Below, in pieces: positions 1 through 32,585 of a stretch of 32,585 nt of DNA. How positions within the stretch are numbered: position 1 is the stretch's first letter; the number at the start of each line of letters is the position of its first letter. The translations under genes and the position numbers were made by a program. The notes beneath the pieces are model-generated. The model was given only the letters and a program-made list of their open reading frames with translations. It did not search any database and was not told the origin of the DNA. This DNA is from Lachnospiraceae bacterium (lineage in GTDB: Bacteria; Bacillota; Clostridia; Lachnospirales; Lachnospiraceae), in NCBI GenBank assembly GCA_024693225.1, contig JAILLI010000170.1:1-32585 (forward strand), given 5' to 3'.

Positions 1-414
1 GATGTAATAAGTAGAGATTGTGATAAGTGTGCATATTATGTTGACGGAGCAAATGATGAGGCTTGTGATGGGTGTTTTGCAGATGAGTATGAACATCCAA
101 ACTTTAAACCGAAAGCACAACATTATGAAGATTGTATAAGCAGACAGGTGGTTGATGAATTATCAAAAGAGTTAGTACACACAACGAGAGATAAGGCCGA
201 TTTTCTTTGTAATTTTTGGGAAGGGTTGCAAAAGTTGCCTCCCGTCACACCAAAGGAAAAGACAGCGGCATGGGTTGGAATAGATCAAGAACCACATGAA
301 GTTTATGAATGTAATGCCTGCGGATGGTTACTTTACGATGAGGACAGAACAGACTTTAAATACTGCCCTAACTGCGGAGCAAAGATGGTTGAGCCACAGG
401 AAAGTGAGGGATAA
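1..414 (+). CDS. Partial zinc-ribbon phage protein (5' end outside window)
   Basis: The reading frame is open from base 1 and has no convincing start in the window, so the gene is cut by the edge. A GTG at 148 is possible but lacks a good ribosome site, and the codons before it read as protein with paired cysteines (CDKC, then CDGC). The C-terminal end carries a second set, CNAC and CPNC, the spacing of a zinc ribbon. The function is unknown; such small zinc-ribbon proteins are common in early and middle regions of Clostridia phages. The stop lies 2 bases before the next start, in a tight operon. Confidence 0.75.
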   Translation, partial: DVISRDCDKCAYYVDGANDEACDGCFADEYEHPNFKPKAQHYEDCISRQVVDELSKELVHTTRDKADFLCNFWEGLQKLPPVTPKEKTAAWVGIDQEPHEVYECNACGWLLYDEDRTDFKYCPNCGAKMVEPQESEG

Positions 415-419
415 ACATG
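391..419 (+). repeat. Gene-junction repeat, copy 1
   Basis: This stretch runs from the last codons of one small gene through its stop to the next ATG. It is nearly identical to 597-625 and clearly related to 779-806; the shared core is GAAAGTGAGG. Confidence 0.6.
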
Positions 420-626
420 CGTAAAGTGATTATGTATTGTGATAGATGTAAGAAAGATTTTGAAAAATGGAATCATAGACGAGATGAAGTCATTGGAGTC
501 GGAGAGATTGTTTGTGAGGATGGTAATTCATACCTTGATTGTCAAAAAGATTTATGCGAATCATGCTATACAGAGTTAGTGAATTGGTGGAATTTTGAGC
601 CACAAGAAAGTGAGGATAAGGAATGA
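417..626 (+). CDS. Small Cys-rich phage protein
   Basis: A 69-residue protein with CDRC near the N-terminus and a later C-x6-C-x4-C-x2-C cluster (ending CESC), consistent with metal binding. It starts 2 bases after the previous stop, and its GTGAGGG ribosome site lies inside the previous gene's last codons. Its stop overlaps the next start by 4 bases. Its C-terminus (PQESED) copies that of its neighbour because the gene junctions are repeated. No function can be assigned; the family is not recognised beyond being a likely zinc-binding accessory protein. Confidence 0.7.
   Translation: MRKVIMYCDRCKKDFEKWNHRRDEVIGVGEIVCEDGNSYLDCQKDLCESCYTELVNWWNFEPQESEDKE
597..625 (+). repeat. Gene-junction repeat, copy 2
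   Basis: Second copy of the junction sequence also seen at 391-419. It covers the 3' end of the gene at 417 and the start of the gene at 623. Confidence 0.6.
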
Positions 627-814
627 CTAAGCCCGAAGAGTTAGATTGGTTATTTAAGTGTAGACAATGCAAGCACTATTATCAAGTGCAAGCAGATGCA
701 GATGAAGTACGATGCAGATTAAAGCATTGTCGATATGAACCATCAAAAGAAGTTATTAAATTTAAGCAGTTGCAACAAGAGCTGGCAGAAAGTGAGGATA
801 CAGATGGAAAATGA
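623..814 (+). CDS. Small Cys-rich phage protein
   Basis: A 63-residue protein with CRQC near residue 13 and two further cysteines, so possibly a zinc knuckle. The start overlaps the previous stop (ATGA), which suggests translational coupling. The C-terminal third is charged and probably helical. The end overlaps the next gene by 11 bases. The function is unknown. Its strand, spacing and cysteine pattern match the neighbouring small genes, so it is likely real rather than a chance ORF. Confidence 0.65.
   Translation: MTKPEELDWLFKCRQCKHYYQVQADADEVRCRLKHCRYEPSKEVIKFKQLQQELAESEDTDGK
779..806 (+). repeat. Gene-junction repeat, copy 3 (diverged)
   Basis: Related to 391-419 and 597-625 through the shared core GAAAGTGAGGATA. 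It ends in CAGATGGAAA, which recurs at the next junction, 994-1003. Confidence 0.5.
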
Positions 815-1010
815 ATTATTATTGCAGGGTAACGGAAAACCGTGGTTGACAGATGAAGATAAGACAGTGCCAAAGAAATGCCCTATTTGCGGTGCTGATA
901 TGGGATTGTTTCTTATGGGCGAACCTGTATTCTTATGTAAGGGTACTGACAGGCATTATTATGGCACTCTAAAATTTATTGAGGACGGTGATACAGATGG
1001 AAACAGTTGA
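804..1010 (+). CDS. Small zinc-ribbon phage protein
   Basis: A 68-residue protein with CPIC at about residue 27 and a later single Cys (FLCKG), a partial zinc-ribbon pattern. The ATG at 804 is preferred over an upstream in-frame ATG at 735 because it follows a GTGAGG ribosome site and keeps the overlap with the previous gene short. The end overlaps the next gene by 14 bases. The function is unknown. The first half resembles phage proteins that describe a command/format-like CP-C-GADM pattern, but this is only a motif-level likeness. Confidence 0.65.
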   Translation: MENELLLQGNGKPWLTDEDKTVPKKCPICGADMGLFLMGEPVFLCKGTDRHYYGTLKFIEDGDTDGNS

Positions 1011-1272
1011 GGTTGTGATTAGGATTCCGAAAGACGATATAGAAACGATTGAAAATCTAAAGAGACAGGGATTTGCATCCCGACACGAAATAGCAATATT
1101 GAACGGCACTGTACTCCCAAAGGGGCATGGTAGGCTTATTGATGTTGATAAATTAAGGTGTGATGCAAGATATCGTAGAGAAGATGGTGTGTTTGTATAT
1201 GTTCCGGCTGTTTCTATATCAACGATTATTAATGCTCCGACAGTAATCGAGGCAGATAAGGATGGTGAGTGA
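997..1272 (+). CDS. Conserved small phage protein
   Basis: A 91-residue protein with an N-terminal segment typical of short phage proteins of Clostridia (VEVVIRIP) followed by a VLPKGHGRLIDVDKL-like centre, which I recognise as common in Lachnospiraceae prophages. It is of unknown function. It has no cysteine pairs except one Cys, so it is not a zinc ribbon. The ATG at 997 is preferred over 979 because it keeps the overlap with the previous gene short and repeats the GATACAGATGG context of the 804 start. The stop directly abuts the next ATG. Confidence 0.75.
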   Translation: METVEVVIRIPKDDIETIENLKRQGFASRHEIAILNGTVLPKGHGRLIDVDKLRCDARYRREDGVFVYVPAVSISTIINAPTVIEADKDGE

Positions 1273-1464
1273 ATGAGAGTTGCGATACGGCGTAAGGAAC
1301 TGACGGCGGCACAGAAGAAGTGGATATGCGATACCCATTCCTGCGATAACTGTCCGTTGGCGTATGTCATGGAGACGGGTGAGACCGTATGTTGGACACG
1401 GGTGGAGCAGATCGAAAATGAGTTCAAAGAGTATTGGGATAAAGAAATCGAGGTGAGGGTATGA
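1273..1464 (+). CDS. Small Cys-containing phage protein
   Basis: A 63-residue protein beginning directly after the previous stop, with CDTHSCDNC in the middle (three cysteines in nine residues) and one later Cys before a charged helical tail. A four-cysteine metal site is plausible. It overlaps the next gene by 4 bases. No known family is recognised. Coupled translation with its neighbours is likely from the spacing. Confidence 0.65.
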   Translation: MRVAIRRKELTAAQKKWICDTHSCDNCPLAYVMETGETVCWTRVEQIENEFKEYWDKEIEVRV

Positions 1465-1721
1465 ACAGGCAGGAGGCAAACGAGTTGCTTGTGAGCATAC
1501 GGGACGAGATATGCCACAAGGGAATGCCTATCAACATCCGCAAGGGCACCGATGCTGATATTGCGGATTATGTTAATGGTATCGTTGAGAGGAACATCAC
1601 GATCGATGAACCCCTGGGGACGGTAATGGGTTACGATTACGATGCCTGTCCGAAGTGCAAGGCTGTTGTCGGGATTCATGCAAAGTATTGCAAGATGTGT
1701 GGGGCGTATATCCGCATTTAG
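1461..1721 (+). CDS. Zinc-ribbon phage protein
   Basis: An 86-residue protein: the first 60 residues are helical and charged, and the last 25 form a classical zinc ribbon (CPKC, then CKMCG, 13 residues apart). Its start overlaps the preceding stop (ATGA). The ribosome site is GAGGTGAGGGT. Phage proteins of this shape are frequent in Firmicutes; their role is unknown, with nucleic-acid or protein binding through the ribbon as the usual guess. Confidence 0.75.
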   Translation: MNRQEANELLVSIRDEICHKGMPINIRKGTDADIADYVNGIVERNITIDEPLGTVMGYDYDACPKCKAVVGIHAKYCKMCGAYIRI

Positions 1722-1731
1722 GAGGTGCCGG

Positions 1732-1890
1732 ATGTCAAAAAAAGAATTGACGAAAGAATCTAAAGTGTACTATAATGGGACTAGAACCTATAGGCACTGC
1801 GGTCAGAACATAGCCTTTTTAAACAAGGAAGATGGCTGCTTTTATGTTCAGTGTCGAAAGTGCAAAAAATGGGTAAAGTTGAATAATTGA
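1732..1890 (+). CDS. Com-like small zinc-finger protein
   Basis: A 52-residue protein starting at ATG 1732 behind AGGAGGTG. The C-terminal half (HCGQNIAF ... CRKCKKW) resembles Com-type zinc fingers, named after the phage Mu translational activator of the mom DNA-modification gene. Here one expected Cys is His. The gene lies just upstream of a DNA methyltransferase gene, which makes a Com-like regulatory role attractive but unproven. Unusually, a good promoter (1747-1776) lies inside its 5' codons, so transcripts starting there would lack the intact gene. Confidence 0.65.
   Translation: MSKKELTKESKVYYNGTRTYRHCGQNIAFLNKEDGCFYVQCRKCKKWVKLNN
1747..1776 (+). promoter_or_regulatory. Sigma-A type promoter inside the Com-like gene
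   Basis: TTGACG (1747-1752), an 18-base spacer, then a perfect TATAAT (1771-1776). Transcription would start near 1783 and reach the terminator at 1911-1962 after about 180 bases. A second promoter with the same -35 box stands in the matching place before the copy at 9982. Confidence 0.6.
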
Positions 1891-1892
1891 AG

Positions 1893-1923
1893 AAGCTTAG
1901 GTAACATCAAAGAGCCAGCATGA
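1893..1923 (+). ncRNA. Conserved leader motif, copy A
   Basis: Matches 22 of 30 positions with the leader at 10053-10082 (shared parts AGAAG, AGGTAA, ATCA, CCAGC). It leads directly into the 5' arm of the terminator hairpin. Two of the differences keep the stem paired (A-T against G-C, and G-T against A-T), as expected for a conserved RNA structure. Confidence 0.55.
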
Positions 1924-1962
1924 GCATATTGTTGATATGCTTTTGTTGGTTCTTTTTGTTTT
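1911..1962 (+). terminator. Intrinsic terminator / attenuator, copy A
   Basis: A ten-pair outer stem (1911-1920 with 1944-1953, including G-U pairs), a small internal loop, then a perfect six-pair inner stem GCATAT/ATATGC around TGTTG, followed by TTTTTGTTTT. It sits only ten bases before the start of the metallopeptidase gene, so downstream expression from upstream promoters needs read-through or antitermination. Confidence 0.8.
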
Positions 1963-1971
1963 AGGAGGGTT

Positions 1972-2385
1972 ATGGACAGACGCGAGATCAATGAGAAGTA
2001 TGCCGAGATAGGTGCGGATTTAATCAAGACAGAGGATGCTCTGGTGAATATAGCGAACAGCCAGGCTACGATCATATACTTATCATCCGAGCACAAGAAG
2101 AACAGCTCCGGCAAGGTGGTTCATGCTGAATGCGAGAAAGTATCCGAGAAGTATAAGTGGGGCATACCGTGCGATTTTACCATAACCGTATTTGAGCCTA
2201 ATGTCGAGGGTATGACGGACGAACAGCTCCGCATACTCATATTCCATGAATTATTACACGTAGGTATCACGTTCAATTCCGATGGCACAGAGAGTTACTT
2301 TATAGTTCCTCATGATCTTGAGGATTTTAAACTTATAGTTGACCGTTATGGTACAGATTGGAGTAAACATGGACTTGAAGATTGA
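1972..2385 (+). CDS. Putative phage metallopeptidase (HExxH)
   Basis: A 137-residue protein with a zinc-protease motif HELLH at residues 92-96 and a downstream PHD (residues 113-115) that may give the third ligand. This layout fits the small putative metallopeptidase family found in Firmicutes phages next to ParB/methyltransferase genes. The substrate is unknown; it may act on a host or phage regulator, by analogy with ImmA-like peptidases, which is a guess. A clear AGGAGG precedes the start, right after terminator copy A. The end overlaps the next gene by 17 bases. Confidence 0.75.
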   Translation: MDRREINEKYAEIGADLIKTEDALVNIANSQATIIYLSSEHKKNSSGKVVHAECEKVSEKYKWGIPCDFTITVFEPNVEGMTDEQLRILIFHELLHVGITFNSDGTESYFIVPHDLEDFKLIVDRYGTDWSKHGLED

Positions 2386-3640
2386 ATATTTACCTATCAA
2401 GGAACTTAAGCCTTATGAGAAGAATGCTCGTAAGCACGCTGACGCGGATGTCAGTACGATCATGAAGTCGATACAGGAGTTCGGTTTTAAGGACCCTATC
2501 GGCATATGGAGTGACAAGAATATCATTGTCGAGGGACACGGCAGATTACTCGCTGCTAAAAGATTGGGCTTGAAAAAGGTTCCTGTTATCCGGTTGGATG
2601 ATCTGACCGATGAGCAGAGACGCGCATATGCTCTGGCACATAATAAGACTGCAGAGATGTCCGAATGGGACAGCGACCTGTTGGATGAAGAACTTGACGG
2701 CATTTTGGACATTGATATGAGCGATTTCGGTTTTGACCTGTCCGAGGATGAGGAAGAAAAAGAGGTTGTTGAAGTAGACACACCGGAACCACCCGAGGAG
2801 CCGAAGTCACATTATGGACAGATATATCAGTTAGGCAGGCACAGGCTTATGTGCGGTGATTCGACCAAGATGGCTGATGTGAAGAAGTTACTGGACGGTA
2901 AGAAGGCTGATTGTGTTGTTACCGATCCACCATACAATATGGGCTATGAGGGAGCAGGTAACACCAAAGACCGTGCATCCAAGAAGATAATGAATGACAA
3001 GATGCCCGAAGCAGACTTTAAGAAGTTCCTGTTGTCGGTATACAAGTGCTACCTGGATGCCATGAAGGACGGTGCATCCATCTATGTATTCTACAAGGAG
3101 TTGGGTTCCGGCGTATTTATGCAGGCTATGCGTGAGGGGGGGCTTACCTTTAAGCAGGAGCTGATATGGGTTAAGTCACAGCTTGTTTTGGGTGGCTCTA
3201 AGTACCAATCTATGTACGAACCGTGCCTTATGGGATGCAAGGGCAAGTCTATCAAGGTATGGAACGGGGGACGCAAGCAGAGGTCCGTCATCGAGTCTAT
3301 CGACCTCATGACCGAGGAAGAACTGCGAGAGACATTAAAGGATGTTCTGGCAGCGGACGATCCCGATGTCATCCGCGAGAAGAAGCAGTTACACAATGAC
3401 CTGCATCCGACCATGAAACCTGTTAGGCTTATCGCAAAACTCACACAGAACTCATCCGATGCAGGGGATGTTATATTAGATCTATTTGGCGGTTCGGGTA
3501 CTACTCTTATCGCTGCAGAACAGATTGACCGTACCGCGTATCTTATGGAGTTGGACCCCAGGTACGTGGATGTCATTATACAGAGATATGAGGACTTTAC
3601 CGGAGACAAGGCGGTCCTCTTGACAAAGGAGGAAGAGTAA
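2369..3640 (+). CDS. ParB-like domain / DNA methyltransferase fusion
   Basis: A 423-residue protein. Residues 1-95 form a ParB/Srx-type N-terminal domain (IVEGHGRLLAAKRLG at 52-67). Residues 150-423 form an amino-methyltransferase with motif IV DPPY at 186-189 ahead of the AdoMet motif DLFGGSGTT at 371-379, the permuted order of beta-class N4-cytosine or N6-adenine enzymes. It methylates DNA with S-adenosylmethionine, probably to protect phage DNA or to mark packaging or replication; no restriction enzyme is nearby. The ATG at 2369 follows GGAG; a longer frame from 2339 is less likely. Its stop overlaps the next start, an AdoMet synthetase. Confidence 0.93.
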   Translation: MDLKIEYLPIKELKPYEKNARKHADADVSTIMKSIQEFGFKDPIGIWSDKNIIVEGHGRLLAAKRLGLKKVPVIRLDDLTDEQRRAYALAHNKTAEMSEWDSDLLDEELDGILDIDMSDFGFDLSEDEEEKEVVEVDTPEPPEEPKSHYGQIYQLGRHRLMCGDSTKMADVKKLLDGKKADCVVTDPPYNMGYEGAGNTKDRASKKIMNDKMPEADFKKFLLSVYKCYLDAMKDGASIYVFYKELGSGVFMQAMREGGLTFKQELIWVKSQLVLGGSKYQSMYEPCLMGCKGKSIKVWNGGRKQRSVIESIDLMTEEELRETLKDVLAADDPDVIREKKQLHNDLHPTMKPVRLIAKLTQNSSDAGDVILDLFGGSGTTLIAAEQIDRTAYLMELDPRYVDVIIQRYEDFTGDKAVLLTKEEE

Positions 3641-4428
3641 TGTTTGAAAAGGTCAATATGTCCCATCCGGACAAGGTGGCTGACAGGATAGCAGGGGCAT
3701 TGGTCGATTATGCCTATTCCCAGGAAGAGAACCCGAAGATTGCTGTCGAGGTTCTTATCGGGCATGGCAAGTGTCACATCATCACGGAGACCTCGGTACC
3801 CATTCCGAGAGAGAAGATTCTGTATACCGTGAACAGGATCGCAGGGTGTATGGAAGTCATCTATGACGAGAACAGGCAGGATGTGCATCTGGCAGGGAAC
3901 CAGGAGGGCGGTATACGCTGCGGTGACAATGGAATATTCAAAGGCGTTCCGGTCACAGAGGAGCAGCAGACATTATCCGCTATCGCAAAGCATTTATATG
4001 AGCACTTCCCTACGGACGGCAAGTTTATCATCAACGGGAACCGTATGATCATCTGTCAGAGCAATGCCAAGATAGACGAGATACTTGATACCGGACTGGT
4101 ATCGAATGCGATCATCAATCCGTTAGGGTATTGGACTGGCGGTACCGATGTCGACACGGGTGCTACAAACAGGAAGTTAGGTTCTGACATGGGTGATGCC
4201 GTAACAGGCGGTGGACTCCATGGCAAGGACTTATCAAAGGCAGATGTATCTGTCAATATATACGCTCATCTCAAGGCACAGAGTACGGGCGAGGAAGTAA
4301 AGTTATGTTGTGCTATAGGCGATACCCATGTGGACGGCAGACCTTATAGCGAGATTGTAGAAATAGCGAGGGAATATATAAACAAATTAGGCGGCTTTGA
4401 AAAGCTCGCAGAATGGGGACTTATATAG
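3640..4428 (+). CDS. Phage-type short S-adenosylmethionine synthetase
   Basis: A 262-residue MetK relative that would make S-adenosylmethionine from ATP and methionine. It keeps the N-terminal SHPDK (8-12; catalytic His and Mg-binding Asp in cellular MetK), a GDNGIFKG segment at 95-102 in place of the cellular GDQG loop, and the C-terminal GGGLHGKDLSK (190-200; cellular GGGAFSGKDPSK with active-site lysines). Cellular enzymes have about 380-400 residues, so a large part of the middle and C-terminal domains is missing. The start overlaps the methyltransferase stop by one base, so the two are translationally coupled and the product probably supplies that enzyme. Activity is inferred from motifs only. 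Confidence 0.85.
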   Translation: MFEKVNMSHPDKVADRIAGALVDYAYSQEENPKIAVEVLIGHGKCHIITETSVPIPREKILYTVNRIAGCMEVIYDENRQDVHLAGNQEGGIRCGDNGIFKGVPVTEEQQTLSAIAKHLYEHFPTDGKFIINGNRMIICQSNAKIDEILDTGLVSNAIINPLGYWTGGTDVDTGATNRKLGSDMGDAVTGGGLHGKDLSKADVSVNIYAHLKAQSTGEEVKLCCAIGDTHVDGRPYSEIVEIAREYINKLGGFEKLAEWGLI

Positions 4429-4452
4429 CACCCGAAGAACCGAGGTGATTAT

Positions 4453-4842
4453 ATGCAGACAAAGAAGCCCGAAAAGGAAAAATCTAAGATGGGGAGACCC
4501 GTCAAAAAGATTGACAAAGAACAATTTGAAACGATGTGCCAGGTACAGTGCACGCTTGAGGAGATCTGCTTGATTCTGGGGCTGACGGACAAGACCTTGA
4601 ACAAGTGGTGCAAAGAGACCTACGGAATGACATTTTCCGAGGTTTTTCGGCAAAAAAGAGAGTTGGGTAAGGCATCGCTGCGCAGACGGCAGTTTGCCCT
4701 TGCCAAGACCAATGCGACAATGGCGATATTCCTGGGTAAGAATTGGCTCGGTCAGAAGGATACTGCGGAAGTTGCTGTCAATCCCGAGATTCTGCGCAGG
4801 GCAGAGGAACTGTTAGGGGGAATACCAAGTGTCATTGACTGA
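4453..4842 (+). CDS. terS: Terminase small subunit
   Basis: A 129-residue protein with a basic N-terminus, an N-terminal helix-turn-helix (about residues 32-55, LEEICLILGLTDKTLNKWCKE) and a C-terminal part resembling small DNA-binding packaging proteins. Its position directly before the large terminase, with a 14-base overlap, supports the role of recognising phage DNA and loading the packaging motor. A GAGGTGAT ribosome site lies before ATG 4453. TerS sequences diverge widely, so the call rests mainly on context plus the HTH. Confidence 0.85.
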   Translation: MQTKKPEKEKSKMGRPVKKIDKEQFETMCQVQCTLEEICLILGLTDKTLNKWCKETYGMTFSEVFRQKRELGKASLRRRQFALAKTNATMAIFLGKNWLGQKDTAEVAVNPEILRRAEELLGGIPSVID

Positions 4843-6079
4843 TATGCAGAGTCAGTATCTGCTTAACTGCAATCACAGATGGAATGTTAAGACCGGAGCA
4901 ACAGGATCGGGCAAGAGTTACCTTGATATCATGGTGACCATCCCAAAGAGGATTAAAGCCTGCAGGGGCGAAGGTCTTATTGTGCTGTTTGGCAATACCC
5001 GTGGTACCCTGGAGAGGAACATCCTCATTCCGATGCGAGAGATATGGTCGGAGGAATTGGTAGGCGATATCCGAAGTGACAATACCATCAAGATATTCGG
5101 TAAGAAGTGCTATGTCCTTGGTGCGGACAACAAAAAGCACGTTGCCCGTATCCAGGGTTCCACTATCGAGTATGCCTATGGTGACGAGGTCACTACGTGG
5201 TCGCAGGAAGTGTTTGAAATGCTCAAATCCCGTTTGAGGACAGAGCACTCGCACTTTGACGGGACCTGCAATCCGGACTCGCCGAACCATTGGTTTAAGA
5301 AGTTCCTTGATTCCGGTGCTGACATCTATCAGCAGAAGTATGTTATCGATGATGGCGTATTGCCGCCATACGTTATTGAGGAACTTAAGAAGGAGTACGC
5401 AGGTACCGTTTATTATGGTCGCTACATAGATGGCGAGTGGACGCTTGCAGAGGGTTTGGTTTATCCCATGTATCAGACCGCTATTGTGGATGGGTTACCT
5501 ATGAAGGATGGCAAGCTGATCCCTGCGACCGATTATGTGGTATCCATAGACTATGGTACCATGAATGCATTTTCTGCAGGGCTGTGGTCGAAACGGAACG
5601 GCATATGGTATCGGGAGAGCAGTTACTACTATTCCGGACGTGACAAGGGTGTTCAGAAGACCGATGAGGATTATGCGGATGATCTTGACGAATGGATAAT
5701 GCCTGCATGGAAAGAGTATCGGAAGATACCGACAGGGTCCATATTCGGTGGGACGATGGAGAAAATCAAGACCATCATAGACCCGTCAGCGACATCGTTT
5801 ATCACACTTTTAAAGAGGAAACCGTGGTGTAAGGTGACTCATGCTGACAATAGTGTAGCGGACGGCATACGCGAGACCGCAGTTGCGTTAAAACTCGGGC
5901 TTGTTAAAATCCTGCGGTCATGCACGGAGTGGATTGACGAGGCAGGCGGTTATGTATGGGACCCGAAGAGCGAGGAAGAGGAGAAACCTGTCAAAGTTGG
6001 GGACCATGCCATGGACGATACCAGGTATTTTGTGAAAACTATGAGGATAGCTGCGAAGAACCGTCAGTATAGCCTTTAG
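4829..6079 (+). CDS. terL: Terminase large subunit (PBSX-like)
   Basis: A 416-residue packaging motor. Walker A GATGSGKS at residues 23-30; Walker B with acidic pair GDE around 118-120; a C-terminal RNase H-like nuclease starting with SIDYGT (D241) and a late acidic cluster DHAMDD near 394-399. It pumps DNA into the prohead with ATP and cuts the concatemer. It starts at a GTG (4829) behind AGGGGG, overlapping terS by 14 bases. Length and motifs fit the PBSX/SPP1-like Terminase_3 group, usually headful packagers. Confidence 0.95.
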   Translation: MSLTDMQSQYLLNCNHRWNVKTGATGSGKSYLDIMVTIPKRIKACRGEGLIVLFGNTRGTLERNILIPMREIWSEELVGDIRSDNTIKIFGKKCYVLGADNKKHVARIQGSTIEYAYGDEVTTWSQEVFEMLKSRLRTEHSHFDGTCNPDSPNHWFKKFLDSGADIYQQKYVIDDGVLPPYVIEELKKEYAGTVYYGRYIDGEWTLAEGLVYPMYQTAIVDGLPMKDGKLIPATDYVVSIDYGTMNAFSAGLWSKRNGIWYRESSYYYSGRDKGVQKTDEDYADDLDEWIMPAWKEYRKIPTGSIFGGTMEKIKTIIDPSATSFITLLKRKPWCKVTHADNSVADGIRETAVALKLGLVKILRSCTEWIDEAGGYVWDPKSEEEEKPVKVGDHAMDDTRYFVKTMRIAAKNRQYSL

Positions 6080-6097
6080 TGATATAAGGAGGATAAT

Positions 6098-7435
6098 ATG
6101 GTTACTTATCAAGATTTTCTACGTGCCAAGGATAGAACTGATTTCGTCAAGCAGACTATCGACAAGCACAAGTCATCATCCCTTTATCAGACTGCATTGC
6201 TTGCTGACGAGTATGATCGCCGCGAGAACAGGACGATAAAGCTGTTTCAGAAGGTGTTACGAAACTTGCAGGGCAAGATTGTACCGGACATTTGGGGTTC
6301 CAATTTTAAGATGCCGTCCAACTTCTTTACACGTTTTATCGTGCAGGAGAATCAGTATCTATTGGGCAATGGTGTCACCTGGAAGGAAGAGTCTACCAAG
6401 AAGACCCTGGGAATGAAATTCGACACACAGCTGCAGAAGTTAGGACGCAAGGCTCTGTCCGGTGGAGTATCATTCGGCTTTTGGAACTCTGACCATCTGG
6501 AAGTGTTTTCTGTATTGGAGTTTGCTCCACTTTATGACGAAGAGGACGGGGCACTCAAGGCAGGAATCCGTTGGTGGCAGATTGATCCTAATAAGCCTTT
6601 AAGGGCTACTCTTTATGAGTTGGACGGGTATACCGATTACATCTGGGATGACAAGCACACAAACGGGGATATCTTACATGATAAGACTCCGTACAAATTA
6701 CATTATGTTGAGACTCCGGCTGACGGAAGAATGTTCACAGAGGGTGAGAACTATCCTACGTTCCCCATCGTGCCTTTATGGGGCAATTCGAAGCATCAGA
6801 GCGAGCTTGTTGGATTACGTGAGCAGATTGATTGTTATGATCTTATCAAGTCTGGTTATGCGAACAACGTAGACGAGGGTTCCATCATCTATTGGCTTTT
6901 GCAGAATGCCGGGGGCATGGGTGACATCGACCTTGAGCAGTTTGTTACAAAAATGAAAACCTTGCACGCTGCGACAGTAGAAGACGGTGTCAAAGCGGAA
7001 AGTCACAACCTTGAGGCTCCATATCAGTCAAGAGAGGCTCTGCTTACGAGACTTAGGGCGGACCTTTACGAGACAGCCATGGCTTTGGACACTAAGAACA
7101 TCGCAGATGGTGCGGTTACCGCTACACAGATCAAGGCTGCTTATGAGCCTTTGAACAGCAAGACAGATGAGTATGAGTATTGTGTATTGGATTTCCTTGC
7201 AAGCATTATGGAACTTGCAGGTGTGAAAGACACTCCTACATTTACCAGGTCAGTCATTGTCAACTCGCAGGAAGAAGTGCAGGTTGTCATTTCTGCAGCG
7301 AACTATCTGTCCGAGGATTATGTTACCAAGAAGATACTTACCCTGTTAGGGGATGGTGACGAGGCTGACAACATCTTAAAAGAGATGTCGGCAAATGAGT
7401 TGGATCGTGGCGGTAATCTGGACGAAGAGGAATAA
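6098..7435 (+). CDS. Portal protein, SPP1 family
   Basis: A 445-residue portal subunit. It forms the twelve-fold ring at one capsid vertex through which terminase drives DNA. Recognisable SPP1/gp6-like stretches include the N-terminal segment with IVPDIWGSNFKMPSNFFTRF-like wording, the middle YDLIKSGYANNVDEG, and NIADGAVTATQIKAAYEPL in the C-terminal half. It has a strong AAGGAGG site 18 bases after terL. The usual neighbours (terL before, MuF after) confirm it. Confidence 0.95.
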   Translation: MVTYQDFLRAKDRTDFVKQTIDKHKSSSLYQTALLADEYDRRENRTIKLFQKVLRNLQGKIVPDIWGSNFKMPSNFFTRFIVQENQYLLGNGVTWKEESTKKTLGMKFDTQLQKLGRKALSGGVSFGFWNSDHLEVFSVLEFAPLYDEEDGALKAGIRWWQIDPNKPLRATLYELDGYTDYIWDDKHTNGDILHDKTPYKLHYVETPADGRMFTEGENYPTFPIVPLWGNSKHQSELVGLREQIDCYDLIKSGYANNVDEGSIIYWLLQNAGGMGDIDLEQFVTKMKTLHAATVEDGVKAESHNLEAPYQSREALLTRLRADLYETAMALDTKNIADGAVTATQIKAAYEPLNSKTDEYEYCVLDFLASIMELAGVKDTPTFTRSVIVNSQEEVQVVISAANYLSEDYVTKKILTLLGDGDEADNILKEMSANELDRGGNLDEEE

Positions 7436-7448
7436 TCCGGAGGGATAA

Positions 7449-9392
7449 ATGATGATGGATGTCGGGCAGCAGGAGACAGATAAAATCCTTGAGAAGATTG
7501 AAAAGCAAATATCAATGGAATATGCCCGTGCCGAGAAAGAGGTTGCCGCAAAGCTCTCCGATTATCTCAAAAAGTTCGAGGTCAAGGATGCGCTCAAGCA
7601 GAAGGCTCTGGCGAACGGGCTTATTACCGAAAAAGAGTACAAGCAATGGCGTATCGGGCAGATGATGATCGGAAAAAGATGGGCTGAAATGCGTGATTCG
7701 TTGGCGCAGGACTTCACGAATGCTGATAAGATAGCGAAATCTATCGCGTTTGGGTATCAGCCCGATGTCTACGCCATCAATCACAATTACGGCACGTTTG
7801 AGGTCGAGAAAGGTTCCAGGCTTGATACCTCATATACTCTGTATGACCGTCATACTGTAGAGGAGCTGATGAAGAATGAGGATGAGTTCATTCCGGCTCC
7901 CGGTCGCAAAATCACACGGGAGATAAACGAGGGCAAAACACTTGCCTGGAACAAAAAGGCTGTACAATCTGCTATGATGCAGGGCATCCTGCAGGGCGAG
8001 TCCATTCCGAAGATGGCTACCCGATTAGCGAATACCGTGGGCGAGAGCGACCGTAAGGCTGCTATCCGCAATGCTCGTACCATGACCACCGGAGTAGAGA
8101 ATGCAGGGCGTATAGCTGCTTATGACCGTGCCAATAAATTAGGTATAGAGACACAGAAGATGTGGAGTGCCACATTTGACCGTGCTACCCGTCATTGGCA
8201 CGCGGCTCTGGACAGGGTTGCGGTGGATAATGACAAGCCTTTTGTCAATGAGTTTGGTGAGATCATGTATCCTGGTGATCCCAAGGCGCATCCGTCTAAC
8301 ATATTTAACTGTCGATGTGCATTGTCGGCATCCATCAAAGGGTTCCCCAGGGAGAATCCGAATGCAGGGCTTACCTACAAGGATGATCTGGGGACGATCA
8401 CCTATGATGAATGGAAGGCAGGGCACTATGATCAGAAATCCAATCGCATCACCAAGCAGGAAGAAATTGCGGAGACCATGCGGCATGTTTACGGTGCGGA
8501 ATATGCATCCTATAAACGGAGCACTCCACGGGAAGAATTACCCAAGGTTAAGGTTACCCGACAAGAGGCATCGGATGATTGGTTTGAATACGAGAAGGCA
8601 AATGCCATGGCAGATTATATCCGGACAGGCGAAGTTCCTACAGCGGATATGTATGGCAATCCTTTAAGCGTAGAAGAAAGAGCCAAGATTAAAGCCGAGG
8701 CTGACATGATCCAGAAGATAGGCGAGGAAACAAAGACCGAGTACAAGACTTTGTACCGAGGCATGGTGATGGACGAAGACGAGGTACGTCAAATGTTTAA
8801 CCCTGGTTCGGAGTATCAGTTTGACACAATCACAGCTACAGCCACATCCAAGGACATTGCAAATATCTACACGAATGTCGATAATTATTCCGGTGAAGGC
8901 AATCCTGTTTCCGTTGTAATGGATATCAGCAAACCGGACGGCATTTATGGTTTTAAACGAGACGAAAACGAGGTTGTGGTACCGATGGGTTCCACATTCA
9001 AGTGTACAAGGAATTATATGGATGAGGATGGCGTTGTTCACGTTAGTTTATATGCTAAAAAGGGAGACAATGTGTTGACAGAAACCATAACCCATGGTAA
9101 CATGACGGTACCAGGAACATTTGGGATGAATCTACAGTTTTTTGCAGAGGAAGATATTAAGAAGCAATCGTCTACCTCACTGAAAAGGGCAATAAGGAAA
9201 TACGAAAAACGCATTGCAGAACACAAAGAAAAAATCGCCAATCCCGAGAGCGTGGTACCGGGATGGAACGAGAACTCCGAGGCAAGAAAAAAGGGTACCA
9301 TTAGACATTGGGAAAAGGAAATAAGGAATTTTAATAACAACATCAATGACCGCATAGAGGAATTGAAGAAACGAGGTGATCTGGATGACTGA
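7449..9392 (+). CDS. MuF head protein fused to ADP-ribosyltransferase domain
   Basis: A 647-residue multidomain protein. Residues 1-160 form a helical SPP1 gp7-like part; about 165-295 is the MuF head morphogenesis domain ending in AHPSNIFNCRC. About 430-540 matches arginine-type ADP-ribosyltransferases of the R-S-E class: LYRG (R437), an ATATS strand (S467) and E506-N-E508 (ExE) followed by VVVPMGSTF. The last ~90 residues begin with MNLQFFAEED (560-569), then a charged coiled coil. MuF proteins with C-terminal toxins are a known class of phage-borne polymorphic toxins; the domain may be injected with the genome or modify host proteins. Target unknown. Three ATGs in tandem start the gene; the first is given. 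Confidence 0.9.
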   Translation: MMMDVGQQETDKILEKIEKQISMEYARAEKEVAAKLSDYLKKFEVKDALKQKALANGLITEKEYKQWRIGQMMIGKRWAEMRDSLAQDFTNADKIAKSIAFGYQPDVYAINHNYGTFEVEKGSRLDTSYTLYDRHTVEELMKNEDEFIPAPGRKITREINEGKTLAWNKKAVQSAMMQGILQGESIPKMATRLANTVGESDRKAAIRNARTMTTGVENAGRIAAYDRANKLGIETQKMWSATFDRATRHWHAALDRVAVDNDKPFVNEFGEIMYPGDPKAHPSNIFNCRCALSASIKGFPRENPNAGLTYKDDLGTITYDEWKAGHYDQKSNRITKQEEIAETMRHVYGAEYASYKRSTPREELPKVKVTRQEASDDWFEYEKANAMADYIRTGEVPTADMYGNPLSVEERAKIKAEADMIQKIGEETKTEYKTLYRGMVMDEDEVRQMFNPGSEYQFDTITATATSKDIANIYTNVDNYSGEGNPVSVVMDISKPDGIYGFKRDENEVVVPMGSTFKCTRNYMDEDGVVHVSLYAKKGDNVLTETITHGNMTVPGTFGMNLQFFAEEDIKKQSSTSLKRAIRKYEKRIAEHKEKIANPESVVPGWNENSEARKKGTIRHWEKEIRNFNNNINDRIEELKKRGDLDD

Positions 9393-9603
9393 AGCTGAAA
9401 TGAAATACATAATCGCACGGCTAATTGAAAACGCAAACGATTGCCTTGCAGAGCGGAAGGAAGACCCGAAGAGCGAGTTTTTAGATGGGAAGTCATTGGC
9501 ATATTACGAGATGTTGGATACTATTAAGAATGAATTGATAGCACACAGTGTTGATCTCAAAGAGTTCGGGCTTGATATTGATCTGGATAAGATCTATGCA
9601 TAG
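9385..9603 (+). CDS. Small acidic protein, candidate immunity to the MuF ADP-ribosyltransferase
   Basis: A 72-residue acidic, all-helical protein (ends LDIDLDKIYA). It begins at ATG 9385 behind GAGGTGAT and overlaps the toxin-domain gene by 8 bases, the arrangement expected of an immunity gene. The protein itself has no recognised immunity domain, and related small proteins occur in other Clostridia phages, so a structural or regulatory role is equally possible. GTG 9376 in the same frame is a weaker start. Confidence 0.7.
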   Translation: MTEAEMKYIIARLIENANDCLAERKEDPKSEFLDGKSLAYYEMLDTIKNELIAHSVDLKEFGLDIDLDKIYA

Positions 9604-9613
9604 GAGGTAGCCT

Positions 9614-9985
9614 ATGGATATTAAGGTTGATGTTACTTCTAACCGCAAGCTCATAGAAGAGGCATCCGATGAGGCTATCCTGCGTGCATTGACGGCTATC
9701 GGGCAGCAGGCAGAGGGTTATGCCAAGGATGAACTGGCGAGGGCGAAACCGCACGCTGACGGAACTGTCCGTCCGAACAGGATCACGGGCAGACTTATTA
9801 ACAGCATGACGCACGATGTTAATGTTTCCGAGAAAGCGGTGTATATCGGTACCAATGTTGAGTATGCTCCGTATGTGGAGATGGGTACTTCCCGATCACG
9901 TCCGTATCCGTATCTTAAGCCTGCGGTAACAAAGCACGTAGACGAGTATAGGGATATGGTCGAGCATTTTTTAAAAAATGGTTGA
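9614..9985 (+). CDS. HK97 gp10-like head-tail/minor tail protein
   Basis: A 123-residue protein with the family's signature near the C-terminus: EYAPYVEMGTSRSRPYPYLKPA-type wording at about residues 80-103, after a helical N-terminus. HK97 gp10-like proteins help join head and tail. Its place here, before scaffold and capsid, is unusual, since gp10-like genes normally follow the connector genes. GGAGG precedes ATG 9614. Its TGA lies inside the -35 box of the following promoter. Confidence 0.85.
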   Translation: MDIKVDVTSNRKLIEEASDEAILRALTAIGQQAEGYAKDELARAKPHADGTVRPNRITGRLINSMTHDVNVSEKAVYIGTNVEYAPYVEMGTSRSRPYPYLKPAVTKHVDEYRDMVEHFLKNG

Positions 9986-10010
9986 CGGCACAAATGTGTT
10001 GTGATACACT
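9982..10010 (+). promoter_or_regulatory. Extended -10 promoter before scaffold/capsid genes
   Basis: TTGACG (9982-9987), a 17-base spacer, then TGATACACT giving an extended -10 (TG at 10002-10003, hexamer TACACT at 10005-10010). Transcription would start near 10017. It begins within the stop of the gp10-like gene and is followed by no ORF for 180 bases, only leader and terminator. Confidence 0.7.
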
Positions 10011-10036
10011 AAAATTACGAACAGAATAGACATTAG

Positions 10037-10051
10037 TGGGTTTGATACCCA
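10037..10051 (+). other. Small leader hairpin
   Basis: TGGGT/ACCCA, five pairs with a five-base loop, in the leader between promoter and terminator copy B. An alternative TGATA/TATCA pairing overlaps it, so two exclusive folds are possible. Confidence 0.4.
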
Positions 10052-10052
10052 T

Positions 10053-10082
10053 TATCATGGAGAAGTCCAGGTAATATCAGAG
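10053..10082 (+). ncRNA. Conserved leader motif, copy B
   Basis: Second copy of the motif at 1893-1923 (22 of 30 positions alike). It has no coding potential here and lies between a strong promoter and a strong terminator, so it is transcribed as a short leader RNA of roughly 110 bases unless read-through occurs. Confidence 0.6.
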
Positions 10083-10129
10083 GACCAGCCACAAGTTTCT
10101 TGCGAGAGACTTGTAGTTGGTCCTTTTTT
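10082..10129 (+). terminator. Intrinsic terminator / attenuator, copy B
   Basis: GGACCAGC pairs with GTTGGTCC (one G-U), one mismatch follows, then ten more pairs (ACAAGTTTCT with AGAGACTTGT) closed by a TGCG loop. It is followed by TTTTTT. This is one of the strongest hairpins in the window, yet it stands between a promoter and the scaffold/capsid genes, which only makes sense with regulated read-through or with a separate small RNA product. Confidence 0.88.
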
Positions 10130-10190
10130 GTCTTTTCTGGCAAAGATTCTAATATGCAAAGCAGGGCATACCGAAGAAAAGGAGAATAGT

Positions 10191-10805
10191 ATGGCATTAA
10201 GTAGAAAGATGCTCAAAGCAATGGGTATCGAAGATGAAAAAATCGAGCAGATCATTGAGGCACACACCGAAACATCGGATGCCCTTAAGGAAGAAAGGGA
10301 TAATTACAAAGCCGAGGCTGAAAAGGTGCCTGCGTTAAAGAAGGAACTCGATGAACTCAAGGATGCTGCTGAAAAGAATGACGGCAAGAATCCTTGGAAA
10401 GTCAAGTATGAGGCACTTAAAGAGGAGTATGACACATACAAGGCTGATGTGGATCAGAAAGCGACCAAGGCTGTCAAGGAAGAAGCGTATCGCGCACTTC
10501 TTAAGGGAGCAGGCGTTAACGAGAAGCATATAGCAAAGGTTCTTAAAGTGTCCGATGATATCGTAAACGGTATCGAACTTGACAAAGATGGAAAGGTTAA
10601 GGATGCGGACAAGCTCACAGAATCCATTAAGGAAGAATGGGGTGATTTCATAATCACTAACCAGGGCACACAGGGAGCGAACACATCCACACCACCTGCC
10701 AACACGGGTGGCAAGAAAACCAAAGACGAGATTCTGGCTATTAAGGATACTACCGAAAGGCAGAAAGCCATGGCAGAGAATCACGAGCTATTTGGTATAG
10801 TTTAA
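10191..10805 (+). CDS. Capsid scaffold protein (gp20-like)
   Basis: A 204-residue protein: long charged coiled coil (residues 20-120) and a loose C-terminus ending ENHELFGIV, typical of the phage minor structural protein GP20/scaffold family of Firmicutes. It guides capsid assembly and is lost before DNA packaging. ATG 10191 follows AAAGGAG; the frame extends to 10128 without a ribosome site. It lies 10 bases before the major capsid gene. The upstream terminator (10082-10129) may control it. Confidence 0.88.
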   Translation: MALSRKMLKAMGIEDEKIEQIIEAHTETSDALKEERDNYKAEAEKVPALKKELDELKDAAEKNDGKNPWKVKYEALKEEYDTYKADVDQKATKAVKEEAYRALLKGAGVNEKHIAKVLKVSDDIVNGIELDKDGKVKDADKLTESIKEEWGDFIITNQGTQGANTSTPPANTGGKKTKDEILAIKDTTERQKAMAENHELFGIV

Positions 10806-10815
10806 GGAGGATAAC

Positions 10816-12087
10816 ATGGCAAAGGCTAATTTAACCAAGGTTGCTAACATTGATGTTAGCGTAAGAGAGATCGATTTCGTCACCAGATTCGCAAAGAACT
10901 GGGACGCATTAAGAAACATCATGGGTATCATGAGACCGATCAAGAAGGCTCCCGGTACCAAACTTGTATCATATTCGGCAAGCGTAACACTTCAGTCCGG
11001 TAACGTAGGCGAGGGCGAGGAAATCCCTTATTCACTTGCTAGCGTAACAGAGGCTGCTTATGGCGATGTAGCCATCGAGAAGTACGCAAAGGCAGTTTCA
11101 ATCGAGGCTGTTAACAAGTACGGCGCAGAAGTTGCAGTACAGAAGACAGATGACGAGTTCCTTAATCAGCTCCAGGGCAACGTATTAGCAAAGTTCTACA
11201 CATTCCTTAACACAGGTACACTTGTAGATACTGCTAATTCATTCCAGGCAGCTCTTGCAAAGGCAAAGGGTTCTGTAGTTAACAAGTTCCAGGCTATGGA
11301 CAGAAGCGTTACCGATGTAATCGGTTTCTGTAATACTCTGGATGCATATGATTATTTAGGATCAGCAAACATCACCGTTCAGACAATGTTCGGTCTGACC
11401 TATATCAAGGACTTCATGGGCTACAGCACATTATTCTTACTTCCTGCAAAGTACATTGCAAGAGGCAAGGTTATAGCAGTTCCCGTTGAGAACATCGATC
11501 TCTACTATGTAGACCCTAACGATTCTGATTTCAAGAAGCTTGGTCTTGAGTACACAGTACAGGGCGAGACCAATCTTATCGGTTTCCATGTAAATGGTAA
11601 CTACAATACCGCAGTAGGCGAGAGCTTTGCTCTTATGGGCTTAACTCTTTGGGCTGAATACCTTGACGGTATCGCAGTTATCTCGGTAAACTCGGGAAAC
11701 TTGACTAGTGCTACTGTTACACCTGCGGACAGCGGCACTGATTATTGGGGAACCACAGCAGGTCAGATGCAGAGCGGAATAACCGTTACAGACGGTGCGA
11801 TCACAGGTACCCTTAACAATCTGACAAGCGGTCAGCTTGTAACCGATTGGGGCGAGGGACATTTCATCGCTCTGAAGTTTGATAACTTCTCATCCGGACT
11901 TACCTATTCTAATGTCAAGGTAGGACTTCACAATTCAGAGGGTGCCGGACTTGTTACTCTTGACGCTGATAAGGATGCAGTTCTTAAGATCACCGACAAG
12001 AACACCCAGAAGCTCATGGTAGTTCAGAGCAAGGATGGAGCAACCAAGACACAGTACTTTGATTTAAGCGGTCTTACATTAGCATAA
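10816..12087 (+). CDS. Major capsid protein with C-terminal extra domain
   Basis: A 423-residue protein. Residues 1-291 read as an HK97-fold capsid protein, with the N-terminal arm, VSYSASVTLQ-type E-loop and the AVPVENIDLYYVDPNDSDF strand. From about 292 onward, a Ser/Thr/Gly-rich beta-type domain (SGNLTSATVTPADSGTDYWG to the end) is appended, looking like a surface-decoration domain. The codon use is very regular, as in highly expressed genes. AAGGAGG precedes the start, and the gene directly follows the scaffold. Confidence 0.92.
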   Translation: MAKANLTKVANIDVSVREIDFVTRFAKNWDALRNIMGIMRPIKKAPGTKLVSYSASVTLQSGNVGEGEEIPYSLASVTEAAYGDVAIEKYAKAVSIEAVNKYGAEVAVQKTDDEFLNQLQGNVLAKFYTFLNTGTLVDTANSFQAALAKAKGSVVNKFQAMDRSVTDVIGFCNTLDAYDYLGSANITVQTMFGLTYIKDFMGYSTLFLLPAKYIARGKVIAVPVENIDLYYVDPNDSDFKKLGLEYTVQGETNLIGFHVNGNYNTAVGESFALMGLTLWAEYLDGIAVISVNSGNLTSATVTPADSGTDYWGTTAGQMQSGITVTDGAITGTLNNLTSGQLVTDWGEGHFIALKFDNFSSGLTYSNVKVGLHNSEGAGLVTLDADKDAVLKITDKNTQKLMVVQSKDGATKTQYFDLSGLTLA

Positions 12088-12098
12088 GGAGGGACGTT

Positions 12099-12206
12099 AT
12101 GTCAGTTATTGTAAATAAAACCAAGGCTGTACAGAAGCCTAGAGAAGAGAAGAAGTCCGAGGGCAAGAAGTCCGAGGAGAAATCAAAGAAATAAGAGGAG
12201 TATAAT
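12099..12206 (+). CDS. Tiny Lys/Glu-rich protein after the capsid gene
   Basis: A 35-residue frame with AAGGAGGG before ATG 12099, rich in Lys and Glu with a repeated KKSEGKKSEEK. Its stop abuts the next ATG. Short, very basic/acidic ORFs at this position occur in other Clostridia phages, but no function is known. It may be a small head accessory protein or only a translational coupler. Confidence 0.55.
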
Positions 12207-12653
12207 ATGCTGACCGAGATCTGTCACGAATTAAATAATTGGTTTGATACCGAACAACCGGAGTTTATGGGTATGTTCATCATCTCCGGTGGACAGTTGG
12301 ATATTGCTGACCAGATTAAGATGAATCAGTATTATCGCATTCGTGGCAGTGTATTCAACGATGGCGTTTATCTTCATGATGGTAATGAGAACCTTGAAGA
12401 GGAAACTTTTGATGGCACCGTCAACCTTATGGCGGTGCCGAAGGAGTTCCTCGACCTGGTAAATGAGATTAAGGCATGGCAGACAAAGTATGGTGGCGTA
12501 GATTCACAGGCTATGTCACCGTATAATTCAGAATCATTCGGGGGATACTCCTATACAAAGAGTTCCGGCAATAGTTCTGCAGATGCAAGCCAGACCTCAT
12601 GGCAGGGAGTGTTTAGGTCCAGGCTTAATAAGTGGAGGAAGATTAAATTATGA
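12207..12653 (+). CDS. Head-tail connector (adaptor) protein
   Basis: A 148-residue protein. The middle segment (YYRIRGSVFNDGVYLH, then FDGTVNLMAVPKEFLDLVNEIKAW) and the end (ESFGGYSYTKSSG) are typical of phage head-tail connector proteins in Clostridia prophages, placed where SPP1 has gp15. It would extend the portal ring. It overlaps the next gene by 4 bases. Confidence 0.82.
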   Translation: MLTEICHELNNWFDTEQPEFMGMFIISGGQLDIADQIKMNQYYRIRGSVFNDGVYLHDGNENLEEETFDGTVNLMAVPKEFLDLVNEIKAWQTKYGGVDSQAMSPYNSESFGGYSYTKSSGNSSADASQTSWQGVFRSRLNKWRKIKL

Positions 12654-13027
12654 GTTTACTGTCCGATTCCATGGAGCCTTTTATTATCATGAACAAGTCA
12701 ACGGTTCCGGATGATTACGGTGGCTCCAAGGATGTTTATGTCGATGGGATGGAGATCATGGGGGCAATGCCCTATGAAAGATCTACTCTCACCAAGATTG
12801 CAAATGCCGTTGGAGCAAAAACCTACTATACGCTTACAGTAGAGAAGAAATATACTCTTGAGTTTTATACCATCTTGAAGAGGGTAGAGGACGGCAAGTT
12901 ATTTCGTATCATGTCCGGTACCAAAGACCGCCAGACACCGAAAACCGCAGGGCTTGATATGCGGCAATATGATGTCGAAGAGGTCAAGATAGGAGGTACG
13001 AATGGACAAGTTACAAGCGTACAATAA
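12650..13027 (+). CDS. Head-tail stopper/closure protein
   Basis: A 125-residue, beta-rich protein in the place of the SPP1 gp16-type stopper, which closes the filled head. It starts by ATGA overlap with the connector gene and ends 26 bases inside the next gene. Family assignment rests on gene order, size and beta-strand pattern rather than on a signature motif. Confidence 0.72.
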   Translation: MSLLSDSMEPFIIMNKSTVPDDYGGSKDVYVDGMEIMGAMPYERSTLTKIANAVGAKTYYTLTVEKKYTLEFYTILKRVEDGKLFRIMSGTKDRQTPKTAGLDMRQYDVEEVKIGGTNGQVTSVQ

Positions 13028-13364
13028 GTTTTGGAACTCGTTCGGGTTACCTGCTTATGATCAATACACCGTTCCGAGCAACGCAGCGTTGCCGTATATA
13101 ACGTATGAATCCGCATCAGATGATTTTGACCATCCGGTCACTTTGTCGGCATCCATCTGGTACCGCGATGCATCCTGGGCTGCAATCACTGCAAAGGAGA
13201 AAGAGATATCAGAGGTTATCGGGCGCGGTGGCGTATCCGTTCCATATGACGATGGCGGTTTTTGGTTGGTTAAGGGAATGCCATGGGCGCAGAGGATGAA
13301 TGATCCGGACGATGATACGGTCAGACGCATTGTACTCACATTCAGTATAGAATTTATAGATTGA
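13002..13364 (+). CDS. Tail terminator / tail completion protein
   Basis: A 120-residue protein, N-terminal helix then beta strands, in the position of the SPP1 gp17-like tail completion protein that caps the tail tube and joins it to the head. The start overlaps the preceding gene by 26 bases, with ATAGGAGGT as ribosome site. Assigned by order and size. Confidence 0.72.
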   Translation: MDKLQAYNKFWNSFGLPAYDQYTVPSNAALPYITYESASDDFDHPVTLSASIWYRDASWAAITAKEKEISEVIGRGGVSVPYDDGGFWLVKGMPWAQRMNDPDDDTVRRIVLTFSIEFID

Positions 13365-13377
13365 GGAGGGAACCGCA

Positions 13378-14247
13378 ATGATGAAATTTACGAGGATACC
13401 TGTTACTACATTCAAGGAATTGATCCAGAATGCAGGTATCATTGTTGATAGCTTTGTCCCTGCGACAGGAACAATCGGCAATCTTTTATGTGCGACATCT
13501 GGTGGTTTGAATTTTGACGATGATATAACCTTTGTTGACTTTGGCGAGGACATAGATAACTGCAAGAAGAACACAAAGGAACTTAAGAAAATCGACAGCA
13601 GGACATCTAAGATCAGTGGCACAGGTCTTACCATTTCTACCGGATTCTTAAAGGTACTCATGGCTGCAGCTGATATCGATCCTCTTGACGATACTCATGT
13701 GATCCCGAGAAGCGAGCTTGAGGCAGGTGATTTCCATGACCTCTGGTGGATAGGTGATTACTCCGACAAGAACGGTGTAAGGCATGGCGGTTTTGTGGCT
13801 GTACATCTTAAGGATGCATTATCTACTGGTGGATTCCATATCAAATCATCCGACAAGAATAAGGGACAGTTTACATTTGAGTTCACGGCACATTCAAGTA
13901 TCGAGGACCAGGAAGATGAACCTTATGATGTTTATATCCAGGCAGGTACCGATGAAGGCGATGGTTATAGAATGAGTGTATTATCGGTTGCAGGCACATC
14001 TGTTGGATACACAGCTATCACCACCGAGCAGACAGCAGGCTCCGGCGAGAGTTATGTATACCAGACAGGTGCAGATCTTAATGTGCCCGGTGAAGGCACC
14101 ACTCTTGTTGGTACCGCATGGACAGCATGGGACGGCGATGATGAGATTGAATCCGATGCAGGTCTTGATATCGTAGTTGCTATCGTTGATGCATCTCACA
14201 AGGCTGTACACGCAGGCAAGACCATAGTAGCAGTAAAAGAAAGCTGA
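13378..14247 (+). CDS. Major tail tube protein with C-terminal extension
   Basis: A 289-residue protein just before the tail chaperones, the usual place of the tail tube gene. Residues 1-190 form the tube domain (FTFEFTAHSS strand near 158-170). The last ~100 residues form a Gly/Thr/Asp-rich beta domain like the decoration domains often fused to siphovirus tube proteins. GGAGGG precedes two adjacent ATGs; the first is given. High-expression codon use as in the capsid gene. Confidence 0.85.
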   Translation: MMKFTRIPVTTFKELIQNAGIIVDSFVPATGTIGNLLCATSGGLNFDDDITFVDFGEDIDNCKKNTKELKKIDSRTSKISGTGLTISTGFLKVLMAAADIDPLDDTHVIPRSELEAGDFHDLWWIGDYSDKNGVRHGGFVAVHLKDALSTGGFHIKSSDKNKGQFTFEFTAHSSIEDQEDEPYDVYIQAGTDEGDGYRMSVLSVAGTSVGYTAITTEQTAGSGESYVYQTGADLNVPGEGTTLVGTAWTAWDGDDEIESDAGLDIVVAIVDASHKAVHAGKTIVAVKES

Positions 14248-14270
14248 TAAAAGTCTTATAAGGAGAGAAA

Positions 14271-14651
14271 ATGAGAAAGTTATCCGAAATCAAAAACGAA
14301 GATGCCCTTGATGTAATCGCGGAACTGTTAGACCCGATTGCAGAGTTGAGTAAGGACAAGGAGATCATGAAACCCAACATTGACGAGCAGGGCAAGAAGG
14401 TTCGCAAGAGCAAGTTGGAGATAGCCCAGATAGCCATTAAGAGGCACAAAGGGGCTGTAATGAAGATTCTTGCTACTCTTGATGGCGAACCTTTAGAAAC
14501 GTATTCTGTGAATCTTATACAGCTCCCGTTGAAATTATACGAGTTGCTGAATGATGAGGACATGGTTGCTTTTTTTCAGTCGCAGGGCTTGAATCTTTCG
14601 GACGCATTTTCTGGCTCTGTTACGGAGAGTACAGAGGTAACAGAAGAATAA
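14271..14651 (+). CDS. Tail assembly chaperone, short form (gpG-like)
   Basis: A 126-residue helical, acidic protein between tail tube and tape measure, the place of lambda gpG. Such chaperones coat the tape measure during tail assembly and are made in short and frameshifted long forms. A slippery T TTT TTT at 14570-14576 lies at codons 100-102, and the -1 frame is open from there to 14878. It has an AAGGAGAG ribosome site. Confidence 0.85.
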   Translation: MRKLSEIKNEDALDVIAELLDPIAELSKDKEIMKPNIDEQGKKVRKSKLEIAQIAIKRHKGAVMKILATLDGEPLETYSVNLIQLPLKLYELLNDEDMVAFFQSQGLNLSDAFSGSVTESTEVTEE

Positions 14652-14878
14652 TAAGACCATTTATGCGGTATGTCATTTCGAGGTATGTAGAATATCAGCG
14701 TGAAATGGCATACCGCTATTTTGTTACTGATGCACTATATGAAAGTGCGGACCATATGAGGATCATACCGAAGGAAAGGTATTATGATGCGATACATCAT
14801 ACTCAAAAGGTCGAACAGCGTTCGGGTGACGAGATAGCAAGGGATATAATCAAGAATGCTGGATTGGTGGTGAAGTAA
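14271..14878 (+). CDS. Tail assembly chaperone, -1 frameshift product (gpGT-like)
   Basis: Predicted long form: codons 14271-14576 in the first frame, slip of one base back on T TTT TTT, then reading from 14576 to the stop at 14876-14878, about 202 residues. The -1 frame has no stop between 14555 and 14876. The downstream ORF alone would start at ATG 14663, which has no Shine-Dalgarno sequence, so it is unlikely to be a separate gene. The extension (ending KNAGLVVK) is Tyr/Arg-rich and helical like T domains that bind the tape measure. The arrangement is well known in siphoviruses; use here is inferred from sequence. Confidence 0.82.
14570..14576 (+). other. Programmed -1 ribosomal frameshift site
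   Basis: The heptamer T TTT TTT sits in the exact X XXY YYZ phase of the upstream frame (codons GCT TTT TTT CAG). It joins the gpG-like frame to the open -1 frame, as in lambda-type tail chaperone genes. Confidence 0.8.
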
Positions 14879-14879
14879 T

Positions 14880-17120
14880 ATGAATTTATTCGAGCTTGTG
14901 GCAGTTCTGTCACTAAATAAGAGAAGTTATGATGAAGGCTTGGAAGACGCTGAAAAAGAAGCCAGTTCAGTTGGTGAAAAATTAAGAGCAGGGTTGGGAA
15001 CTGCAAGTAAGGTTGCAGCGTCAGCCATAGCAGTAACATCCGCAGCTGTTACGGCAGTAGCGAAGAAGTCAGTTGAAGGCTACGCAGAGCAGGAACAGCT
15101 TGTTGGTGGTGTTCAGAAATTATACGGTAATATGGGTTTAAGCCTTGAGGAGTATGCCGCATCCCAGGGCAAATCGATAGAGGCGGTCAGAGACGAGTGG
15201 ATGGCTCTTGAGAATGCCCAAAATACCGTTTTAGCAAATTCAAAGCAGGCATATAAAACCGCAGGTATGGACATGAACACATACCTGGATACCGCAACAC
15301 AGTTCAGCGCATCTCTTATCAACTCATTAAGCGGTGATGCGGAAAAGGCTGCGGACTTGACAGATGTGGCTATGCGAGCCATATCTGATAACTTTAACAC
15401 GTTCGGTGGGGATATGGAGTCCATCACTAACGCGTATAAGGGATTTTCCAAGGCGAATTATACCATGCTTGACAACCTCAAGCTCGGGTATGGCGGTACC
15501 AAGGAAGAGATGGACCGTCTTATCGCCGATGCAAATGCATATGCGGAAACAATAGGCATGGCAGGTGATCTGTCCATTGACAGTTTTGCCGATATTATCA
15601 CGGCTATCGACCTGGTGCAGCAGAAACAGAACATCGCAGGTACCACTTCACGAGAAGCGGCTACCACCATCGCAGGTTCTGTCGGCATGATCAAGTCGGC
15701 ATGGTCAAATCTGATAACAGGCATGGCTGATGAAAATGCAGACCTGTCAGAACTTATCGGCGGTGTTGTCGACAGCGCAAAGTTGGTTTTTAGAAACATC
15801 CTGCCCGTTGCAAGGCAGGCGATCAATGGGATATCTACATTTATCAGCGAGATAGCACCTGTCATCGCGGAAGAACTGCCCGGTCTTGTTGAGGAAGTGG
15901 TACCACAGCTCATATCAGCTGCGAGTTCGATAATCAACAGCCTGGTAGGAGCATTGCCGGAATTGCTTGAGGCATTGACTGCGGTCTTGCCGATTTTGAT
16001 GGACGGTATCCTTGAGGCTATTCCATTACTTATAGATGCAATAGTGGATGCGGTACCTGTCATTGTGGATGGTTTGATAAAGGTTGTACTTAAGATCATA
16101 GATAAACTACCACAGATAGTATCAAGGCTTGTGAAGGCTATACCGCAGGTCATCTCTATGCTGATAAAGGGCTTGATGAACAATCTGCCTGCTATCATAA
16201 CCGGATTGATTGATTGTGTGGTGGCTATCATACAAGAGTTGCCTACCATTATTGATGAGTTCATCCGGTACATTCCGGAGATAATCACCATGGTCATTGA
16301 TGGGCTGATTGCTGCACTTCCACAGCTTATTGCAGGAGCAATCACTTTGGTTGTCGAGTTGGTCAACCATCTGCCCGAGATCATCACAAGCCTTATAGAG
16401 GCACTACCTACGATCATAGAGGCTATCGTGACAGGCTTGATAGAAAACCTGCCTATACTTGTGCAGGGAGCCATTCAGCTTGTTATTGGGCTTGTTGAAC
16501 ACCTGCCCGAGATAATCGCCGGATTGCTTGGTGCTATACCTGGCATTATCGGCAGTATCGTAGGGGCTTTTGGTTCACTTGGTGAGAGCCTGGGTGGAGT
16601 ATTCAGCGGTGCACTTGACATCTGTGGGGGCATTTTAGGTGAATTAGGAAATGTCGCACAGGGAGTGTTTAACTGGATCGGGACATTGATGGATGATCCT
16701 GCACAGGCAATCGAAGATGCTTTTGACGGCATATTAAGTTATGGCAAGAAAGTATTCGAATCGGTCACTCAGATAATCAGCGGAGTATTTGATTTAATTG
16801 ATGCCAAGAAAGAAGAAGCAGAGGCAAGAGCCAAGAGAGAAGAATCTGACCGGAAACTGCACGAAAGAGAAGACGAGATAGGAGTCAAATGGGTTACCGA
16901 AAATGGCGTATCTCGTATGGAACTTGTTGATGAAGCCAAATATCTTGCATATTACGGCGAGGATTCTCTTGGGCTGTTGCAGGATAAAAAGACCGAAGTC
17001 AATGTCGGGGGTGAAATAACCATAAAGGGTGTAAATGACAAGAATGAATTTGTCGGGGCATCCAAAATGACGGAAGATCAGCTCGCGAGAATGTTCCAGA
17101 CACAGGGCAGGCTTTATTAA
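14880..17120 (+). CDS. Tail tape measure protein
   Basis: A 746-residue protein. An N-terminal charged and Ala-rich helical region is followed by a long hydrophobic part (about residues 310-590) made of repeating LPEII/LIEALP-type units of roughly 11-22 residues, then a Gly-rich stretch and a charged coiled coil. It sets tail length; at the usual 0.15 nm per residue the tail would be about 110 nm (family rule, not measured). The hydrophobic repeats may form the membrane channel during DNA entry. It lies one base after the chaperone stop. Confidence 0.93.
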   Translation: MNLFELVAVLSLNKRSYDEGLEDAEKEASSVGEKLRAGLGTASKVAASAIAVTSAAVTAVAKKSVEGYAEQEQLVGGVQKLYGNMGLSLEEYAASQGKSIEAVRDEWMALENAQNTVLANSKQAYKTAGMDMNTYLDTATQFSASLINSLSGDAEKAADLTDVAMRAISDNFNTFGGDMESITNAYKGFSKANYTMLDNLKLGYGGTKEEMDRLIADANAYAETIGMAGDLSIDSFADIITAIDLVQQKQNIAGTTSREAATTIAGSVGMIKSAWSNLITGMADENADLSELIGGVVDSAKLVFRNILPVARQAINGISTFISEIAPVIAEELPGLVEEVVPQLISAASSIINSLVGALPELLEALTAVLPILMDGILEAIPLLIDAIVDAVPVIVDGLIKVVLKIIDKLPQIVSRLVKAIPQVISMLIKGLMNNLPAIITGLIDCVVAIIQELPTIIDEFIRYIPEIITMVIDGLIAALPQLIAGAITLVVELVNHLPEIITSLIEALPTIIEAIVTGLIENLPILVQGAIQLVIGLVEHLPEIIAGLLGAIPGIIGSIVGAFGSLGESLGGVFSGALDICGGILGELGNVAQGVFNWIGTLMDDPAQAIEDAFDGILSYGKKVFESVTQIISGVFDLIDAKKEEAEARAKREESDRKLHEREDEIGVKWVTENGVSRMELVDEAKYLAYYGEDSLGLLQDKKTEVNVGGEITIKGVNDKNEFVGASKMTEDQLARMFQTQGRLY

Positions 17121-17134
17121 GGGATGGTGACATA

Positions 17135-17476
17135 ATGGCAAAAATGGATTGTAAGATAGGTAATGATGTTGTAGGGAAGGTGCTTAATTATAAGCACCTT
17201 CCCGAAGCACAAAAGTTAATTAACAGGGCACTGGACGGGACCATTTATGGTCAGAAAACAGGGGATGCCGTGCAGAAATATGAAGTGGATATCTATTGCT
17301 CTACTGCAGCACGCCGGAATGCTATTAATTCTGCAAGCAACGAGTGCACCGAGGTTACCATCGTATTAAGAGACGGGATCACGGAAGTCACGGGTATCAT
17401 TGAGGATACGACCATTGAATGGAAAGAATGGGTTGACGGACATGGAGTAGGCAAGTTTACTTTGACAGAGGTGTAA
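17135..17476 (+). CDS. Small tail protein after tape measure
   Basis: A 113-residue, beta-rich protein between the tape measure and the large tail protein. Its place and size suggest a distal tail component or a short Dit-like connector. No signature motif is recognised, so the role is inferred from context only. It overlaps nothing; the next start is 2 bases after its stop. Confidence 0.65.
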   Translation: MAKMDCKIGNDVVGKVLNYKHLPEAQKLINRALDGTIYGQKTGDAVQKYEVDIYCSTAARRNAINSASNECTEVTIVLRDGITEVTGIIEDTTIEWKEWVDGHGVGKFTLTEV

Positions 17477-17478
17477 GG

Positions 17479-20454
17479 ATGAGGAATGACATAAGCCAGG
17501 CTATTATAGCCAAAACATCTGATAGATTGCAGACACCTGCATATAATTCCGAGCCAAAACTGTCGCTTGTTGTATCAAGAAAAGAGCTTTTATTAGATGA
17601 TTTTGATTTTACTGAAAGAAGAAGAGTGCGAAGAACTGCCCTTAACACTATTTCAGATATCGGTATTGCGATAAGCCATCCGAAGGTCGGGCATGAAGAT
17701 GAAGAGGCTTGGGTAACATATATTAGGGACGGGCACGTATATCTCCGTCACAGCAAACTGTCCGGTACCGTCCGCGAAATAGATTGGGCTGAACTTGAGA
17801 TCGGTGCTCCTGCAGGCACGAAGTGTGATGTGGCATTTGTGGCGGTACCGCAGGAAAACATGAGAGGCGTAACGGAGTATATCACAGGCAGAAAGCCCTT
17901 GGTTTTTTATATCCAGGGTTCCTTTATCTACTATGTTGATACAAACGAGGCGGTGATCACTCCACATATGCTGCTTGCAGTTACCGCTACAGATATTTCG
18001 GTAAGGCAGACACCTTTAGGATTAGGGCTGTTTTATGTGAAGGCTCTGGATCATACAAAAGTATATTATCGAATATACAGCAATGGGTCCTGGGGAAGTG
18101 AAAACCTTGTAGATAGCAGCATGAGCGTGGCGATTGAATCGTTGTCTACGTTCAGCACTTTGGATGGGTTTGGTGTGCAGGCTTATGCCAATGGAAAGTT
18201 GTACAGATGTGTTGGTGATATCTCCGGCAGCAGTTTTTCTTTTGGCACATGGTTTGAGATTGCAGATTCAACGGGCACAGGTGCTGTTGTTGAGTATTAT
18301 AACGGAATCCGTGAGGCATTTTTTGACGCTACCATAGAGGAAAGCACAGGCGGTGAAGGCGGTTTCTGTTATAGTGAGGGTAATGAGAATTGGTTTTTTG
18401 ATTCCGGGAAGAAGTTTTATTCGAAACATTATTCCGTAATAGATTTTGATCACACTAACAGAGGAACCGTATATTTTACTACGTTGTATCATGGCGTAGA
18501 GAATGACATAGTTTATTTTATAAGATATGTGTACGCAAAGGATGTTTCATCTTATACGGAAATTGTAACAAAAACCCTGCAGACGGACAATCCGATTACA
18601 CAGATCAATGCGGTACTTAAAAACATTGATGATTCATTATATGTATCTGATTCAACAATATTCTCTCCATCAGCAATGATGAGTCTGGGAGTGAAATATG
18701 GCGATTCTGAAATAGTAGATCTTGGGATCGCGTATATCGACCAGGCTACTTTTGAGCACGGGGTAGAGACAGTTGCCATATCCGGCAGAAACAAGACAGG
18801 TGTCTATCTGCGCGATCAGACATTTATAGATAATAGCGAGTTTAACGAGACACCTACACAGATGGTCGCAACGATCATGGATATTTTCGGAATTGACGAT
18901 TACGAGTGCGATGGTTCTGCAGATGGGACCTTTGAAAATCCCAATATTATCACGTTGATTGTAGATGCCGATACCACAGGCTTGAAGGCACTCGAAACAT
19001 TAAATGAGTTGTTGTCGGATGATTCTGCAGGCAAGAAGTGGGATTTTGAGGAATTACCCAATGGCAAGATAATCGTAGGTTATGATGAGTTTCGGAGCAC
19101 ATATAGCCCTAAAAGCAATTATGTTTTTAATGGCATAAATGATGTTTTTGCTAAGACGGTAGACCGGAGTATTGATGGAGTTTATACTAAGGTCAGATGC
19201 ACAGGTACCACACCTAAAGGCAAAGAGATTTCCTATACATACGATGTCAAGAATTTTCGGTTCTGGGATGCAGGTGAGAACAGGATATATCACGCACCAC
19301 ACGTTGATGGTGTCAGCAAGACCGAATTAAAGGCTTATGCCAAGGCTCTTGCAAAGCAGTTAAAGTATATCGGCAGGATCATCACTTATAGGATGAACCT
19401 TAAGCCGCAGCTCGTAATCGGAGATGTCGCGTTGGTGACCTATGGTCAAGAACCCGGCGAAACAGATAAACTCGGGAGCATCACTGAGATAGTACATACT
19501 CTTGGGGCTGACGGGTATTTTACCGATTTCACCATAACATCTGGCGGTAATGTTATGGATGTATCTCCTAATGTTGTTTATGTAGCAGATAAGTCAGCAA
19601 GGGGTACGAATCGTAAAAAGAGGGCATATGATTATCTTGGCGGTGGCAATGGCAACGTTACCAACATAATGTCTACCACAGTTAACGGCAGTGATGCAAA
19701 TTTAGTGGAAATTGCAAGGAATTTCGGATTTAGGTTCCTGGATGAGCCCACTCATGTTGAGGGTGAGTATGATCCGGAGAACAACTCCATTAAACTTAGG
19801 TGGGCTGATCCAGATGATATCTCGACCTTTGAACCGGATACTTGCGAATGGGCAGGCACCGTAATTGTGCGAAACGATAATGGTGCTCCAATGCATAGGT
19901 GGGACGGTGTTGTCATAATTGATTCATCTACCAAGGATGCTTATAAGAATGAGTGGCTTATAGATGATAATGACATCAAAAAAGGTATAGTATATTATTA
20001 TGGGTTTTTCCCGTATCATATTGATGCAAATCATCTTGACAGCGATGGGAATCCGAAAAAGCATTATAGATGGACCAAGGTTATAAGTGTAGTGGCAGGT
20101 GCAGACTTAGAGCCTGCAACAATTACAGGAGTTTCCGTTGATAGGGTGAATGCGATTGTAACATTTAATATTCCTACTTTGGCAAATGGCTCGTATGCCG
20201 CAATCACTCTTGTTGCTAAAAAGAATGGTACGCCATTGGATGAGACCGATGGAATCCCGGTTGCCTTAAGTTCTTCTGATACATCGGCAACAGTAGGCGG
20301 TCTTGAGGAATTATCGAATTACTATTTTATTATTTTTTCGGAGGATGATCAAGGCAATACCGCTGTATCAGATCCCGTTGGTCCCTATAAGACAGGTGAA
20401 AAGCCTAAAAAGTGGAAAGAAACAATCAGTTACTTAAAGATGATTACAGGATAA
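17479..20454 (+). CDS. Large tail protein (baseplate/fibre type) with fibronectin III-like end
   Basis: A 991-residue protein. Residues 1-340 look like repeated beta blades (GHVYLRHSKLSG and YYRIYSNGSWGSE units), perhaps a propeller; 380-690 resemble tail-associated (Tal/prophage endopeptidase-like) proteins (SIDGVYTKVRCTGTTPKGKEI region). From about 750 to the end it has Ig/fibronectin III-like modules (TGVSVDRVNAIVTFNIPTLANG). It probably forms the tail tip that contacts the host wall. GAGGTGTAAGG precedes ATG. The specific activity is unproven; no peptidase motif is evident. Confidence 0.85.
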   Translation: MRNDISQAIIAKTSDRLQTPAYNSEPKLSLVVSRKELLLDDFDFTERRRVRRTALNTISDIGIAISHPKVGHEDEEAWVTYIRDGHVYLRHSKLSGTVREIDWAELEIGAPAGTKCDVAFVAVPQENMRGVTEYITGRKPLVFYIQGSFIYYVDTNEAVITPHMLLAVTATDISVRQTPLGLGLFYVKALDHTKVYYRIYSNGSWGSENLVDSSMSVAIESLSTFSTLDGFGVQAYANGKLYRCVGDISGSSFSFGTWFEIADSTGTGAVVEYYNGIREAFFDATIEESTGGEGGFCYSEGNENWFFDSGKKFYSKHYSVIDFDHTNRGTVYFTTLYHGVENDIVYFIRYVYAKDVSSYTEIVTKTLQTDNPITQINAVLKNIDDSLYVSDSTIFSPSAMMSLGVKYGDSEIVDLGIAYIDQATFEHGVETVAISGRNKTGVYLRDQTFIDNSEFNETPTQMVATIMDIFGIDDYECDGSADGTFENPNIITLIVDADTTGLKALETLNELLSDDSAGKKWDFEELPNGKIIVGYDEFRSTYSPKSNYVFNGINDVFAKTVDRSIDGVYTKVRCTGTTPKGKEISYTYDVKNFRFWDAGENRIYHAPHVDGVSKTELKAYAKALAKQLKYIGRIITYRMNLKPQLVIGDVALVTYGQEPGETDKLGSITEIVHTLGADGYFTDFTITSGGNVMDVSPNVVYVADKSARGTNRKKRAYDYLGGGNGNVTNIMSTTVNGSDANLVEIARNFGFRFLDEPTHVEGEYDPENNSIKLRWADPDDISTFEPDTCEWAGTVIVRNDNGAPMHRWDGVVIIDSSTKDAYKNEWLIDDNDIKKGIVYYYGFFPYHIDANHLDSDGNPKKHYRWTKVISVVAGADLEPATITGVSVDRVNAIVTFNIPTLANGSYAAITLVAKKNGTPLDETDGIPVALSSSDTSATVGGLEELSNYYFIIFSEDDQGNTAVSDPVGPYKTGEKPKKWKETISYLKMITG

Positions 20455-20466
20455 AGGGGGTATAAT

Positions 20467-21003
20467 ATGCCACAGGAAATTGAATATAGTGCCGAATTTG
20501 ATTTTACTGATGATGTTGAATCTTGGAAAGTCAATCGTTCTGGAGCGGTTGATGAGTGGGTATGGTTGAGAAATCTTGGAGATTATACGCTGACCACATC
20601 AAGTAAAACACCGTCCGAAGTTTTTGCAAATACAAGTGTGCTTACAACAGACACATTAAATTATGGTAATAACCCTGTCCGAATTTTGCAGGACACCGCC
20701 ACATATTTTGAAAACACTTGGAATTTAGACAGTATGAGTTATATTTCAGCAAGACCTTATTATACGAGTGCTAAAGGCTTACATTCAACAATGAGTTTGC
20801 AATTAGGTGGTGGGTATTCGGCATCATATAATTACTCTTATGATTGCTTTGGAATTGACTTTTTGATTGCGGTTAATCATGCCACAATGGAAGCAAGGGT
20901 AATATGGTTATTGTTTAGAACACAAGCACATACAGCGATTGAAAAATATGTTCAAAGTAGTGCAAGTCAATCAGAATATTTTTCGTTAAGCAAATTCATG
21001 TGA
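20467..21003 (+). CDS. Accessory tail protein, unknown
   Basis: A 178-residue protein, Ser/Tyr/Thr-rich and mostly beta-like, directly after the tail-tip gene with an AAAGGGGG ribosome site. Together with the next gene it looks A+T-richer by eye than the tail genes before it, as is frequent for exchanged host-range genes. It may belong to the receptor-binding part of the tail; no known domain is recognised. Confidence 0.65.
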   Translation: MPQEIEYSAEFDFTDDVESWKVNRSGAVDEWVWLRNLGDYTLTTSSKTPSEVFANTSVLTTDTLNYGNNPVRILQDTATYFENTWNLDSMSYISARPYYTSAKGLHSTMSLQLGGGYSASYNYSYDCFGIDFLIAVNHATMEARVIWLLFRTQAHTAIEKYVQSSASQSEYFSLSKFM

Positions 21004-21021
21004 AAGGATCGGTGATGAATT

Positions 21022-21618
21022 ATGTTAGTAAATGCGATTAAAGGATTTTTTAGACAGCCGTATATATTTAATAATGTTGTAGGTGGTGCAAGCACACAAA
21101 GCCTTGGTTCAAGTTCTTTTGAGAGATTTTTTGGTAGGACGGCTCCTAATGCTTTTACAAACGAAACAAAGACTACAGGTACATGGTATGCTGAATCATT
21201 CGTAGATGTTGGCTTTGGTGACACTCCCGTTACGGCTGATGATATAAAATTAGCAGATGGGAATGTGACATTAGAAAACGCTTACACCACTGCTATTTCA
21301 CAAGACTGGACCTATAGAATACCATTACAAGGTAAAGAATACTTGACAGTGATCGGTCAATCAAATAATTCAAAGTCTGATAATGAAACCATTAATAAGA
21401 CAGTTGTTTACAGGAATGATACTGACCACAATGTTACAGTTAAAGAAATAGGGTTTTATCAGCTTGTCCGTGACTTGGCTGTAACAACAAAGTCTAATTG
21501 GGATAATCAAGATACATTACCCTTTGTATTAGGTTTTAGAAAAGTGCTTGAAAATCCTATAACATTTGCTCCGGGTGATGTATATGCCATTACTTACAGA
21601 ATAGCATTGGATGTATGA
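21022..21618 (+). CDS. Accessory tail protein, possible receptor-binding or tip component
   Basis: A 198-residue beta-rich protein with an N-terminal segment (FFRQPYIFNNVVGG) and many Thr/Asn residues; the second half (TVVYRNDTDHNVTVKEIGFY) has the feel of phage structural proteins that contact the environment. It follows the A+T-rich gene at 20467 and is coupled to the next gene by overlap (ATGATGG). The function is inferred only from position between tail tip and lysis genes. Confidence 0.65.
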   Translation: MLVNAIKGFFRQPYIFNNVVGGASTQSLGSSSFERFFGRTAPNAFTNETKTTGTWYAESFVDVGFGDTPVTADDIKLADGNVTLENAYTTAISQDWTYRIPLQGKEYLTVIGQSNNSKSDNETINKTVVYRNDTDHNVTVKEIGFYQLVRDLAVTTKSNWDNQDTLPFVLGFRKVLENPITFAPGDVYAITYRIALDV

Positions 21619-21806
21619 TGGAAAATCATAATTGGAAACACGCAAAGACAGAAAAGTGGGAAACTTGCGAGGTAATATGCCTTAAATGCTTGAATAGGTG
21701 GATAGCCTGTTTCCCACAAGAAGTATTGCTAAAAGAATTAGAGTGTCCCGAAGGTCATGTGGGGTATGTGATTAAGACAGGGCAGACAATAACAGAAGAT
21801 ACTTAA
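21615..21806 (+). CDS. Small zinc-binding phage protein
   Basis: A 63-residue protein with Cys at CEVICLKC and a third Cys-Pro (ELECPEGH), which can form a zinc ribbon with the His. It overlaps the stop of the previous gene by 4 bases. Similar Cys-rich small proteins occur at the left of the window. Function unknown. Confidence 0.65.
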   Translation: MMENHNWKHAKTEKWETCEVICLKCLNRWIACFPQEVLLKELECPEGHVGYVIKTGQTITEDT

Positions 21807-21819
21807 AATAACCATTTTA

Positions 21820-22030
21820 TTATTGGGTGGCGGAATAGGCAATCGTCCACAAGCGAGTGGGGATTGATAAAACAAGTGCAACGCACTTTGTAAAGTAGAC
21901 GCTATGGTGACGGGTAGACAACCACCTATTATGCCTGTGGTGGACAGTTAGAAACGCATTCACAGACCATCTTCGGATGATGGGCGTTAGGTTAAGCTGT
22001 TATGCAGGGTGCAAATCCCTGCCTCAATAA
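21820..22030 (+). ncRNA. Putative structured RNA with tRNA-like ends
   Basis: A 248-base gap between genes holds a multi-branched fold. The ends pair (TTATTGGG at 21820-21827 with CCTCAATAA at 22022-22030, eight pairs). The 5' part reads like a tRNA-Leu D arm (GGCGGAATAGGCA), and the 3' part is a perfect T-arm (CAGGG, loop TGCAAAT, CCCTG at 22005-22021). Between them lie a ten-pair hairpin (21840-21866), an eight-pair hairpin (21872-21891), a CTGT/ACAG hairpin whose GGTGG loop can pair with CCACC at 21922-21926, and a hairpin AACGC/GCGTT (21953-21988) holding a CATC-TTCG-GATG tip. No normal anticodon arm is seen. I do not recognise the family. Confidence 0.65.
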
Positions 22031-22054
22031 AACCAAAATTTCAAAGGAGGAAGT

Positions 22055-22147
22055 ATGAAATATGTAGTATGTGGTTTACTTTATATTGTCACAGTAGTTA
22101 TGTTTTTAGCAATATTGAAAGGAGGTAATGATGATGACGATACTTAA
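22055..22147 (+). CDS. Tiny single-span membrane peptide, lysis region
   Basis: A 30-residue frame with an AAAGGAGGA ribosome site: one hydrophobic span (VCGLLYIVTVVMFLAIL) followed by GGNDDDDT. It overlaps the next gene by 20 bases. The place directly before a holin-like gene suggests a lysis modulator or antiholin, an inference from position. Too short to be certain it is a gene, but the ribosome site is strong. Confidence 0.55.
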   Translation: MKYVVCGLLYIVTVVMFLAILKGGNDDDDT

Positions 22148-22340
22148 AAGATTGGCAAAACTGATTGATGTTAAAAGCCTTGTTACTTTTGTGCTTACTG
22201 GCGTGTTTGCTTATCTGTCGGTAATCGGGGTTATAAGCGGTGATCAGTTCTTAACTGTATTTACCATGGTTGTCAGCTTTTATTTCGGAACCCAGACAGG
22301 CAAGCGTGAGGTTAAGGAAGAGCAGGAGGAAAACACATGA
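22128..22340 (+). CDS. Holin-like membrane protein
   Basis: A 70-residue protein: short basic N-terminus, two hydrophobic spans (about 18-36 and 40-55) and a charged tail (KREVKEEQEEN), the build of a small phage holin. It would open the membrane for the endolysin encoded next, whose start overlaps its stop by 4 bases. Three consecutive ATGs begin the frame behind AAAGGAGG; the first is given. Confidence 0.78.
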   Translation: MMMTILKRLAKLIDVKSLVTFVLTGVFAYLSVIGVISGDQFLTVFTMVVSFYFGTQTGKREVKEEQEENT

Positions 22341-23086
22341 ATCATGTAACCATAGGGCATTTTGTATGTGATGAAAATGGACGCTCGAAAGGCGGTAAGC
22401 CAGGAGATCAGACTGGCAGAGAAGGTCGCTTGCAGGCATGGTATAATTCCGGCAAGGGATGGCAGGATGTCTTTAGGGCAAAAGAATCCAAGGTTCGGAA
22501 GAAGATAGCGGAGAACATGATCGAACTTGTGGAGAATCCTCATGTGGGTTACAATCAAGATGCAAGGACTACTCTGGATAAAGAGGCTAAGAAGGTAGAT
22601 TATGACTTCAAAAAAATAACTACAGATTGTGATACAGATTGCTCCCAGGCTACAGCAGAATGTATCATTGGGGCAGGGATACCTATATCACCGGATATGT
22701 ATACTGGCAATGAAAAGCAGCTGATAGAAGAGACGGGGCAGTTTATAACGTACGATGAGAAGAGTTATATCGATTCGGATCAGAAACTTAAAGTCGGCGA
22801 TATTCTTTTCAAGATAGGACATTCCGCAGTAGTAGTGAAGGTCCAGTATATTATAAGCAGAATCATCCGGTACCAGAACGGGAAACCGATCATGACCGGA
22901 GAGGACATAAAAAAGATTCAGAAGAGGCTAAACAAACTTATGAATTGCAAACTTGAGGTAGATGGCAAATATGGACCTAAGACTGCTGCCGAAGTAGTTC
23001 GTTTCCAAGGGAAGAAGAAGTTGGTGCCGGATGGCATTGTAGGTCGAAAGACAGCTGAAGCATTAGGCTTTTGGTGGGAGGGATGA
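22337..23086 (+). CDS. Endolysin: cysteine peptidase/amidase plus peptidoglycan-binding domain
   Basis: A 249-residue protein. Residues 1-170 resemble a CHAP/NlpC-type cysteine hydrolase: a GKPGDQTG motif at 20-27, the DCSQATAECIIGAG helix with probable catalytic Cys102, and GDILFKIGHSAVVV with probable catalytic His162. Residues about 188-245 form a PG_binding_1 repeat (IKKIQKRLNKL ... DGKYGPKTAAEVVRFQ ... DGIVGRKTAEALG). It cuts host peptidoglycan at the end of the lytic cycle. There is no signal peptide, so release needs the holin. Confidence 0.9.
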   Translation: MNHVTIGHFVCDENGRSKGGKPGDQTGREGRLQAWYNSGKGWQDVFRAKESKVRKKIAENMIELVENPHVGYNQDARTTLDKEAKKVDYDFKKITTDCDTDCSQATAECIIGAGIPISPDMYTGNEKQLIEETGQFITYDEKSYIDSDQKLKVGDILFKIGHSAVVVKVQYIISRIIRYQNGKPIMTGEDIKKIQKRLNKLMNCKLEVDGKYGPKTAAEVVRFQGKKKLVPDGIVGRKTAEALGFWWEG

Positions 23087-23088
23087 CA

Positions 23089-23376
23089 ATGGAGTGGTTA
23101 GGATTTGCCGGAACATTAATCACGGCTTTAGGATCATTGATAGCAGTTATTGTTACCAACAAAGCTAACAATGTTAAGATGCTCCACCAAATGGAATTGC
23201 AACAGTTAAATTTCAAGGCAGAACTAAAACAAGCACAAGCCGTAACGGATACAAAAATAACCGAACTTACAAGAGAAGTCCGGGAGCATAATAACTTTGC
23301 CAAGCGTGTGCCCGTTTTGGAAGAACAGATGGGCAGTAATACTCGTAGGATAGAAAACCTCGAAAGGAAGGCTTAA
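23089..23376 (+). CDS. XhlA-like membrane/coiled-coil protein
   Basis: A 95-residue protein with one N-terminal membrane span (LGFAGTLITALGSLIAVIV) and a long charged coiled coil, like haemolysin XhlA-type proteins that help phage lysis. ATG 23089 is preferred because GGAGGG stands at the right distance; the in-frame ATG at 23083 is too close. The stop overlaps the next start by one base. Confidence 0.75.
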   Translation: MEWLGFAGTLITALGSLIAVIVTNKANNVKMLHQMELQQLNFKAELKQAQAVTDTKITELTREVREHNNFAKRVPVLEEQMGSNTRRIENLERKA

Positions 23377-23951
23377 TGAAGATATGTGCATTCACGAAAA
23401 AGGAATTAGATACATTCCGTAAGGAAGCCAATTTCACGGAATTTGAGCGTTCCTGCTTTGATCTAAAAGCAAAAGGTATGACGAATTATCAATTAGCAAT
23501 GGAACTGAATGCTTGTGACAGTACGGTTTCAACTACTATGAAAAGTATCCGTGCGAAGATCACGGCAGTATTGGAAGAAAAGGCTAAAGAAAACAAGCAG
23601 ACAAATCCCAACATGGAACCGCTGAATCCTATGATGAGTTATATCATAGACTTCTTTACCAAACTGTTGGCGAATAGTCCATTCGTACCGGAGAGCCATA
23701 CGGCGAAGGAGTGGTTGGAATTACCGGACAGGGTATCTATTAAGGATAAACTCTATGTAGTGCTCGATTACCGTACCGATGATAATAGTCCGAGCGTACC
23801 GAGATTGAGATACGGGGATGGCGTCACCATGATATCCGAACTTCCATTTTGCACGGCGGCAATCACGGACAATGATGTACGGCTGTGGGACTTACAGATG
23901 CAAATATCGGAAAAGACAAAAAGCAAGAAAAAAGCAAAGAAAAAACAATGA
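23376..23951 (+). CDS. Helix-turn-helix protein after the lysis genes
   Basis: A 191-residue protein. Residues 20-62 (FTEFERSCFDLKAKGMTNYQ, LAMELNACDSTVSTTMKSIRAKI) form a LuxR/sigma-region-4-type helix-turn-helix; the C-terminal part is beta-rich and ends in a Lys-rich tail (KSKKKAKKKQ). A DNA-binding or late-regulator role is likely; the target is unknown. A terminator follows 40 bases downstream, so this gene closes the lysis operon. Confidence 0.75.
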   Translation: MKICAFTKKELDTFRKEANFTEFERSCFDLKAKGMTNYQLAMELNACDSTVSTTMKSIRAKITAVLEEKAKENKQTNPNMEPLNPMMSYIIDFFTKLLANSPFVPESHTAKEWLELPDRVSIKDKLYVVLDYRTDDNSPSVPRLRYGDGVTMISELPFCTAAITDNDVRLWDLQMQISEKTKSKKKAKKKQ

Positions 23952-23990
23952 TTTTTCACATTTCGCTTTTTTTCATACCATTTTCTCCAA

Positions 23991-24019
23991 AGAACTCCAC
24001 AAGATGGGGTTCTTTTTTT
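23991..24019 (+). terminator. Intrinsic terminator after lysis operon
   Basis: AGAACTCCA (23991-23999) pairs with TGGGGTTCT (24005-24013), nine pairs with one G-U around a CAAGA loop, followed by seven T. It separates the lysis genes from the accessory cassette. Confidence 0.85.
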
Positions 24020-24052
24020 ATGCTATCATTTTCTTAAAGGGAGGGATAAAAG

Positions 24053-24436
24053 ATGTATATATTTGCTAACCCAAACCCTGCAGGACTTAAGATCGGTGAC
24101 TGTGTAGTGCGAGCAATCGCAATCTCAAGTGGTATGGATTGGGACACTGCATACAACATATTGGTGGACTACGGTTTCAATATGAAGGAAATGCCAAATG
24201 CGAACTCTGTATGGGGACAATTATTGATTGACAGCGGTTTTACACGCCATGTTATACCGGACACCTGCCCTGCCTGCTACACCGTGAGGGAGTTCTGTCG
24301 CGACCATCCGAAGGGGACTTACGTGTTGGGCACAGGCTCTCACGTTGTAGCGGTTATTGATGGCAACTACTATGACACCTGGGACTCCGGAGACGAGGTT
24401 CCGCTTATCTATTGGAGGGAATATGGCACTTTATAA
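24053..24436 (+). CDS. Papain-like cysteine protease-type protein
   Basis: A 127-residue protein with Cys17 in GDCVVRAIA, His97 in GSHVVAVIDGNYYDTWDSG and an Asp/Asn after it, the order Cys-His-Asp of papain/C39-like folds. I recognise it as a frequent gene in Firmicutes prophages, usually at the head of the cassette seen here. Whether it cuts peptide or isopeptide bonds is unknown. AAAGGGAGGG precedes ATG 24053. Confidence 0.75.
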   Translation: MYIFANPNPAGLKIGDCVVRAIAISSGMDWDTAYNILVDYGFNMKEMPNANSVWGQLLIDSGFTRHVIPDTCPACYTVREFCRDHPKGTYVLGTGSHVVAVIDGNYYDTWDSGDEVPLIYWREYGTL

Positions 24437-24794
24437 CAATCCTTATTATCAGAACTACAATTACAATCCTGCGTACAATCCTGGTTATGATCAGAATCAG
24501 ATTGTTCAGAACTGCGGATTTGTACCTATCCCGAGTGAGAACGATGCGAGGTCCTATCCTGTTAAGCATGGTACCTCGGTTACGTTTAGGGATGAGAATC
24601 TTCCTTATATATATATCAAGACTCTGGGTTTCGGGCAGTTAGATTCACCCATATTCGAAAGGTATAGGCTTGTGAAAGAGGATGCTCCGGCAGAACCGAA
24701 AAAGGACGAGTCACCTGTTTATGTCACCAAGTCGGAATTTGAAGAACTACGTGAGGCGGTGGCGCAGTTGAGGAAGGAGTTAGGCGATGAATAA
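24423..24794 (+). CDS. Asn/Tyr/Pro-rich cassette protein
   Basis: A 123-residue protein. The first 40 residues are low complexity (YNNPYYQNYNYNPAYNPGYDQN); a short beta-rich middle (SYPVKHGTSVTFRDENLPYIYIKTLGF) and a coiled-coil tail (SEFEELREAVAQLRKEL) follow. It overlaps the protease gene by 14 bases. ATG 24423 follows GGAGGGA. The shape suggests a structural or linker protein; no known function. Confidence 0.75.
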   Translation: MALYNNPYYQNYNYNPAYNPGYDQNQIVQNCGFVPIPSENDARSYPVKHGTSVTFRDENLPYIYIKTLGFGQLDSPIFERYRLVKEDAPAEPKKDESPVYVTKSEFEELREAVAQLRKELGDE

Positions 24795-24993
24795 TACGTA
24801 TAACCAGGTAGCCCAAGCGATGAATAACCCCATGGCGGTAATTTCGCAAATGTATAAGGTACCAATGAATATGCAAAATCCTCAAGGGATAGCACAGTAT
24901 CTTCTTGACTCGGGACAGATAACACAGCAACAATTGAATCAAAAGATTGCAGAAGCACGAAACAATCCAATATTGAGAAAACTCATGAAATAA
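24787..24993 (+). CDS. Small Asn/Gln-rich cassette protein
   Basis: A 68-residue protein, rich in Asn, Gln and Met with a C-terminal helix (QQLNQKIAEARNNPILRKLMK). It overlaps the preceding gene by 8 bases and belongs to the same cassette. It resembles small head- or tail-associated accessory proteins only in composition. Function unknown. Confidence 0.65.
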   Translation: MNNTYNQVAQAMNNPMAVISQMYKVPMNMQNPQGIAQYLLDSGQITQQQLNQKIAEARNNPILRKLMK

Positions 24994-24994
24994 G

Positions 24995-25035
24995 GCGTGC
25001 ACGCTTTATATACCGGATGCCGAAAGAGGTATCCG
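24995..25035 (+). other. Intergenic palindrome and hairpin
   Basis: GCGTGCACGC (24995-25004) is a perfect ten-base palindrome. Just after it CGGATGCC pairs with GGTATCCG around GAAAGA (25014-25035). No T-run follows, so it is not a terminator; it may be an mRNA-processing or translational signal before the Gly/Cys-rich gene. Confidence 0.45.
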
Positions 25036-25067
25036 CTAACCTACAATAATTTATAGGAGGACTTTTT

Positions 25068-25955
25068 ATGGCACTAACAGATGAAAACATGGTCATGCCC
25101 GTAACACCTATGTATGGTGGTGGCAATGGCGGCGGTTTTGGCAGCTTTGGCAATGACGGATGGTGGATCATCCTCTTGCTGTTATGCTTTGGTAACAATG
25201 GTTGGGGCGGCGGTTTCGGCGGTGGCGGTAACGCACAGCTTGGTTATGACTTCCCTTGGTTACTCAATGGACAGAATAACATCAACGCCAACACCAATAA
25301 CGGTTTCCGTGATGCAATGATCAATGACGGTATCACTTCCATTAGGGACGGTATCAGCGGACTTTCTACACAGCTCTGCGGATGCTGCAGTGATATGCAG
25401 ATGGCTCTTGCTAACGGTTTTGCAGGCGTTGAGCAGGGTGCTAACACACGTCAGATGGCTAATATGCAGCAGGCATTTGCGGCACAGGCAGCGATAACAT
25501 CCGGAATGAATGATCTTGCTATGAGCTTGCAGAACTGCTGCTGCGAGAATAGAGCCGGAATCGCTGATCTGAAGTACACCGTAGCGACCGAGAACTGCGC
25601 AGACCGCACACAGGCTATGCAGAATACCCGCGATATCATCGACAGCCAGACCCGTGGTACACAGGCTATAATCGACAAGTTATGTCAGCTTGAACTGGAT
25701 GGTGTTAAGGCACAGGTCGAGGCGAAGAATGACCGCATTGCGGAACTTCAGACACAGCTTAACATGGCTAACCTTGCAGCAAGCCAGACCGCACAGAACG
25801 CTTTTATTGCACAGGGATTCTCGAACGAGGTAGATCAGTTATACAACAGACTTTCTAACTGTCCGATACCAAGCGTGCCTGTCTACGGTAAACAGAACAT
25901 TTTCACCTGCAACCAGAACAATGGCTGTGGATGTGGATGCGGCTGCGGAATGTGA
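25068..25955 (+). CDS. Gly/Cys-rich membrane-associated cassette protein
   Basis: A 295-residue protein: Gly-rich start (GGGNGGGFGSFGN), one hydrophobic span (WWIILLLLCF, about 32-41), a second Gly-rich stretch, a long helical/coiled-coil region with CGCC and CCC clusters (about 103-170), and a C-terminal CGCGCGCGM. Fifteen or so cysteines suggest metal binding or cross-links. I recognise such proteins from Firmicutes prophages but know no function. It has a strong AGGAGGA site and is part of the 24053-27124 cassette. Confidence 0.78.
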   Translation: MALTDENMVMPVTPMYGGGNGGGFGSFGNDGWWIILLLLCFGNNGWGGGFGGGGNAQLGYDFPWLLNGQNNINANTNNGFRDAMINDGITSIRDGISGLSTQLCGCCSDMQMALANGFAGVEQGANTRQMANMQQAFAAQAAITSGMNDLAMSLQNCCCENRAGIADLKYTVATENCADRTQAMQNTRDIIDSQTRGTQAIIDKLCQLELDGVKAQVEAKNDRIAELQTQLNMANLAASQTAQNAFIAQGFSNEVDQLYNRLSNCPIPSVPVYGKQNIFTCNQNNGCGCGCGCGM

Positions 25956-25962
25956 GGTGCTT

Positions 25963-26415
25963 ATGGCGGCTGAATATCTTGCTAATGCGGTGCAGTTAGT
26001 TAATCTCAATGCACCTATAATCTTCACAGCATCTATCCCTTGCACCAAAGGGTATGTTTACCACGAGGACGAGACAGGGATTTTTATTCTCCGAGGAATC
26101 ACTAATCAGTGTTTTGCTACATACCAGGTAACCTTTAATGGTAATATTGCTATTCCCGAGGACGGTACCGTTGGTCCTATCGCTATAGCAATTGCTGTTA
26201 ATGGGGAGCCGAGAACTACAAGCAGGGCTATTTTCGTTCCTGCAGCGGTGGATGAGTACGGCAATGTAACCTCTACGGCTATCATTAAGGTACCGAAGGG
26301 TTGCTGTTTCTCGCTCTCGGTAGAGTATGTCAGCGGTACGGATGATCCTACAGAAACACCTGCACCTGCAATCAATGTGCAGAATGCAAACTTTGTAATT
26401 AACAGAATCGCGTGA
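25963..26415 (+). CDS. Beta-rich cassette protein
   Basis: A 150-residue protein of repeated strands (APIIFTASIPC, GIFILRGIT, ATYQVTFNGNIAIP, PIAIAIAVNGE). It has no signal peptide or membrane span. The pattern suits a beta sandwich such as a virion decoration or adhesion protein. ATG 25963 behind GAGGTG is preferred over 25921. The two cysteines in GCCF near residue 121 are unusual. It is unrecognised outside prophage cassettes. Confidence 0.7.
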   Translation: MAAEYLANAVQLVNLNAPIIFTASIPCTKGYVYHEDETGIFILRGITNQCFATYQVTFNGNIAIPEDGTVGPIAIAIAVNGEPRTTSRAIFVPAAVDEYGNVTSTAIIKVPKGCCFSLSVEYVSGTDDPTETPAPAINVQNANFVINRIA

Positions 26416-26427
26416 AAGGAGAAAGCT

Positions 26428-26739
26428 ATGGAGAAATATAAAGAACTTGAAATGATGCTCTGTGATGAGATTGATCGTATCACAGATCAGAAAAACTTAA
26501 CAAGTTCCTCACTGGATACTCTGGACAAACTCGCACATACCTTGAAATCTATAAAGACCATCGGTGCGATGGACGATTATTCCGAGGATGGCGGTTATTC
26601 AATGGACTCCATGTCTTACGCAAGGGGACGTGGAAGAAATGCTCGCAGAGACAGTATGGGGCGATATGCCAGTGAGGGCAGATACGATGAAAGATATGAT
26701 GGTAGATACAACGAGGGAAGATATTCCGGGAGGTATTGA
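26428..26739 (+). CDS. Cassette protein with Arg-Tyr-Asp-Gly repeats
   Basis: A 103-residue protein: helical first 50 residues, then a low-complexity tail with SMDSMSYARGRGRNARRDS and repeated GRYDERYDGRYNEGRY units to the end. Arg/Tyr repeats of this kind are common in the matching cassette of other Firmicutes prophages and could bind nucleic acid, surfaces or condense. Function unknown. It ends by TGATG overlap with the next gene. Confidence 0.72.
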   Translation: MEKYKELEMMLCDEIDRITDQKNLTSSSLDTLDKLAHTLKSIKTIGAMDDYSEDGGYSMDSMSYARGRGRNARRDSMGRYASEGRYDERYDGRYNEGRYSGRY

Positions 26740-27008
26740 TGATTTCTCGAAGGGATTTAGAGATAGCGGTAGAGGAGTTGGAGAACTCCGAGCCGACATA
26801 CCAAAATTGCGCCAAGTTAGCGGACTTGTATACGATTCTGGATCACCTAAAGGTACCGTTGCTGCAAACTAACACATCCTTTTTGCAGGCGGTTTCCGGA
26901 AAGAGTATCGATAAGGTCATGGGCGTGATGGACGAGTTGATGGAAGCAACGCAGGTCTTAAACCCGAAATTGTATGATAATGTAATGGCGAGGTTGAATG
27001 AGTTATGA
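26739..27008 (+). CDS. Helical cassette protein
   Basis: An 89-residue, nearly all-helical protein (RRDLEIAVEELENSEPTYQN...). ATG 26739 follows GGGAGGT and overlaps the previous stop; a TTG at 26736 is less likely. It ends 4 bases into the next small gene. It may pair with the preceding repeat protein. No family recognised. Confidence 0.65.
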   Translation: MISRRDLEIAVEELENSEPTYQNCAKLADLYTILDHLKVPLLQTNTSFLQAVSGKSIDKVMGVMDELMEATQVLNPKLYDNVMARLNEL

Positions 27009-27124
27009 ATGAGAACTTGGTTACCGCTTTAGAGGCGGCATGGGAATTAGATCCGGTACGGCTTGAAAGTAAGTTGTGGAAACTTATTGAGGCGGAACCG
27101 ATCGAGAATGACGAGACCGAATAA
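27005..27124 (+). CDS. Tiny acidic cassette protein
   Basis: A 39-residue, helical, acidic frame beginning in an ATGA overlap with the previous stop and ending 8 bases before a strong terminator. The overlap, the lack of stops and its place as last gene of the operon favour a real gene; otherwise it could be chance. Function unknown. Confidence 0.5.
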   Translation: MNENLVTALEAAWELDPVRLESKLWKLIEAEPIENDETE

Positions 27125-27132
27125 GCCGATTA

Positions 27133-27168
27133 AATACTCTTGGTATAAAAACCAAGGGTATTTTTTTT
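27133..27168 (+). terminator. Intrinsic terminator after the cassette
   Basis: AATACTCTTGGT (27133-27144) pairs with ACCAAGGGTATT (27151-27162), twelve pairs with one G-U, loop ATAAAA, then a run of T to 27168. Confidence 0.9.
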
Positions 27169-27187
27169 AATTAATATAATAAATGAC

Positions 27188-27216
27188 TTGACAATCCACG
27201 CAATGCGAGGTAATAT
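27188..27216 (+). promoter_or_regulatory. Consensus -35 promoter for the right-end genes
   Basis: TTGACA (27188-27193), 17-base spacer, TAATAT (27211-27216). It lies just after a terminator and serves genes 27256-28165, so these can be expressed in the lysogen independently of late transcription. The spacer contains the palindrome CGCAATGCG. Confidence 0.8.
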
Positions 27217-27255
27217 ACAATCAAACCAAAGGACAGCACCCAAGGAGGTAAGCAT

Positions 27256-27450
27256 ATGAAGATATACGAATACACATTTGAAAACGGAAACATCTACAGA
27301 GGTACCGCAGAGGATAAGGCATGGTTTGTAGCCCATCTGACCAAGACAGAAAAAGCCGGGTACGGCAAGGTGGTATCCAAGAAGGTCATGACGGACGAGG
27401 AAGTCAGAGCCTGGGAGACAAAGGTCAACGCATTCATGATCCTGGCGTAA
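27256..27450 (+). CDS. Small protein, right-end gene 1
   Basis: A 64-residue protein with an N-terminal beta hairpin (YEYTFENGNIYRGTAED) and a helical C-terminus. It is the first gene behind the promoter at 27188, with a strong AAGGAGGT. Unrecognised. Its place next to the attachment site makes a role in the lysogen (or in excision) possible, by context only. Confidence 0.65.
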   Translation: MKIYEYTFENGNIYRGTAEDKAWFVAHLTKTEKAGYGKVVSKKVMTDEEVRAWETKVNAFMILA

Positions 27451-27475
27451 GCAATCACCCACCACGGAGGTCACG

Positions 27476-27499
27476 ATGGTAGAAGGGACTTTACAATGA
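27476..27499 (+). CDS. Leader mini-ORF (7 codons) before 27496
   Basis: ATGGTAGAAGGGACTTTACA-type frame of seven codons with CACGGAGG as a perfect ribosome site; its TGA overlaps the ATG of the next gene (ATGA). A very similar arrangement occurs at 27773. This points to translational coupling or regulation through a short leader. Confidence 0.45.
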   Translation: MVEGTLQ

Positions 27500-27747
27500 C
27501 AGGCAAGTGGTTTAATATCTGGTATGAGTACACACAGAACATAATCGATACAATGATCAAGAATATGCACAGCGACCTGGAAGCAGGATACAATCCTCTC
27601 GGGTTATCTATCCGAAAGCAGAGAGAAGTCATAGATGAACGTCAGCGAGAACTCAACCTGCAGATGGAGGAGTTCAAGTATATGTCGGATTACAAAATCA
27701 ATAAGTGGTGTATGTTAGATCTAAAGATACGAGGGGCTATTGAATAA
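27496..27747 (+). CDS. Small helical protein, right-end gene 2
   Basis: An 83-residue, charged helical protein, MTGKWFNIWYEYTQN at the start. Its ATG overlaps the stop of a seven-codon leader whose ribosome site is better than its own. No known family. Probably co-expressed from 27188. Confidence 0.6.
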   Translation: MTGKWFNIWYEYTQNIIDTMIKNMHSDLEAGYNPLGLSIRKQREVIDERQRELNLQMEEFKYMSDYKINKWCMLDLKIRGAIE

Positions 27748-27772
27748 ATGCATTCCCGTCACGGAGGTTACG

Positions 27773-27793
27773 ATGGCAGAAAGGGCAGAATGA
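27773..27793 (+). CDS. Leader mini-ORF (6 codons) before 27790
   Basis: Six codons (MAERAE) behind a perfect CACGGAGG ribosome site. The TGA overlaps the ATG of the next gene. The sequence around it closely repeats the leader at 27476. Confidence 0.45.
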   Translation: MAERAE

Positions 27794-27969
27794 AGTTTAA
27801 AGTCTACAGCGAGGTTATTATTGATGGCGTTGGAAAATGCAGGCACGAACATATCCAAGAGTTTTCAGCTGACAGCAACGTGTTCGGACGGGCATTGGAG
27901 TATCGGGAATATATGCACAGGACATTCCCGAAATGCGAGTTTAGATTGTTAGGAGCGGAGCAGGTTTGA
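27790..27969 (+). CDS. Small protein, right-end gene 3
   Basis: A 59-residue protein (KFKVYSEVIIDGVGKCRHEH and a helical end). The ATG at 27790 is chosen because it overlaps the leader stop; an in-frame ATG at 27748 directly after the previous stop lacks a ribosome site. Unrecognised; beta then helix like small DNA-mimic or regulatory proteins, but this is a guess. Confidence 0.55.
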   Translation: MKFKVYSEVIIDGVGKCRHEHIQEFSADSNVFGRALEYREYMHRTFPKCEFRLLGAEQV

Positions 27970-27988
27970 TGAAGGGAGATGTGGCGAT

Positions 27989-28165
27989 ATGACGATTGCG
28001 GAGATCAGAAAAAAAACAGGCATGAGCAGGGCAGAGTTCTGCAGGCACTTTGGTATTCCGGTGCGAACCATGGAAGATTGGGAACATGATCGCAGAAAGG
28101 CACCGAGTTATGTTATCTCTTTATTGGATAGGGCTGTACGGCAGGACTGTTTATATAAAGAGTAA
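27989..28165 (+). CDS. Small HTH protein next to the attachment site (excisionase-like?)
   Basis: A 58-residue protein with one helix-turn-helix (about 13-36: SRAEFCRHFGIPVRTMEDWE), as in short Xre/Xis-type proteins. It is the last prophage gene, 68 bases before the truncated tRNA, so an excisionase or a regulator of the right-end operon are both plausible. No other domain. It is coupled to the preceding gene by a short MKGDVAI frame that bridges stop and start. Confidence 0.62.
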   Translation: MTIAEIRKKTGMSRAEFCRHFGIPVRTMEDWEHDRRKAPSYVISLLDRAVRQDCLYKE

Positions 28166-28166
28166 A

Positions 28167-28184
28167 TGTCGAACAGGTGTCGAA
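28167..28184 (+). repeat. Direct repeat TGTCGAA x2 next to attachment site
   Basis: TGTCGAA at 28167-28173 and 28178-28184, 11 bases apart (one helix turn), between the last phage gene and the tRNA fragment. The phase suits arm-type binding sites of a tyrosine integrase or Xis. Confidence 0.45.
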
Positions 28185-28233
28185 TGTATACGCTGAAACC
28201 CTTATAATATGCGGTTCTGCGAGTGCTACAAAA

Positions 28234-28278
28234 TGACTTTTAATCAAGTTGTCTCGGGTTCGAGTCCCGAGTGGCTCA
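28234..28278 (+). tRNA. 3' half of tRNA-Lys(UUU): right attachment site
   Basis: The fragment holds the anticodon loop CTTTTAA with anticodon TTT at 28239-28241, the 3' anticodon arm, a five-base variable loop, a perfect T arm (TCGGG, TTCGAGT, CCCGA at 28254-28270), the acceptor strand GTGGCTC and the discriminator A at 28278. The anticodon stem pairs only for three of five bases, and no D arm precedes it, so the phage joined the chromosome at about 28234. The complete tRNA gene should be at the left end, outside the window. CCA is not encoded. Confidence 0.85.
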
Positions 28279-28284
28279 AGATAC

Positions 28285-28322
28285 AAAAAAGTCTTGAAAC
28301 TTTAAGGTTTCAAGACTTTTTT
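28285..28322. terminator. Bidirectional terminator of tRNA-Lys / vanZ-like gene
   Basis: Sixteen perfect pairs (28285-28300 with 28307-28322) around TTTAAG, with A-run and T-run on both sides. It closes the tRNA transcript on + and the vanZ-like gene on -. Confidence 0.93.
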
Positions 28323-28357
28323 GCTTTCTGAATATAGGGAGTTATACGAACTGCCTG

Positions 28358-28939
28358 TTATCCCAGGCGTACATAAGCATTTTTGTCAAGATAGGGTACC
28401 AGATCATTTACGCTGTTGGCAACAACCGTACCTAAAAATCCTCCAAGGGTATTTGTAATCAGGTCATCTACATCAAACAGCCTGTATGAACCGGGATATA
28501 TGAAGAAGAGACCGGTAAGCTGTGCCAGTTCTATAATGAGCGAGAACAGGAATGTGATCAGTATGACGTTCCTTATTTTCATATTGAGGAAAAACTTGAA
28601 AAAGAATCCGAAAGGAACTGTCATAATGATATTTAAAAGTACCTGGAGAACACTTTTTGCGGTTCTGTCCTTAGCAATATCGGCTACAAACTTAAAAGGA
28701 ACAAACTGACCGTTATATCTGTTTAGTTCTGAGATCTCCTCTATGCCGGGGAGCGGGAACAGTACCATATTTATAAGGCATATGAGATAAAGCACGAGGC
28801 ATTGTGTCCCTATGATCTGTACAGGTCTTATGCTTCCCTTCTTCATGAAAATGAAGAAAGCTGTGATGATAAATATGAGTGGAAGCAGGTTGATATATAA
28901 TTCAATTCCGGATATTATGTTTTCAGCCCAGATATTCAT
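28358..28939 (-). CDS. VanZ-like membrane protein
   Basis: A 193-residue protein with five or so membrane spans and the VanZ signature (NIIMTVPFGFFFKF, then DVDDLITNTLGGFLGTVV with conserved Asp-Asn). VanZ relatives contribute to teicoplanin or lipid-related resistance in some bacteria, but most chromosomal copies have unknown roles. It ends 35 bases from the tRNA terminator. First gene of the host segment. Confidence 0.85.
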   Translation of the reverse strand: MNIWAENIISGIELYINLLPLIFIITAFFIFMKKGSIRPVQIIGTQCLVLYLICLINMVLFPLPGIEEISELNRYNGQFVPFKFVADIAKDRTAKSVLQVLLNIIMTVPFGFFFKFFLNMKIRNVILITFLFSLIIELAQLTGLFFIYPGSYRLFDVDDLITNTLGGFLGTVVANSVNDLVPYLDKNAYVRLG

Positions 28940-28997
28940 GAAGATGTCATTCCTTTCTAAAATCTATGTTATATCATGAGGTTTCTAAATATATTTT

Positions 28998-29013
28998 CGA
29001 TGTTTTTTCATCG
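28998..29013 (-). promoter_or_regulatory. Inverted repeat upstream of the vanZ-like gene
   Basis: CGATG and CATCG flank six T, 58 bases upstream of the vanZ-like start. No T-run follows; it may be an operator. No convincing promoter hexamers were found beside it. Confidence 0.3.
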
Positions 29014-29088
29014 GTATGTCTATATGATAATCCCCTAATCTTACAATTACGTGACTAAAACAAAAGAATTTAAAAAAATTTTTGATAT

Positions 29089-29122
29089 AAAAAATGACAA
29101 TAGGAATTAATTCCTATTGTCA
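29089..29122 (-). terminator. Intrinsic terminator of the 29145 gene
   Basis: The 28-base perfect palindrome at 29095-29122 (TGACAATAGGAATT and its complement) is followed on the - strand by TTTTTT, just after the stop of the 29145 gene. Confidence 0.85.
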
Positions 29123-29144
29123 CCTTGATATTGTCACTATTATA

Positions 29145-29858
29145 CTAGAATAAAAAGATGCAGGTATATATCATTGAAATTATGCATACAAGCAAAAGCA
29201 CAAGTGCGATGATACCTATCGGTTTGAAAGAACCTAAGGCTTCGGTGTCATCAAGCTGGACGTCGCCCTTGAATTTCGCAAGGATGACTATCAGGATGAT
29301 GGATACAAGCAGCACGATTGAAGTTATGAGCCTTATTATTGCCTGAACTTTGGTGGTGAGATCTATGTAGAGAAGATCGCTTCCGTCGGAGATCACTTCA
29401 ATACCCTCGGCAGCCAGATCGTCTATCATATCCGATACTTCGCGCTCAATCTGAGTATCAAGCTCACGTACCCTGCCTTTTACATGGGCTCCGTAGTACT
29501 TACCCTCAGCATTCGGCATATTGACTTCGTCGTAAAAATCATCGGCGTAATCTTCGGAAGCACGTACAAATATGCATCGCGTAAGATCGTTGCTGTATAG
29601 CAGGAAATAGTACTCCGTGCCTATCGGGATAAGGCCGTTAATGCTGTGCGTCATGGAGAAGACCGGACCGTCGGTCAGATAGTAAAAGTCACCTTCTACC
29701 GATACACCGTCTTCGCGTATTTCAGTCAGGTTGGAATCAATCTGTCCGGCGTTACCGAGCGATACAAGATCCCTTACGGCGGTAAACAGATATAAAACGA
29801 ATATACCGATGAGCATCAGAAAGCCCAGTATTGTCCAGACTATACCTTTACGTTTCAT
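29145..29858 (-). CDS. Membrane protein with extracytoplasmic domain, unknown
   Basis: A 237-residue protein: N-terminal span (about residues 6-27), acidic soluble domain (28-170) and two C-terminal spans (about 171-195 and 213-237). The ATG at 29858 follows GAGGGAAATT; the longer frame to 29942 would run into the degV gene. A promoter with a TATCAAATATC operator-like repeat lies just before it. No family is recognised. Confidence 0.72.
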   Translation of the reverse strand: MKRKGIVWTILGFLMLIGIFVLYLFTAVRDLVSLGNAGQIDSNLTEIREDGVSVEGDFYYLTDGPVFSMTHSINGLIPIGTEYYFLLYSNDLTRCIFVRASEDYADDFYDEVNMPNAEGKYYGAHVKGRVRELDTQIEREVSDMIDDLAAEGIEVISDGSDLLYIDLTTKVQAIIRLITSIVLLVSIILIVILAKFKGDVQLDDTEALGSFKPIGIIALVLLLVCIISMIYTCIFLF

Positions 29859-29872
29859 AATTTCCCTCTTTA

Positions 29873-29911
29873 GATATTTGATAAACGAACAGTAATATGA
29901 TATCAAATATC
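29873..29911. repeat. Operator-like inverted repeat
   Basis: GATATTTGATA (29873-29883) and its exact complement TATCAAATATC (29901-29911), 17 bases apart, flanking the -10 box of a - strand promoter. There is no T-run, so an operator is more likely than a terminator. Confidence 0.5.
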
Positions 29912-29924
29912 GGAAAAATGTCAA
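29897..29924 (-). promoter_or_regulatory. Promoter of the 29145 gene
   Basis: On the - strand: TTGACA (29924-29919), 16-base spacer, TATCAT (29902-29897). It partly overlaps the inverted repeat above and lies 40 bases upstream of the start. Confidence 0.6.
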
Positions 29925-29935
29925 GGGGAGCGGCT

Positions 29936-30763
29936 TTAGCACTCACATCCGAGGATTATCCCGCCACGTTCTGCATAATAACTGCATAAACCTCTTGCAG
30001 GGACTATTTTTATATCGGTACAGCTGAAGATGGAGCGGATTTTCTCCGCTACGGCGTTGGCAAATTCAAGGCATTCCACATGGCATATCCTGATCTTGCC
30101 CTTGGTGAAACCGCTTGCCTTTAGCTGCTCTATGATCTTATCGATCATCCTGTTATTTCCGCGGCATTTACCTACCTGCTCGATAGTACCTTCATTACTG
30201 GCGGTACCGAGTATCTTTATGTTCATAAAGCCTATGGCAGAAGCTATGAGTTTGCTTACGCGGCCGTTTTGTGCCAGATTATGTAATGAGGAAAGGGAGA
30301 AGTAGAGTTTCAGTCTCTTTCTGTACCTTTCTATAGCAGTACATACTTCCTCGAATGTTTTCCCCTGACTTTTGAGTTCGGCCAGTTTTTCAAGTATAAG
30401 TACCATACCGGGGCCGGTGGAAAGGGAGTCGATCACGTATATCTTTGTATCCGGATGATCTTCGAGATACTGCTCACGTGCAACGTTTGCCCCTGAATAG
30501 GTACCGGAAAGCCCGCTGGTGATGGTCACACAGTATATCTCGTCCGCACCTTCAAAAGCTTTCCGCCATGCATCTATCGAAGGACAGGCGGTATAGGAAC
30601 GGTCGTGATAATCCTCGAGGTAGTCAAGTACCTCATGGACATTCAGGTTCTCATCATCAGTGTAGTTCTTTTCATCTGTTGATATGGAAAGGGGCACTGT
30701 CTCGAAACATATCCCGGGATATTCTTTTAAATCACACGCAGAATCAGCTATAAACTTAACCAT
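29936..30763 (-). CDS. DegV family fatty-acid-binding protein
   Basis: A 275-residue protein with the DegV layout: KFIADSACDL at the N-terminus, a TACPSIDAW loop, the ITSGLSGTYSGA motif at about 82-93, DSLSTGPGMVLIL at about 112-124, and LHNLAQNGRVSKL with GRVSK near 168-172. DegV/FakB proteins bind fatty acids and deliver them to a fatty acid kinase. No fakA is nearby. AAGGAG precedes the start. Confidence 0.93.
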   Translation of the reverse strand: MVKFIADSACDLKEYPGICFETVPLSISTDEKNYTDDENLNVHEVLDYLEDYHDRSYTACPSIDAWRKAFEGADEIYCVTITSGLSGTYSGANVAREQYLEDHPDTKIYVIDSLSTGPGMVLILEKLAELKSQGKTFEEVCTAIERYRKRLKLYFSLSSLHNLAQNGRVSKLIASAIGFMNIKILGTASNEGTIEQVGKCRGNNRMIDKIIEQLKASGFTKGKIRICHVECLEFANAVAEKIRSIFSCTDIKIVPARGLCSYYAERGGIILGCEC

Positions 30764-30793
30764 GACATCTCCTTTTTATCAAAACCTTACAAC

Positions 30794-30810
30794 GTAGTTT
30801 TTAATACTAC
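30794..30810. repeat. Inverted repeat upstream of degV
   Basis: GTAGT (30794-30798) and ACTAC (30806-30810), 7 bases apart, 31 bases upstream of the degV start. Possible operator. Confidence 0.35.
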
Positions 30811-30899
30811 ATATACCATAACATAAAACCGTATAGAATGCAATAAAGAAATAATAAAATTAATATTAAATCAATGATACAGGGATAAGTAATAATATA

Positions 30900-30928
30900 T
30901 TGACATTTCCTTTTATATGAAATATAAT
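30900..30928 (+). promoter_or_regulatory. Perfect consensus sigma-A promoter
   Basis: TTGACA (30900-30905), 17-base spacer, TATAAT (30923-30928). It directs the operon starting at 31035, through a ~100-base A-rich leader. Confidence 0.88.
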
Positions 30929-30936
30929 AAAAAACA

Positions 30937-31021
30937 ATAAAGAATAATAAAAAATAATAAAAGAAAATAAAAACCATAAAGAATAATAAAAATTGTCCCG
31001 GATAATAAAGAATGATAAAAG
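30937..31021 (+). repeat. A-rich leader with direct repeats
   Basis: ATAAAGAATAATAAAAA at 30937-30953 and 30976-30992, and the variant ATAAAGAATGATAAAAG at 31005-31021, within a nearly G-free leader. The only G+C-rich part is TTGTCCCGG at 30993-31001. It may be an expression-tuning tract or a leader recognised by a protein. Confidence 0.5.
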
Positions 31022-31034
31022 GAGAAAACAACAT

Positions 31035-32072
31035 ATGACCAATCCTTATAATTTAATATTTGGCAAGGAACCGGTACAGTTAATCCCGAGGAATGTTCAA
31101 AAGAACGAGGTTATAAATTCATTTCTGTCAGAACCGTGCGAGCAGCAGATTTATATGATCACAGGAATAAGAGGCTGCGGAAAAACTGTATTTATGACGG
31201 AAATAGCAAAAGAGATAGGAAATGAAAAAGACTGGATAGTGGTAGAATTAAACACACTGCGGGATATGCTGACCGATCTGGCAGCAGCTTTAGGAAGTGA
31301 AAACAACCTTGCAAAAATGTTTAAGAGTGCCAGTATTAATCTTTCCTTATTCGGTATTGGATTGGAAGTTAAAGACAGTGTTCCTATTTCCAGTATTCAG
31401 GTAGCTTTGGAAAAAATGCTTGAGAGCCTGAAAAAACATAATAAGAAAGTGCTTATATGTGTAGATGAGGTTACTGTAACCGAGCAGATGAAGATTTTTG
31501 CAGGAACGTTTCAGATTTTTATAAGAAAGGAATTACCGATTTTTTTGCTTATGACCGGTTTGTATGAAAATATTAACGGCCTGCAAAATGAGAAAAGCCT
31601 TACTTTTCTTTACAGGGCACCCAAGATAGAACTGAAGCCCTTAAACACCGGAAGTATTGCTGAAAACTATAAAAAAATATTTGCGTTGGATTTTGATACT
31701 TCCAATAAAATGGCGGCACTGACTAAAGGGTATTCATTCGCCTTTCAGGTTCTTGGACATTTTACATTTAAGGAAGATGGGGATTATAAAAAAGCATTAT
31801 CAGAATATAAACATTATCTTGAAGATTATGTTTATGAAAAGATAGTATCAGAAATGTCCTCAGGAGACAGGAAACTGGCATACGGAGTTGCAAAGTCAAA
31901 AAATGGCAAAGCGAAAGAGATAAAAGAATTGACGGCGATGTCGGATAATGAGTATTGTGTATACAGGGATCGTTTGGTAAAACGCGGTATTCTGGACGGG
32001 AGTGAACATGGTTATGTTCGTTTTACACTTCCGATGTTTGATGAATATATAATCCGAATAACGAACTATTAA
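31035..32072 (+). CDS. AAA-type ATPase, unknown role
   Basis: A 345-residue protein with Walker A GIRGCGKT at 44-51 and Walker B VLICVDEV at 139-146, plus a C-terminal winged-helix-like part (about 270-345). It resembles ATP-binding proteins of the AAA/archaeal ATPase group common in Clostridia chromosomes. ATG 31035 follows AAAGGAG; a longer frame from 30993 lies in the A-rich leader. It is followed by an HTH protein, a possible regulator pair. Function unknown. Confidence 0.75.
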   Translation: MTNPYNLIFGKEPVQLIPRNVQKNEVINSFLSEPCEQQIYMITGIRGCGKTVFMTEIAKEIGNEKDWIVVELNTLRDMLTDLAAALGSENNLAKMFKSASINLSLFGIGLEVKDSVPISSIQVALEKMLESLKKHNKKVLICVDEVTVTEQMKIFAGTFQIFIRKELPIFLLMTGLYENINGLQNEKSLTFLYRAPKIELKPLNTGSIAENYKKIFALDFDTSNKMAALTKGYSFAFQVLGHFTFKEDGDYKKALSEYKHYLEDYVYEKIVSEMSSGDRKLAYGVAKSKNGKAKEIKELTAMSDNEYCVYRDRLVKRGILDGSEHGYVRFTLPMFDEYIIRITNY

Positions 32073-32114
32073 GCATAGACGATAAATTATTACATAATGT
32101 ATGGGGTAAACTCT

Positions 32115-32555
32115 ATGAATGAGAAGGCTACGACACAGGAATTATGGGGAAAACTTTTTACTATGAGATCGGTAGAGGAATATCTGGATAAAACAGGAGA
32201 AAGCCGGTTCCCATTATTTTCCGAATATATTACTGCTCTTTGCGATGCAAAAGGGGAGAATGAGGAGAGCGTCATAAAACGCGGAAACATTGAATCTTCA
32301 TATGGGCACAGACTGTTTAAAGGCACCAGAAACCCTTCCAGGGATACAGTGATCCAGCTGGCCTTTGGCTTGGAACTTGACTCGGCAGGAGCACAGCAGC
32401 TTTTAAAGGTAGCCCGTGTTACAGCACTTCATCCGCGTGTTAAGAGGGATGCGGTTATAGCATACTGCCTTTATCATCATAAAGATTTTATGGAGACCCA
32501 GGAACTGTTGTATAAGAATAACCTTCCCACGATAGGAGGCGGACGGAGTGAATGA
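32115..32555 (+). CDS. Xre-like HTH protein
   Basis: A 146-residue protein with an Xre-type helix-turn-helix in the middle (about 55-95, KRGNIESSYGHRLFKGTRNP, SRDTVIQLAFGLEL) and a C-terminal helical part. ATG 32115 follows GGGGTAA at the right distance; 32097 has no ribosome site. It overlaps the next partial gene and may regulate it. Relatives stand before protein-kinase-like genes in Lachnospiraceae, a recollection that the window cannot confirm. Confidence 0.75.
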   Translation: MNEKATTQELWGKLFTMRSVEEYLDKTGESRFPLFSEYITALCDAKGENEESVIKRGNIESSYGHRLFKGTRNPSRDTVIQLAFGLELDSAGAQQLLKVARVTALHPRVKRDAVIAYCLYHHKDFMETQELLYKNNLPTIGGGRSE

Positions 32556-32585
32556 TGATATTTTGAAAGAAATATTGTCTGCTTA
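32548..32585 (+). CDS. Start of a further gene (cut by window edge)
   Basis: GTG at 32548 behind ATAGGAGG opens a frame (MNDDILKEILSA) to the window end, overlapping the HTH gene by 8 bases. An ATG at 32552 in another frame stops after four codons. Too short to identify. Confidence 0.6.
   Translation, partial: MNDDILKEILSA

Follow-up and report, generated by a model that had tools for sequence, protein, structure and literature searches.

The RNA predicted at positions 21821-22029 of the window (the whole 32,585-nucleotide stretch of Lachnospiraceae DNA analyzed here) is, judged from its sequence relatives, almost certainly one of a hitherto unannotated family of tRNA-Leu-type phage RNAs. 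By the same comparison, the family keeps the acceptor stem, the D arm, the T arm, and the elbow of a tRNA, and a variable structured domain replaces the anticodon arm. The best explanation of the whole is a natural tRNA scaffold that would be excised by tRNA enzymes and would carry an effector RNA; we assign this reading a probability of roughly 0.6. The preliminary description had proposed a phage non-coding RNA, perhaps a tRNA mimic, outside the named families. This proposal is borne out by homologues with a tRNA-Leu-type core in many phages, and an Rfam search at gathering scores returned no family for the window RNA. A large RNA family, present in the classic phages SPP1 and phi3T, seems to have been missed so far, perhaps for want of an anticodon, the feature on which tRNA finders rely.

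The element lies in a 248-base gap (21807-22054) between two listed open reading frames (ORFs), one ending at 21806 and a 30-codon one starting at 22055. Its parts follow the order of a tRNA (acceptor-D-middle-T-acceptor), with the anticodon arm absent. They are given below together with the neighboring genes.

21615-21806: ORF of unknown family, 5' of the RNA
21821-22029, + strand: whole tRNA-like RNA, 209 nt, recognized by its 7-bp end pairing, D and T arms, and family covariation; predicted mature form
21821-21827, + strand: 5' strand of the acceptor stem, TATTGGG (positions 1-7), pairing with 22023-22029 at 7/7 positions, one pair being G-U
21828-21829, + strand: TG, i.e., U8 and G9 of the tRNA core (T8 in 87/89 and G9 in 87/89 relatives anchored without the D motif)
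21830-21839, + strand: 5' half of the D arm, GCG stem and GAATAGG part of the loop, the same in relatives
21840-21866, + strand: hairpin 1 of the D-loop insert (CAATC...GATTG), with inserts at the same place in L046, L048, L058, L098, and L172
21875-21887, + strand: hairpin 2 of the D-loop insert (AGTGC AAC GCACT)
21896-21902, + strand: 3' half of the D arm, TAGACGC; stem 21830-21832/21900-21902, with both-side changes at 2/3 D-stem pairs in alignment A1
21903-22001, + strand: replacement of the anticodon domain ("cargo"), 99 nt, of the same class in L120 and L172-L179
within 21903-22001, + strand: conserved cargo core, TATGGTGACGGGTAGA ... CACCTATTATG ... ATGGGCGTTAG
21917-22001, + strand: helix closing the cargo (21917-21922 with 21996-22001, one mismatch), abutting AU 47-48 on their 5' side
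21935-21965, + strand: cargo helix 2, 21935-21939/21961-21965, with strand pairs in relatives by eye
21968-21979, + strand: cargo helix 3, a UUCG-tipped hairpin, with strand pairs in relatives by eye
22002-22003, + strand: A47 and U48, the latter being the partner of A15 in tRNA-Leu (U48 in 61/62 D-arm-anchored relatives with a 6-bp T stem, among the matches listed)
22004-22022, + strand: six-pair T arm with the loop U54 G55 C56 A A58 A U (TGCAAAT); the 6-bp stem and G55 mark the class
22023-22029, + strand: 3' strand of the acceptor stem, CTCAATA, pairing with 21821-21827
22055-22147: 30-codon ORF immediately 3' of the RNA, preceded by a strong AAAGGAGG site; no Pfam or PHROG match, peptide membrane-like by eye
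22128-22340: holin-like protein (phrog_4237, E 6e-4)
22337-23086: endolysin

The end-pairing stem reported earlier is thus the acceptor helix (21821-21827/22023-22029, 7/7 pairs), and the perfect T arm with the loop TGCAAAT was correctly placed at 22004-22022. The further hairpins also stand (UUCG-tipped at 21968-21979; in the D loop at 21840-21866 and 21875-21887), as does the lack of an anticodon arm; ARAGORN finds 0 tRNA and 0 tmRNA genes in the window, and the helices conserved in the window's middle class are, by eye, different ones. For the 5' part, described as D-arm-like, TG and the stem are present, and the description needs a correction: it is a tRNA-Leu-type D arm (GGAATAG ... TAGACGC) split by a two-hairpin insert in the D loop. 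A73 is at 22030, and CCA is not encoded. The suggested pseudoknot between CCACC (21922-21926) and GGTGG (21939-21943) lacks support: full complementarity is found in 1/7 distinct relatives that share the window's middle (by eye, in their alignment, A2); only L174, whose letters are the same as in the window, keeps it, and the other six do not.

On the + strand, single-sequence folding energy is ordinary (z = -0.99, 31/200 shuffles as good), and the evolutionary structure (-51.2) lies about 10 kcal/mol above the computed minimum (-61.1). Therefore, the evidence for the RNA is comparative throughout. The - strand of 21815-22035 folds better than most shuffles (z = -2.04, 5/200 as good), an excess read as a side effect of strong hairpins.

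BLASTN of the gap gave itself plus weak short matches in its own genome, matches in 2/37 genomes of the genus (one its own, the other over 25 bases), and no match among plasmids. A loose BLASTN search against phage records returned 7 records. Five had short T-arm matches (E 0.3-0.9; Sha1, LP65, and EG-TP1), and the remaining two matched another part by chance. At the places matched at the T arm lie unannotated elements of 83 to 108 nt that share the D arm and the T arm. Scanning IMG/VR for the T-arm signature yielded at least 120 stretches, the majority of which carry the RNA. The signature plus one base gave 11 stretches in the genome collection, not all of them with the RNA: none is seen in L146, and L140 and L148 are truncated. 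With members as BLASTN queries, and the sequence then read, the RNA was found in SPP1, phi3T, Listeria phages vB_LmoS_188 and LP-114, Leuconostoc phage LN34, Brochothrix phage BtpYZU01, Paenibacillus phage Pd_22F, and Lactobacillus phage JNU_P10. The members in SPP1, phi3T, LP65, Sha1, and other phages are not annotated as RNA. In phi3T, one additional base separates T stem and acceptor, and the member overlaps phi3T_57, a small predicted gene; the third LP65 copy overlaps the predicted orf80. Within the host family, the T-arm pattern is rare (7/299 genomes, own included); the full RNA stands at three loci (L184, L187, and L186) in two further genomes, and at L180-L182 the pattern is probably due to chance.

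Rfam at gathering scores was also run on 24 relatives (15 + 9, the set of 9 including phi3T and one phage record without a member), and the matches reported lie beside the element, none on it. Loose-threshold Rfam matches in the window, snoRNA- and lncRNA-like, were judged to be chance. A first pattern scan built on the split D arm gave 4 matches, none of which proved on reading to be the RNA. In the stretches read around two relatives of the window's endolysin (L011 and L012), the RNA was not seen. Upstream of the endolysin relative in L012, a near-repeat pair and, after it, a gene resembling a reverse transcriptase by eye (~540-2050) recall a diversity-generating retroelement. Full-text literature searches gave no recognizable description of the family; subscription papers were mostly outside their scope, and an earlier description is possible.

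Across the relatives, sequence comparison establishes the fold of the ends, the class signature (a 13-bp stack, G55, and AU before the T stem), the variability of the middle, and a conserved core in the class of middles to which that of the window RNA belongs. The refutation test set beforehand, covariation in homologues, came out very strongly in favor of the RNA. A1 is an alignment of 62 de-duplicated members among the matches listed, with the middle left out. Its covariation score is 0.695 versus 0.190 ± 0.012 in shuffled alignments, and sliding gives at most 0.151. In total, 268 cells are changed on both sides versus 69.8 ± 11.6, 0/500 shuffles being as high, and the acceptor helix has both-side changes at 7/7 pairs in the 62 relatives. 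The paired cells amount to 98.8% versus 74.5% when shuffled, part of this percentage, like the invariance of the D and T loops, being by construction because admission to A1 required a regular D loop and at least 6/7 acceptor pairs, and many of its rows come from the T-arm pattern.

Three further tests, each omitting one of these filters, were made on the matches listed. Test (a) used the T arm and the nearest D-arm motif and left the acceptor unused. Among 136 distinct places, 127 had a D motif, and of these, 108 had 7/7 acceptor pairs, 10 had 6/7, and 9 had four or fewer; phi3T is among the 9 because of its extra base. At least 6/7 pairs in 118/127 places compares with a mean of 22.6 and a maximum of 36 in 1000 swaps of the 3' strand. 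Test (b) used the T arm and a unique perfect acceptor partner (89/117 places), the D motif being unused. The hinge nonetheless emerged: U8 in 87, G9 in 87, A14 in 87, A15 in 88, G18 in 85, G19 in 79, and A20a in 81 of the 89.

Test (c) took the D arm as its sole anchor (118 of the at least 120 loci, 113 places). A T arm and acceptor were present at 87/113 places and absent at 24, and 2 places were at contig ends. The 87 fall into two classes. The first, 25/87 with a 5-bp T stem, has U55 in 24/25 and a length of 81 to 84 nt in 18/25, and corresponds for the most part to ordinary tRNA-Leu. The second, 62/87 with a 6-bp T stem, has G55 in 60/62, U48 in 61/62, and lengths of 75 to 266 nt. Since anchoring on the D arm alone yields two discrete classes, G55 and the 13-bp acceptor/T stack are true marks of the class and no artefact of the T-loop pattern. 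Furthermore, among 117 members in the matches listed, the acceptor helix can be drawn beyond 7 pairs in 72 (one or two pairs more in 60), and base 73 is A in 69, T in 21, C in 19, and G in 8.

The middle, from D arm to T arm, measures ~29 to 191 nt in 94 distinct cases among the matches listed and comes in many unrelated-looking classes. In 41/94 of them, versus a swap mean of 18.1 and maximum of 30, the last 8 nt can pair with the first 28 in a 6-bp helix next to AU. The window itself is negative in this test, its D-loop insert falling in the tested stretch. Its middle class recurs on nine other contigs (L120 and L172-L179; L173/L175 and L176/L177 are alike in the stretch read). The eight distinct sequences, window included, share a core of strong conservation, and in their three helices the two strands vary in concert, as judged by eye. 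In the relatives, likewise by eye, the closing helix reads GAGTGG/CCACTC, GAACAC/GTGTTC, or GAGCAA/TTGCTT; helix 2 reads CTGTG/CACAG, CTATG/CATAG, CTGAA/TTCAG, or CTTTAG/CTAAAG; and helix 3 reads CATC/GATG, CAC/GTG, or CGC/GCG. The D-loop insert is present in the window, L046, L048 (= L074, L085), L058, L098, and L172. Because only the window and L172 among the eight have it, insert and middle look like separate modules. Different middles coexist within one phage (L078, L129, and LP65), and genome G701 has two copies (L184 and L187) with the same acceptor and different middles. No common function could be read from a comparison of the members' middles. Some middles (L044, L053, L058, L119, and L037) contain by eye an inner GGTTCGAATCC-like T arm, like a nested second tRNA-like fold.

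The spacing of some members bears on how their ends arise. The tandem copies in L078 (3031-2924 and 2921-2809) are 2 nt apart, and the member in L032 starts at 3807, 1 nt after a tRNA-like gene (3708-3805) with no clear anticodon in ARAGORN. As 1 to 2 nt leave no room for a promoter, the ends between such close neighbors must come from processing. Among the matches listed, TATAAT-like sites upstream of members number 71 versus 52.6 in shuffled sequence, and 16 versus 10.4 at 3 to 9 nt from the acceptor; the highest single count, 12 sites with a 2-nt gap, comes mostly from related Lactobacillus members. A promoter close to the 5' end is therefore not excluded for some members. Considering the tandem spacing, the tRNA arrays, and the lack of a clear fixed-distance promoter, the ends would be made by processing, most simply by tRNA enzymes, and we regard tRNA-type maturation of the window RNA as likely.

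We propose the following course of events. The RNA would be transcribed within longer phage transcripts and excised by the tRNA-maturation enzymes of the host, with RNase P cutting at 21821, RNase Z or exonucleases acting at the 3' side, and CCA being added thereafter. The tRNA-like ends would then provide a stable natural "tRNA scaffold", whose tRNA body may serve processing, stability, and perhaps docking, and the middle domain would be an effector acting in trans, late in infection. Less certainly, the leucine-type hinge might let leucyl-tRNA synthetase (LeuRS) bind or charge the RNA. P100, a relative of Listeria phage CKA15, shows no member in 15000-45000 and 85000-131384, so the CKA15 RNA-seq of abundant RNAs is unusable as expression evidence.

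An alternative turns the emphasis around. The RNA could chiefly be a substrate or decoy of LeuRS, with the elbow binding the enzyme, either to titrate it or to provide Leu-RNA for non-ribosomal use, and the middle being secondary. According to one report, E. coli tRNA-Leu without its anticodon arm and long variable arm is still leucylated, the determinants named there being A73, A15-U48, G18G19, A20a, and D/T contacts, with the contact of U55 with G18 also mattering (PMC9976931). The window has A73 and the leucylation elements except U55, its A20a being located after the D-loop insert. A15, G18, G19, and A20a recur in 79 to 88 of the 89 members anchored without the D motif, and U48 in 61/62, in each case among the matches listed. 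However, G55 in 60/62 disturbs the G18:U55 contact, and A73 is found in only 69/117 of the members listed, so charging by LeuRS cannot be general; the large conserved middles would also be left unexplained. We consider this alternative unlikely, and charging of the window RNA itself doubtful to a similar degree. Because G55 and the variable base 73 oppose charging as a common purpose, we place the effector in the middle and give the tRNA body of the proposed scaffold a supporting role, an assignment that we make tentatively.

An arms race would also be in keeping with ends that stay constant while the middles change, and with copies of one phage that differ in the middle. The RNA might be a counter-defence decoy: lacking an anticodon loop, this tRNA mimic would tie up or mislead a host nuclease or sensor attacking tRNAs. 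A kindred idea, YrlA as a competitive inhibitor of anticodon nuclease, is voiced in PMC7790460. Against it, no connection between the middles and tRNA anticodon arms is seen. Such a decoy is rather improbable.

The genomic setting raises a different possibility. Of the flanks named in the preliminary description, the lysis genes are confirmed (holin-like protein and endolysin), and the tail label is not, since the four ORFs in 17479-21806 match no Pfam or PHROG family. Elsewhere in the window, 2339-3640 encodes a 433-aa protein with a ParB N-terminal domain joined to an N6/N4 DNA methylase. Several members follow a late activator, transcription regulator, or sigma-like gene: RinA in Sha1 (an HNH gene coming next), a transcriptional activator in EG-TP1, ArpU in JNU_P10, a transcription regulator in BtpYZU01 (before the terminase genes), and a sigma-70-like gene in vB_LmoS_188. 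The position seen so often, following the late activator and preceding the packaging genes, fits late expression; a late regulator, as the preliminary description suggested, is a candidate role. The position would suit action in cis on the late transcript (as a leader, antiterminator, or processing mark) or a packaging role as well, as would the members near the record end in EG-TP1, LN34, and vB_LmoS_188. The place varies, however: the window RNA precedes the lysis genes, the SPP1 member stands between genes 9 and 11, the three LP65 copies lie within the tRNA array, and the phi3T member is elsewhere. Moreover, SPP1 DNA packaging works in vitro without added RNA, which counts against a packaging role. 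Action in cis or in packaging is less probable still than a counter-defence decoy.

Other RNA-like stretches stand near some members. In vB_LmoS_188 (L160), the Listeria sRNA rliG (Rfam) lies at 1253-1400, directly upstream of the tRNA-like RNA at 1405-1534. A block of ~110 nt (GCTATTGGGACTGCTCTGATAGC...), nearly identical in LP65 and Sha1 (L017 ~318-428 and L018 ~338-449) and just upstream of the tRNA-like RNAs, is perhaps another phage RNA. In SPP1 (L156, ~2615-2665), a second, smaller tRNA-like stretch (GGACGG...GGGTTCAATTCCCGGAGTCCG) is seen by eye right after the member.

A bacterial Y RNA (YrlA) deserved attention since YrlA is likewise a tRNA mimic, found in some bacteria and phages, and a paper on a Listeria phage raises the idea that abundant phage RNAs are Y RNAs (PMC12282133). 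As reported, YrlA superposes on tRNA only with circular permutation (PMC11472068), its ends form a Ro-binding stem, and TruB modifies its T loop (PMC8394870). The window RNA, by contrast, is in tRNA order and has G at position 55. The YrlA model (RF02553) has no match at the window RNA and exceeds its cut-off in 0/50 records. Weak matches (E <= 1) occur in 13/50 records and likewise in 12/14 control genomes. The best match in the records scores 27 bits (E 1.8e-5) against a cut-off of 69, and in the five records holding the strongest ones no family signature is seen at the matched places. The Ro60/TROVE domain (PF05731) is found in 0/50 records, some of them fragments, and 0 times in the own genome, which is 85% complete. 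TROVE genes occur in 5/398 genomes of the same phylum, and those five loci lack YrlA at gathering score; in one of them (L169), the TROVE-domain gene stands beside a run of tRNA genes. With topology (YrlA's as reported), covariance model, and Ro60 partner all failing, identity with YrlA is rejected as highly improbable.

A decayed or intron-containing tRNA-Leu gene would explain the tRNA-Leu-type D arm, and is scarcely credible given compensatory changes, across many phages, in the stems of acceptor, D arm, and T arm, the constant signature unlike that of tRNA-Leu, the absence of an anticodon arm, and a middle conserved in eight distinct sequences, window included. An ordinary tRNA was rejected, since the 7-bp acceptor is there and the anticodon arm and the 5-bp T stem with U54 U55 C56 are not; a tmRNA was rejected as ARAGORN finds none in the window.

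Beyond the window, phages of many hosts may use leucine-type scaffolds to display changing effector RNAs, made by the host tRNA machinery and in some cases perhaps charged with leucine without an anticodon; we put this wider view at slightly less than even odds. The class marks make direct tests of the family easy.

Among known RNAs, bacterial tRNA-Leu (class II) shares with the family the 7-bp acceptor, U8/A14, the 3-bp D stem, A15-U48, G18G19, A20a, U54/A58, and C56, and in many members a helix also occupies the position where tRNA-Leu has its long variable arm. The family differs in having no anticodon arm, a 6-bp rather than a 5-bp T stem, G55 instead of U55, lengths of 75 to 266 nt (versus 81 to 84 nt in 18/25 of the 5-bp class among the matches listed), and an A73 that is not constant. 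It would be a natural example of an armless tRNA-Leu that LeuRS biochemistry suggests to be chargeable. YrlA (RF02553) is likewise a non-coding tRNA mimic with a D/T elbow, reported from phages too, whereas it is reported to be circularly permuted, with a Ro60-binding end stem, and as a TruB substrate, and no Ro60 gene was found here. Like the window RNA, tmRNA has tRNA-like ends around a large structured middle (with pseudoknots in tmRNA); in the window RNA, no tag reading frame was called, and the full tRNA-Leu D arm is present. The closest parallel is an artificial one. In the engineered tRNA scaffold, as reported, a foreign RNA takes the place of the anticodon arm beside the retained acceptor, D, and T arms and is in this way processed and protected (PMC3753655). 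Since its ends are argued to be processed by tRNA enzymes, the window RNA would be a natural analogue of this scaffold, and the family a natural example of it, differing from the design as described there in being natural, of phage origin, built on a class II core, and provided with sequence marks of its own.
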